In this document: positions 1-50,816 of the stretch, piece by piece | Layout: every line of letters begins with the position of its first letter | Position numbering within the stretch: position 1 is the stretch's first letter | Source of the DNA: Spirochaetaceae bacterium | GTDB lineage: Bacteria; Spirochaetota; Spirochaetia; DSM-27196; SLST01 | Length of the DNA stretch: 50,816 nucleotides | Assembly: GCA_007118855.1 (NCBI GenBank) | Contig: SKQU01000214.1 | Location: 1-50,816 of the forward strand | Reading direction: 5' to 3' | Position numbers and translations under genes: made by a program | The notes under the pieces: generated by a model | Seen by the model: only the letters and a program-made list of their open reading frames with translations | Databases searched by the model: none | Told to the model about the DNA's origin: nothing

Positions 1-374
1 AGCAGCTCGAGATCCGACTGCTCGGCTGCGTACTTCGCGATGTCGGTGAGTGTCCCGCCTCCAAGGACGACCAGGGCGCGGCTGCCGGCCTCTGCAGCCG
101 TGCGCGCGACCCGTTCGGCGATCTCGATGTCCGGTATGACGATGGGACTGCCGGGGAGGATCATCGCGCAGCCTCCGCCTGTCGCGTCCACGACCTCGGC
201 AGCCGCGGCGGCGGTATTCTCGTCGGCGAGCAGGGCGACTCTGCCGCCGAGCGCGCGCCGGGTGGCGCGCAGCAGCCGGGCAAGCTCGGCAGGAGAGCCG
301 GCGACAACCCGCGGCGACGGCGCGAGACGGTGGGTCAGACGGCGGTATCGCGGGTACAGACGAAGGTATTTCAT
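1..374 (-). CDS. Iron-containing alcohol dehydrogenase / sn-glycerol-1-phosphate dehydrogenase-like protein, N-terminal part (runs off left edge)
   Basis: Reverse-strand reading from ATG at 374 is open to position 1: MKYLRLYPRYRRLTHRLAPSPRVVAGSPAELARLLRATRRALGGRVALLADENTAAA...LVVLGGGTLTDIAKYAAEQSDLEL. The GGGTLTDIAKYAA motif is typical of the G1PDH/AraM/Fe-ADH superfamily. Not in the ORF track because it is truncated. Confidence 0.6.
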   Translation of the reverse strand, partial: MKYLRLYPRYRRLTHRLAPSPRVVAGSPAELARLLRATRRALGGRVALLADENTAAAAAEVVDATGGGCAMILPGSPIVIPDIEIAERVARTAAEAGSRALVVLGGGTLTDIAKYAAEQSDLEL

Positions 375-387
375 GCGATTCGAGCGA

Positions 388-416
388 AGTATATTGGGGA
401 GCTCCCGCGGGCTCAA
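388..416 (-). promoter_or_regulatory. Sigma70-type promoter TTGAGC-N17-TATACT upstream of the G1PDH-like gene
   Basis: Reverse complement of 411-416 is TTGAGC and of 388-393 is TATACT; 17-nt spacer. Confidence 0.45.
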
Positions 417-478
417 CCGCCTGGACAGGCAAGAAGACGCGGGTATTCGCTTTTCCGACGATGCGATATAAAGAAACG

Positions 479-1285
479 GTGGTTTCCTCGGAGGTGATCA
501 CCGTCCCGGAGCTGCAGAGACTCGTCGGGACGGATCGCATCTGTCTGCTCGACGCACGCGACCCCGAAGCATACGAGCACGGACACATACCGGGCGCGGT
601 AAATCTGCATCCTTCACGACTCGAGCACTCGGTGCTGCTCAACTGGGGCGAAGAGGTCCCGGATCAGCTGCGTGCGATTGAGGACGTCACCGCGAGTCTG
701 CGTGCCGCGGGAGTGTCAAACGACGCGACCGTGTGCGTATACGACGAGGGAGGCGACTTTCTCGCGTCGCGGCTGTGGTGGGCGCTCGACGTGACGGGCC
801 ATCAGCGGCACCGCCTCCTGGACGGCGGGTTCTCGACCTGGCTCCGGGACGTGCAGGCAGTCTCCATCGAACACCCGTCACCCGCGCCGGGCGGCTTCGT
901 GCCCTCACGCACGGACCAGAGGCGGCTGGGCTTCTGCGACGTCATCACGGCCATCGACAGTCCCCGGATGATCATGTGCAACACCCTTCCGTTCGAGTCG
1001 TACCTCCAGGCGACGATCCCGGGCAGCGTGAGCTTCCCCTACACCGAGACCTATGCCGACGACAATCCTCCGCTCCTTCGCAGCCGGCATGAGCTTGCCG
1101 CGAGCTTTCTCACGCGTGGCGTGAGCGCTCAGCACCACCTGGTCTGCTTCTGTCGGCTTGGGTACAGCGCCTCACAGCTCTACTTCGCAGCGCGCTACGC
1201 CGGATTCCCTCATGTAAGCCTCTACGACGGCGGCATGGTAGACTGGAGCGCCCGCGGAGGCGAGCTGGTACCGGGAGCCGGCTGA
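479..1285 (+). CDS. Tandem-rhodanese sulfurtransferase
   Basis: Two rhodanese repeats (LLDARDPEAYEHGHIPGAVNL; LVCFCRLGYSASQLYFAARYAGFPHVSLYDGGMVDW) with catalytic-loop CRLGYS. ORF track starts at 461; GTG at 479 lies 6 nt after TATAAA and may be the true start. Confidence 0.85.
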   Translation: MVSSEVITVPELQRLVGTDRICLLDARDPEAYEHGHIPGAVNLHPSRLEHSVLLNWGEEVPDQLRAIEDVTASLRAAGVSNDATVCVYDEGGDFLASRLWWALDVTGHQRHRLLDGGFSTWLRDVQAVSIEHPSPAPGGFVPSRTDQRRLGFCDVITAIDSPRMIMCNTLPFESYLQATIPGSVSFPYTETYADDNPPLLRSRHELAASFLTRGVSAQHHLVCFCRLGYSASQLYFAARYAGFPHVSLYDGGMVDWSARGGELVPGAG

Positions 1286-1287
1286 GC

Positions 1288-2136
1288 ATGCCAGGGCTTG
1301 ACTGTCACAGAGCCGGTCAGGAGAGCACTCGCACGCTCGCGGCACTTTACGCGGCACTGCTGGAGGAGCAGGGCTTGCCGACCGGAATCGGCGCGGCTGA
1401 GCTGGAGCACAGGATGGTGGGATATCTCGCCGGCGGATACCAGGCGGTGCTCTTCACATGGGATGAGACGACGGTGGGGTACTGTCTCTATCGTCTCTAC
1501 CCGAAGTACGCGCATGTTCGACACTTCTACGTCGACCGGACGGCCGCCCGGAAGCTCCGGGTCGCAGACGCATTCGGGCTCTTTCGCGACCGCGAGCTCA
1601 GCGGTTACGCGTCGGTCCGTATGGATATCCCGGAACCGGCCCGGGAGTCGATCGGCGTGTGGGAAGCGATCGGCTTCCGTCCACGAAGCAGGCGGCTGGA
1701 GCTGCAGACCGCGACAAAGCGCAAAACGCGCAAGTCATGCGGCGCGGTGATCTACCGCAGGGTGATCCGAAGGCCTTTCTTTCTCCTGGTACAGCATCAG
1801 AACGGAGGGCACTGGAGCTTCCCCAAGGGTCACGTCGCGGAGGAGGAGTCCGAGATGGACACGGCCCGTCGGGAGATCGCGGAGGAGACCGGCCTGCGGG
1901 TGAGCTTCCGACGGGGATTCTACGAACGCATCTACTACCTCACGTCGAAGGCCCGCCGCAAGGAGGTGGTGTACTTCCTCTCCCGAGTCCGCCGTCCGCG
2001 CGTTCGTCGGCAGGCCGGCGAGATCGCCTCGGCCAGGTGGCTCTCCTACCGGCGGGCACGGGAGCGTCTCACCTACGAGAACTCCAGACTCGTGCTCGAC
2101 CGGGCGTACGCCTTCATCACCGAAAACGACAGCTGA
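1288..2136 (+). CDS. GNAT-like N-terminal domain fused to a Nudix hydrolase
   Basis: Complete Nudix box GHVAEEESEMDTARREIAEETGL in the C-terminal half. N-terminal half resembles an acetyltransferase (VGYCLYRLYPKYAHVRHFYVDRTAARKLRVADAFGLFRDRE...GVWEAIGFRPRSRRLEL). Confidence 0.8.
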   Translation: MPGLDCHRAGQESTRTLAALYAALLEEQGLPTGIGAAELEHRMVGYLAGGYQAVLFTWDETTVGYCLYRLYPKYAHVRHFYVDRTAARKLRVADAFGLFRDRELSGYASVRMDIPEPARESIGVWEAIGFRPRSRRLELQTATKRKTRKSCGAVIYRRVIRRPFFLLVQHQNGGHWSFPKGHVAEEESEMDTARREIAEETGLRVSFRRGFYERIYYLTSKARRKEVVYFLSRVRRPRVRRQAGEIASARWLSYRRARERLTYENSRLVLDRAYAFITENDS

Positions 2137-2146
2137 CTCGGCGCAC

Positions 2147-2176
2147 TTGCACGAACCGGGCCATGCCCGGTACTCT
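2147..2176 (+). promoter_or_regulatory. Promoter TTGCAC-N18-TACTCT with a perfect inverted repeat in the spacer
   Basis: TTGCAC 2147-2152, TACTCT 2171-2176, CCGGGC-cat-GCCCGG at 2156-2170; AAGGAG ribosome-binding site before ATG 2211. Confidence 0.5.
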
Positions 2177-2210
2177 GAACAGAACGTACCCGAACTCGAA
2201 GGAGAAGTGT

Positions 2211-3428
2211 ATGAATCGAACGACCAGCCCTGCAACCGTGTTCCGCAAGTGCTTTGAATGGGAAGCGGCTGCGAAGGCACGAGAGAGCGGACTGTACCCG
2301 TTCTTCCGCCCGATCGGGGAAGCACGCGGCACCAAGGTGATTATCGAAGGTCGCGAGATGATCATGGCAGGATCCAACAACTACCTGGGGCTTGCGACCG
2401 ACCCAAGGATGAAGGAGCGCGCGAGAGCAGCCATAGAGCACTACGGTACGAGTTGCTCCGGCTCACGCTTCATGAACGGAACACTCGCCCTGCACGAGGA
2501 GCTCGAGGTTCGCCTGGCGGCCTTCGTCGGCAAGGAAGCGGCGCTTTGCTTCACGACGGGCTACCAGACCAACCTCGGGTGCATCTCGGCGCTGATCGGA
2601 CGCGGCGATCATGTCGTGTCGGACAAGTACAACCATGCCTCCATCATGGACGGCATCTTCATGACGGTTGGGCTGAACCGGAACGTCAACGTTCATCGGT
2701 ACAAGCACAACAACATGGAGGACCTGGAGAAGGTGCTTGCCGCGATTCCGATCGATGAGTCGAAGCTGATCGTGACCGACGGGGTCTTCTCCATGGAGGG
2801 CGATATCGTGAACCTGCCGAAGGTCCGCGAGCTCGCCGACCGGTACAATGCCGCCGTCTACCTCGACGAGGCGCACGCGATCGGCGTCGTGGGACCCACC
2901 GGACGTGGCGTGACCGAACACTACGGGAACCCTGATCTCGCGGATCTGATCATGTGCACCTTCAGCAAGAGCTTCGGGTCGATCGGGGGCTTCGTCGCCG
3001 GCGACCACATGGTGGTGGACTATATCAAGCACTTCGCTCGACCCCTCATCTTCAGCGCGAGCATTCCGCCCGCGAACCTCGGCGCGGCAATGGCGGCGCT
3101 CGATATCATGCAGGAGGAGCCCGACCGGGTGCGTCGCCTGCAGCAGATAGCGCAGAAGATGATCGCCGGTTTCACCGAGCTCGGGTTCAACGTCGGCACC
3201 GCCGAAACGCCGATCGTGCCGCTGGTGATCGGGGACGACGAAAAGACCTTCCTCTTCTGGAAGAGCATGTTCGAGCGCGGAGTCTACGTGAACCCGGTCA
3301 TCAGCCCCGCGGTTCCGCCCAACCGTTCGCTGATCCGCACGAGCTACATGGCCATCCACGAGGACCACGAGCTCGACACGATCCTCGAGATCTCGGGCGA
3401 AGAGGCGCGCAAGATCGGGATCATCTGA
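2211..3428 (+). CDS. PLP-dependent alpha-oxoamine synthase family protein, serine palmitoyltransferase-like
   Basis: SNNYLGLA, GTSCSGSRFMNGT, DKYNHASIMDG, YLDEAHAIGVVG and FSKSFGSIGGF motifs of the 2-amino-3-ketobutyrate CoA ligase/AONS/SPT family. AAGGAG ribosome-binding site before ATG 2211. Confidence 0.85.
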   Translation: MNRTTSPATVFRKCFEWEAAAKARESGLYPFFRPIGEARGTKVIIEGREMIMAGSNNYLGLATDPRMKERARAAIEHYGTSCSGSRFMNGTLALHEELEVRLAAFVGKEAALCFTTGYQTNLGCISALIGRGDHVVSDKYNHASIMDGIFMTVGLNRNVNVHRYKHNNMEDLEKVLAAIPIDESKLIVTDGVFSMEGDIVNLPKVRELADRYNAAVYLDEAHAIGVVGPTGRGVTEHYGNPDLADLIMCTFSKSFGSIGGFVAGDHMVVDYIKHFARPLIFSASIPPANLGAAMAALDIMQEEPDRVRRLQQIAQKMIAGFTELGFNVGTAETPIVPLVIGDDEKTFLFWKSMFERGVYVNPVISPAVPPNRSLIRTSYMAIHEDHELDTILEISGEEARKIGII

Positions 3429-3455
3429 GTACGTCCGCGCAGTGCTTCTGGGCGG

Positions 3456-3484
3456 TTGACATGTGTTCGGCCGGACGCGAGAAT
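3456..3484 (+). promoter_or_regulatory. Promoter TTGACA-N17-GAGAAT, predicted leaderless for proC
   Basis: TTGACA 3456-3461, GAGAAT 3479-3484, then 6 nt and ATG at 3491. Confidence 0.55.
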
Positions 3485-3490
3485 GCGCCG

Positions 3491-4288
3491 ATGCGTATAG
3501 GTTTCATCGGCACCGGTAACATGGCGAGCGCGCTTGCGGCATCGGTCGCGGGGGGAGACCCCGGGATCGGTATCACCGGGTTCGACGTCAGCCCGGAACA
3601 GCTCAAACGGTTCAGGACCCGGGTTCCCGGAGCCGCCGCCGCCGCGGATAACCGCGAGGTGGTCGCAACATCCAACCTCGTGTTCCTCGCGGTCAAGCCA
3701 CAGGCGGTGAAGCCGGTGCTCGAGGAGATCTCCGGAACCGACGCGCTCATCGTTTCGATCCTCGCTGGGGTCAGGCTCGCCGCCCTGGAGGCGGCCCTGC
3801 CCCGGGCACGGCTCGTACGCGTGATGCCCAATGCCCCCGCCCTCGTGGGGGCGATGGCCGCCGCCTACTCCGGCGGGACGCGTGCCGGCGACGATGACCT
3901 CGAGCTCGTGGGCGCGGTCCTCGGACACGCCGGGATCGCGATGCGCCTGCCGGAGGAACTGCTCGACGCGGTGACCGGTGTATCAGGGTCAGGGCCCGCA
4001 TTCGTGGCGCGGTTCATTGAGGCGTTCACCGACGCGGCGATCGCCGCAGGCATCCCGCGGCCGGCGGCTGTACAGCTCGTGCTCGCGACCTTCTGCGGCA
4101 CCGCACGCCTGCTCGAAGAGAAGCAGCTCGCGCCGGAGGAGCTCGTCGCAATGGTGAGCTCTCCGGGAGGCACAACGGTGGCCGGTCGCGCCGTCCTCGA
4201 ATCTTCGGATCTGGCGTCGGTCATACGACAGACGGTGTCTACAACGATCGCCCGCAGCAGGGAACTCGGCGACGAGGGGGCCCGGTGA
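3491..4288 (+). CDS. proC: Pyrroline-5-carboxylate reductase
   Basis: MRIGFIGTGNMASAL Rossmann start; VSGSGPAFV and SSPGGTTVAGRAVLE signatures. Confidence 0.93.
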   Translation: MRIGFIGTGNMASALAASVAGGDPGIGITGFDVSPEQLKRFRTRVPGAAAAADNREVVATSNLVFLAVKPQAVKPVLEEISGTDALIVSILAGVRLAALEAALPRARLVRVMPNAPALVGAMAAAYSGGTRAGDDDLELVGAVLGHAGIAMRLPEELLDAVTGVSGSGPAFVARFIEAFTDAAIAAGIPRPAAVQLVLATFCGTARLLEEKQLAPEELVAMVSSPGGTTVAGRAVLESSDLASVIRQTVSTTIARSRELGDEGAR

Positions 4289-5556
4289 TGCAGGTAGCTG
4301 ACCAGGTTGCCGCGGCGCGGGCCGCCTTCTACCGTCTCGCGACCTCGCCGGAGGAGACGAGGAACCGAATCCTTCTCGCCATGGCCGAGTTGCTCGGCTC
4401 CGAGCTCGAGGAGATCCTTGCGGCAAACGCCCGCGACGCCTCGGCCGCCGAGGATTCGGGACTCGCCGCGCCGCTGTACAAGCGCCTCGTGCTCACGGAG
4501 GCGAAGCTGCGTACGATGGCGGACAGCCTGCGAAGCGTCGCCGCGCTGCCGGACCCGATCGGCAGGACCGAGCTCGTGCGGGAGCTCGACGACGGGCTCG
4601 AGCTACGGCGAATCCGCGTGCCGATCGGCGTGATCGGCGTCGTGTTCGAGTCGCGGCCGGACGCCCTCGTGCAGATCGCCTCGCTCGCGCTCAAGAGCGG
4701 AAACGCGGTCATCCTCAAGGGCGGGAGCGAAGCGCGCGAGACCAACCGCGTGCTTCACTCGCTGTTCGTGCGGGCGATCGCGCACGCCGAGCTGTCCAAC
4801 GCCCTGCAGCTCGTTGAGACCCGCGAGCAGATCAGGACCATGCTCGAGCTCGACGACCAGATCGACCTGATGATCCCGCGCGGATCGAATGATCTGGTGC
4901 GGTTCATCCAGCAGAACACGCGGATCCCGGTGCTCGGTCACGCCGACGGGCTGTGCCACCTCTACATCCACCACGATGCCGATCCTTCCATGGCGGCGGC
5001 GGTCGCCAGGGACGCCAAGACGCAATACCCCGCGGTGTGCAACGCGATCGAGACGCTCCTCGTGCATGAGGAGGCGGCGCATACGCTGCCGATGTTGGCC
5101 GATGCGATGCCGGAGGTCGAGCTGCGCGGCTGTGAGCGGACGCGCTCGCGAATCGACGCGCTGCCGGCGGATGAGAACGACTGGAGGGCCGAGTACAACG
5201 ATCTCATCCTTTCGGTGCGGATCGTCGACTCGCTCGACGAGGCGATCGCGCATGTCAATCGGTACGGTTCTCACCACACAGATGCGATCGTCACGTCCTC
5301 ACCGGAGGTCGCGGAGCGGTTCCTTCGCGAGGTGGACTCGAGCTCGGTGCTCTGGAACGCATCCACCCGCTTCGCCGACGGTTTCCGCTACGGCCTTGGG
5401 GCAGAGGTCGGTATTTCGACCGGCAAGGTCCACGCCCGCGGACCTGTTGGGCTTGAGGGGCTCACCACGACGCAGTACAGGGTGATCGGACACGGTCAGA
5501 TCGTCGCAGACTACGCCGAAGGACGTCGGTCCTTCACGCACCGGGACCACGCGTGA
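4285..5556 (+). CDS. proA: Glutamate-5-semialdehyde dehydrogenase (gamma-glutamyl phosphate reductase)
   Basis: IRVPIGVIGVVFESRPDALVQIASLALKSGNAVILKGGSEA...TQYPAVCNAIETLLVH...YNDLILSVRIVDSLDEAIAHVNRYGSHHTDAIVT; overlaps the proC stop. Confidence 0.95.
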   Translation: MMQVADQVAAARAAFYRLATSPEETRNRILLAMAELLGSELEEILAANARDASAAEDSGLAAPLYKRLVLTEAKLRTMADSLRSVAALPDPIGRTELVRELDDGLELRRIRVPIGVIGVVFESRPDALVQIASLALKSGNAVILKGGSEARETNRVLHSLFVRAIAHAELSNALQLVETREQIRTMLELDDQIDLMIPRGSNDLVRFIQQNTRIPVLGHADGLCHLYIHHDADPSMAAAVARDAKTQYPAVCNAIETLLVHEEAAHTLPMLADAMPEVELRGCERTRSRIDALPADENDWRAEYNDLILSVRIVDSLDEAIAHVNRYGSHHTDAIVTSSPEVAERFLREVDSSSVLWNASTRFADGFRYGLGAEVGISTGKVHARGPVGLEGLTTTQYRVIGHGQIVADYAEGRRSFTHRDHA

Positions 5557-6338
5557 AGATCCTCGTCAAGATCGGCAGTTCGCTCATCAGCGATGGCCCC
5601 CGCGTACGTTTTCCCTGGCTCGCGCAGAAGGTATGGGAGATCGCAGCTCTCGCCGGCGAAGGGCACCGCTTTCTCATCGTCAGCTCCGGCGCGGTGGCGG
5701 CCGGCATGGAACTGCAGGGGATCACCGTGCGCCCTGTCGATATCACCGAGTTGCAGCTCCTGTCCGGAATAGGTCAGGTCCGGCTCATGACCTACTACAA
5801 GGATCTCTTCCGCGAATGGAGCATCCCGGTTGCACAGGTTCTGCTGACGCACCACAACTTCGCAAGTGACCGCGAGCGCTCTACCGTCACCCAGATCATC
5901 CACGCCTACCTTCGCGATGGGGTCATCCCCATCGTGAACGAGAACGACATGGTCGACAAGGAAGAGTTCGATTACCAGAAGAGCTTCTCCGACAACGACA
6001 TACTCGCCGCGCTCGTCGGGGCCAGCCTGGGCGTGGATCTGGCGATCCTGCTCACCGACGTGGACGGGCTCTACGCGACGGATCCCAAGAAGGGCGAGAG
6101 CGTGGCGCTCATCAGCGAGGTGCCGCGGGTGACGGAGGAGATCGAGGCGATGGCGAGCGCCGAGGGGAACGCGCTCGGCCTGGGCGGGATGCGCTCCAAG
6201 GTTGTTGCCGCCCGACGACTGACCGAGGCCGGTGTCCCAACGCTAATCGCCTCAGGGGAGTACGCGCTCTGCGACGTGATCTCACGCAGGTCACCGGCGA
6301 CTTCGTTTCTGGCCCAGGGCTCACACCGATCCTCGTAA
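5553..6338 (+). CDS. proB: Glutamate 5-kinase, short form lacking a PUA domain
   Basis: KILVKIGSSLI, IVSSGAVAAGM, IPIVNENDMVDKEE, FSDNDILAALVG, LGLGGMRSKVVAARRLTEAGVPTLIASG; 261 aa; overlaps proA. Confidence 0.93.
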   Translation: MKILVKIGSSLISDGPRVRFPWLAQKVWEIAALAGEGHRFLIVSSGAVAAGMELQGITVRPVDITELQLLSGIGQVRLMTYYKDLFREWSIPVAQVLLTHHNFASDRERSTVTQIIHAYLRDGVIPIVNENDMVDKEEFDYQKSFSDNDILAALVGASLGVDLAILLTDVDGLYATDPKKGESVALISEVPRVTEEIEAMASAEGNALGLGGMRSKVVAARRLTEAGVPTLIASGEYALCDVISRRSPATSFLAQGSHRSS

Positions 6339-6400
6339 TCCCGTAAGCATCGGCGGCGGATCATCCGATACATACTGAGAAGACTGCAGCCGGAGCACGC

Positions 6401-7930
6401 ATGAGCCCGATCGACGAGATAGCAGATCTCTTTCGCGACATCGACGGCCAGGTCGAGCTGACCGAAGGCCTGCGGAGCGTGACGTCGTGGCTCACCGCCA
6501 GGCCGGGGGTGATCGACGCGCGCATCGTCTGCTGTGACCGTATCCCGCTCGGCTCGGCGGACGGCGTCGTACCCCGGATCGCCGCCTCCCGGGCGGCTCT
6601 GCTTCCGCGTGAGATCGCGATTCTCAACGGCAAGAGCCCCATTCCGCATCACGTCTTCGGCGAAGGCGCCTCATCACCAATCACGGTCTACGCTCCGTTT
6701 ACCGGGCGAGACGGAGACGTCAACGGGGCGATCCTGGTCAAGGCAGAGTCTGCGAGGAGCTTCGTGCGCAGACACCAGGCCCATCTGCGGATCCTCGCCT
6801 CGAAGACCCGCGATCTGGTGGACCTCACCTCGCTCCGGACCAGGTCAGATTCGAGCCGTCCGGCGACCGATCTCACACCGCTGGTGATTGGCAAGCTGAT
6901 GGATCTCGTGAAGCTCCCGGTCTACCTGCTGTCGAGCTCCGGAGAGTTTCTCTTCGTGAACGAACGGTTCCTCGAACACTTCTGCTACGCGGATCTGGAG
7001 GAGCTCAACGGCCGGCCCGAGGTCTTCATCCGGCAGGCGAACTGGAGCGAGGAGCTCCAGCGACTGACCGGAGAGTCCGGATTCGCCCCCCTGGTGACCA
7101 AGATCAGGACAGGGAACGACCGCGTGCGCAGCGTCTTCGACTTCTCAATGCTCATGGGAAAGGACATTCTGGGGGTGCTCGTCGACGTCACGGACTTCGT
7201 GCAGATGAACGAGCGGCTCAAGGACGCATTGGAGGGCCAGACCCGCCTGAACGAGCAACTCTCGGCGGCAACGGGGATGCTGCAGAAGACGCAGGCGACG
7301 ACGATGAAGAGCCTCGCCAAACTCGCCGAGTACCGGGACAAGGAGACCGGAGGCCACCTGCAGCGTATCTGCGAGTACATGAAGCTGGTCGCGATCGAGC
7401 TCAACCGCGAACAACCCTATTCCTTTCACATCGCAAACGACTACGCGGACGACATCTACCTCTCCGGCATGCTTCACGACATAGGCAAGGTCGGCGTACC
7501 GGATCAGATTCTCCTGAAGCGGGGGCCGCTCGAAGGCGACGAGTGGGACATCATGAAGAAGCACACCCAATGGGGTTACACGCTGCTCAACCAGGCCGAC
7601 CATGAGCTCGGCGAGCAGAGCTTTCTCACGCTCGCCTCGCGGATCGCACTGCACCACCACGAGTGGTACAACGGGGACGGATATCCTCACGGTCTCGGTC
7701 AGGAGTCGATCCCCCTCAGCGCCAGAATCGGGGCGGTAGCCGACGTTTACGACGCGCTCACCTCGCGACGCCCGTACAAGGAGGCGTGGAGCCACGATCA
7801 GGCGGTCACCGAGATCGAGCGGCTTCGCGAGAAGCAGTTCGACCCGGTGATCACCGACATCTTCCTGCGTCTCGAGGAGAGTTTCAGGGAGGTCCGAAAC
7901 CGCGTCCCGGACGAACCGCTTATCAGCTGA
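6401..7930 (+). CDS. PAS-containing HD-GYP domain phosphodiesterase-like protein
   Basis: HDIGKVGVPDQILLKRGPL, HHHEWYNGDGYPHGL (GYP motif) and ARIGAVADVYDALTSRRPYK; PAS-like segment KLPVYLLSSSGEFLFVNERFLEHF. Confidence 0.9.
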   Translation: MSPIDEIADLFRDIDGQVELTEGLRSVTSWLTARPGVIDARIVCCDRIPLGSADGVVPRIAASRAALLPREIAILNGKSPIPHHVFGEGASSPITVYAPFTGRDGDVNGAILVKAESARSFVRRHQAHLRILASKTRDLVDLTSLRTRSDSSRPATDLTPLVIGKLMDLVKLPVYLLSSSGEFLFVNERFLEHFCYADLEELNGRPEVFIRQANWSEELQRLTGESGFAPLVTKIRTGNDRVRSVFDFSMLMGKDILGVLVDVTDFVQMNERLKDALEGQTRLNEQLSAATGMLQKTQATTMKSLAKLAEYRDKETGGHLQRICEYMKLVAIELNREQPYSFHIANDYADDIYLSGMLHDIGKVGVPDQILLKRGPLEGDEWDIMKKHTQWGYTLLNQADHELGEQSFLTLASRIALHHHEWYNGDGYPHGLGQESIPLSARIGAVADVYDALTSRRPYKEAWSHDQAVTEIERLREKQFDPVITDIFLRLEESFREVRNRVPDEPLIS

Positions 7931-9161
7931 CCGTCATCAGGTATCCTGCAAGCGCTACGAACACTCCGGCCGACCAGCCGAGCATCCTCGCCGGCTCGTA
8001 TTCGGCCCCGCCGGGCTTTCCCGTCACTGAGTCGTATTTCTCCCACAGATGTCCGGTTTCCTCGTACTGGTCGCAGACCGTCTCGAGATACCGTCGCGCA
8101 ACCCGCTTCGCCTGCTCCTGATAGCCGTATCTCGCGAGCCCGAGGCATACCATGAGCTGCACCGGAGGCCATGCGTTCGGGTACCCCCACTGATACCGTG
8201 CGGCGTCGTCGCTCTCGGTACAGGTCGACACGCCGTGCGGCCCCTCGAGTCGGGCGAGCAGCCGAACGGTGCTTCTCGCCTCGTTCTCGGTGGCGATACC
8301 GTAGATGAGCGGCCAGAACGACGCCGCATGCGCGATTCCGGTAGGCTCATCACGGACGAAGTCGTAGTCGTTGAAACCGCCGACCGCCGGATCCCACAGG
8401 TAGCGACGCATGCGGGCGACACGCTCAGCGGCGCGATCGAGCCACTCGGTCACGTCCAGGTCGAGGATCCGGGCGAAACGGGCGAAATTCCTCTCGTACT
8501 CGTACAGGTTGCTGTTGAGGTCTACCGCGGCATGGTCCGCGCATCGTCCCCGGAAACGTGGGGTGAAGTCGTGTCCGCTCTCGGCCTCGGCGATGTAGTG
8601 ATAGCCAACCTCTCGCATCGTTGTCTCGTCGGCAGGCTCCATCCCGAGCCGACGGACGAGTGTCTCGCGGTAGAACTCGGTCAGATCATGGTCGGTCGCC
8701 GAGTGAAGATAGCGGTTCAACCCGATGTCGACCACGCGGTGGGTCATCCAGAACCGGTACTCCTCCACAAGCGGTTCGTGCGCGGCCCGCAGCCAGCCGC
8801 GATCCTCGGTCTTCTCGTACACCTCGCGCACCATCATGGACAGGTACGGCGGCTGTGACCGGTTCAGATGGTAGACGGCATTGCTGTTCGGAACGAACCC
8901 GAATCTGCGGACGAGGTAGAACATGTTCTGGACATTGAACTGCGCGAGATGGACCCGATCGTGACGGATGAGCCCGAGATTCGTGAAGTAGGTGTCCCAG
9001 TAATAGAGCTCCTGAAACCGGTCGGAGGCGCACGGCACGGTGAACTCATACGGCAGATAGAGGCGCGGATGGGCATCATGTCCGACGGACCGGACCGTTG
9101 ATTCCCACTGCCCGCGAATGGTTTGCAGCAGCGGCTCGACTCGTGTGTGCAGATCGTCCAT
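7923..9161 (-). CDS. Trehalase-like glycoside hydrolase (GH37-type)
   Basis: ELYYWDTYFTNLGL, NVQNMFYLVRRFGFVPN, NRSQPPYLSMMV, QWGYPNAWPPVQ, LWEKYDSVTGKPGGAEYE match trehalase signatures; ATG at 9161 inside a longer ORF. Confidence 0.85.
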   Translation of the reverse strand: MDDLHTRVEPLLQTIRGQWESTVRSVGHDAHPRLYLPYEFTVPCASDRFQELYYWDTYFTNLGLIRHDRVHLAQFNVQNMFYLVRRFGFVPNSNAVYHLNRSQPPYLSMMVREVYEKTEDRGWLRAAHEPLVEEYRFWMTHRVVDIGLNRYLHSATDHDLTEFYRETLVRRLGMEPADETTMREVGYHYIAEAESGHDFTPRFRGRCADHAAVDLNSNLYEYERNFARFARILDLDVTEWLDRAAERVARMRRYLWDPAVGGFNDYDFVRDEPTGIAHAASFWPLIYGIATENEARSTVRLLARLEGPHGVSTCTESDDAARYQWGYPNAWPPVQLMVCLGLARYGYQEQAKRVARRYLETVCDQYEETGHLWEKYDSVTGKPGGAEYEPARMLGWSAGVFVALAGYLMTVS

Positions 9162-9167
9162 GACACA

Positions 9168-9195
9168 ATTATGGAGGCTGTACCGGTCTGTGCAA
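9168..9195 (-). promoter_or_regulatory. Promoter TTGCAC-N16-CATAAT, predicted leaderless for the trehalase-like gene
   Basis: Reverse complement of 9190-9195 and 9168-9173; 6 nt to ATG at 9161. Confidence 0.5.
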
Positions 9196-9245
9196 GGGCC
9201 TTTCGGTGCGAATGTCCCGGCGGACTCGCGCCGATACTCTAGACC

Positions 9246-9740
9246 GTGACGCGACTGCACCGCTTTTCGTGTACCATGACGGTCCTCGCCGTGTCGCTCG
9301 TGCTGGCTTCGTCGCTGGAGGCGCAGCGGATCCCCCCTGTGGAGGCCGTGTCCACCCCGCTGCACTGGGCCGCTGAGAACGCCTTGCTCGGAATGGCATC
9401 AGGCCTGATCGCGAACGGGGCCCTCGTCAGCGCTCCGGACCAGTTCGGCCGCACGCCGCTTCACCTCGCGGTGAGATCGGCGGCCATGATCGAGCTCCTG
9501 CTCGAGGCCGGTGCCGACGTCAATGCGAAGGACATCTTCGCGCGCACGCCGCTTCACGAGGCGCTGCCCTACCCCGACAGCGTCCGCGTCCTGCTCGCGG
9601 CCGGCGCCGATATCCGCGCCGAGGACTCCTTCGGACACACACCGCTTGAACGAACGCTCAGGTACGGTACCGGGTCACGAAACCTGAGGGTGATCGAACT
9701 CCTGATCGCCGCCGGCGCCGGAGCGCCTCGCAGCCGGTAA
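9246..9740 (+). CDS. Secreted ankyrin-repeat protein
   Basis: N-terminal signal peptide (MTVLAVSLVLASSLEAQ) and ankyrin consensus units FGRTPLHLAVRSAAMIELLLEAGADVNAKD, FARTPLHEALP...VRVLLAAGADIRAED. Confidence 0.85.
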   Translation: MTRLHRFSCTMTVLAVSLVLASSLEAQRIPPVEAVSTPLHWAAENALLGMASGLIANGALVSAPDQFGRTPLHLAVRSAAMIELLLEAGADVNAKDIFARTPLHEALPYPDSVRVLLAAGADIRAEDSFGHTPLERTLRYGTGSRNLRVIELLIAAGAGAPRSR

Positions 9741-9747
9741 GCCGGTG

Positions 9748-10569
9748 CTACTCGAGCGGGTAGTGCTTCCAGGGCCCGTCGACAAGCCGCCGGTGATCGT
9801 CGAACGAGTCTATCCGGGATATCTCTTCGGTTGAGAGCGATATGTCGACCGCCGCAAGGTTCGCCGCGAGGTGACCGCGACTCGTCGCCTTGGGTATCAC
9901 GATGATCTCTTTGGCGAGCAGCCACGCAATCGTCGTCTGCGCGGCCGACGCGTCGTGCGCCCGTCCGATCTCAACCATCCGTGCGTCCTGCAACACCTCT
10001 CCCCGGGCGATCGGGCTGTAGGCGGTGATCCGGATGTCGAGCGCCTCACAGGTCTCGAGCAGTTTCTTCTGGAAGAGAAAGGGATGAAACTCCACCTGGT
10101 TCGTCACGATCGGCGCGGGGCTGACCTCGTTCGCCCGGGTAACGAGATCCGCGTTGAAATTGCTGATGCCGATGCTGCGGCTGACCCCGCGGTCGATCAG
10201 TTCCTGCATCGCCGCGAACGTCTCGTCGAACGGCACCTTCCTGTTGGGCCAGTGGATCAGGAGCAAATCGACATACTCCATCTGCAGCTGGTCGCGGATC
10301 TGTGTGCCGAGCTCCAGAACCTGCGACCGGGACTGTTTGCCCAGGGGGACCTTGGTCGTGACGAAGAGCTCCTCGCGCGGCACTCCCGCCTTCGCGATTC
10401 CGGCTGCGACTTGCGCGTGATTCCCGTAGGCGAAGGCGGTGTCGATGTGCCGGTAACCCATCGAAAGCGCGTCGGCAACGCTGGCTGTACATTGCTTCCC
10501 GGTCAGCTCCCAGGTACCAAGCCCGAGCTGAGGGACTGTGCGACCGTCGCGTAGTCTGATGTGTCTCAT
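9748..10569 (-). CDS. Aldo/keto reductase
   Basis: LGLGTWELTG, GYRHIDTAFAYGNHAQVAAGI, VDLLLIHWPN, SIGISNF, VTNQVEFHPFL, IPKATSRGHLAANL. Confidence 0.93.
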   Translation of the reverse strand: MRHIRLRDGRTVPQLGLGTWELTGKQCTASVADALSMGYRHIDTAFAYGNHAQVAAGIAKAGVPREELFVTTKVPLGKQSRSQVLELGTQIRDQLQMEYVDLLLIHWPNRKVPFDETFAAMQELIDRGVSRSIGISNFNADLVTRANEVSPAPIVTNQVEFHPFLFQKKLLETCEALDIRITAYSPIARGEVLQDARMVEIGRAHDASAAQTTIAWLLAKEIIVIPKATSRGHLAANLAAVDISLSTEEISRIDSFDDHRRLVDGPWKHYPLE

Positions 10570-10575
10570 AGGAAA

Positions 10576-10605
10576 AGGCTACTGCGGGCAGAGTGTGCGG
10601 GTCAA
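10576..10605 (-). promoter_or_regulatory. Promoter TTGACC-N18-TAGCCT, predicted leaderless for the aldo/keto reductase
   Basis: Reverse complement of 10600-10605 and 10576-10581; 6 nt to ATG at 10569. Confidence 0.55.
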
Positions 10606-10614
10606 AGGAGATCG

Positions 10615-10698
10615 TACCGGCGCTCGGACTTGAACCGAGACGGTGTCGCCACCACCAGATTTTGAGTCTGGCGCGTCTACCAATTTCGCCACGCCGGC
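10615..10698 (-). tRNA. tRNA-Leu (anticodon CAA)
   Basis: Reverse complement GCCGGCGTGGCGAAATTGGTAGACGCGCCAGACTCAAAATCTGGTGGTGGCGACACCGTCTCGGTTCAAGTCCGAGCGCCGGTA: acceptor stem pairs (G1-U72 at the tip), anticodon loop CTCAAAA, long variable arm, T-loop GGTTCAAGTCC; CCA not encoded. Confidence 0.93.
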
Positions 10699-10725
10699 AT
10701 GTCAGTGGAGCCCTCGACCCTCGTA

Positions 10726-10754
10726 AAGCTATGCCTGAGTGACAGGCGTGTCAA
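10726..10754 (-). promoter_or_regulatory. Promoter of tRNA-Leu, TTGACA-N17-TAGCTT
   Basis: Reverse complement of 10749-10754 is TTGACA and of 10726-10731 is TAGCTT. Confidence 0.6.
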
Positions 10755-10780
10755 TGCCTGAACGCCGGTGCACAGGTGTC

Positions 10781-10801
10781 TGCAGCCTGCAGCCTGCAGC
10801 C
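10781..10801. repeat. Perfect tandem repeat (TGCAGCC)x3 abutting the serA -35 element
   Basis: 10781-10787, 10788-10794 and 10795-10801 are identical heptamers. Confidence 0.9.
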
Positions 10802-10830
10802 TTGCGCCGCCCGGGGGGACCGTGTATGCT
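10802..10830 (+). promoter_or_regulatory. Promoter TTGCGC-N17-TATGCT upstream of serA
   Basis: TTGCGC 10802-10807, TATGCT 10825-10830; short leader with GAGAGAGG before ATG 10850. Confidence 0.45.
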
Positions 10831-10849
10831 CGGGCGAGAGAGGCTGACC

Positions 10850-12028
10850 ATGTTCACGATTCGAACCATGAACAAGATCTCGGAGAAAGGTCTCGCACAG
10901 CTGCCGGCGGACCGCTACTCGGTTGACGACAAGGCCGAACAACCGGACGCGCTGCTCGTACGCAGCGCCGACCTGCACGGCGAGTCGTTCTCGGACAACC
11001 TGAAGGCGATTGCGCGCGCAGGAGCGGGAGTGAACAACATCCCGGTCGACCGGTGCAGCGAGGCCGGTATCGTCGTGTTCAACACGCCGGGCGCGAACGC
11101 CAACAGCGTGAAGGAGCTCGTCGTCGCCGGACTCCTGCTCTCCGCGCGCCGCATCCACGAGGGCATCGGGTGGGCCCAGGAACACGCCTCCGATCCGGAG
11201 CTGGGCGCCCTGGTGGAGAAGGAGAAGAAGCGGTTCGCCGGGACCGAGATCATGGACAAGACGCTCGGAGTCGTGGGGCTCGGAGCGATCGGCGTCATGG
11301 TCTCCAACGCGGCGACGGCGCTCGGCATGAGGGTTGTGGGATACGACCCGTATATCACGGTCGTCTCCGCCTGGGGCCTCGCACGCTCGGTTGAGCGGGC
11401 GCAGTCACTCGACGAGCTGCTCGCCGAGGCCGACTATCTCACGCTCCACGTCCCGCTCAATGACACCACGAGGGGGATGATCGGCGCGGCGGAGCTGTCG
11501 ACGATCAAGGCGGGCGCTCGGATTCTGAACTTCGCGCGAAACGGCCTGATTGACGAGGAAGCGCTGCTCAGCGCACTCGACTCCGGACACGTTGCCCGTT
11601 ACGTCACCGACTTCCCATCCGGAGCAATCGCCGCCCACGAGAACGCGCTGCCGGTTCCTCATCTCGGGGCATCCACGGAGGAGGCCGAAGAGAACTGCGC
11701 GGTCATGGCCGCCCGCCAGGTCGGCGACTACCTCGAGAACGGGATCATCACGAACTCCGTGAACTTCCCGGACTGTCGATTGGAGCCGACCGCGCATCAG
11801 CGTATCCTGATCGCCAATCGGAACATCCCCAATATGGTCGGTCAGGCGACGACGATCCTGGCGAACCACTCGATCAACATCCTCAACCTGTTGAACCGGC
11901 ACAGGGGGGAGCTCGCCTACAATATCATTGACATCGACGGCAACGTCACGTCGGCGGCCGTGAAACAACTCGAGGCGATCGACGGCGTGATTTTCGTGCG
12001 CACGATACAGCCGACGCTCGATTCGTGA
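10850..12028 (+). CDS. serA: D-3-phosphoglycerate dehydrogenase with C-terminal ACT domain
   Basis: GAGVNNIPVDRCSEAGIVVFNTPGANANSVKELV, LGVVGLGAIGVMVSNAA, HLGASTEEAEENCAVMAARQ; ACT-like C-terminus. Confidence 0.92.
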   Translation: MFTIRTMNKISEKGLAQLPADRYSVDDKAEQPDALLVRSADLHGESFSDNLKAIARAGAGVNNIPVDRCSEAGIVVFNTPGANANSVKELVVAGLLLSARRIHEGIGWAQEHASDPELGALVEKEKKRFAGTEIMDKTLGVVGLGAIGVMVSNAATALGMRVVGYDPYITVVSAWGLARSVERAQSLDELLAEADYLTLHVPLNDTTRGMIGAAELSTIKAGARILNFARNGLIDEEALLSALDSGHVARYVTDFPSGAIAAHENALPVPHLGASTEEAEENCAVMAARQVGDYLENGIITNSVNFPDCRLEPTAHQRILIANRNIPNMVGQATTILANHSINILNLLNRHRGELAYNIIDIDGNVTSAAVKQLEAIDGVIFVRTIQPTLDS

Positions 12029-12043
12029 CGGTATCTTTCGCCT

Positions 12044-13087
12044 ATGAACAGTAGCACTTTGAGGCTGCGGCGGGCGGCAGTGCGCACCGCGTTGCTCACC
12101 GCCGTGTCGCTGGCAGCCCTGCTCGTGCCGGCATGCGCATCGCCGGGGCGCGACCTGCCCGCGGGACTCTACGCGGAGATCGTCACGAACCGCGGCGAGA
12201 TACTCATTCGTCTTCACCCCGAGCGCGCGCCGCTGACGGTCATGAACTTCGTCGGCCTTGCCGAGGGGACGATAGACAACGACCACGCCCCTGGCCGACC
12301 CTTCTACGACGGTCTGACCTTCCACCGCGTGGAGCCCGGGTTCGTGATTCAGGGCGGAGACCCAAGAGGCAACGGATCGGGCGGCCCCGGCTATCAGTTC
12401 CCCACGGAGACGCATGCGGAGCTCCGCCATGATCGACCGGGAGTGGTCGCGATGGCGAACTCCGGCCCGGACACCAACGGGAGCCAGTTCTACATCACCA
12501 AGGCGCCAACGCCGCACCTCGACGGCGGCTACAACGTCTTTGGAGAGGTGATTGAGGGCATGGACGTCGTCACCAGCATCGTGGCGGGAGACCGGATGCG
12601 AGAGGTGCGGATCATCAGATCCGGTGAGACGGCGACCGGCTATACGGCCTCCACCGAGGAGTTTCTGCAGCTCGTGGCGCAGGTAGAGGAGGAGCGGGAG
12701 GCGGCGCGCCGTCTGGCACGGGAGGCCTCGCTTCGCGACTTGCGCGACCGGTATCCCACGCTGCAGGAGGATGCAAGCGGTCTCCTGCTCGCGCGAATCC
12801 GGGATGGAGCCGGGGAGCTTCCGGGCCAGGGACAAGAGATCGACGTCCACATCGTCTGGTCGCTGCCCGACGGCACGCAGCTCGACAGCACCAGGGATCG
12901 TGACACACCGCACCGGTTCATCTACCTCCGCGATCGCCTCATACCGGGGCTCGAGATGGCAATCGGCACGATGAAAGTCGGCGAACGCACGGTCGCGCTC
13001 GTCCCTCCGGACCTCTGGAGTGCGGGGCGCCCGCCGATGATCCCGGCCGACTCCTATGTCGTGTTCGACATCGAGCGGTTGAAGTAG
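12044..13087 (+). CDS. Dual-domain peptidyl-prolyl isomerase: N-terminal cyclophilin, C-terminal FKBP-like domain, probable lipoprotein
   Basis: Lipobox-like LLVPACAS; cyclophilin FHRVEPGFVIQGGDPRGNGSGGPGYQF and YNVFGEVIEGMDVV; FKBP-like DVHIVWSLPDGTQLDSTRDRDTPHRFIYLRDRLIPGLEMAIGTMKVGERTVALVPPDL...MIPADSYVVFDIERLK. Confidence 0.88.
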   Translation: MNSSTLRLRRAAVRTALLTAVSLAALLVPACASPGRDLPAGLYAEIVTNRGEILIRLHPERAPLTVMNFVGLAEGTIDNDHAPGRPFYDGLTFHRVEPGFVIQGGDPRGNGSGGPGYQFPTETHAELRHDRPGVVAMANSGPDTNGSQFYITKAPTPHLDGGYNVFGEVIEGMDVVTSIVAGDRMREVRIIRSGETATGYTASTEEFLQLVAQVEEEREAARRLAREASLRDLRDRYPTLQEDASGLLLARIRDGAGELPGQGQEIDVHIVWSLPDGTQLDSTRDRDTPHRFIYLRDRLIPGLEMAIGTMKVGERTVALVPPDLWSAGRPPMIPADSYVVFDIERLK

Positions 13088-13091
13088 CCTG

Positions 13092-15176
13092 CTACTCGAG
13101 CTCCCTGTACCCGGCACGCAGATCCTCGAGGTACCGACTGAGCTCGCGCGAAGTCTCCTCGAGCGCGGAGACCGACGGCGCATCCTGGTCACTCGAGACG
13201 CTTCGCATCCGGGCAAGGTCGATCTCCATCTGCTTGAGCTGGTTCAGGCTTGACGACAGGCGAAGACGGAGCATCTCCTGCTCGTGCTTCAGCTCGGCGT
13301 ACGAACGCTGCTGTTCACGGATCTGCTCTATGGAGCGGTCGTACTCGGCAATGAGCTTCACGCTCGAGGTCTCCTCCCGTTGCTTCTGCAGGGTCAGAAG
13401 ATCACGCTCGAGGGCAGCGAGCGGGATGCCGCGCGCAATCTCGTCGATCTCCCGGCTCGTCTGGTCGAGCCGCCTGATCTGATCGACGTAGTCGCTGAGC
13501 ACCGGTTCGAAGTCGGCGCCAAGCGGTGACCCATCCGGCAAGGCGTCGATCACGGTCACAAGACGTCGACGGATCGACTCCGCCTCCGCACTGAGCCCGT
13601 CCGCCGGAGCCGGCTGTCCGCGGCGGGCCTGACGCCCGACGGCCGCAGCCGCTCGCCCGCCGATGCGGGCCCCGAGCTCCCGCAGCCGCTTGCGCAGGCG
13701 TCGCTCGCGGGCCCGGTAGGCCGGAAAGTGGGTCAGCAGTCCGATCCCCATGAAGGCCACCGGGAAGATCGACCACATGAAACCGGGCGACGTTATCAGA
13801 TTGAGCGACACGAGAAACACGCACGTCGCGACATTCGAGACGAGATGACCGCGCCACGAGCTGCGGTTCTTCGCGTACTTGCGATAGAGCCGCAGTTGCT
13901 CACGCGTGAGGCCCTCCGCCTCGTCGAGCTCCCGGCTCTCGTGCATCCTGTCGCTGACCCCCGCATAGTGGCTCGCCAGTCCGATCCCCCATGCCAGGAG
14001 GGGGATGAGGAACCAGGGAAAGCCCGCTCCAGCAACGGTCAGCCAGAGGAGGAACAGCCCCCCGTTGACCCCCAGATACGACACGAGATGGGCCCGGAAG
14101 CCTGCCTTTTCCTTGGCTGCGACGCCGGCCACATGATCCTTGTAGTCCTCAATGAGTGGATCATGGCTGGTATCGGGTGGCGGCTCCCGGAGCGCCCGGT
14201 CCCAGCCGCTTCGCGACCCACCGGCTCCTTCGTCATCAAGGTCGTCGTCACGCTCCCGTGGCCGGTCCCCACCTCCTTGCCGCGCGGCGCTTCCGCGCAC
14301 ATCGTCGTCGGATCGTGCGCGCGTGAGGAACCCCTTCTGCACGAGCGACTCGAGCCCACGCTCGACGGCCGGACCGCGGGCAGGAAGGCGTCCGCGTATC
14401 TCGTCGACCGAGATCCGTCGTCCGGCTCTCTTGATCTCCTGCAGTACAAGCGATTTGAGCTCGTTGAAGTCGGCGTACTCCGATGTGGCGAGGTTCTCGG
14501 CGAGAACACGTGCCGGTGAGCGGGGACGTGTGTCGGTCGGGGTGTCGGCGGCGGTCGGGGTGTCCTCGGGCGCGCGGGATCGCGCGGGGTCACCCGTCGG
14601 CCGAACGACGCCGTCCGGCTCGTCGAGCTCGTCTCCCGGCAGGCGGATTTCCGCGAGCCCGGAGACGGAGATCTCGTACGCATCGATCTCGCGGGCGACG
14701 CCTCGGAGTCGCACCTGCCCCAGGTGCGTCATCAGAAGCGGGATCTTGTCTGCCACGAGATGGTAGACATCCCGGGAGACACAGATCCGGCCCGGCCGGG
14801 CCAGGCTCTGCAGCCGGGTCACGACGGTCACGCCGTCACCAATCGCGTCATCCTCGAGGAAATGTATGTCACCCAGATGCACACCGATCCGCAGCCGAAG
14901 CGGCAGGTCGGGGGCGGCTTCATTGTGCACGCCGACGGCTTCCTGGATCTCAGCCGCGCATCTCACGGCGGCGACGGCGCTGGGAAACTCGCACAGCAGT
15001 GCATCGCCCACCGTCTTGATCACCCTGCCCCTGTACGCCTCCACGGTCTCGCGCACGAGTCTGCTCTGCGTCGCGAGAAGGTCGAGTGTGCCGGTCTCGT
15101 CACGCTCGAGCATTCGAGTGAATCCCACGATGTCGGTGAACATAACCGCCGCGAGGCGGTGACCGGTCCGCTCCAT
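13092..15176 (-). CDS. Class III adenylate/guanylate cyclase with winged-helix-like linker, two 2TM-type membrane segments and a C-terminal coiled coil
   Basis: VMFTDIVGFTRMLERDE and KTVGDALLCEF cyclase core; two similar segments (FRAHLVSYLGVNGGLFLLWLTVAGAGFPWFLIPLLAWGIGLASHY and WRGHLVSNVATCVFLVSLNLITSPGFMWSIFPVAFMGIGLLTHF); C-terminal Q/E/L-rich helix. Confidence 0.85.
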   Translation of the reverse strand: MERTGHRLAAVMFTDIVGFTRMLERDETGTLDLLATQSRLVRETVEAYRGRVIKTVGDALLCEFPSAVAAVRCAAEIQEAVGVHNEAAPDLPLRLRIGVHLGDIHFLEDDAIGDGVTVVTRLQSLARPGRICVSRDVYHLVADKIPLLMTHLGQVRLRGVAREIDAYEISVSGLAEIRLPGDELDEPDGVVRPTGDPARSRAPEDTPTAADTPTDTRPRSPARVLAENLATSEYADFNELKSLVLQEIKRAGRRISVDEIRGRLPARGPAVERGLESLVQKGFLTRARSDDDVRGSAARQGGGDRPRERDDDLDDEGAGGSRSGWDRALREPPPDTSHDPLIEDYKDHVAGVAAKEKAGFRAHLVSYLGVNGGLFLLWLTVAGAGFPWFLIPLLAWGIGLASHYAGVSDRMHESRELDEAEGLTREQLRLYRKYAKNRSSWRGHLVSNVATCVFLVSLNLITSPGFMWSIFPVAFMGIGLLTHFPAYRARERRLRKRLRELGARIGGRAAAAVGRQARRGQPAPADGLSAEAESIRRRLVTVIDALPDGSPLGADFEPVLSDYVDQIRRLDQTSREIDEIARGIPLAALERDLLTLQKQREETSSVKLIAEYDRSIEQIREQQRSYAELKHEQEMLRLRLSSSLNQLKQMEIDLARMRSVSSDQDAPSVSALEETSRELSRYLEDLRAGYRELE

Positions 15177-15184
15177 TGGTGCTC

Positions 15185-15213
15185 ACAATAGGCTCGCGCG
15201 ACCGCAGCGTCAA
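15185..15213 (-). promoter_or_regulatory. Promoter TTGACG-N17-TATTGT for the cyclase gene, near-leaderless
   Basis: Reverse complement of 15208-15213 and 15185-15190; 8 nt to ATG at 15176. Confidence 0.6.
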
Positions 15214-15216
15214 CCC

Positions 15217-15252
15217 GGAAGCACCGCCGGAAGCACCGCCGGAAGCACCGCC
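15217..15252. repeat. Perfect tandem repeat (GGAAGCACCGCC)x3
   Basis: Three identical consecutive 12-mers at 15217-15228, 15229-15240 and 15241-15252, in the gap between cyclase and cardiolipin synthase. Confidence 0.95.
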
Positions 15253-15269
15253 GGCGGGGCCGCCCGGCT

Positions 15270-16733
15270 CTACAGGTATGGCGCGGCGAGCCGCACGATT
15301 CCGTCGCGCAGCTTGACCGGCAACGATCGGCCGTTCACCTCGGCAAGCGTGAGTCGATGGGCGCCGCCCATGCGCCGTTCGATCTCGTCGTTGAGCCGCG
15401 TTCCGAGCTCGGTGCTGTAGCACTCGATACCGAGCTCGAAGTTCAGCCGCAGACTTCTCGGGTCCCAGTTCGAGGACCCGATCAGGCTGAAGCCACCGTC
15501 CACGACCATGAGCTTGCTGTGGTCGAATGGCCCCTCGGTCATCCAGACGCGGCATCCCCATTCGAGCACCTGCCACATCTGGGCCATCGACGCCCACGCG
15601 ACCATCTTCAGGTTGTTCTCACGCGGCAGAACGATATCTACGACCACACCACGCAGCGCGCAGGTGTTCAGCGCGGAGATCAGGGCACGGTCGGGGAGGA
15701 AGTACGGGGTCACGATCCGTACCGACCGCCGGGCCACGGCGAGCGCCCCCTGGAACGCCATGCTCATCCTGTCGAGGTCCTGATCCGGCCCGTCGGGCAC
15801 GACCCGGGCATGCACCCCCCCGCTGCCCAGTTCCGGGCGGGGAAACCACTGGTCACCGGCAAGGAGCTCGCCGGTGGTGAAGTGCCAGTCCTCGACGAAC
15901 ACCGCCTGAAGTTGCCGGACGATCGGCCCGAGCAGACGAAAGTGGGTGTCGCGAGTGGGGTGCGCCGGGTTGTCGCCCAGAACATGACAGGCGCGGACGT
16001 TCATGCCCCCCGCGAAGCCGATCCGCCCGTCTATCACGAGGATCTTCCGATGGTTGCGCAGGTTAAGATAAGGGGTCCGCCAGGTGAGCAGTCCGGACAT
16101 GAAGAGCGCCGTCCTCACGCCGCAGTCGGCCAGACGGCTGGTGATCGGCGGCATGGAGTAGCGAGCGCCAACCGCATCCACGAGCACACACACCTCCACA
16201 CCGCGACGAACCGCTCGCACCAGCGCATCGAGGAAACGCTGCCCGGCCGCATCGTTGTCGAAGATGTACACGCACATGCTGATCGACCGCTGCGCCCGGT
16301 CAATAGCCTCGATCATGGCCGGATAGGCCTGATCGCCGTCAAAGAGCGGCTCGACCGAGTTTCCTCTCAGAAGCTGCAGTCGCGTGAGCGACCTGGCAAC
16401 CTGCGCCATGTCCGAAAGATGCCTCATCTCCGACGGCAGCTCCAGGGCGAGGTCAGACGGCAGGCACTCAGACGGACCGACGTCGCGGACCAGCGCCCGC
16501 TCGTGACCCCGCTGCCCTGACACTCGTCTTCGCACCCGGTTAATGCCGAGCAGAACGTAGAGAAGAGTCCCTACGAAGGGGGCAAGCCAGATCAGCCCGA
16601 CCCATGCGACCGCCGCGCGTGAATCGCGTTTGTAGAGGATCGCATGCCCGGTCGCAACCACCGACAGCGCGAACCCGACGACGGCGGTCGCAAGCGGCCA
16701 GAACGCCTCAACGAAGCCCGTAAACGAACTCAT
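15270..16733 (-). CDS. cls: Cardiolipin synthase / phospholipase D family
   Basis: Two HKD motifs: HRKILVIDGRIGFAGGMN and HSKLMVVDGGFSLIGSSNWDPRSLRLNFE; N-terminal TM segments. Confidence 0.92.
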   Translation of the reverse strand: MSSFTGFVEAFWPLATAVVGFALSVVATGHAILYKRDSRAAVAWVGLIWLAPFVGTLLYVLLGINRVRRRVSGQRGHERALVRDVGPSECLPSDLALELPSEMRHLSDMAQVARSLTRLQLLRGNSVEPLFDGDQAYPAMIEAIDRAQRSISMCVYIFDNDAAGQRFLDALVRAVRRGVEVCVLVDAVGARYSMPPITSRLADCGVRTALFMSGLLTWRTPYLNLRNHRKILVIDGRIGFAGGMNVRACHVLGDNPAHPTRDTHFRLLGPIVRQLQAVFVEDWHFTTGELLAGDQWFPRPELGSGGVHARVVPDGPDQDLDRMSMAFQGALAVARRSVRIVTPYFLPDRALISALNTCALRGVVVDIVLPRENNLKMVAWASMAQMWQVLEWGCRVWMTEGPFDHSKLMVVDGGFSLIGSSNWDPRSLRLNFELGIECYSTELGTRLNDEIERRMGGAHRLTLAEVNGRSLPVKLRDGIVRLAAPYL

Positions 16734-16777
16734 GCACTGGTACTATAACGGATCGGCGGCGATCACGCAGCCGACTG

Positions 16778-17866
16778 TCAGATACTCGGGAGCTCGTCGA
16801 GTGGGAGCGTCAGACGGAATCCGGTTCCCGGACCCTCGGTCTGCGTGAGGTCGGCTCGTATCTGCTGGGCGAGCAGGCGGACGATTCCAAGCCCCAGCCC
16901 GGATCGCCCGTGTTCACAGGCCCCCCGGGGACCCACGCCGTTGTCGGCGATGAGGAGCGTGCAACTGCCGGAACGGCTGCACAGCTCAATGGTGATCCTC
17001 CCGTCCTCCGAGTCCGGGAAGGCGTGCTTCATGGCGTTGGTGATGAGCTCGTTGACGATCAGGCCGATCGGTATCGCCACGTCGATTGGAACCACGACAT
17101 GATCGAGCGCCACCTCCGGGTCGCACATCGCGGCGGGCCGGGGGAGCGAGGAGAACACGCTGTCAACGAGCTGCCGGAGATAGCGCGCGAGATCGATCTC
17201 GCCGTACTGCGACCGCTCGGCAAGCTGCTCGTAGACCAGCGAGATGGAGGCTATGCGCGAATGGACCTCCTGGAGCAGATGGGACTCCCGGCCGTCAACA
17301 TCCGGCATGGCGAGGGAGATGAGGCTGGAGATGAGCGAGAGGGTATTCCTGATCCTGTGCTGCAGCTCCCGGTAGAGCACCTCACGACTGCGCAGCGCGC
17401 TCTGCAGCTGGTCCTCGGCCTCCCGACGCGCTTCGATCTCCGCGCGCAGGTACCCCACCGTCTCGCGGAGGAGGGTCGCATTCTCGATCCAGAGCACCAC
17501 GCAGACGTTCCCCTCGTCATCCTCGATCCGTCGGCAGGTCACCCGATAGTGCGGCAGAACCGGCGATCCGTCGGCAAGGGACAGCAGACCGCGGTTGACG
17601 CTCCCGTGGAAGACCACGGGCACGCCGGTCGCCAGAAGCTGGTCCATCCTCAGCTGGTACCCGGGCCGTCCGAAGCCGGGCAGCACGGAGACAAGGCGCC
17701 TGCCGAGCACCTCCCCGGCAGACAGGCCGCTCCAGCCCGCAATGGTGTCGTTCCAGAGACGAATCGTCATCGCGGTGTCGAGAACCACGATACCTACCGG
17801 GGACGCCGCGAGCAGCGCCGGGTGGAAGGCGGCTCGGGTCCCGTAACCCACCGAAGAGGCGTCCAC
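16778..17866 (-). CDS. PAS-domain sensor histidine kinase of the HisKA_2/HWE type
   Basis: LYRELQHRIRNTLSLISSLISL phosphoacceptor region, ELITNAMKHAF N-box, DNGVG, GLGLGIVRLLAQQ. Confidence 0.88.
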   Translation of the reverse strand: MDASSVGYGTRAAFHPALLAASPVGIVVLDTAMTIRLWNDTIAGWSGLSAGEVLGRRLVSVLPGFGRPGYQLRMDQLLATGVPVVFHGSVNRGLLSLADGSPVLPHYRVTCRRIEDDEGNVCVVLWIENATLLRETVGYLRAEIEARREAEDQLQSALRSREVLYRELQHRIRNTLSLISSLISLAMPDVDGRESHLLQEVHSRIASISLVYEQLAERSQYGEIDLARYLRQLVDSVFSSLPRPAAMCDPEVALDHVVVPIDVAIPIGLIVNELITNAMKHAFPDSEDGRITIELCSRSGSCTLLIADNGVGPRGACEHGRSGLGLGIVRLLAQQIRADLTQTEGPGTGFRLTLPLDELPSI

Positions 17867-18426
17867 TACCGGCCTCCCGGGATGCCCGGCCCACGGTGAA
17901 CGATCACCCGGGCAGCGGCAGCGTGCGAGGCCTCAAAGGCGATCTCGCCGCGAAGCAGAAATACCCGGGCGCCTTCGGGCGCCTCGAGCTCGTCCGCGGA
18001 GAGCAGCGTGGGCACGTCGAAGTGATAGGTCTCCGCAAGCGCCCTGCCTGCTTCGGCGACGATCGCGTTCAGCACGACGTTCCCGAGCTCCAACGACGTG
18101 TCCACCAGCAGCGACAGCACCTCGGAGTGGTCGGGCCGCGCCTCGCCGAACAGTGACTCCACCAGCCTGCCTGCGGCGGCCCGCTCGAGGATGAGCGCCG
18201 CAAGCCCGGACACGGATCCGTGGAAACGCATGCCGACGATGATCGACTCCTGCGGGCTGTATGGTTGCCCGCCTGTGTCCTCAGGGCCGGCGGACAGCTC
18301 GAGCAGCGACACCGGACGGGGGAACATCTCCCGGAAGACGACCTGCGCGCGGCGCCATCCGCTGCGCAGCGCGCCGAGCAGGATCGCGTCGCTCACCGCC
18401 GGGTTCTTGGTCGGCTCATCCCTCAT
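17866..18426 (-). CDS. CheC/CheX-like chemotaxis phosphatase-type protein
   Basis: SIIVGMRFHGSVSGLAALILERAAAGRLVESLFGE and DTSLELGNVVLNAIVAEAGRAL (ExxN-type motif); overlaps both neighbours. Confidence 0.7.
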   Translation of the reverse strand: MRDEPTKNPAVSDAILLGALRSGWRRAQVVFREMFPRPVSLLELSAGPEDTGGQPYSPQESIIVGMRFHGSVSGLAALILERAAAGRLVESLFGEARPDHSEVLSLLVDTSLELGNVVLNAIVAEAGRALAETYHFDVPTLLSADELEAPEGARVFLLRGEIAFEASHAAAARVIVHRGPGIPGGR

Positions 18427-18811
18427 CTGCCGCCACCGGAATCGAGTTGAGGGTATCCGCGATCATCTGCGCTCGTGCAGGCTTGTTGAGAAAGGCATGG
18501 ATCGGGTAGCGACCGCAGGCCCGACGGGTCGCTTCCTGCGCGTCGGCCGTGAGCACCACAACCGGCACGTGATATCCACGGTGCCGCAGCTCATGGAGAA
18601 ACTCCAGACCACTCATCTCCGGCATGAGGAGGTCCACGAAGACGACGTCCGGCCGCTCGTGTTCGAGGTACGCAAGCGCCTGACGCCCGCCGCCCGCCCT
18701 GCTCACCTCCCATCCCGAGGCCGCGATCAGCCGTGAGAGGATCATCTGAGCGACTCGGGAATCGTCTATGACGAGCGCGCGCCGGTGTCGAGTGTCCATC
18801 ACTATCGCCAT
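18416..18811 (-). CDS. CheY-like single-domain response regulator
   Basis: ALVIDDSRVAQMILSRLI, VVFVDLLMPEMSGLEFL (phosphoacceptor Asp), VVVLTADAQEATRRAC, AFLNKPA. Confidence 0.92.
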   Translation of the reverse strand: MAIVMDTRHRRALVIDDSRVAQMILSRLIAASGWEVSRAGGGRQALAYLEHERPDVVFVDLLMPEMSGLEFLHELRHRGYHVPVVVLTADAQEATRRACGRYPIHAFLNKPARAQMIADTLNSIPVAADEG

Positions 18812-18954
18812 GCTACCGCCGCGCGCGGGACTCCACTATCAGCAGAGCTCGACACGATGTGTAGGAGTTCTGCCTACAGGTCGCTCGCGGCAGGCCGTGG
18901 CTGTAGTGCTGCACATCACGGGCGGCAGAGGGTATGATGGGGACGGAGGCGTCC

Positions 18955-19899
18955 ATGACCACGAGAGAGCGAATGCTGCACCTGGCGAGCGAGGGACAAC
19001 CGGCCGACGATTACCTGCCGGCGGCCTTCTTCCTGCACTTCCCGGACGACTGCCACGCGGGCCCCGCGGCGGTCGCGAAGCACGTTGAGTACTACCGAGC
19101 GACGGGGAACGACCTGATGAAGATCCAGTACGAGCACAAGTACCCCATGATCGAGGACATCCGGCGGCCCGGAGACTGGAGCCGAATGCCGTGCTACGGC
19201 GAGAGCTTCTACGAGGATCAGCTCGACGTCGTGGCCGGCATCGTGCGGGAGCTTGGGGAGGAGACGGTGATCATCGTCACGCTCTACTCGCCGTTCATGT
19301 TCGCGTCGCACGTCGTGGGCAAGGAGAGGCTCCTCGAGCACTTCGCCGAAGATCCCGGTGCGGTGGCGAAGGGACTGGGGATCATCGTGGACAGCATGGA
19401 CCACCTGATTCGAGGGTGCATTGACAGGGGGGTCGACGGGTTCTACGCCTCCACCCAGGGAGGCGAGATCGGCAGGCTGGAGGCCGACGTGTTCGACGAG
19501 TACGTGAAACCGACCGACCTCGCGGTCTGGGACCTCTTGCGGGACCGCACGACCTTCAACGTGCTGCACGTCTGCGACTACGCGGCGCCCTACGCCGACT
19601 TCGACCGCTACATCGAGTATCCGGGACACGTCGTGAGCGCACCGAACGAGGTGAACGGCCGCCCGATCTCCGGGAAGGAGGTCTCCAGGCTCTTTGCGCG
19701 GCCCTTCCTGGGCGGCATGGAGCGTCTTGGGGTCATCTCCAACGGCCCGGTGGACGCCGTCCGCCGCGAGGCCGCCGCGGCGATCGAGTCGGGGCCGCGC
19801 GCGATGATCCTGGGTGCCGACTGCACGCTCGCCGCGGACACGGACTGGGCGAACATACGCGCCGCGACCGAGGTCGCCCACGCCCGGCACCGGAGGTAG
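18955..19899 (+). CDS. Uroporphyrinogen decarboxylase (URO-D) family protein
   Basis: TTRERMLHLASEGQPADDYLP start; overall URO-D fold pattern (DLMKIQYEHKYP, DFDRYIEYPGHVVSAPNEVNG, GVISNGPVDAVRREAAAAIE...MILGADCTLAADTDWANIRA). ORF-track start 18934 overlaps a TATGAT box, so 18955 with an upstream GGAGG is preferred. Confidence 0.75.
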   Translation: MTTRERMLHLASEGQPADDYLPAAFFLHFPDDCHAGPAAVAKHVEYYRATGNDLMKIQYEHKYPMIEDIRRPGDWSRMPCYGESFYEDQLDVVAGIVRELGEETVIIVTLYSPFMFASHVVGKERLLEHFAEDPGAVAKGLGIIVDSMDHLIRGCIDRGVDGFYASTQGGEIGRLEADVFDEYVKPTDLAVWDLLRDRTTFNVLHVCDYAAPYADFDRYIEYPGHVVSAPNEVNGRPISGKEVSRLFARPFLGGMERLGVISNGPVDAVRREAAAAIESGPRAMILGADCTLAADTDWANIRAATEVAHARHRR

Positions 19900-19937
19900 C
19901 CGCGACCCGGTCGCCGCGGCTCTGCTATACTGCCGGG

Positions 19938-21347
19938 ATGGCAAAAAAGCCCCGTACGCGCTTCGTGTGCAGTGGATGCGGTCACGAGGAGACGAAATGG
20001 CTCGGGCGGTGCCCTGCCTGCGGCGAATGGAACACGATGACCGAGCAGGCGAGCCCTGCGGCGCCTGGCGGTCCCGCCGGCCGTTCGGCGGGGGCCGGCC
20101 GCCGAACGGGAACGAGATCCGCGCCGCAGCCCATCCACGCGATCGAGGCGGACGAGACTGAGAGAACGTCCACTGGAATGGCCGAGCTTGACCGGGTCCT
20201 CGGCGGTGGGATCGTCGCCGGAGCGAGCGTGCTCGTTGGAGGCGAGCCGGGAATCGGCAAGTCGACGCTGATGCTCCAGATGGCCGCCCAGATGAGATCG
20301 CGCGCCGTGCTGTACGTCACCGGAGAGGAGTCGGTCCGGCAGATCAGGCTCCGCGCGGACCGCCTGGGTGTGTCCAATCCCGGGCTCGAGATCCTCGCCG
20401 AGCACGAGCTCGAGCGGATCACCCGACTCATCTCGCCGGGAAAGGTCGGGGACGCCGCTCCCTACCAGATCGTCGTCGTCGACTCGATCCAGACGATCGC
20501 CTCGCCGGAGGCCGGCACCATCCCGGGAACGCCCAACCAGATCAAGTACACGACCTTCGAGATCGCGGAGAGCGCGCGCGAGCACGGGATCGCGGTCTTC
20601 TTCGTGGCCCACGTGACGAAGGAGGGCAGCATCGCCGGGCCCAGGACGATCGAGCACATGGTGGATACGGTGCTCTACTTCGAGCAGAGCGACGACGACA
20701 CCCGCTACCTGCGCGCGTCCAAGAACCGCTTCGGCTCGACCGACGAGATAGGGCTGTTCACGATGCAGCCGCGCGGCCTCGTCCAGATCACCGACCCCAA
20801 CAACGTGTTCCTGGTCCGGCGGGCCGGGTCGCTGCCTCCGGGAGTCGTAGTGGCCCCGGTGATCGAAGGCTCGCGTGTGCTGCTCGTGGAGGTCCAGGCG
20901 CTCACGGTCCCGGCCAAGGGCGGCATCAGCCGGGTATTCAGCGACAGGCTCGACTCACGACGCGTCAGCCGCATGGCGGCGGTCCTCGAGAAGCACCTGG
21001 GTCTCCACTTCAACGATCACGACATCTACGTCAACGTGGCCGGAGGGATGCGGATCAGGGACGTGGGCGTTGAGCTGCCGCTCGCTCTCGCGCTCTACTC
21101 GGCCCGGACCGATCGGCCATTCCCCCCGGGGACGACCGTCGCCGGCGAAGTGAGCCTTGCCGGCGAGATCCGCCCCGTCGCGCAGATGGCACGGCGTGCC
21201 CGGACGGCCTCCGAGGTAGGCTTCGCCCGGTGCCTTGGTCCCGGCAGCGTGCGACAGGGTGAGAGCGGCACTCCGGTCAACTGGAAAGGCGTCGGATCGC
21301 TCGAAGAAGCGGTGCAGGCAGTGTTCGGGAGGACGTCCAATGGGTGA
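19938..21347 (+). CDS. radA: DNA repair protein RadA
   Basis: C4 zinc finger CSGCGHEETKWLGRCPACGEWNT, Walker A GGEPGIGKST, KNRFGSTDEIGLF, C-terminal Lon-like domain. Confidence 0.96.
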   Translation: MAKKPRTRFVCSGCGHEETKWLGRCPACGEWNTMTEQASPAAPGGPAGRSAGAGRRTGTRSAPQPIHAIEADETERTSTGMAELDRVLGGGIVAGASVLVGGEPGIGKSTLMLQMAAQMRSRAVLYVTGEESVRQIRLRADRLGVSNPGLEILAEHELERITRLISPGKVGDAAPYQIVVVDSIQTIASPEAGTIPGTPNQIKYTTFEIAESAREHGIAVFFVAHVTKEGSIAGPRTIEHMVDTVLYFEQSDDDTRYLRASKNRFGSTDEIGLFTMQPRGLVQITDPNNVFLVRRAGSLPPGVVVAPVIEGSRVLLVEVQALTVPAKGGISRVFSDRLDSRRVSRMAAVLEKHLGLHFNDHDIYVNVAGGMRIRDVGVELPLALALYSARTDRPFPPGTTVAGEVSLAGEIRPVAQMARRARTASEVGFARCLGPGSVRQGESGTPVNWKGVGSLEEAVQAVFGRTSNG

Positions 21348-22311
21348 CGGTCTGCTGCTCGTACTCTCAGTCACATTCGGAAGCCTTCTGTTGGGTCTGC
21401 TGACGCGCGAGTCCGCGCAGCGGCTATCCCGCCGTGTCGCGCGGAAACTGCCGGAGGGCTCGCGGCTCCTCAAGCTCGTTGCGATATTCGTCCTCAACCC
21501 CGTGCCCATCGCCAACTCGTTCTGGCGCCTTTCATTGGCAGGAGGACCGTTGGTAGCCTTTCCGTTTCTCGGGGTCTTCTCGATCGCCGTTGGAGGAGCG
21601 ACCGCGATTGCGTTCAACCGAATCTTCAGAGTTCCGCCCAAGCGGGCGGCTTCCGTCTTCACCGCCGGCGCGTTCACGAACATTCTGAGCATCGGAGGGC
21701 TCACGGTCTTCGCGTTCTTCGGGCATGACGCATACGCGCTGGTCCCGCTGTTCAACACATTCATCGCCTTTTCCTACTACGCGGTAGGCTTTCCGCTGTC
21801 ACACAAACTGAGCATGGACGATCCGGCCGAGTTCTCGTTTTCCGCGCGGCTGATAGTCGAACGCCCGTATCTGTTGACTCCCGTCATCGCGATGGCGATC
21901 GGCCTCGTCCTGAACGTGCTCGACGTTCCGCGCCCGCTCGCGATGGACACGGTCTCGGCGATCCTCATCCCGCTCGCGTCGGCGCTCATCGGGTTCTCGA
22001 TCGGCCTGACCCTGTTCTGGGGCCGGATCAGGGATTATGCGAAGGAAGTCGCCCTCGTCGCGGTCATCAAGTTTCTCGTGGTCCCCGCGATCATGATACC
22101 CCTTGGGATCGCAATCGGGCTTCCGGGGCTCATGGACGGTATCGCGTTCAGGGTTCTGGTGATCCTCTCAGTCATGCCCGTTGCATTCAACGCGCTCGTT
22201 CCGCCTGTCGTCTACGGGTTCGACCTCGACCTCGCCAACTCAGCGTGGATCGTGACGACGCTGGGCCTGATTCCGATTCTTCCGATCCTCTACTTCACGC
22301 TCGTACACTGA
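21340..22311 (+). CDS. AEC (auxin efflux carrier) family transporter
   Basis: Multiple TM helices; AEC-like pattern LIPLASALIGFSIGLTL, FLVVPAIMIPLGIAIGL, SVMPVAFNALVPPVVYGFDLDLANSAWIVTT; ATG at 21340 overlaps the radA stop. Confidence 0.65.
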   Translation: MGDGLLLVLSVTFGSLLLGLLTRESAQRLSRRVARKLPEGSRLLKLVAIFVLNPVPIANSFWRLSLAGGPLVAFPFLGVFSIAVGGATAIAFNRIFRVPPKRAASVFTAGAFTNILSIGGLTVFAFFGHDAYALVPLFNTFIAFSYYAVGFPLSHKLSMDDPAEFSFSARLIVERPYLLTPVIAMAIGLVLNVLDVPRPLAMDTVSAILIPLASALIGFSIGLTLFWGRIRDYAKEVALVAVIKFLVVPAIMIPLGIAIGLPGLMDGIAFRVLVILSVMPVAFNALVPPVVYGFDLDLANSAWIVTTLGLIPILPILYFTLVH

Positions 22312-22318
22312 CACCCGT

Positions 22319-23524
22319 CTACGCAGCGCCCGGGAAGAGAAAGGGCAGCGCCACGAAGGTGCCGATCGCGCTGCCGAGCGTCGTGAAGAAGAAGACGAGC
22401 AGGATATGGCTGATCCGGTTGCGGTAGAACCCCCGCAGGCTCGTGATATCGTCCTGGAGCCGCTCGACGTCGATCACGCGGGGCTTGCGCAGCACCGCCT
22501 CCAGGAGGCCGCTCACGAACCCGACGCCGATCGTGGGGTTCATGCTCGTGAACGGCGCGGCGAGAAAACTGACGACGATGTTCACCGGGTGCGCGAGCGC
22601 GACGATCGCGCCGAGCCCGGAGAGGATCCCGTTCACGAGGAACCAGCGCAGGAGCATCTGAAAGCCCCCGTCCCATCCCGACCGGACGAATCCCCAGCCG
22701 ATCAGACCGGCGACGACCACCGGGACGACCCACGGGATCGCCCGACGCACCGGACCCGGCGGGGGCACGGCATCAAGCGCTTCGAGGTCGGGCGCGGCCG
22801 TGCCCTCGTGGATGGTCGTCAGCCACCGGAGGATCCCCGGAACGTGACCGGCGCCGACGACGATGAGAATCCGCGACCCCTCGGCGGCGTAGCTCTTCGC
22901 GGCGAGGTACTGATCGCGCTCGTCGATGAGCACCTCCTTGGCCGCCGGCAGATAGGCGGCAAGCTCGTTCATCATCCCTTCGAGCGCACCCTGCTCCTTG
23001 AGCGCCTCTATCTCCTGCGGCGGCAGCTTCTCGTTGCTGAACACCGAGCTCAGGAGCGCCGCGAGCATCTTGTTCTTGCCCCAGAAACCGCTCCGTGACC
23101 AGGCACGGCGCAGGGTCGTATGGATCTGACGGTCGACGAAGCTCGTGGGGATGTCGAGCTCATGGGCCTCTTCGATCGCGGCGAGCATCTCCTCGCCCGG
23201 GTTCACGCCCAGGTCGGCGCCCATCCGACGCTGGAAGCTCGAGAGCACGAGGTTGCCGAGCAGGAGAAAGCCTTTGCGCTCGCGAATGACACGGTAGACG
23301 TCAAGGCTCTCCCAGGTGCGTTTCTCCACGAGCGACCGGTGACGCGCATCGTCGATCTCGACGCAGATCCGGTCCGGCTCGAGCTCGCGAATGGCTTGCC
23401 GCACCTCGTCCACGCTTTGTCGCGACACGTGCGCGGTGCCGAGCAGGATGAACTCCCGTTCGCCGAGGTGCAGCCGAGTCAGATTCGAGGCCGAAAGGGT
23501 CGGGGTGTCGGACATCTGGTTCAC
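22319..23524 (-). CDS. TraB/PrgY family membrane protein
   Basis: GTAHVSRQSVDEVRQAI, ERKGFLLLGNLVLSSFQRRMG, VVGAGHVPGI, HPVNIVVSFLAAPFTSMNPTIGVGFVSGLLEA, multi-TM C-terminus. Confidence 0.9.
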   Translation of the reverse strand: MNQMSDTPTLSASNLTRLHLGEREFILLGTAHVSRQSVDEVRQAIRELEPDRICVEIDDARHRSLVEKRTWESLDVYRVIRERKGFLLLGNLVLSSFQRRMGADLGVNPGEEMLAAIEEAHELDIPTSFVDRQIHTTLRRAWSRSGFWGKNKMLAALLSSVFSNEKLPPQEIEALKEQGALEGMMNELAAYLPAAKEVLIDERDQYLAAKSYAAEGSRILIVVGAGHVPGILRWLTTIHEGTAAPDLEALDAVPPPGPVRRAIPWVVPVVVAGLIGWGFVRSGWDGGFQMLLRWFLVNGILSGLGAIVALAHPVNIVVSFLAAPFTSMNPTIGVGFVSGLLEAVLRKPRVIDVERLQDDITSLRGFYRNRISHILLVFFFTTLGSAIGTFVALPFLFPGAA

Positions 23525-24483
23525 GCTTTCCTTTTCGCACCGGCGTCGACGAACCGCTTGCGCAGGCCTTCCTCGCCGGGATAGAGGTCACGGGGTATGC
23601 TGCCGCCGCCCATGTGGATGTGCCCGCCTCCGGCGCCGATTCCCTCGAGCGCACGGCGGATAATGACGTCGGCCGGCCGCTCAATGTCTTCACTGCGTAC
23701 CGAAATGCGGTACTCTTCGCGGTCCGGCTCTACGACGACGACGAAGTGGAGCTCGCGTAGCCCCAGGAAGAAATCGGCGACGAGCGCCATGACCTCCTGC
23801 GTGCACTCCTTGGTCACCGGCACGAAGCAGAAGTCGCCGGCCACGACGCAGGCGTTGATCGCTTCACGAAACAACCCCAGGTCCCGCAGCGACAGGCTGT
23901 TCTTCAGGAGGCGGCTTCCCATCCGCCAGTCGCCCTGGAAGAACAGATCGGAGAACGCTTCCAGATCCGGCTCGGAGACACCTCGTGTCATGAAACCCGT
24001 GTCCATCATCAGCCCGATCAGGAGCGCCGTTGCCGTCGAATGGGAGAGCTCGATGCCGGTTTCCTGGAAATAGCCGTAGACGATCGTGCAGCACGCCCCC
24101 ACGCCGTCGCGGATATCGTGGAACCGGGTCGCCGGCTCCACCGGCGGGCTGTGATGGTCGATCACACCGTAGATCTCTCCGGGCAGGCCCGAGATGTTGC
24201 TGTTGCCGACAAACCCGTCCACGACGATGATCTGGGCGTCTTCGGCGATGCCGGCCTCGGATGAAGGCTCTATGGGGATCCTCAGCGTCTCGATCTCGTC
24301 GGCGAGCGAGGCACTCTGGATCGTCCCGCCGTAACTCAGCGATGCTTCCACCCCGTCATGCCGCAGGAGATAGGCGAGCGCATACGCCGCGCCCACTGCG
24401 TCGTGGTCGGGGAAATCGTGCGCCTGAATCACCACCGGGCGGTCCCTGTCGAGACCGCCAAGCAGCTCGGCGTAGCTACTCAC
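23521..24483 (-). CDS. DHH/DHHA1 family phosphoesterase (NrnA/pAp phosphatase-like)
   Basis: IQAHDFPDHDAVGAAYAL, VVDGFVG, VIDHHSPP, C-terminal GAGGGHIHMGGGSIP. GTG at 24483 overlaps the upstream stop; ORF track gives 24531. Confidence 0.88.
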   Translation of the reverse strand: MSSYAELLGGLDRDRPVVIQAHDFPDHDAVGAAYALAYLLRHDGVEASLSYGGTIQSASLADEIETLRIPIEPSSEAGIAEDAQIIVVDGFVGNSNISGLPGEIYGVIDHHSPPVEPATRFHDIRDGVGACCTIVYGYFQETGIELSHSTATALLIGLMMDTGFMTRGVSEPDLEAFSDLFFQGDWRMGSRLLKNSLSLRDLGLFREAINACVVAGDFCFVPVTKECTQEVMALVADFFLGLRELHFVVVVEPDREEYRISVRSEDIERPADVIIRRALEGIGAGGGHIHMGGGSIPRDLYPGEEGLRKRFVDAGAKRKA

Positions 24484-25936
24484 CAGAGGGCTCCTCCATG
24501 GAACGATACGCCCGCAGACGCCACGCGGCAAGTCGTTGCTCGAGGAAACCCGGCTGCAGCCTCTCCTCGGCCTCCAGGAACGACGCCTGAGCGGTCTGCA
24601 CCCTCCCGAGCAGCTCCAGCTGCGCGCCCAGGTAGAAGTACATCCTGGCCCGGAGAGTCCGGTCGGTCGACTCGCGGATCCTGCTCATGACCAGGCTCTC
24701 GTTGGCCGGCTGCACGTAGTAGCGCATCATCTCGTAGTAGAGCGAGTCTCTCGGCACGTCGTTGATGATGCCGTTCAGCAGTCCCGCCGCGTCGCGGTCG
24801 TGCCCGGCGCTCTTGAGCGAGAGCGCGCTGAGCAGCGCGAGGTCGTAGCGTCGTGGTTCGCGTCTGAAGGCCCGCCGGAGGTAGTCGGCGGCCGACTCGT
24901 ACTCCCCGATCATGTAGAGCAGCACCCCATAGGGGACGAAGGCGGGTGCGTAGTCGGAGCGTCGGCTGAGCGCCTCCCGGTAGTCGGCCAGCGCCTCATC
25001 GAACATCTCGAGCGCGTCGTACGCCCCGGCCCGCAGTGCGTACCCGAGAAAGAGCTCGTCGTTCAGAGCGAGGGCCACGGTGAAGTCCTCGGCCGCCCCG
25101 GCGAACCGGCGATTCTCCATCCGGACACGCCCGCGGTCGATGTAGTGCCAGTAGTGGTCCGGCTCGAGCCGGATAGCGGCGGTGAGGTCGGAGTCGGCTC
25201 CGTCCAGGAAGTACTGGAGCGCCCGCGCACGCGCGCGATCGCTGTACGCGAACGAGTTGTCGGGGTCGATCGCGATGGCCGCGGTGAGCTGTTCCTCGGC
25301 GTCGGGGTAGCGCCGCTGTCGAAGATAGACGTTCCCAAGACCGACGCGGGCGACGAGGTTGTCCGGATCATCGCGGATGACGCGCTCGAACGTCTCGGCC
25401 GCAGCGCGGTACGAGCGCCCCTGCAGCAGCAGCTCGCCGAGCGCGGCGCGGGCCCGGGTGTGGTCCGGATCGATCTCAAGGACGCGATCGAGGAGCGCGC
25501 GCTGGCCCGCGGTATCACCGGCGGTGCCGCGTATCAGCGACAGGAGGTACATCGCCTCGGTGTTCTGCGGATCCGCGTCGAGCACCGAGGCGAGGATGTC
25601 GGCCGCATGGTCGGTTTCTCCGGCTATGAGAAAGAGGTTGGCGAGGAGCACCCGCGTCATGGGATCGTCGGGATCCTCGAGCTCGGCCTCCTCGTAGGCG
25701 GCGATCGCCGCAACGGGATCGCCCGCCTGGACCGAGAGGCTGATCGACTCGTACGCCTCCGGCACCGTCAGCACGGGCTCGGGAGGTTCGGGCGGCTCCG
25801 GCGGGTCGGGGACGATCGCCACGCCAGGTTCGGGGTCCGGCCCGGGTGGGGGACGAAGAAGCGCACATCCGGCGAGGAGTACCACCGCGAGCGCGACCGC
25901 GGTGAGCCGGAGAGGAGACAGAGTCAGTGTTCGCAT
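24476..25936 (-). CDS. TPR-repeat lipoprotein
   Basis: MRTLTLSPLRLTAVALAVVLLAGCALL lipoprotein signal, proline-rich linker, many TPR units (VLEIDPDHTRARAALGELLLQGRSYRAAAETFERVIRDDPDNLVARVGLGNVYL). True start 25936, not 26215. Confidence 0.9.
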   Translation of the reverse strand: MRTLTLSPLRLTAVALAVVLLAGCALLRPPPGPDPEPGVAIVPDPPEPPEPPEPVLTVPEAYESISLSVQAGDPVAAIAAYEEAELEDPDDPMTRVLLANLFLIAGETDHAADILASVLDADPQNTEAMYLLSLIRGTAGDTAGQRALLDRVLEIDPDHTRARAALGELLLQGRSYRAAAETFERVIRDDPDNLVARVGLGNVYLRQRRYPDAEEQLTAAIAIDPDNSFAYSDRARARALQYFLDGADSDLTAAIRLEPDHYWHYIDRGRVRMENRRFAGAAEDFTVALALNDELFLGYALRAGAYDALEMFDEALADYREALSRRSDYAPAFVPYGVLLYMIGEYESAADYLRRAFRREPRRYDLALLSALSLKSAGHDRDAAGLLNGIINDVPRDSLYYEMMRYYVQPANESLVMSRIRESTDRTLRARMYFYLGAQLELLGRVQTAQASFLEAEERLQPGFLEQRLAAWRLRAYRSMEEPSGE

Positions 25937-25946
25937 CGCGGCCCGA

Positions 25947-25975
25947 ATGATATCTGCCTTGACTGCGTTGCACAA
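25947..25975 (-). promoter_or_regulatory. Promoter TTGTGC-N17-TATCAT for the TPR lipoprotein
   Basis: Reverse complement of 25970-25975 and 25947-25952; -35 overlaps that of the divergent promoter. Confidence 0.5.
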
Positions 25976-25996
25976 GCGAATCGGCGTTGCTACAAT
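25968..25996 (+). promoter_or_regulatory. Promoter TTGCAC-N17-TACAAT for the divergent hypothetical gene
   Basis: TTGCAC 25968-25973, TACAAT 25991-25996; 9 nt to ATG at 26006. Confidence 0.55.
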
Positions 25997-26005
25997 CGGC
26001 CTCGC

Positions 26006-27835
26006 ATGACACGATCTGGCAGGGCCTGGTTCCTGGTGCCGGTCATCTATACCGGCGTCATCTTCGGCCTCCTCTTCCTTCAGTTTTCCGGCGGCGAGCG
26101 ATTCAGCAGATCCGTGGGGCCCCTGACGCTCCACGCGACGCGGGGAACGGCATCCGACGACGGAATCCCGGAAGTCCGTGAGCTCGCGCTCGTCTTCGAC
26201 GGCCTCTCCTTCCACTTCGACGAGGAGAACGGGCTGATCGTGGAAACCGCGAGCGATCTCAGCGACAAACGAGTCAACGGGTACGAGATGCGGGACGACG
26301 GGTTCAGACTGCGGTTCGAGGGTGGATATGTGCTCTCATTCGTGATTTCGACGGATCCGACGCGCGAGCTGCAGATCCGGCTCGACATCCCCCCTGATCC
26401 CGGCGCCCTGCGCCGTGTCTCCATACCGTACAGCTTTTCGGGGGAGCCGGTGAGCGCCGGAGCACAGCCGGTGAGCTTCGCCACGATGACGGTGGAGGAC
26501 CAGGACTACTACTTCACGGCACCCCCGCGAGCCGGAATCGATCTGGCAAACCGCCGCATCGTGCTGCAGCCGCAGGCCGCCGGACAGGCGATCCGGTACG
26601 TCCGGGCGGCCGAAGGAGACCCTGCGCTGGTTGCCGGATGGTTCGAGGAGGATGCCATCGCGATCTCCGACGAGCGCTTCGCCGCGACGGTCGAGCGCTT
26701 CGTCGACGCTGCGTATGAGGGCTGGTCGGCGGGCCGCTACGATCCCACTCGGGTCGCGTGGCGGGGACCGGGAGGGCTGACCCGTTTCAGTGAGGAAGCG
26801 CTGACCGCCTACCTCGCCGAGGCGTGGGCCCGCGACGACTATGACCGTGCCTTCGCGGAGATGCGTCGCGCGCAGGACCTCCACCCGGACGAGCTCACCC
26901 TGCTCTCTTCGACCTTTCTTGGCAACCTGAGAGAGGTCCGCGAAGTCTTCCTGGAGAGCGATCGACGCGAAGCGGCCGTCATCAGCGAACAGGTGGCAGC
27001 GGAGGATCTCACCGTGTTCCGCCGGGCGGGTCTCTTTCAGTTCGCGGCCGACCGCGGCGGGGAGGAGCTCTACACGCAGCTCCTGTCGCTCGCCAGCCGC
27101 ATGGACCTTCGCCGGCTCGACGTCCCGAGCGCCATCGGCCTCCTTCGAAACCTCTACGTCGACCCGTTGCCTGACGGACGCGCCGGGGACCTCAGAGCGC
27201 GGGCGGCCGGGCTCATGGAATCCGCGGTGCTCAGCTCGATCGTCCGGACCGACGAAGGATTCTACGTACAGACGTCGCCCGGACAGATCGATCTCGCCCA
27301 GAGCGCGCTTGCGGGCATCGTGCTCACGGCCTACGGGAGCTCACGTTCAGACCGCACGATGACCACGGCCGGTCGCAACCTCATCACCGCCGTACTCGAC
27401 CGGGCCGACGTCCACGGAATGATCCCGTCTACGCTGCTCGTGCGCGGCGAGACGGTCGAGGCCGCCGACGGTCAGTTGGCTCCCGAATCGATCTACCCGC
27501 TTCTGGTGCGCGACGGGGCCTACCCGCGACAGCGATCGCTCTACCGAGAGGCCGGCAGCGGCCACTGGATCTGGAGCAGCGTTGATGTCACGCCCATCCG
27601 CATCGACGAGAGCGAGTGGCGCTTCTCGTTGACCTATCCGCGTCTGAGAACGCACTATCTTCTCCTTCAGGGGGTTCCCGCCTTCCAACGGATGGAGCTC
27701 TTCGGCCAGACGTGGAGGGACGCACCTGACTTCGAGATCTACAGCAAGGGAAGGCACTACAATACGGAGACGAACACGCTCTTGATCAAGTACTACGACG
27801 ACTCGGTCCGCCGCGAGTTCGTGATGTTCTTCTGA
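26006..27835 (+). CDS. Hypothetical membrane-anchored protein
   Basis: Starts MTRSGRAWFLVPVIYTGVIFGLLFLQFSGG (single TM anchor), 609 aa; no family recognised. Only the downstream part of the 1099-aa ORF in the track is real. Confidence 0.75.
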   Translation: MTRSGRAWFLVPVIYTGVIFGLLFLQFSGGERFSRSVGPLTLHATRGTASDDGIPEVRELALVFDGLSFHFDEENGLIVETASDLSDKRVNGYEMRDDGFRLRFEGGYVLSFVISTDPTRELQIRLDIPPDPGALRRVSIPYSFSGEPVSAGAQPVSFATMTVEDQDYYFTAPPRAGIDLANRRIVLQPQAAGQAIRYVRAAEGDPALVAGWFEEDAIAISDERFAATVERFVDAAYEGWSAGRYDPTRVAWRGPGGLTRFSEEALTAYLAEAWARDDYDRAFAEMRRAQDLHPDELTLLSSTFLGNLREVREVFLESDRREAAVISEQVAAEDLTVFRRAGLFQFAADRGGEELYTQLLSLASRMDLRRLDVPSAIGLLRNLYVDPLPDGRAGDLRARAAGLMESAVLSSIVRTDEGFYVQTSPGQIDLAQSALAGIVLTAYGSSRSDRTMTTAGRNLITAVLDRADVHGMIPSTLLVRGETVEAADGQLAPESIYPLLVRDGAYPRQRSLYREAGSGHWIWSSVDVTPIRIDESEWRFSLTYPRLRTHYLLLQGVPAFQRMELFGQTWRDAPDFEIYSKGRHYNTETNTLLIKYYDDSVRREFVMFF

Positions 27836-28542
27836 TGTGCGCACAACCGTTGTGCGTCCCGCCGTTCCACGAGCTCGACGAACCGACCGACTTCTACCTG
27901 GTCCGCCACGGCGAGAGCGAAAGCAATGCCGGCGGCCGGATTCAGGGGCACACCGACTCGCCGCTCTCGGAGACAGGACGCGCCCACGCACAGGCCGCGG
28001 GGAGATGGTTCGCGGACCGGGGTGTGGACGCACTCCTTACCTCGCCGCTCTCGCGGGCCCTGGAAACCGCGCGCGAGATCGCGCGACACTGCGGCTGCAG
28101 CGCTCCCGAGCCGCTCGATGAGCTGATCGAGCTCGACACCGGCATCTACTCCGGGCTCGACTTCCGCAAGCTCTACGACTTTGATCCGCAACTGCACCGT
28201 GAGTTCCGGGTGCACAGCTGGGAGGTCGTCCCGAAGGCCGAGCGGATCGACTCGCTGCGTAACCGGGCCCATCGTGCATGGATGCACCTGCTCGAGCACG
28301 CCAGGCACGGCCGGCGACGCATCGTCAGCGTAACACACGGAGGGACCATCCAGTGGCTGATCAAGGCCACCGTCGGCGCGGACAACCAGAGGTGGATGCC
28401 GCTCTTCAGGGCGTCAAACTGCGGGATCTTTCTCTTCCGGGTCGAGTCGACGCTCACCCGCGACGAACGCAGAACGACGAACCCGCAACCCGGCACCGGC
28501 TTCTACGGAGTCTGGGACCTCGTGAATCGCGTTCCGTACTAA
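27835..28542 (+). CDS. Histidine phosphatase / phosphoglycerate mutase family protein
   Basis: YLVRHGESESNAGGRIQGHTDSPLSETGRAHAQAAG, LLTSPLSRALETA, IVSVTHGGTIQWLI; TGATG overlap with the upstream gene. Confidence 0.92.
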   Translation: MCAQPLCVPPFHELDEPTDFYLVRHGESESNAGGRIQGHTDSPLSETGRAHAQAAGRWFADRGVDALLTSPLSRALETAREIARHCGCSAPEPLDELIELDTGIYSGLDFRKLYDFDPQLHREFRVHSWEVVPKAERIDSLRNRAHRAWMHLLEHARHGRRRIVSVTHGGTIQWLIKATVGADNQRWMPLFRASNCGIFLFRVESTLTRDERRTTNPQPGTGFYGVWDLVNRVPY

Positions 28543-30053
28543 TACGCGAGCGAGCGCGTCAACACACTGGTCCACCTTGAGAAGGCCTGCTCATACTCTG
28601 CCCGCACGTCCGCACCGACGTCGTCAGGGGTAGTCCGCACGGCAACTCCCAGGCCGTCGAACGCCTCCTCAGGCGAACGGTAGACGCCCGCGCCGATTCC
28701 GGCCCCTCGCGCGGCACCCTCGGCGCCGTCGGTTGCGTAGAGCTCGATCGTTGCTCCGCTGACCGCGGCAAAGGCCTCGAGGAAGATCGGGCTCTGGAAC
28801 ATGTTCGCATTGCCGGCCTTGATGAGATCGATCCTCATCCCCATGTCGCGCATGATCCCGAGCCCGTATCCGAGCGCGAAGACGATTCCTTCCTGGCTCG
28901 CGCGCAGGAGGTGCTCGCGGCGGTGGACGTTGAAGTTCAGCCCGTGCACCGACGCGCCCAGGTCCTGGTTCCCCAGTGTGCGTTCGGCGCCGTTGCCGAA
29001 GGGCAGCACGACGAGCCCGGCGCTTCCGACCGGAACGCTCGCGGCAAGCTCGTTCAGTCTCCCGTATTCAGTGGTGCCGAAATTGTTGTCGAGCGTATGC
29101 TGCTTCATCCACCGGTTACAGATTCCGGTCCCGTTGACGCACAGCAGCACACCGTAGCGCTTGCGGTTCGGCTGATGGTTGACGTGCACGAAGGTGTTCA
29201 CCCGTGACTCCGGATCGTAGGCCGGCCGGTCGACCACGCCGTAGACGACTCCGGAGGTTCCGGCGGTCGCGGCGAGCTCGCCCGGGTTCAGTACGCCGAG
29301 CGACAGCGCATTGTTTGGCTGGTCTCCGGCACGGTAGGAGACCGCCGTACCTTGCGGCACGCCGAGCTCCTCGGCCGCGGCCGCGGTGACCTTTCCGTGG
29401 TCGCCGAAGCTCGGTCCGTGCTCCGGGAGGAGGCGCGAGTCGAATCCAAAGTAGTCCATCAGGAAGGCGGCCGGGGCTTCTTCGTCTGAGTCCCAGAGAA
29501 TCGCCTCGGAAAGCCCGCTGATCGTCGTCCGCAGCTCGCCGGTCATCCGGTACGCCAGGTAGTCTCCCGGGAGCATCATCTTCGCGACCGTCTGGTAGAG
29601 CTGCGGCTCCTCGTTCTTGACCCAGGCGAGCTTTGAGGCCGTGAAGTTCCCCGGCGAGTTGAGCAGGCGCGAGAGGCATTTCTGTTCGCCGAGGTCGGCG
29701 AAGGCCTTCTCGCCGTACGGCACCGCCCGGCTGTCGCACCAGATGATCGCGGGTCGAAGCACCGCGCCGTTGCGGTCGGTGAGCACGAGCCCGTGCATCT
29801 GGTAGGAGATGCCGATCGCTTCAACGGCGTCGGCCTCCGTCGCGTGATCGCGGCGGAGCTCCGCGACGGCCCTGCACATGTGTTCCCACCAGAGGTCGGG
29901 ATGCTGCTCTGCCCATCCGGGCTGTTTCGCGGTGATATCGAGCTCGGTCGCCGGCGACGTGGCGCTTGCGACCGCCCGGCCGCGATCCACCTCCAGGAGG
30001 CTGGCCTTGATCGAGCTCGATCCGACGTCGAAACCCAGGAGATAGCCGCCCAT
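28539..30053 (-). CDS. xylB: FGGY-family carbohydrate kinase, xylulokinase-type
   Basis: LLGFDVGSSSIKASLLE, PGWAEQHPDLWWEH, GISYQMHGLVLTD, IIWCDSRA, AGDQPNNALSLGVLNPGELAATAGTSGVVYG. Confidence 0.85.
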   Translation of the reverse strand: MGGYLLGFDVGSSSIKASLLEVDRGRAVASATSPATELDITAKQPGWAEQHPDLWWEHMCRAVAELRRDHATEADAVEAIGISYQMHGLVLTDRNGAVLRPAIIWCDSRAVPYGEKAFADLGEQKCLSRLLNSPGNFTASKLAWVKNEEPQLYQTVAKMMLPGDYLAYRMTGELRTTISGLSEAILWDSDEEAPAAFLMDYFGFDSRLLPEHGPSFGDHGKVTAAAAEELGVPQGTAVSYRAGDQPNNALSLGVLNPGELAATAGTSGVVYGVVDRPAYDPESRVNTFVHVNHQPNRKRYGVLLCVNGTGICNRWMKQHTLDNNFGTTEYGRLNELAASVPVGSAGLVVLPFGNGAERTLGNQDLGASVHGLNFNVHRREHLLRASQEGIVFALGYGLGIMRDMGMRIDLIKAGNANMFQSPIFLEAFAAVSGATIELYATDGAEGAARGAGIGAGVYRSPEEAFDGLGVAVRTTPDDVGADVRAEYEQAFSRWTSVLTRSLAY

Positions 30054-30054
30054 C

Positions 30055-32025
30055 CTACGCCTCGATCAGCTTCTGCAGCTGCGCCGCCGTGAAGCCCAGG
30101 TGCTCGGCGACATCCGCCGCCGGACCGGACTCTCCGAACCGGTTCAATGCAAAGGTGAGCTCAGTCGACGAAGCGATCCACTCCCAACCCTGGCTCACGC
30201 CCACTTCGGCGGTCACAACCTTGACGCCGGCGGGAAAGAGCCGCTCGTAGTAGGTTCGCGGCTGTTCACGCAGCCGCTCCATCGACGCAACGGACACGAC
30301 CCGCACCTTCTTCGCCGAGCTCGCGGCCGCCTCGAGCGCGAGGTTGACCTCGCTCCCGCTCGCCGCGACGACGACGTCGGGCGTGCCGTCGACGTCGCGC
30401 ACGATGTACGCGCCCTTGCGCATGGAGTCCTTCCAGTCCGACGGCTTGGCATAGGTCTCGAGATTCTGCCTCGTGAGCAGGAGCGCGGTGGGGCCGTCGA
30501 GTCGCTGCATCGCCATGAGCCACGCCTCGGCGGTCTCCTCCTCGTCACCGGGCCGGATGACGGTGACGTTGGGAATGCAGCGCAGCGCGGCCGCATGCTC
30601 GATCGGCTGATGCGTCGGTCCGTCCTCACCCACAAAGATCGAATCGTGCGTGAAGATGTAGACGACCGGGAGCTTCATGAGCGCGGCGAGCCGGATGGAC
30701 GGGCGCATGTAGTCCGAGAACACGAGGAAGGTCGCGCAGAAGGGCCGGAACAATCCGTAGAGCGCGATTCCGTTGGTGATCGCACCCATCCCGTGCTCCC
30801 GCACGCCGAAGTTGATCGTGCGCCCGGTGGGGGTCTCGGTGCTGAAGATCCCGTACTGCGGCATCGCCGTGATATTCGATCCGGCAAGGTCGGCCGAGCC
30901 GCCCACGAGAACAGGCACCGCGTCGGCAATCGCGTTGAGCATCGCCCCGCTCGCCTTCCGCGTTGCGTTCTTCTTGCCGACTTCGCTCCCGGGCAGCTTG
31001 ACCGCCTCGAGATAGTCGACCCCTCCGCGCGAGGCCGCCTCCCATTGCCGGGCGAGCTCCGGGTTCTCCGACGACCAGGCGTCGAACTCCTTCACCCAGG
31101 CCGCCCGCCCCGCGGCGAGCGACTGCGCCCGTGCGGAGAAGTGCTCGCGCGCCTTCGGATGGATGAAGAACGCCTCATCCTCGCCGAGCCCCAGATTCTT
31201 CCGTGTGGCCTTGATCTCCTCCTCACCGAGCGCGGCCCCGTGCACATCGCTCGAGCCCGCCTTGTTCGGCGAACCCTTGCCGATCACCGTGCGAAGGACG
31301 ATCAGGCTCGGCCGGTTCGAGTCCGACTTCGCCTTGTCGATCGCGGCGGATATCGCCTCCGCATCGTACCCGTCGGCGTGGTCAACCTGCCATCCGTACG
31401 CCTCGTACCGCGCGCCCACGTCCTCGGTGAAGGTGATGTCGGTGCTTCCGTCGATCGAGATGTCGTTGTCGTCGTAGAAGACGATGAGCCTCCCAAGGCC
31501 GAGGTGTCCGGCGAGCGAGGACGCCTCGGAGGAGATCCCCTCCATCATGTCGCCGTCGCCGGCGAGCACGTAGGTGTAGTGGTCCACGACGGTCCGCGCC
31601 TCGGTATTGTAGGTCCCGGCGGCCATCCGCTCGGCGATCGCCATTCCGACGGCGTTCGAGATCCCCTGGCCGAGCGGCCCCGTAGTCGTCTCCACGCCCA
31701 CGGTGTGGCCGTATTCGGGATGACCGGCCGTGCGGGAGCCCACCTGCCGAAAACGCTTGAGCTCGTCAAGCGGCAGATCGAACCCGGCAAGATGAAGCAA
31801 CGAGTACAGGAACATCGACCCGTGCCCGGCCGAGAGCACGAAACGGTCGCGGTTGGGCCAGCCCGGGTCGGCCGGATCATAGTTCATCACCTCGCCGTAA
31901 AGCAGCGCGCCGAGCTCGGCGCAGCCCATCGGCAGGCCGGGATGGCCCGAGTTTGCCGCCTGGACGGCGTCCATTGAAAGCGATCTGACAGATAGTGCGA
32001 TGGCGTCGATTGCAGCCTGATCCAT
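30055..32025 (-). CDS. tkt: Transketolase
   Basis: SMDAVQAANSGHPGLPMGCAELGALLY, GPLGQGISNAVGMAIAER, YVLAGDGDMMEGISSEA, NFGVREHGMGAITNGIAL, DSIFVGEDGPTHQPIEH. Confidence 0.95.
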   Translation of the reverse strand: MDQAAIDAIALSVRSLSMDAVQAANSGHPGLPMGCAELGALLYGEVMNYDPADPGWPNRDRFVLSAGHGSMFLYSLLHLAGFDLPLDELKRFRQVGSRTAGHPEYGHTVGVETTTGPLGQGISNAVGMAIAERMAAGTYNTEARTVVDHYTYVLAGDGDMMEGISSEASSLAGHLGLGRLIVFYDDNDISIDGSTDITFTEDVGARYEAYGWQVDHADGYDAEAISAAIDKAKSDSNRPSLIVLRTVIGKGSPNKAGSSDVHGAALGEEEIKATRKNLGLGEDEAFFIHPKAREHFSARAQSLAAGRAAWVKEFDAWSSENPELARQWEAASRGGVDYLEAVKLPGSEVGKKNATRKASGAMLNAIADAVPVLVGGSADLAGSNITAMPQYGIFSTETPTGRTINFGVREHGMGAITNGIALYGLFRPFCATFLVFSDYMRPSIRLAALMKLPVVYIFTHDSIFVGEDGPTHQPIEHAAALRCIPNVTVIRPGDEEETAEAWLMAMQRLDGPTALLLTRQNLETYAKPSDWKDSMRKGAYIVRDVDGTPDVVVAASGSEVNLALEAAASSAKKVRVVSVASMERLREQPRTYYERLFPAGVKVVTAEVGVSQGWEWIASSTELTFALNRFGESGPAADVAEHLGFTAAQLQKLIEA

Positions 32026-32027
32026 GA

Positions 32028-33230
<1,203 letters not shown>

Positions 33231-33269
33231 GCGCCGCGGCGGGCGCGAAGCCCGGCGCCGGGTGTGCGG

Positions 33270-33875
33270 CTATCGCCGTCGCAGTTCGCGGGCGACTGCG
33301 GCGAGCGGGATCCGCTCGCTCTCGAAAAGCACGAGGAGGTGGTAGAGGAGGTCGGCCGCTTCGCTGACCATCGCCTCGTCGGTCGCCGCGAGCAGGAGCT
33401 CCACCGCCTCTTCACCAAGCTTCTTCCGGATCTTCTCCGCCCCCGAACTGAACAGGTGTGTCGTGTAGCTGCCGTCGGGTAGCTGCGCGTGCCGGTCGGC
33501 GACGAGAGCTGCAAGCTCCTCCATCACCTCGCCGAGACTGCCGTCCGCAGCGGGAGGCGTATCGGAATCCGGCGTGCACGGGCCGGCGGGCGTCTCGGAC
33601 CGGCCGGGCTGCGGGACGCGGCCGGACGTCGCGGCGGCCCGGGGCTGCGCATCCGGGTCGCCGGCGAGCACGGCTTCGTACCAGCCGTTGCGGTCGCGGA
33701 TCGTCACGGGAACGGTTTCGTGAAACGGCAGGAGGCGTCCGGTGCCGGGATGGAGCGCCCAGAGACGACCGTGTTCCACGGTCTTGCGATACCCCTTCTC
33801 ATTCTGCTGCAGAACTTCGCGGGGTCGTCCGTCCGGCAGGCAGACGACCAGGGGACGCGGTTCGGCCATCACCAC
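33270..33875 (-). CDS. hisE: Phosphoribosyl-ATP pyrophosphohydrolase (HisE domain) with an N-terminal degenerate HisI-like region
   Basis: C-terminus LAALVADRHAQLPDGSYTTHLFSSGAEKIRKKLGEEAVELLLAATDEAMVSEAADLLYHLLVL is HisE. N-terminus REVLQQNEKGYRKTVEHGRLWALHPGTGRLLPFHE is HisI-like but lacks its Cys/Asp motifs. Confidence 0.8.
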   Translation of the reverse strand: MVMAEPRPLVVCLPDGRPREVLQQNEKGYRKTVEHGRLWALHPGTGRLLPFHETVPVTIRDRNGWYEAVLAGDPDAQPRAAATSGRVPQPGRSETPAGPCTPDSDTPPAADGSLGEVMEELAALVADRHAQLPDGSYTTHLFSSGAEKIRKKLGEEAVELLLAATDEAMVSEAADLLYHLLVLFESERIPLAAVARELRRR

Positions 33876-34618
33876 TCCATCTCGTCGGTACCGGCCGCAA
33901 CCGGATCCTTGAAGATCTCGTCTATGTCGATGGTACCCTCGTAGATTGCCTTGCCCACGACGATGCCGACGACGTTTGCCTCAGCGCCGGAGCGCACCCG
34001 CTCGACGTCCTCAACCGACCCGATGCCTCCGCTGAGGATCACCGGGATGCCGGCGGCCTGCGCGACGGCGTTGGTCCGCTCGAGATCCGGGCCCTCCATC
34101 GTGCCGTCGCGGGAGATGCTCGTGTACACAATGCCGCATACACGGGCTTCCTTCGCCTTGCGGGCCAGGTCAACATCCCTGATCTGGGTTTCCTTCTCCC
34201 AGCCGGAGATGCGGACCATTCCCTCCAACGCGTCAATGCCCACGAGGAAGATCTCCCCGTAGTGCGACACCCAACCCGCGACGTTCTCCGGCCGGCGGGC
34301 AAAGGCGGTACCGACGACGAGCCGGTCGATCCCCAGGTCGAGCAGCTCCTCGATGTCCTCGTCCCGTCGTATGCCGCCGCCGAGCTGAATCGTCGCGTCG
34401 ACGGCACGCCGGATCTTTCGGATCTTCTTCCGGTTGGTCCGTGGATCCCCGCGCGCGGCGTCGAGATCAACGACGTGAATGCGCCGCGCTCCGGCGTCGG
34501 CAAGCTTTCGCGCCATCACCACCGGATCACGTTCGTAGGTGGTTGCCTCCTCGTAATCGCCACGCACCAGGCGGACACATTCCCCGCCAAGGATGTCGAT
34601 CGCTGGAATCACGGTCAT
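33869..34618 (-). CDS. hisA: 1-(5-phosphoribosyl)-5-[(5-phosphoribosylamino)methylideneamino]imidazole-4-carboxamide isomerase
   Basis: VIPAIDILGGECVRLVRGDY, IHVVDLDAARG, IQLGGGIRRDEDIEELLDLGIDRLVVGTAF, TSISRDGTMEGPDLE, ILSGGIGSVEDV. Confidence 0.94.
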   Translation of the reverse strand: MTVIPAIDILGGECVRLVRGDYEEATTYERDPVVMARKLADAGARRIHVVDLDAARGDPRTNRKKIRKIRRAVDATIQLGGGIRRDEDIEELLDLGIDRLVVGTAFARRPENVAGWVSHYGEIFLVGIDALEGMVRISGWEKETQIRDVDLARKAKEARVCGIVYTSISRDGTMEGPDLERTNAVAQAAGIPVILSGGIGSVEDVERVRSGAEANVVGIVVGKAIYEGTIDIDEIFKDPVAAGTDEMEW

Positions 34619-34667
34619 GGCTCACTCCCAAAGATTGCTGAAGTATACGACAACCGGGCGCCCTGAG

Positions 34668-36197
34668 CTACGAGCCCGGCTGCGCCGTGTCGAGATGACG
34701 CCAGAACGCTGCGAGATACGCGCCAAGCCCGGGCAGCTCGAGCCCGTCGACCTCCTCCTCCTCGAGATCGAAGGCGGAGCCGAGCTCGATGATGTCCTTG
34801 TCGTCGGCAGCAGCCCACCCGAGGAGCGCCGCGCCGAAGGAGGTCGCCTCAGGCATGCCGCTGAGCCGGAAGCTCGACTCCGGAGCGATAGTGGCCAGAA
34901 GCGCGTTGTAGTCACGGTTGTTGCGGAAGCCGCCTTCGGTGTAGACGATCACTCCCGGGCCAAGCCCCACCCGCTCGAGCGCCGTGATCGTCTGGATGGC
35001 GAGCGAGAGGTTGAGCACGGCGATCGCCCGTCTCGTATTGGAAAAGAGCTCGGGCACGCGCGAGCCCGCCTGGACGTCCTCGAGCGCGAAAACCTCGTCG
35101 TGGTCGACGATACGCGCCGCTGAATCCGGGAACTGTCCGGTGCCGCGCGTGACGGCCGGAAGGATGAACTCCCGCGCGGTCTTGACTACGTCGCGGTAGA
35201 TCCTGGGATCGAACTCCGGCAGGCCCTTCATGCCGAACCGTTTCCTGAGAAGCGCCGTGTAGGTCTCGAACTCGAGGCCGCCCATCAGGATCGAGGTCTT
35301 CACCGGCTGTCGGAACGCCGACATGTTGTAGAAGACCGCCTTGCCAATCTCCTCATCGGCGAAAGCGACTTCCTTCTCCGGGTGCATCGCGACGCACCAG
35401 GTTCCGGTGGAGTTCACGATGAGATTCTCGTCCGGCTTCTTGATCAGGTACGGCAGCAGCGATGAGTTCGAGTCGTGCACACCGAGCGTCACCTTCGTGG
35501 CGGGCGAGAGGCCGGTCCTTCCGGCTACCGCCGGATCGAGTCGGCCCAGGATTGTGCCCGGCTCTTCGATTGACCCGGGAAGCCTGTCGCGGATCTCCAG
35601 CGCATCGGCGACCGACGAGTAGTCGAGCGATGAGAAGTCGAAGAGATAGGTGTGACAGGCGAGGTAGGTGTAGTCGGCGCCGACCCTTCCGGTCAGGCGG
35701 AAGGCGAGGTACTGCGGATAGAAGAGCACGTGCTTCACGCGCGCCCAGGCCTCCGGACGGGTCTTCTGGAAGAAGAACACCCCCTGCGCGACATTGAGGA
35801 GCGCCGGGAGCTTGAGCGTTGCCGTGCGTCGTTGCAGCTCCTCCGGCGAGCCGGCACGCTGATAGAACTCCTCGTGGAACGCGTCCCCCGGCTCGTGAGT
35901 ATAGTCGACGACGGGAATCGCGAGCTCGCCGTCGGCATCAACACAGGCGAAGGTCGCGCCATGGGTTGCGATCGAGATCAGCTCGATCCCGTAGCGCGAT
36001 CCGAGCGTTGAGAGCGTATCGAGCAGCCACGACTCGATCTCGTCGGATGGCACCCAGGGGACGCCTTCCCGGTCGACCGACTCGAAGGACGTACTCTTCC
36101 CGTCAACGAGCTCGAGCGACTCATCGTAGATATGGACCCTCTTGTTGGTCTTCCCGATGTCGATGACGGCAACGTGTCTGGTCCGATTCGCGCTCAT
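34668..36197 (-). CDS. FGGY-family carbohydrate kinase (rhamnulokinase/fuculokinase-like)
   Basis: VAVIDIGKTNKRVHIYDESLE, ISIATHGATFACVDADGE, LGVHDSNSSLLPYL, NSTGTWCVAMHP, YTEGGFRNNRDYNALLA. Confidence 0.85.
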   Translation of the reverse strand: MSANRTRHVAVIDIGKTNKRVHIYDESLELVDGKSTSFESVDREGVPWVPSDEIESWLLDTLSTLGSRYGIELISIATHGATFACVDADGELAIPVVDYTHEPGDAFHEEFYQRAGSPEELQRRTATLKLPALLNVAQGVFFFQKTRPEAWARVKHVLFYPQYLAFRLTGRVGADYTYLACHTYLFDFSSLDYSSVADALEIRDRLPGSIEEPGTILGRLDPAVAGRTGLSPATKVTLGVHDSNSSLLPYLIKKPDENLIVNSTGTWCVAMHPEKEVAFADEEIGKAVFYNMSAFRQPVKTSILMGGLEFETYTALLRKRFGMKGLPEFDPRIYRDVVKTAREFILPAVTRGTGQFPDSAARIVDHDEVFALEDVQAGSRVPELFSNTRRAIAVLNLSLAIQTITALERVGLGPGVIVYTEGGFRNNRDYNALLATIAPESSFRLSGMPEATSFGAALLGWAAADDKDIIELGSAFDLEEEEVDGLELPGLGAYLAAFWRHLDTAQPGS

Positions 36198-37327
36198 GAG
36201 TCATTGCCTCCCTGGCTGATCTTTCTGCGGTAGCGTTCGACTTCCCAGCTCTCGATGAACCGCACGAGGCGCGGTTCAAGGTGGCGTGCACCGCCGAAGG
36301 ACTCAGCATAGGCGGCAATCTTCACTTCGTCGAGAAAGAGCGACAGTGCCGTGCTCGCCGCCGATGCCGACTCGGCGACGGCACACACGCCCAGGCCCCC
36401 AACGGCGATGATCCTCGGATCTGAGCCGTGGTCCTTTCGATAGGCGGCCAGCAGCGAGGTCAGAGCCGATACGGGCGAAGCGGGGGTGCCCGTGACGTAG
36501 ACCGGTCGGGACCCCGCGTAGACGATGTGATCCGGCGAGAAGACCCCGTTGAGCGGCGCGAAGTCCGCGGCGGAAGCCAGGCGCCGCAGCAGCTCCGGAT
36601 CGCTGTGAAACTCGACGGCGACGTCGTGATCGAACGACATCTCTATCGCCGCCCGCCACCGGTCGCGAGCCGCCTCGTCGGTCTCGAGCGGCGACAGATC
36701 GGGCTCACGCTTGAGCGCTTTGCCTACGACGCGCTTGACCTCCCGGTGCAGTGCGTCGACCTCCGATCGGCCGCTCCCCGCGATGACGAGCCCATGGTTT
36801 TCGAGCATCGCGAGCTTGGGGAAGACGCCGTGCCGCTCGGCGTGATCCTGTGCCGCCTTGTGCATATGGCTCGCGAGAACGTACCCGGGCTCGATCGCGG
36901 GGACCCAGAGCAGTCGCGTCCCGAAGAGCCTGCGGGCCGCCCGCTCACCGTCTGCGGCACAGGTGAGCCCGTTGACAAAGGCGGGATGCGTGTGAACGAC
37001 CAGCGGATAGGGAAAGAGCTCGTGCATCAGTGTTTCGACGCTCGGTCGTTTGGTCTCTCCTTGGCAACGTGCGTTCATCAGATCGGCGAGCGCGGCCTCT
37101 TCGCGCACAGCGGTGTCCGCCGGGTAGGTCACGCTCCAGATCTTCTGCAGCGCGCGCCGGTCCATCCTCGCAAACCCCTCCGGTCCTATCGTCGCGAGCG
37201 GAAACCCGGACGCCTTGACATAGAGGGTCTCATCGTCCTTGTATGACGTATTCCCCCCGCCGGCGAGCACCCAGTCCTCGTCGGACCCGTATCGGCGGGA
37301 AACCTCAACCACATCGGCAATGCTCAT
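36194..37327 (-). CDS. Class II aldolase/adducin family protein (RhaD-type aldolase half, no fused SDR domain)
   Basis: LAGGGNTSYKDDETLYVKASG, HELFPYPLVVHTHPAFVNGLTCA, AMLENHGLVIAG, FSPDHIVYAG; 377 aa. Confidence 0.82.
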   Translation of the reverse strand: MSIADVVEVSRRYGSDEDWVLAGGGNTSYKDDETLYVKASGFPLATIGPEGFARMDRRALQKIWSVTYPADTAVREEAALADLMNARCQGETKRPSVETLMHELFPYPLVVHTHPAFVNGLTCAADGERAARRLFGTRLLWVPAIEPGYVLASHMHKAAQDHAERHGVFPKLAMLENHGLVIAGSGRSEVDALHREVKRVVGKALKREPDLSPLETDEAARDRWRAAIEMSFDHDVAVEFHSDPELLRRLASAADFAPLNGVFSPDHIVYAGSRPVYVTGTPASPVSALTSLLAAYRKDHGSDPRIIAVGGLGVCAVAESASAASTALSLFLDEVKIAAYAESFGGARHLEPRLVRFIESWEVERYRRKISQGGNDS

Positions 37328-38397
37328 GCCTCTCCTCCAGGTCCGTACGATAGGTCGTAGTGGAGCGTCGCGCCGGCCCGAAAGGGAACGACGCCGGCGT
37401 ACTCATCCGGCACGATCCACTGCGACTCACACAGTGTGATGGTTCGCTCGTTAAGAGGCAACCGGTAGAACTCGGCGCCGGCGCGCGAGACGAACGCCTC
37501 CAGGCTTGCGGCCCGCGACGGATGCGGCGGTTGCGACCGCTGCGGCGGCTCGGTCAGCGGCACCCCGGCACGGGCGAAGAACTCCGCAAGCAATGGAAGC
37601 GCCACCGGCGCGGTATAGATGCCGGCGCAGCCGCAGTCGGACTCCTTGGACCCGCGCGGGTGGGGCGCGCTGTCCGACCCGAAGAAGACCCTCGGGTCGC
37701 CGGAGAGGACCGCCGCGCACAGGGCGTCGCGGTCGACCGGGCGTTTCGCCACCGGCTTGCAGAAGTGATGCGGGCGCAGATCGCCGCCGATCACGTCGTC
37801 GAGCGTGAGCAGGAGGTGATGGAGCGTCACGGTCGCGGCGACCCGTGGCGGCAAATCCGCGAGCGCGGCGATCGTGTCGCGACTGCTCACGTGCTCGATC
37901 ACGACGCGCAGGCTCGAGAACCGCCGGACGATCCGCCGGATGGACGGCAGGTACGCGATCTCGCGGTCGAGGGAGAAGACCCCCGGCGCCTCGGCGTGGA
38001 TCTCGAGCACGAGATCGAGCTCCTCCATCGTCTCGAATACGGGAAGGAGGGGCTCGAGGTCGACCACGCCGTCCTCCGAGTTGGTGGTCACCCCCTGCGG
38101 ATAGAGCTTGCCGCCGATCGCGCCCGCCTCGGCGAGCTGCCTGATCTGCTCCGCCGTCAGACCCGGAACGACCTTGAACGTCAGAAGCGGTTCGAACCAT
38201 CGGTCGGGCCCGACGGCCGCCTCGATATCGCGTCGGTATGCGAGCAGACGCTCGGCGGTGGTGATGGGCGGCACCGTGTTGGGCATCACGAGCGCACGAG
38301 CGAACCAGCGCGCCGTGTCGCGGACGACCCCATCAAGGAGCGGCGGCCGGCGGAAGTGGACGTGGAAGTCGTCCGGCGCCCGCAGTGGAACCAGCAT
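37324..38397 (-). CDS. pyrC: Dihydroorotase
   Basis: APDDFHVHFRRPPLLDGVV, ALVMPNTVPPITT, GGKLYPQGVTTNSEDGV, LVLEIHAEAP, RVVIEHVSSRDT, FFGSDSAPHPRGSKESDCGCAGIYTAPVALPLLAEFF. Confidence 0.93.
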   Translation of the reverse strand: MLVPLRAPDDFHVHFRRPPLLDGVVRDTARWFARALVMPNTVPPITTAERLLAYRRDIEAAVGPDRWFEPLLTFKVVPGLTAEQIRQLAEAGAIGGKLYPQGVTTNSEDGVVDLEPLLPVFETMEELDLVLEIHAEAPGVFSLDREIAYLPSIRRIVRRFSSLRVVIEHVSSRDTIAALADLPPRVAATVTLHHLLLTLDDVIGGDLRPHHFCKPVAKRPVDRDALCAAVLSGDPRVFFGSDSAPHPRGSKESDCGCAGIYTAPVALPLLAEFFARAGVPLTEPPQRSQPPHPSRAASLEAFVSRAGAEFYRLPLNERTITLCESQWIVPDEYAGVVPFRAGATLHYDLSYGPGGEA

Positions 38398-38477
38398 GCC
38401 GAGAGTCTACCGCACTCCAGCCCGCCGGGAAAGCTCCCCCGGTGGACGGCAACCGGGACCCACGCTATCTTAGGCGA

Positions 38478-39566
38478 GTGAGCGCCCTCACCGACCTTCG
38501 TGCAGAGACAGCGTGGTATTACTCGTCGTTCTCCGCACTCGACCGGTACTTCAGACGCTCGCAGCAGCCGGTCGTCCACGTCACGGTCGAGGGCGATCTG
38601 GTGACGCTCGCGAAGGCGGTGCCCGAACTGGAGTTCCCCGGCGTTCGCCACGCCGACGCCGCGGCCTGGGACGGAGACACCCGCGTCTACTTCCTCTGCA
38701 TCGAGCCGCAGAGCAAGCCTCCCCCGCAGTCCTTTCGTCCGCTCAACCTGATGTACGACCCGGTGCGTGAGCGCTTCATCGATCCGTACGACGACTACCG
38801 GTCGCTTCGGGGGGCGCATCTCGAACCGACGGGCGGGGCATGCGAGCCGCTGCACCGCCTCATGGACGGGGCGATCGCCCTCGCGCGCTATCCGCACACG
38901 CTGGCCTCCGACCTCGCGCCGGTACCTCACTTCCCGCAGGTCTCGCCGGAGACGCTGCGGTCGCTGCTCGCCCAGATTCTCACCGGTCCGTTCCCGGAGA
39001 AAGGGTTGCAGCTGCTCGACGGGCACGGGTTCATCGACGCGTATCTGCCGGAGCTCACGGCGATGAAGGGCACGTCGCACTCGAAGGAGCACCACCCGGA
39101 AGGAGACGTCTGGAACCACTCGCTCGAGACCTTCCGCCACCGCCGCACCCACGATCTGCGGCTCACGCTCGGACTGCTGCTCCACGACGCGGGCAAGCCG
39201 CTCGCGGTCCCGAAGGCGGGCCGACGGTTCGACGGGCACGCCGAGATCGGCGCCAAACTCGCCGGCAGGCTCCTTCGACGACTCGGATTCGACGAGCAGC
39301 TGGTCGACGACGTCCACTGGCTCGTCTCGAAACACATGTTTCCCGGGGCGCTCCACGTGCTGCCGACCTTCCGCACCGAGCGGCTCATGGCCGACGAGCG
39401 GTTTCCCGTGCTGCTCGAGCTCTACCGGTGCGACCTCGAGTCGACCTACCGCGGTCCGGAGGGCTACTACCGCGCGTGCAAGATCTACCGTGACGTCATG
39501 AGACACCGCGCCAACCCCTTCCGCAGCGCGGACGGGAAGAAGCTTGTGCGTCTCTACGTCGATTAG
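38478..39566 (+). CDS. HD-domain protein resembling the C-terminal part of CCA-adding/poly(A) polymerases, with a degenerate or absent NTase core
   Basis: GDVWNHSLET, LLHDAGKPLAV, FDGHAEIGAKLAGRLLRRLGF; tRNA-NTase-like LNLMYDPVRERFIDPYDDYRSLR. GTG at 38478 lies 6 nt after TATCTT. Confidence 0.75.
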   Translation: MSALTDLRAETAWYYSSFSALDRYFRRSQQPVVHVTVEGDLVTLAKAVPELEFPGVRHADAAAWDGDTRVYFLCIEPQSKPPPQSFRPLNLMYDPVRERFIDPYDDYRSLRGAHLEPTGGACEPLHRLMDGAIALARYPHTLASDLAPVPHFPQVSPETLRSLLAQILTGPFPEKGLQLLDGHGFIDAYLPELTAMKGTSHSKEHHPEGDVWNHSLETFRHRRTHDLRLTLGLLLHDAGKPLAVPKAGRRFDGHAEIGAKLAGRLLRRLGFDEQLVDDVHWLVSKHMFPGALHVLPTFRTERLMADERFPVLLELYRCDLESTYRGPEGYYRACKIYRDVMRHRANPFRSADGKKLVRLYVD

Positions 39567-40339
39567 CCGCCGGCGTTTCGAATCCCTATCTCGTAGAGAC
39601 CGCGCAGGGTCAGCCACGGCTCGAGGCGGATGACGCTCCGGCATGAGCCGGTGACCAGGGCGGCCTCGCCGCCGGTGGCAAGCGCCATGGGCTTCTGCGG
39701 CTCCATCTCCGCGGCGATGCCGGCCACCATCGAATCGACGAGCCCAGCGAAACCGTTGACGATCCCGGAACAAAGCGAGGCGGTGGTATTGGTGCCGATG
39801 TAGTGCTCCGGGGCCGAAAGATCGACCATCGGGAGGGCCGCGGTGCGGGCGACCAGGCCGTTGACGGCGGTGCTCAACCCGGGTGCGATCGCGACGCCGC
39901 GAACGCCGCCCTCGCCGTCCACCGCGGTGAAGGTCAGGGCGGTGCCGAAGTCGACGACGATCGCCGCTCCCTCGGCGAGGGTGTACCCGGCGACCGCGTT
40001 CGCGAGCAGATCGCTTCCGATCTCGGTGGGTGTGTCGGTCAGCATGCGTACCGGGAGGTTCAGGTCGGTCGAGACGATGATCGGCTTGCGCTCGAGCAGG
40101 CGCCAGACCGCCTGCTCGACGACGTGGGTCAGGTCGGGAACGACGCTCGAGATGACGGCCACGGACACGCGCGTACGGTCGACCGACTCGAGATCGAAGA
40201 GCTCGCGGAGGTGGATCAGGACTTCGTCGGAGGTGCGCTGCGTGCGGCTCGCCAGACGCCAGTGACAGACGAGCTCACGGTCGCGGTTGACCACCCCGAT
40301 CGCGATATTGGTGTTGCCGACGTCGATCGCGAGTATCAT
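39563..40339 (-). CDS. coaX: Type III pantothenate kinase
   Basis: ILAIDVGNTNIAIGV, RTSDEVLIHLREL, ISSVVPDLT, GSDLLANAVAGYTL, VVDFGTALTFTAVDGEG, GVAIAPGLSTAVNGL. Confidence 0.95.
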   Translation of the reverse strand: MILAIDVGNTNIAIGVVNRDRELVCHWRLASRTQRTSDEVLIHLRELFDLESVDRTRVSVAVISSVVPDLTHVVEQAVWRLLERKPIIVSTDLNLPVRMLTDTPTEIGSDLLANAVAGYTLAEGAAIVVDFGTALTFTAVDGEGGVRGVAIAPGLSTAVNGLVARTAALPMVDLSAPEHYIGTNTTASLCSGIVNGFAGLVDSMVAGIAAEMEPQKPMALATGGEAALVTGSCRSVIRLEPWLTLRGLYEIGIRNAGG

Positions 40340-41664
40340 CGTCTCGCCTCCTCTCCGTGGTGTTCGATCAGGTATCTCGACAGCGCGTCGGCCTGCGGCT
40401 CAATGCGAACCGCCTGCTTCGGCCGATCCATCGCCTCCGCGAGTCTGGGAGGCAGATCCGGTCGTGCCCCCGTCGCGCGCTCGACGACTTCGGCGAACTT
40501 CGCCGGATGCGCGGTCGCCAGAGTGATCACGGTCGCATCCGAAGCGCCTTCCCCCGCCAGATACCGTTCGGCGGCACAGACCCCGGCCGCGGTGTGCGGG
40601 TCGAGGAAGATACCGGAAGTCCGGTGAACGCGCCCCATCGTGCGCAGAATATCCTCGTCGCTCACAACCTCTGCGCCGATCATCGCGTGCATGTCCTGGT
40701 GATCGGCGCCGAAGATCTCGAGCATCCGCTCGAAGTTGCTCGGGTCGCCTACATCCATCGCGTTCGCCACGGTCGCCCTGCTCGGCTGCGGTCTGAACGC
40801 GCCGGACACGAGGTAGCGGGGAACCACATCGTTCACGTTGGTCGCGGCGAGGAATCCGGAGACGGGCAGGCCCCAGCGCCAGGCAAAGACTCCGGCGGTG
40901 AGATTGCCGAAGTTGCCGCTCGGGACGCAGAAGACGATGTCGCTCGCGACCGCGGACCGGAGGCGGATGAAGGCGTCGACGTAGTAGAAGGACTGGGGAA
41001 TGAGTCGGCCGATGTTGATCGAGTTCGCCGAGGTCAACGGAACCCGGCCGGTGAGCTCAGCGTCGACGAATGCTGCCTTGACCATCCGCTGGCAGTCATC
41101 GAACGAACCGCTCACCTCCAGGGCCGTGACATTGTCGCCGACCGTGGTGAGCTGCTTCTCCTGAAGAGGACTGACGCGCCCGGACGGATAGAGTATGACC
41201 ACGTCGATCCCGGGCCTCCCGTGAAAGGCCTGGGCCACGGCACTTCCGGTGTCGCCGGAGGTCGCGGTGAGGATGACCGCACGGCGGTTCTCGCCCGCAA
41301 GGAAATGTCCCATGACCGCCGCGAGAAACGATGCGCCGAAGTCCTTGAAGGCGCAGGAGGGCCCGTGGAAGAGCTCGAGCAGGTAAATCTGCTCGGTAAG
41401 CGATCGAAGCCGCGGAGCGAAGGGAAAGGCGCGCCGACAAACCTCGAGCGCCGTGTCGCAGTCGAACAGGTCCGGGAAGATGGCGTGAACGAGCTCCCCG
41501 GCGAGCCTGTCGTAGGAGAGCTCTTCAGGGACCCGAAGGATCAGCTCCCGCAGGTCCGGCTCGCTGTCCGGGTAGTAGAGCCCCCCGTCGGGCGCGAGCC
41601 CCGCGAAGAGCGCCTGCGGGAGATCCACGACATGCGTCCGGCTTCGCGTGCTGTGGAACCTCAT
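40336..41664 (-). CDS. thrC: Threonine synthase
   Basis: LPQALFAGLAPDGGLYYPD, FHGPSCAFKDFGASFLAAVM, ILTATSGDTGSAVAQAFHG, ANSINIGRLIPQSFYYVDA, FCVPSGNFGNLTAGVFA. Confidence 0.95.
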   Translation of the reverse strand: MRFHSTRSRTHVVDLPQALFAGLAPDGGLYYPDSEPDLRELILRVPEELSYDRLAGELVHAIFPDLFDCDTALEVCRRAFPFAPRLRSLTEQIYLLELFHGPSCAFKDFGASFLAAVMGHFLAGENRRAVILTATSGDTGSAVAQAFHGRPGIDVVILYPSGRVSPLQEKQLTTVGDNVTALEVSGSFDDCQRMVKAAFVDAELTGRVPLTSANSINIGRLIPQSFYYVDAFIRLRSAVASDIVFCVPSGNFGNLTAGVFAWRWGLPVSGFLAATNVNDVVPRYLVSGAFRPQPSRATVANAMDVGDPSNFERMLEIFGADHQDMHAMIGAEVVSDEDILRTMGRVHRTSGIFLDPHTAAGVCAAERYLAGEGASDATVITLATAHPAKFAEVVERATGARPDLPPRLAEAMDRPKQAVRIEPQADALSRYLIEHHGEEARR

Positions 41665-43037
41665 TCCATTCCCCCGAAAAAAGCGTCGTGGACCGCGTTG
41701 AGCGTCCGCTCGCGGTCACACCGGTGAACGACGAAGGAGATGTTCATCTCCGAGGATCCCTGGGCGATTGCGAGGACGTTGATCCCGTTCTCGCCGAGCG
41801 TCTGGAAGAGCCGACCGGAAACACCGGGCTTTCCCCGCATCTTCTCGCCGATCACGGCCACGATCTCAAGGTCACGCTCCGCGGTGAACTGCTGGACCTT
41901 CTTCTGGTGCACCTCGGAGGCAAGCTCCTCCTCGAGCGCGCGAATCGCACGCTCGGCGTCGCGGTCCGGGATCACGAAGCAGATACTGTGCTCGGAGGAG
42001 GCCTGCGAGATCATGACGATGTTGATCCGGGCGGCAGCGAGCGAAGAGAAGATGCGCCCGGCCATTCCCGTGGAGCCGACCATGCCGCCGCCCTCGACGT
42101 TGACGAGCGCGACGTTCTCGATCGAGGCGATCCCGGTGACAAAGGCACGCGAGCTCGTGTGCGAAGCGATGAGCGTTCCCGGCAGCTCGGGCGTCAGCGT
42201 ATTCCTGATCCGAAGCGGTATCCCCCGTTCGACCGCCGGAACCATCGTGTACGGGTGGATGACCTTCGCCCCGAAGTAGGAGAGCTCCATCGCCTCCTGG
42301 TAGCTGATCTCAGGCAGGACGAAGGCGCGGGGGACGAAGCGCGGATCGGCGCTGTAGACCCCGTCGACATCGGTCCAGATCTCGATCGCGGTCGCATCTG
42401 CACCGGCGCCGATGATAGACGCGGTGTAGTCGCTGCCGTTCCTTCCGAGCGTCGTCGTCACGCCCGCCGCGGTCGCCGCGATGAACCCGGTCACGACCGG
42501 CAGATCGTCTCCGTCCAGGTGCGTGCGGATGAGCTCGTAGCTCGATGCGAAGTCCACGGCGGCGCTCCCGTGAGCGGCGTCCGTGCGGATGATCTCACGC
42601 CCGTCTACATACCGGGCCGAAAGGCCTGAGCGCCGCAGCGCCGCAGCGATGATCGTCGTGCTCAGCTGTTCCCCGTACCCAGCGATCAGATCCATCGTCC
42701 GTGGCGTACACTCGCGAACGAGGAGGACACCGTGCAACAGTTCCTCGAGCTCGTCGCACAGCCGACCGACGCAGCGTGCGAGCTCGTCGTCGTCCGGACA
42801 CAGCTCAGCGGCAACCTCGAGATGCCGGGTGCGGATCGCACGAGCCTGGTCGGTGAAGACCTCCAGTCCTGCGGCCGCCTGGGCGGCCGCGTCGAGCAGG
42901 CCGTCGGTAACCCCGCCCATCGCCGAGCACACGACGCAGACCCGCTCGACGCGGTGGTTGACGGTCACGATGTCCAGAACGGTGGAAATCCGACCGCCGT
43001 CGGCAAGCGAACTCCCGCCAAACTTCATTATCTTCAT
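41661..43037 (-). CDS. lysC: Aspartate kinase with ACT domains
   Basis: MKIMKFGGSSLADGGRISTV, TTLGRNGSDYTASIIGAGADATAIEIWTDVDGVYSADPR, SYQEAMELSYFGAKVIHPYTM; two ACT regions at the C-terminus. Confidence 0.94.
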   Translation of the reverse strand: MKIMKFGGSSLADGGRISTVLDIVTVNHRVERVCVVCSAMGGVTDGLLDAAAQAAAGLEVFTDQARAIRTRHLEVAAELCPDDDELARCVGRLCDELEELLHGVLLVRECTPRTMDLIAGYGEQLSTTIIAAALRRSGLSARYVDGREIIRTDAAHGSAAVDFASSYELIRTHLDGDDLPVVTGFIAATAAGVTTTLGRNGSDYTASIIGAGADATAIEIWTDVDGVYSADPRFVPRAFVLPEISYQEAMELSYFGAKVIHPYTMVPAVERGIPLRIRNTLTPELPGTLIASHTSSRAFVTGIASIENVALVNVEGGGMVGSTGMAGRIFSSLAAARINIVMISQASSEHSICFVIPDRDAERAIRALEEELASEVHQKKVQQFTAERDLEIVAVIGEKMRGKPGVSGRLFQTLGENGINVLAIAQGSSEMNISFVVHRCDRERTLNAVHDAFFGGME

Positions 43038-43053
43038 AGAGGTATCGCCCGTA

Positions 43054-43082
43054 TTGGTGCGGACGCGCACTCAGAGTATGAT
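43054..43082 (+). promoter_or_regulatory. Promoter TTGGTG-N17-TATGAT for the secreted protein gene at 43095
   Basis: TTGGTG 43054-43059, TATGAT 43077-43082; 12 nt to ATG at 43095. Confidence 0.45.
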
Positions 43083-43094
43083 GAAGAACGCCTG

Positions 43095-44201
43095 ATGCGC
43101 AACACAGTACCGAGCCGCCATGTCTGCCTCCTCATCGCGACGCTGATGTGTCTCAGCGCGGCTCTACCCATGTCCGCGGAGGAAACCGACGGCCCGACGC
43201 CGGCTCTCGTCCTCGAAAGCGCATTGCGGTTTTCGCCCCGGTACACGAGCCCGGTTCTCAGACCGGACGGCCTTCCCGTTGCCATCTATGACGACTTGAA
43301 CGGGAACGGGCGGCTCGACGTCGCCATTCTCACGATCGTCCAGGATCCCCGGCTGGAAGCCTATGCGGACACGCTCTCGAATCCACTGCGGATCTACGAC
43401 CCGGATGCGGTAGAGCCTACCTACATACTCGAGACCTATTTCAGCGGTCAGCAGGCGATCGTGACGGTGGAGCTGGGGCGACACGACGTGTGGAGCGGGA
43501 TCAGCCTGAGGCGACTGACGGCCGAACGGTATCCGGTGGCGATCGAGATCGGGTTCCGAAGCCGATCCGGGATCCGCACGGACCTCGTCGTCTACCACGC
43601 GGGAGGAACAATTTCGCGGTTTTCGCTTGACGAGAGCCGTAACCAGCGGGGGATGATCGCCGACATTGACGGGGACGGCGCGCTGGATATCGCGACCGCC
43701 CGGCGGGCGCCGGAGGCGGGACGCGGCTACGAAACATACCTGGAGCTGTACAAGCTCGAGCCCGGCGGATACAGGCGCACCGCATCGCTTCCGCTGGTGC
43801 GCTCGGTGAACGACTTCCTCGCGGCGGCCGCCCGTGAGATGGAATCCGGTTCGTGGGCAGCGGTACGGGATCGGGTTGGAGCACCGTCGCACGCGCCGCC
43901 TTCGGCCGACCGGATCGCCGCGGTTCTGGAGGCGGCGTTCGCAGGCATCCCGGACGACGAGATGGCCCAAAGCCGTTTTGACTACCCGGCGACCGGATCG
44001 GCGGTCGAGCGCGTCACCTTTCCGCGGCTTGTCGACAATCCATTCCCCGCTCCCTTTCTGGGTCGAAGCTTCAGGCTCGTCTTTCGCGTCGAATGCTCTG
44101 AGGAGGCACCCCGCTTCTTCGAGGCAATCGTGGGCCTCGCCGCGAACCCTTTCACCGGCGTACCGCTGGCTTTCTTGACAGAGCACGTTGACGGGCGGTA
44201 G
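43095..44201 (+). CDS. Hypothetical secreted protein with calcium-binding-like (VCBS/EF-hand-like) loops
   Basis: Signal peptide RHVCLLIATLMCLSAALPMSAEE; DDLNGNGRLDVAIL and ADIDGDGALDIATA loops. Confidence 0.72.
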   Translation: MRNTVPSRHVCLLIATLMCLSAALPMSAEETDGPTPALVLESALRFSPRYTSPVLRPDGLPVAIYDDLNGNGRLDVAILTIVQDPRLEAYADTLSNPLRIYDPDAVEPTYILETYFSGQQAIVTVELGRHDVWSGISLRRLTAERYPVAIEIGFRSRSGIRTDLVVYHAGGTISRFSLDESRNQRGMIADIDGDGALDIATARRAPEAGRGYETYLELYKLEPGGYRRTASLPLVRSVNDFLAAAAREMESGSWAAVRDRVGAPSHAPPSADRIAAVLEAAFAGIPDDEMAQSRFDYPATGSAVERVTFPRLVDNPFPAPFLGRSFRLVFRVECSEEAPRFFEAIVGLAANPFTGVPLAFLTEHVDGR

Positions 44202-44204
44202 CAT
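44175..44204 (+). promoter_or_regulatory. Promoter TTGACA-N18-TAGCAT, predicted leaderless for murA
   Basis: TTGACA 44175-44180, TAGCAT 44199-44204, 6 nt, GTG at 44211; -10 overlaps the upstream stop codon. Confidence 0.65.
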
Positions 44205-44210
44205 CCGGGC

Positions 44211-45494
44211 GTGAACCGTTACGAGATCGAGGGCAGCTATCCCATCCGCGGCCGCATCCGCGCGAGTGGAAACAAGAATGCGGCACTCCCGTGCATCGCC
44301 GCGGCGCTCCTGACCGACGAGCCGGTCGTGCTTCGCAATATCCCGGACATTGAGGACGTCCACGTCATGCTCGAGGTGCTCTCCCAGCTTGGCGCGACGG
44401 TGGAGAAACTTCCCGGGCACGGCGAATGGCGGATCACAACCCACGACATCACGAGCTCGGAGGTCCCGCTCGAGCTCGCCCGCAAGATCCGGGCGTCGAT
44501 CCTCCTTGCCGGGCCGCTTCTCGCCCGAACCGGCCGGGTCCAGCTCCCGCCGCCCGGAGGCGACGTGATCGGCCGTCGTCGTCTGGACACACACTTTCTT
44601 GCGCTGAGCGCCCTTGGCGCCCAGGTGGAGATCGACGGGGTGTTCAACCTGACCGCCAACAAGCTCGTCGGCGTCGAGATCTTCCTGGACGAGGCGTCGG
44701 TCACGGCGACCGAGAACGCGATCATGGCGGCGGTCCTTGCCGAGGGCAGGACGGTCATCCAGAACGCCGCGAGCGAGCCGCACGTGCAGGATCTGTGCCG
44801 CATGCTGAACTCGATGGGAGCGAAGATCACCGGCATCGGCTCCAACATCCTGACGATTTCGGGCGTCTCCCGGCTCCACGGAAGCGAGTACAAGATCGGG
44901 TCGGACTTCATGGAGGTAGGTTCGTTCATCGGGCTCGCCGCGGTCACCAGAGGTGACCTGATCATCGAGGACGCCACGCCGGCCAACCTGAAGATGACCC
45001 GACTCGCATTCGCCAAGCTCGGGATTCACTGGGAACGCGACGGGGAGGACATCCGCGTCCCGTCGGGACAGGCGCTTCGCGTGGTCCCGGACATGGGCGG
45101 CATGATCCCCAAGATCGACGATGCGCCATGGCCGGGATTCCCGCCGGACCTGACGAGTATCATCACGGTCGTGGCGACCCAGGTTGAGGGGACCGTGCTG
45201 ATCCACGAGAAGATGTTCGACGCGCGGATGTTCTTCGTGGACAAGCTCATCGCGATGGGTGCCCGGATCGTCCTCTGTGACCCGCACCGCGCGGTCGTCA
45301 GCGGACCATCCCGGCTCTCCGGCAGCGAGATGACATCACCGGACGTGCGGGCGGGCATGGCGATGGTCATCGCGGCGATCTGCGCGGAAGGAACGAGCAC
45401 GATCCACAACGTCTACCAGATCGAACGGGGATACGAGAATCTGGTGGGCCGCCTGCGCCGGCTCGGCGCGCGAATCTCCGGCGATCAGGAGTAG
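44211..45494 (+). CDS. murA: UDP-N-acetylglucosamine 1-carboxyvinyltransferase
   Basis: [111 protein letters not shown]. Confidence 0.96.
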
Positions 45495-46228
45495 TCGCGA
45501 ACCTTCTCGTAGGCCGCCAGGACACGCTTGAACGCCTGTTCGGTCGCCTCCCGCTGGTCCGCGGTCAGAGAGCCGGCGGTATCGGGGTGAAACTGGGCGG
45601 CAAGGCGTCGGTAGGCGGTTCGTACGAGATCCGGGCTCGCATCGCGGGGTACGCCGAGCACGAGACAGGCCTCCGGATCGAGCAGCCGTACGGTCGTGAA
45701 CGTGTCCAGGATGAACCGTTCGTCGATTCCGACGCGGCGCGCGAGCCCGCGGATCTCGTCGCCCTGTGCCGGGCTCGCTCCTTCGTCCTTCACCGCGTCC
45801 CACACCGCCGCAAACAGCCGCTCCCGCTCCTGCGGCGTCGTGTGCGTGCGCACCAGGCCGGCGAAGCGCTCCGCCCCTGCCCACTCCTGCGTCGCCGCGG
45901 TGGCGATCATCCGTTCCACGAGCCGACGCGAGTAGCGGTCCGGGAAGTGCGGCCGGCACCGTTCCACCAGCAGTCCAAGCGGTTCGGACTCCGGAGCTCC
46001 GTAGCCGCCCCTGAGGCGACCGTAGAGCGCACCGGTGAGCGGCACGAAACAGGGCAGCCACGGCGGCGCGGGCATCCCTTCGAGAAACCGGAGCACGGCC
46101 CGGCTGACCCGACGCTCGACGAGCACGAGATCGCACAGCAGCCCGAGCAGCAGCCCGAAGAGGGCACCGTAGACCCCGCCGAGGGCACCAACGGCAACCC
46201 CGGCGACGGTGCCCCACCAGGTTCTCAT
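45485..46228 (-). CDS. Membrane-anchored TerB-like/DnaJ-domain (DjlA-like) co-chaperone
   Basis: N-terminal Gly/Leu-rich TM segment, TerB-like middle ([33 protein letters not shown]), C-terminal J domain with HPD ([27 protein letters not shown]). Confidence 0.85.
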
Positions 46229-47922
46229 TCCCGCGTCCCGAGCGCGAGGTAGGAGAGCGAGGCGAAGAGCAGAACAGCCTGCAGCACGATGGTCAGGGCG
46301 AGCGCTCCGCCGAAGCCGACCGCGAGAAGCAGCGTCGCGAGCACGATGCGCTGGGCGTAGACGAGGCCGAAGGAGAGCGGCACCAGGAGAAACGGGATGA
46401 GCGGGACGAGGAGCAGCGTCGGCAGCGGAGGCAGATGGAGATAACGGCTGCGGTACCGCCAGCCGAATCCCGCGAGCGCAAGCGAGAATACGAGGTAGGC
46501 GAAGGGAACGACGACGCGCATCAGGAACTCGAGCGTTATTGGTTCGCTCACCATGCCGTACCGGTCGGCCGCGGTGATCGTCCGCGAGAGCGAGGCGATA
46601 TTCGCGGCCTCCGGCCGCCGCGACACATCCGCAAGCAGCACGAGCTCATCGGCACTGGGAGCGATCTCGAGCAGCCCGTGGGTAACGGAGTCGGAATCGC
46701 CGGCATGGATGGTCGGTCCCGTCCGGGTTCCGCGCGGACCGCGATCAATGACGCTCACGATGAAGTGTCCGGCGGCGTGCTTCCCGTAGTCACTCGAGGC
46801 ATGCCTGAGCACGCTCCCCTCACGGTCGACTTCGATCCACTCGATCTGCTGGGCGTAGAGTCCGGAGCCGGTGGCGACGAGCTTGTCGATCGCTACGATC
46901 TCTACAGACTGTTCAACGGCCCGGTTGACGAAGACCAGACCGGGGGTACCGGGCAGACGGAGGGCGTCTACCACTTCGTCGCGGAACACCGTGAGGCCGG
47001 AGACCTGGTCCTCGGCCGCGCGAAGGTAGCGCGCCACGTCTGCATCGCGGGGATACTCCTGCGCGAGCGCAGCAAACTGGTAGTACGCCCCAACGGAGTC
47101 TCCGCGCGTCAGTGCTTCCCTCGCCCGCTGCTTGCGCCAGAACAGTATTCCCGCCTCGCTCTCGCGATCGTCGGGCGCGAGCGAGGCGAGCGATTCGAGG
47201 GACTGCGCCGCGATTCGCGCCGCCTCGTCGCCGGCCGGATCGAGCGACAGCGCCAGGCTCGCCATGTAGTGCGCCGTTGAGTAGTCGGCACGGCCCATCG
47301 CGACCACCGCCCGGTCCACCAACTCCGCAGCGGTCGCCCGTTCGGGAATCCGGAGCTCCGGCGGCGCCTCGTCTGCGGCTTCTACGGGCTCCTGCCGTCG
47401 CTGGTGCTCGCGAATCTCGATCAGCATCTGTTCGATCTGATCGCTTCGTCCAACAAGCGCGAGGTACTGGTTCAGCTGCTCCTGCGCCCGCTCATAGTCC
47501 TGCTCGGCGCGTGCGGCCTCGGCCGATTCGCGCAGCTGCAAGGCGAGCGTCGTGGTCAGCTCGAGCGAGTCGACACGCGCGACGGCGCTCGGATAACCGA
47601 CCAGGTAGCCGACGGAGAACACGAGGGTCGTCGCGAGCAGCAGCGCGATCGGCTGCCCGAACCGCTCGAAGCTCGATCCTCTGCTGACGGGCGCCGACAT
47701 GGGGATGAGCCAGGCGAACACAATGAGAACTGCCCACCCCTGGAAAGCGGGGGCGAGCCCCAGGAACTCCTCCCAGGTCCGGGCGACGATCCACTGCCAC
47801 TGCAGTTCCGCAAGCACGGTCCTGGTGGTAAACGCGAAGACGGACATCAGGAGCAGAAAGCCAAAGGCGAGGGCGTGACAGAGCACGGAAACGACCAGGA
47901 GCTTCTTCCAGGAATCAGCCAT
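46225..47922 (-). CDS. Hypothetical multi-pass membrane protein with TPR-like central region
   Basis: Start MADSWKKLLVVSVLCHALAFGFLLLMSVFAF; central helical repeats; TM helices at both ends; overlaps the upstream gene. Confidence 0.75.
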   Translation of the reverse strand: MADSWKKLLVVSVLCHALAFGFLLLMSVFAFTTRTVLAELQWQWIVARTWEEFLGLAPAFQGWAVLIVFAWLIPMSAPVSRGSSFERFGQPIALLLATTLVFSVGYLVGYPSAVARVDSLELTTTLALQLRESAEAARAEQDYERAQEQLNQYLALVGRSDQIEQMLIEIREHQRRQEPVEAADEAPPELRIPERATAAELVDRAVVAMGRADYSTAHYMASLALSLDPAGDEAARIAAQSLESLASLAPDDRESEAGILFWRKQRAREALTRGDSVGAYYQFAALAQEYPRDADVARYLRAAEDQVSGLTVFRDEVVDALRLPGTPGLVFVNRAVEQSVEIVAIDKLVATGSGLYAQQIEWIEVDREGSVLRHASSDYGKHAAGHFIVSVIDRGPRGTRTGPTIHAGDSDSVTHGLLEIAPSADELVLLADVSRRPEAANIASLSRTITAADRYGMVSEPITLEFLMRVVVPFAYLVFSLALAGFGWRYRSRYLHLPPLPTLLLVPLIPFLLVPLSFGLVYAQRIVLATLLLAVGFGGALALTIVLQAVLLFASLSYLALGTRE

Positions 47923-48886
47923 TGCGCAACCCGCCGCGCGTCTCGCGCCGCCATTCGGCGTATGAAGGAAGAAAGACCAGGACCGCAAGCAGACCGAGCC
48001 CAATGGCCGTGAGGATGACCGCGGGCGCGATCGGCAGGATCGTTGAGTCCAGGGCGGCGATGAGCACGGGGCGCAGCGCGCCGGTCCGCGACGCCGGCAC
48101 GATCCAGAGAGCGAGCCGCAGGCAGCCGAGCGCCAATGCAGCGTTGAACAGCGGCCAACGGGTCAGCCGGACCACGGTCCAGCACCCCAGAACGAAGAAG
48201 GCAAAGGCGGCGAGAGTGAGGATCGTGGGCACCGCCAACGGGCCGTCCAGGGCAAGGAGGCGAGCGGTTTCGCCGATGTCCGCTCTCAGCCGCGTCGCGT
48301 GGTGCGGAGGTCGCACCATCGAGGGGTACGAGTTGGCGATGCGCCCCTCGAGATCGATGGGAGAGCGAGGATCGCCGGGAAGCTCCAGCACTGCGGCTTG
48401 CGGCCCCGGATGACGTGCGCCGCGGACCTGGAACGCCGGCCGATCGCGCTCGTCGTGGACCACCAGCGGAACCGGGTCGGTACCCACCGCGCGCAACGGA
48501 TAGAGGCGCCAGGTCTCGACCCGCACGATTCGCTGCGGCGGGAGCACGGGTGGGTTGCTCGCCGCGGGCGGAACGACGGCGAGCACGAACCCGCCGGCGA
48601 ACAGAGTCAGCGTCCACAACGCGAAGAGCGCGGGCATCGTGACACGGGGAACGGCTTCGGCACGTACGGCGGCAAAGAGACTCAGAACTGCTGCGAGAAG
48701 CGTCACCGGTATCCAGGCTTGCGCGATCCCCGCGAGGAAAAGTGGCACCAGGGGCTCCGGCGCGACTGTTCGGGCGGGATCAAAGCCGGTAACATACCCG
48801 TGCGCCGCGGCGAGGGCGCCGGCGACGGCGATGATCGTGACAAACCAGATGAGGAAACGCACCAGAAGGCGCACCGCGGCTTTCAC
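47915..48886 (-). CDS. Hypothetical multi-pass membrane protein
   Basis: Several TM helices at N- and C-termini with a soluble middle; GTG at 48886 is 7 nt after TACGAT. Confidence 0.72.
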   Translation of the reverse strand: MKAAVRLLVRFLIWFVTIIAVAGALAAAHGYVTGFDPARTVAPEPLVPLFLAGIAQAWIPVTLLAAVLSLFAAVRAEAVPRVTMPALFALWTLTLFAGGFVLAVVPPAASNPPVLPPQRIVRVETWRLYPLRAVGTDPVPLVVHDERDRPAFQVRGARHPGPQAAVLELPGDPRSPIDLEGRIANSYPSMVRPPHHATRLRADIGETARLLALDGPLAVPTILTLAAFAFFVLGCWTVVRLTRWPLFNAALALGCLRLALWIVPASRTGALRPVLIAALDSTILPIAPAVILTAIGLGLLAVLVFLPSYAEWRRETRGGLRNG

Positions 48887-48893
48887 CGGGCGA

Positions 48894-48922
48894 ATCGTAG
48901 CACGCGCCCCGGTTCAATGCAA
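48894..48922 (-). promoter_or_regulatory. Promoter TTGCAT-N17-TACGAT for the membrane protein/DjlA operon
   Basis: Reverse complement of 48917-48922 and 48894-48899; 7 nt to GTG at 48886. Confidence 0.5.
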
Positions 48923-48953
48923 TGATTACCGATTCGGGTGAATAGGAAGGTCT

Positions 48954-49520
48954 GTGTCGGGTATACGAGAGGAGACCGAAGAGGCATTGGTCGCGCGCGC
49001 GAGAACCGGCGATCGAGAGGCGTTCGGGCTGCTCGTCCATGCCTATCTCCCCCGCCTCTACCGTGTTGCCTACGGCGTCGTGCGTAACGGGGAGGAGGCC
49101 GCGGACATCGCGCAGGACGCCTTCGTCCGCGCCTACCGGGCCATCCGGCGGTTCGATCCGTCACGACCGGTGTTTCCGTGGCTCTACCAGATCACGCGCA
49201 ACCTCGCGCTGAACCGGATCGCGCGGGTGCGCAACCGGGAAGGGACGCTCGAAATCGACTCGCTCGTCGCCCCCGGGAAAGGGCCCGAGGATGCCGTGGA
49301 AGCAGACGACGAGTGCGCCAGGATACGCCGGGCGGTCGCGCGGCTGCCGGAGCAGCATCGACTCGTGATCGAGCTGAACCACTTTCAGGAGTGCTCCTAC
49401 CGGGATATGGCGGAGATTCTCGGTATACCGGTCGGAACGGTCATGTCGCGCCTCTACCATGCGAGGAAGCGGCTGCGAACGGTTCTGGAAGAGGAGGAAC
49501 ACGGTGAACCCGTACGATGA
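48954..49520 (+). CDS. RNA polymerase ECF-type sigma factor
   Basis: EEALVARARTGDREAFGLLVHAYLPRLYRVAYGVVRNGEEAADIAQDAFVRAYRAI (region 2) and CSYRDMAEILGIPVGTVMSRLYHARKRLR (region 4); AGGAAGG before GTG. Confidence 0.93.
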   Translation: MSGIREETEEALVARARTGDREAFGLLVHAYLPRLYRVAYGVVRNGEEAADIAQDAFVRAYRAIRRFDPSRPVFPWLYQITRNLALNRIARVRNREGTLEIDSLVAPGKGPEDAVEADDECARIRRAVARLPEQHRLVIELNHFQECSYRDMAEILGIPVGTVMSRLYHARKRLRTVLEEEEHGEPVR

Positions 49521-49968
49521 CGATCCGCAGGATACCCCGCTCGAAGACACGCGAGCGAAGATCCAGGCGCTCGTTGACAACGAGTTGCCCGATTCGGAGA
49601 TCGAGCCGGTACTGGAGACCATCCAGGGCTCGTACGAGTACCGGGCAGAATACGCGGAGCTACTGAGACTGCGCCGTCGGCTCGCTGCCGGCCCGGCGCC
49701 ACCGGTATCCGCCGACTGGCTGGCCAAAGCCGAGCGGCGCATCTCACGGCGCGTGACCCAGAGCGTCGGAGCAGTGCTCCTGGTTGGATCCTATGCCGTC
49801 CTGCTGGGGTACGCCCTGTTCACCTTCCTGCGCGACCCGGAGGTTCCCCGACTGGTCACCGTGCTCGTCGCGCTCGGCGCGCTCGGAATCGGTGCATTGC
49901 TCGTCAACGCCGTCGCGGATAGAATCCGGGAGAAGAAGACCGACCGTTATCGGGAGATCATACGATGA
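49504..49968 (+). CDS. Probable membrane anti-sigma factor (zinc-motif-free)
   Basis: Overlaps the sigma gene; IQALVDNELPDSEIEPVLETIQGSYEYRAEYAELLRLRRRL resembles an anti-sigma N-domain; two TM helices. Confidence 0.65.
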   Translation: MNPYDDDPQDTPLEDTRAKIQALVDNELPDSEIEPVLETIQGSYEYRAEYAELLRLRRRLAAGPAPPVSADWLAKAERRISRRVTQSVGAVLLVGSYAVLLGYALFTFLRDPEVPRLVTVLVALGALGIGALLVNAVADRIREKKTDRYREIIR

Positions 49969-50285
49969 TAATCGCGACGAGCGAGTCGATCGCCGGCAAG
50001 AGGATTTCGGCGGTCCTGGGAATGGTGCGCGGGAATACGATCCGCGCCCGGCACATCGGCAAGGACGTGGTGGCCGCCTTCAAGAATCTCGCAGGCGGGG
50101 AAATCACGGACTACACGAAGATGCTGGCTGAGAGCCGCGAGCAGGCGCTCGACCGGATGATCGAGGACGCGGAGTCGCTTGGGGCCAACGCGATCGTCGC
50201 GGTCCGTTTCACGACAAGCTCGGTCATGCAGGGCGCCGCCGAGATCCTCGTCTACGGCACCGCCGTCCGCTGCGATGACGAATAG
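49965..50285 (+). CDS. YbjQ/UPF0145 (DUF74) family protein
   Basis: ISAVLGMVRGNTIRARHIGKD, EITDYTKMLAESREQALDRMIEDAESLGANAIVAVRFTTSSVMQGAAEILVYGTAV. Confidence 0.92.
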   Translation: MIIATSESIAGKRISAVLGMVRGNTIRARHIGKDVVAAFKNLAGGEITDYTKMLAESREQALDRMIEDAESLGANAIVAVRFTTSSVMQGAAEILVYGTAVRCDDE

Positions 50286-50291
50286 GCCAGG

Positions 50292-50311
50292 TTATCCACA
50301 GCTTATCAACA
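50292..50311 (+). promoter_or_regulatory. Two direct DnaA boxes, TTATCCACA and TTATCAACA, phased 11 bp apart
   Basis: TTATCCACA 50292-50300, TTATCAACA 50303-50311. Confidence 0.7.
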
Positions 50312-50323
50312 GGCTCTGAGTCG

Positions 50324-50342
50324 GTCCGGCGGCCGACCGGAC
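50324..50342. repeat. Inverted repeat GTCCGG-N7-CCGGAC
   Basis: GTCCGG 50324-50329, CCGGAC 50337-50342; GC-rich hairpin without a T-tract. Confidence 0.6.
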
Positions 50343-50527
50343 GGCCGCGTACGACGTCTCGCACAACTCAAATTCGTCCACTTGCCGCAGAAGACTGCCT
50401 ATTTCCATATGAAGAAAAGAGATACGAGAAAGTCAAGAGGATTTGCGTGCATCAGGGCCTCGGATTCCACCCTTCCATCTTAAAACCTGTGTAGCTGTTC
50501 CACGAAAAAGGCCGACTTTTGCACGTA

Positions 50528-50536
50528 TTATCCACA
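50528..50536 (+). promoter_or_regulatory. DnaA box TTATCCACA
   Basis: Exact consensus nonamer at 50528-50536 in the same intergenic region. Confidence 0.7.
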
Positions 50537-50567
50537 AGCTCGCGCACGAGAGCCGTTGACGTGCCAA

Positions 50568-50816
50568 CTACGACATCTCAAGGCGGTAGCCGTGCCCACG
50601 ATACGCCCGTATGGCCGGCGGAGAGTCCCAGGCGGCAGTCACGCTCCTGAGCCTCGCCCGCAATCGCGAGAGCTGCATATCCACGGCACGGCTCCTGCCC
50701 GCCGCGACTCCCGTCACGGCGGCAAGGGTCTCCCGGGCCACCGGCTCGTCGCCCGAACGCGCGAGAATCTCGAGAATGGCGTATTGAACCGGCGTCAGTG
50801 GTGCGGTCCGCTGCTG
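50568..50816 (-). CDS. OmpR/PhoB-type winged-helix DNA-binding domain, C-terminal part (runs off right edge)
   Basis: Reverse-strand reading with stop at 50568-50570: QQRTAPLTPVQYAILEILARSGDEPVARETLAAVTGVAAGRSRAVDMQLSRLRARLRSVTAAWDSPPAIRAYRGHGYRLEMS. LTPxQYxIL and IRAYRGHGYRL are typical trans_reg_C features. Not in the ORF track because it is truncated. Confidence 0.85.
   Translation of the reverse strand, partial: QQRTAPLTPVQYAILEILARSGDEPVARETLAAVTGVAAGRSRAVDMQLSRLRARLRSVTAAWDSPPAIRAYRGHGYRLEMS

Follow-up and report, generated by a model that had tools for sequence, protein, structure and literature searches.

A conserved DnaA-box module with a central palindrome in Spirochaetia, a candidate DnaA control site outside the origin

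In the stretch of DNA that was analysed (hereafter the window, 50,816 nucleotides from the draft genome of a Spirochaetaceae bacterium), the non-coding gap between two convergent genes carries a three-part module at 50292-50536, in which two co-directional pairs of DnaA boxes, each in an 11-bp register, flank a 25-bp palindrome. Judged from its sequence and from that of its relatives, we consider it fairly probable that this locus is a conserved chromosomal DnaA-binding control site outside the origin, which would titrate or inactivate DnaA in the manner of datA and of DnaA-box clusters. It probably helps to set the timing of chromosome copying. To our knowledge, most of what is known in detail about loci that control replication from outside the origin comes from E. 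coli and B. subtilis; in the literature searched, whose coverage was incomplete, no published description of such a locus was found for Spirochaetota. A conserved, origin-like module that probably lies outside the origin, with a precise three-part layout, provides a compact DNA target. It allows one to ask whether dedicated sites for titrating or inactivating DnaA are a general strategy, and points to a putative palindrome-binding partner that could be recovered with one probe. It is also a warning for origin prediction, since DnaA boxes may cluster densely around an AT-rich core at a site other than oriC.

Anatomy of the locus

The gap is bounded by the stop of ybjQ (PF01906; 49965-50285, + strand), the last gene of a sigma/anti-sigma-like/ybjQ operon, at 50285, and by that of a winged-helix gene (Trans_reg_C, PF00486; - strand) at 50568, the C-terminal part of which (50568-50816) is truncated by the contig end. 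Both genes converge on the module with their 3' ends. Genomes, contigs and loci are cited here by handles (G, C and L), G000 being the window's own genome and G005 and G002 its two closest relatives. A full-length winged-helix orthologue is found in G005, followed by PspA and STAS genes. The gene order STAS, PspA, winged helix, module, YbjQ, anti-sigma-like protein and ECF sigma factor is conserved (window 48954-50816, continuing in L142 and L143), and two large membrane proteins with no Pfam match are encoded beyond the ECF sigma factor (window 46225-48886). From STAS to the membrane proteins, this neighbourhood looks like an envelope-stress group.

The first pair is made of box 1a, a consensus TTATCCACA at 50292-50300 with orthologues in G005 and G002, and its partner box 1b, TTATCAACA, which has one mismatch, at 50303-50311. 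The second pair is half degenerate: box 2a, TTTTGCACG at 50517-50525, is the same word in G005 and G002 and is followed 11 bp later by box 2b, again a consensus TTATCCACA, at 50528-50536. All four lie on the + strand. A preliminary description of this DNA had correctly recognised the boxes at 50292, 50303 and 50528; the degenerate partner at 50517, 11 bp before the last of them, had escaped it, and the weaker TCCAC cores that it listed were dismissed, being 5-mers within 9-mers that score worse than one mismatch. The distance from the first pair to the second is 225 bp in the window and likewise in G005 and G002; of the 16 genomes compared first, 14 have a spacing of 211-225 bp.

The palindrome (50400-50424, no strand; consensus TAANTNNTTNYNNNRNAANNANTTA) is located about 101 bp past the first pair and 105 bp ahead of the second, within the AT-richer stretch that had been pointed out before and that is indeed present. 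Between the palindrome and the second pair, a TTAAAACCTGTGTAGCTGTT block (50480-50499, + strand) is conserved in the genus, as seen by eye in G000, G005, G002 and G004. The GC-rich inverted repeat of the preliminary description also exists, as a hairpin 3' of ybjQ (50320-50337, + strand; stem 50320-50326/50331-50337) whose sequence is similar in G005 and G002. Its stability does not exceed that of shuffled sequences (z -0.94) and it has no T run; it probably marks where transcripts of the ybjQ operon end. Around the gap, no Rfam family was detected.

The box cluster in the gap is real and its clustering is far above chance. With at most one mismatch, the only DnaA boxes of the 50.8-kb window are those at 50292, 50303 and 50528, all on the + strand. 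As single boxes they are no more numerous than chance would allow (3 found, 2.2 expected), whereas no triplet within 245 bp arose when 4-Mb sequences with the composition of the window or of the gap were simulated. Exact TTATCCACA is found nine times in the 3.9-Mb draft genome: twice at this locus, three times in the gyrB-dnaA gap (contig C47), twice in the jag-gcvT gap (C328) and as two singles.

Conservation of the module and of its palindrome

Loci were anchored on the STAS gene (alignment A1, 80 named Spirochaetia loci), and the 5 kb located 3' of this gene were scanned, 343 kb in total. We detected 72 box pairs, every one of them on the strand that points back towards STAS. Upstream of STAS, no pair was found in 304 kb, and six permuted motifs gave no pair in the STAS-anchored scan. 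The complete pair-gap-pair arrangement in its fixed orientation was present downstream of STAS in 56 of 71 Spirochaetia loci, against none on the opposite strand (0/71), with permuted motifs (0/284) or in upstream scans (0/118). As the relatives share ancestry, p-values given here are optimistic. Carriers include Alkalispirochaeta alkalica, Ca. Marispirochaeta associata, Breznakiella homolactica, and Gracilinema and Treponema MAGs. The arrangement is missing in the 15 other loci, and some of these genomes carry the module only at dnaA.

Neighbouring genes differ between families while the module persists. The cluster adjoins ybjQ in eight relatives (G005, G002, G004, G010, G017, G021, G026 and G008), and winged-helix, PspA or STAS genes in families without ybjQ. 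In the window and in all 11 ybjQ-flanked loci, ybjQ converges on the module; since the module then sits between convergent 3' ends, a promoter role is unlikely in the ybjQ-bearing lineages.

The 25-bp palindrome emerged from a motif search in the gaps with a likelihood well above that of shuffled gaps, and its matrix correlates at 0.88 with its own reverse complement. The window was excluded from motif training, close relatives being included. When tested by four-fold held-out scoring, 37 of 52 gaps exceeded the 99% level of shuffled gaps, and the mean offset of the palindrome from mid-gap was 6.9 bp, against about 43 bp expected. Its spacings to the box pairs step by about 10.5 bp on both sides (Rayleigh p ~1e-6, shared ancestry ignored). 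This is better evidence of phasing than the pair-to-pair distance, for which R is about 0.52 over all loci and p about 0.05 on distinct values only. The palindrome at 50400-50424 is the best match in the window and the only one with at most one mismatch in its own 3.9-Mb genome, its score being moderate (16.2 bits; held-out fold scores 8.4-17.3). In G008 and G011, box pairs are present at the locus and the palindrome there is not above threshold.

AT-richer genomes hold further copies of the palindrome without box pairs, and it was therefore discarded as a purely origin-linked mark; as it is also present without box pairs, its binder may have other jobs. Good matches were seen in G041 (C1 2578768, 2618815, 2713896 and 3011268, among others) and in G056 (C101 29840, 54049, 58916 and 60008); some of them are close to the origin, and several apparently lack DnaA pairs. 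These extra palindromes may be other targets of the putative palindrome-binding protein. As to what might bind it, no IHF consensus was found between the two pairs of the window, where the sole match with at most one mismatch overlaps the first box pair, and across modules the consensus is not enriched (3/56, against 1.6 in shuffles). A literature search on Hbb, the spirochaete DNA-bending protein, as palindrome binder gave nothing usable. EbfC of Borrelia, which binds GTnAC (PMC9879097), was rejected, GTnAC not being the conserved core of the palindrome.

Relation to the origin and alternative explanations

The locus adjoins neither dnaA, dnaN, gyrB nor other origin genes. As had been noted, dnaA is not in the window; we located it on contig C47, and in relatives with genomes of 3.3-4.7 Mb it lies 10.5, 10.7, 51, 75, 113 or 403 kb from the locus, a roughly 40-fold variation. 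In the closed genomes G011 (3,285,855 bp) and G008 (3,782,798 bp), the sign of the GC skew reverses at or near dnaA, and the locus is 113 and 75 kb away, respectively, inside one sign. In G041 (Breznakiella homolactica, 4.65 Mb), where the skew is weak and its change of sign is spread over a broad region around dnaA, there is no switch at the locus, 403 kb away. In G065, G045 and G056, one contig carries both dnaA and the locus, and the switch coincides with dnaA, at distances from the locus of 51, 10.7 and 10.5 kb, respectively. G074 has no switch at the locus either, so that none was found there in any of these seven relatives.

The same architecture is nevertheless found at putative origins. 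In G041, G042, G043, G045 and G046, and in the genomes of L186, L221, L226, L230, L232 and L234, a pair-palindrome-pair module with the palindrome in its centre is located immediately upstream of dnaA, and these sequences played no part in training the motif. This module is at the skew switch in G045, as is the palindrome upstream of dnaA in G065 and G056. Several genomes without the STAS-downstream locus have the module at dnaA, and some genomes combine the two. In the genome of the window, the gyrB-dnaA gap (G000:C47 12208-12465, L012) contains two DnaA-box pairs 238 bp apart and, unlike in several relatives, no palindrome (best score -5.8 bits). A further pair-gap-pair cluster lies in the jag-gcvT gap (G000:C328 2384-2594, L013; also L112, L127, L155-L159, L322 and L323), which in the own genome has box pairs but no palindrome; it is 7.5-8 kb from dnaA in G011 and G008. 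A strong DnaA site is also known downstream of jag in B. subtilis (PMC4447404). In genomes with no boxes upstream of dnaA, the jag-gcvT cluster could belong to the origin. A second, weaker match to the Bac_DnaA domain (2.1e-8) was seen at G000:C130 2326-2634, possibly a DnaA-like or Hda-like protein.

The preliminary description had proposed oriC or a DnaA-titration site, on the strength of an origin-like architecture that is real, several relatives having the same module immediately upstream of dnaA. The DnaA-box pairs and the locally AT-richer middle (mean mid-gap GC 0.28-0.30) are, at the sequence level, what oriC would have. Moreover, on the dnaA contigs of the window's genus (L319, L320 and L321, from G000, G005 and G002), the skew is of one sign or flat across the few kb available, unlike that of G065, G045 and G056; contigs around dnaA and jag are short in this genus, and the skew evidence against oriC comes from relatives. 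In these, oriC is rejected by a switch at or near dnaA (G008, G011, G041, G065, G045 and G056) and by none at the locus, G074 included. A skew minimum far away had been named in advance as an argument against oriC, and the switch of the relatives is indeed some 10-400 kb from the locus. A pair-gap-pair box cluster also adjoins dnaA in the own genome. The locus is thus probably not oriC, and that it should be the chromosomal oriC or an active second origin of its own genome appears very unlikely to us; of the two earlier proposals, DnaA titration, or DnaA control more broadly, is the better-supported reading.

We hold it unlikely, if less so, that the module is a regulatory region through which DnaA, as a transcription factor, controls a neighbouring gene, for instance the sigma operon or the membrane-protein genes. 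In B. subtilis, several genes are repressed or activated by DnaA at box clusters (PMC4447404); in Borrelia, genes for replication have DnaA bound upstream of them (PMC9879097); and in G011, G034 and G025, a membrane-protein gene has its 5' end towards the module. However, ybjQ points its 3' end at the module in the window and in all 11 ybjQ-flanked loci, the adjacent genes change between families while the module stays, and its orientation relative to the STAS side is fixed in all pairs. A DARS-like site, which would reactivate ADP-DnaA instead of acting negatively, would also be a non-coding DnaA-box locus outside oriC with fixed spacing (PMC4585315), but E. coli DARS2 requires IHF and Fis (PMC4585315) and the IHF consensus is absent between the pairs, which makes this explanation quite improbable. 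As for a functionless chance cluster of DnaA-like 9-mers, the number of single boxes in the window would agree with it; conservation, orientation, phasing and the unique palindrome do not. The STAS-anchored pair and pair-gap-pair counts, set against their controls, refute chance as the source of the sequence pattern, and we give the explanation almost no credence.

Proposed mechanism and comparison with known systems

For a control site that titrates or inactivates DnaA, we infer four elements: DnaA binding, a palindrome-binding protein, looping and an effect on initiation. DnaA would occupy both box pairs cooperatively, a mode of binding favoured by paired co-directional boxes one helical turn apart. 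A homodimeric protein, as implied by the palindromic nature of the element, would bend or bridge DNA at the centre, and the helically phased pairs would be brought together in one looped complex, since the helical phase is fixed on both sides of the palindrome. In relatives, the skew switch is about 10-400 kb away, so that replication would duplicate the locus soon after initiation. The duplicated locus would from then on sequester DnaA or reduce its activity, restraining re-initiation; its position near the origin, with genes converging on it, is consistent with binding or inactivation of DnaA once the fork has passed. We also propose, tentatively and with less confidence, that Spirochaetales share a tripartite module which belongs to the origin where it adjoins dnaA, with an ectopic copy downstream of STAS/PspA/winged-helix genes as a dedicated initiation-control decoy, and that the palindrome marks an unrecognised dimeric replication-control protein in the place that IHF holds at E. 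coli datA.

In E. coli, datA stimulates DnaA-ATP hydrolysis, its deletion causes over-initiation, and an IHF site between its DnaA boxes is needed for activity. Known DnaA-box loci that modulate initiation from outside the origin are datA, DARS and the B. subtilis clusters; datA and, as a group, the B. subtilis clusters are reported to bind or inactivate DnaA, and at datA the site of a second DNA-binding protein lies between the boxes, with spacing under selection (PMC5295017; PMC4585315). Like datA, the module is a non-coding DnaA-box cluster outside oriC, as shown in relatives, with a site for another protein between its boxes. Unlike datA, it consists of two symmetric co-directional pairs, is present across Spirochaetales, is known here from sequence, and has a 25-bp palindrome with a putative binder instead of an IHF consensus. 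By analogy of layout it may work like datA; we do not class it as datA, because an IHF consensus is neither present between the pairs nor enriched among modules. With E. coli DARS1 and DARS2, which affect the nucleotide state of DnaA, it shares the location of DnaA boxes outside oriC, but DARS has a three-box core and DARS2 depends on IHF and Fis (PMC4585315), whereas the module lacks an IHF consensus between its pairs.

In B. subtilis, DnaA-box clusters such as gcp-ydiF, one of them between convergent 3' ends, are found outside the origin, and removal of six of them leads to early initiation (PMC5295017; PMC4447404). In E. coli, enrichment of DnaA boxes near oriC was proposed to aid titration (PMC12371093). 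Like the B. subtilis clusters, the locus groups several consensus boxes outside oriC and is origin-proximal in relatives (10.5-403 kb from dnaA). It differs in its genes, its phylum and its central palindrome, a feature not described for the B. subtilis clusters in the sources consulted. The closest layout is that of the spirochaete dnaA-upstream module (putative oriC; Breznakiella homolactica, Gracilinema-type), which has the same pair-palindrome-pair order; that module adjoins dnaA at or near the skew switch, whereas the site of the window is elsewhere, with no switch in relatives. On its sequence, the locus fits the definition of an extra-origin DnaA-box cluster.
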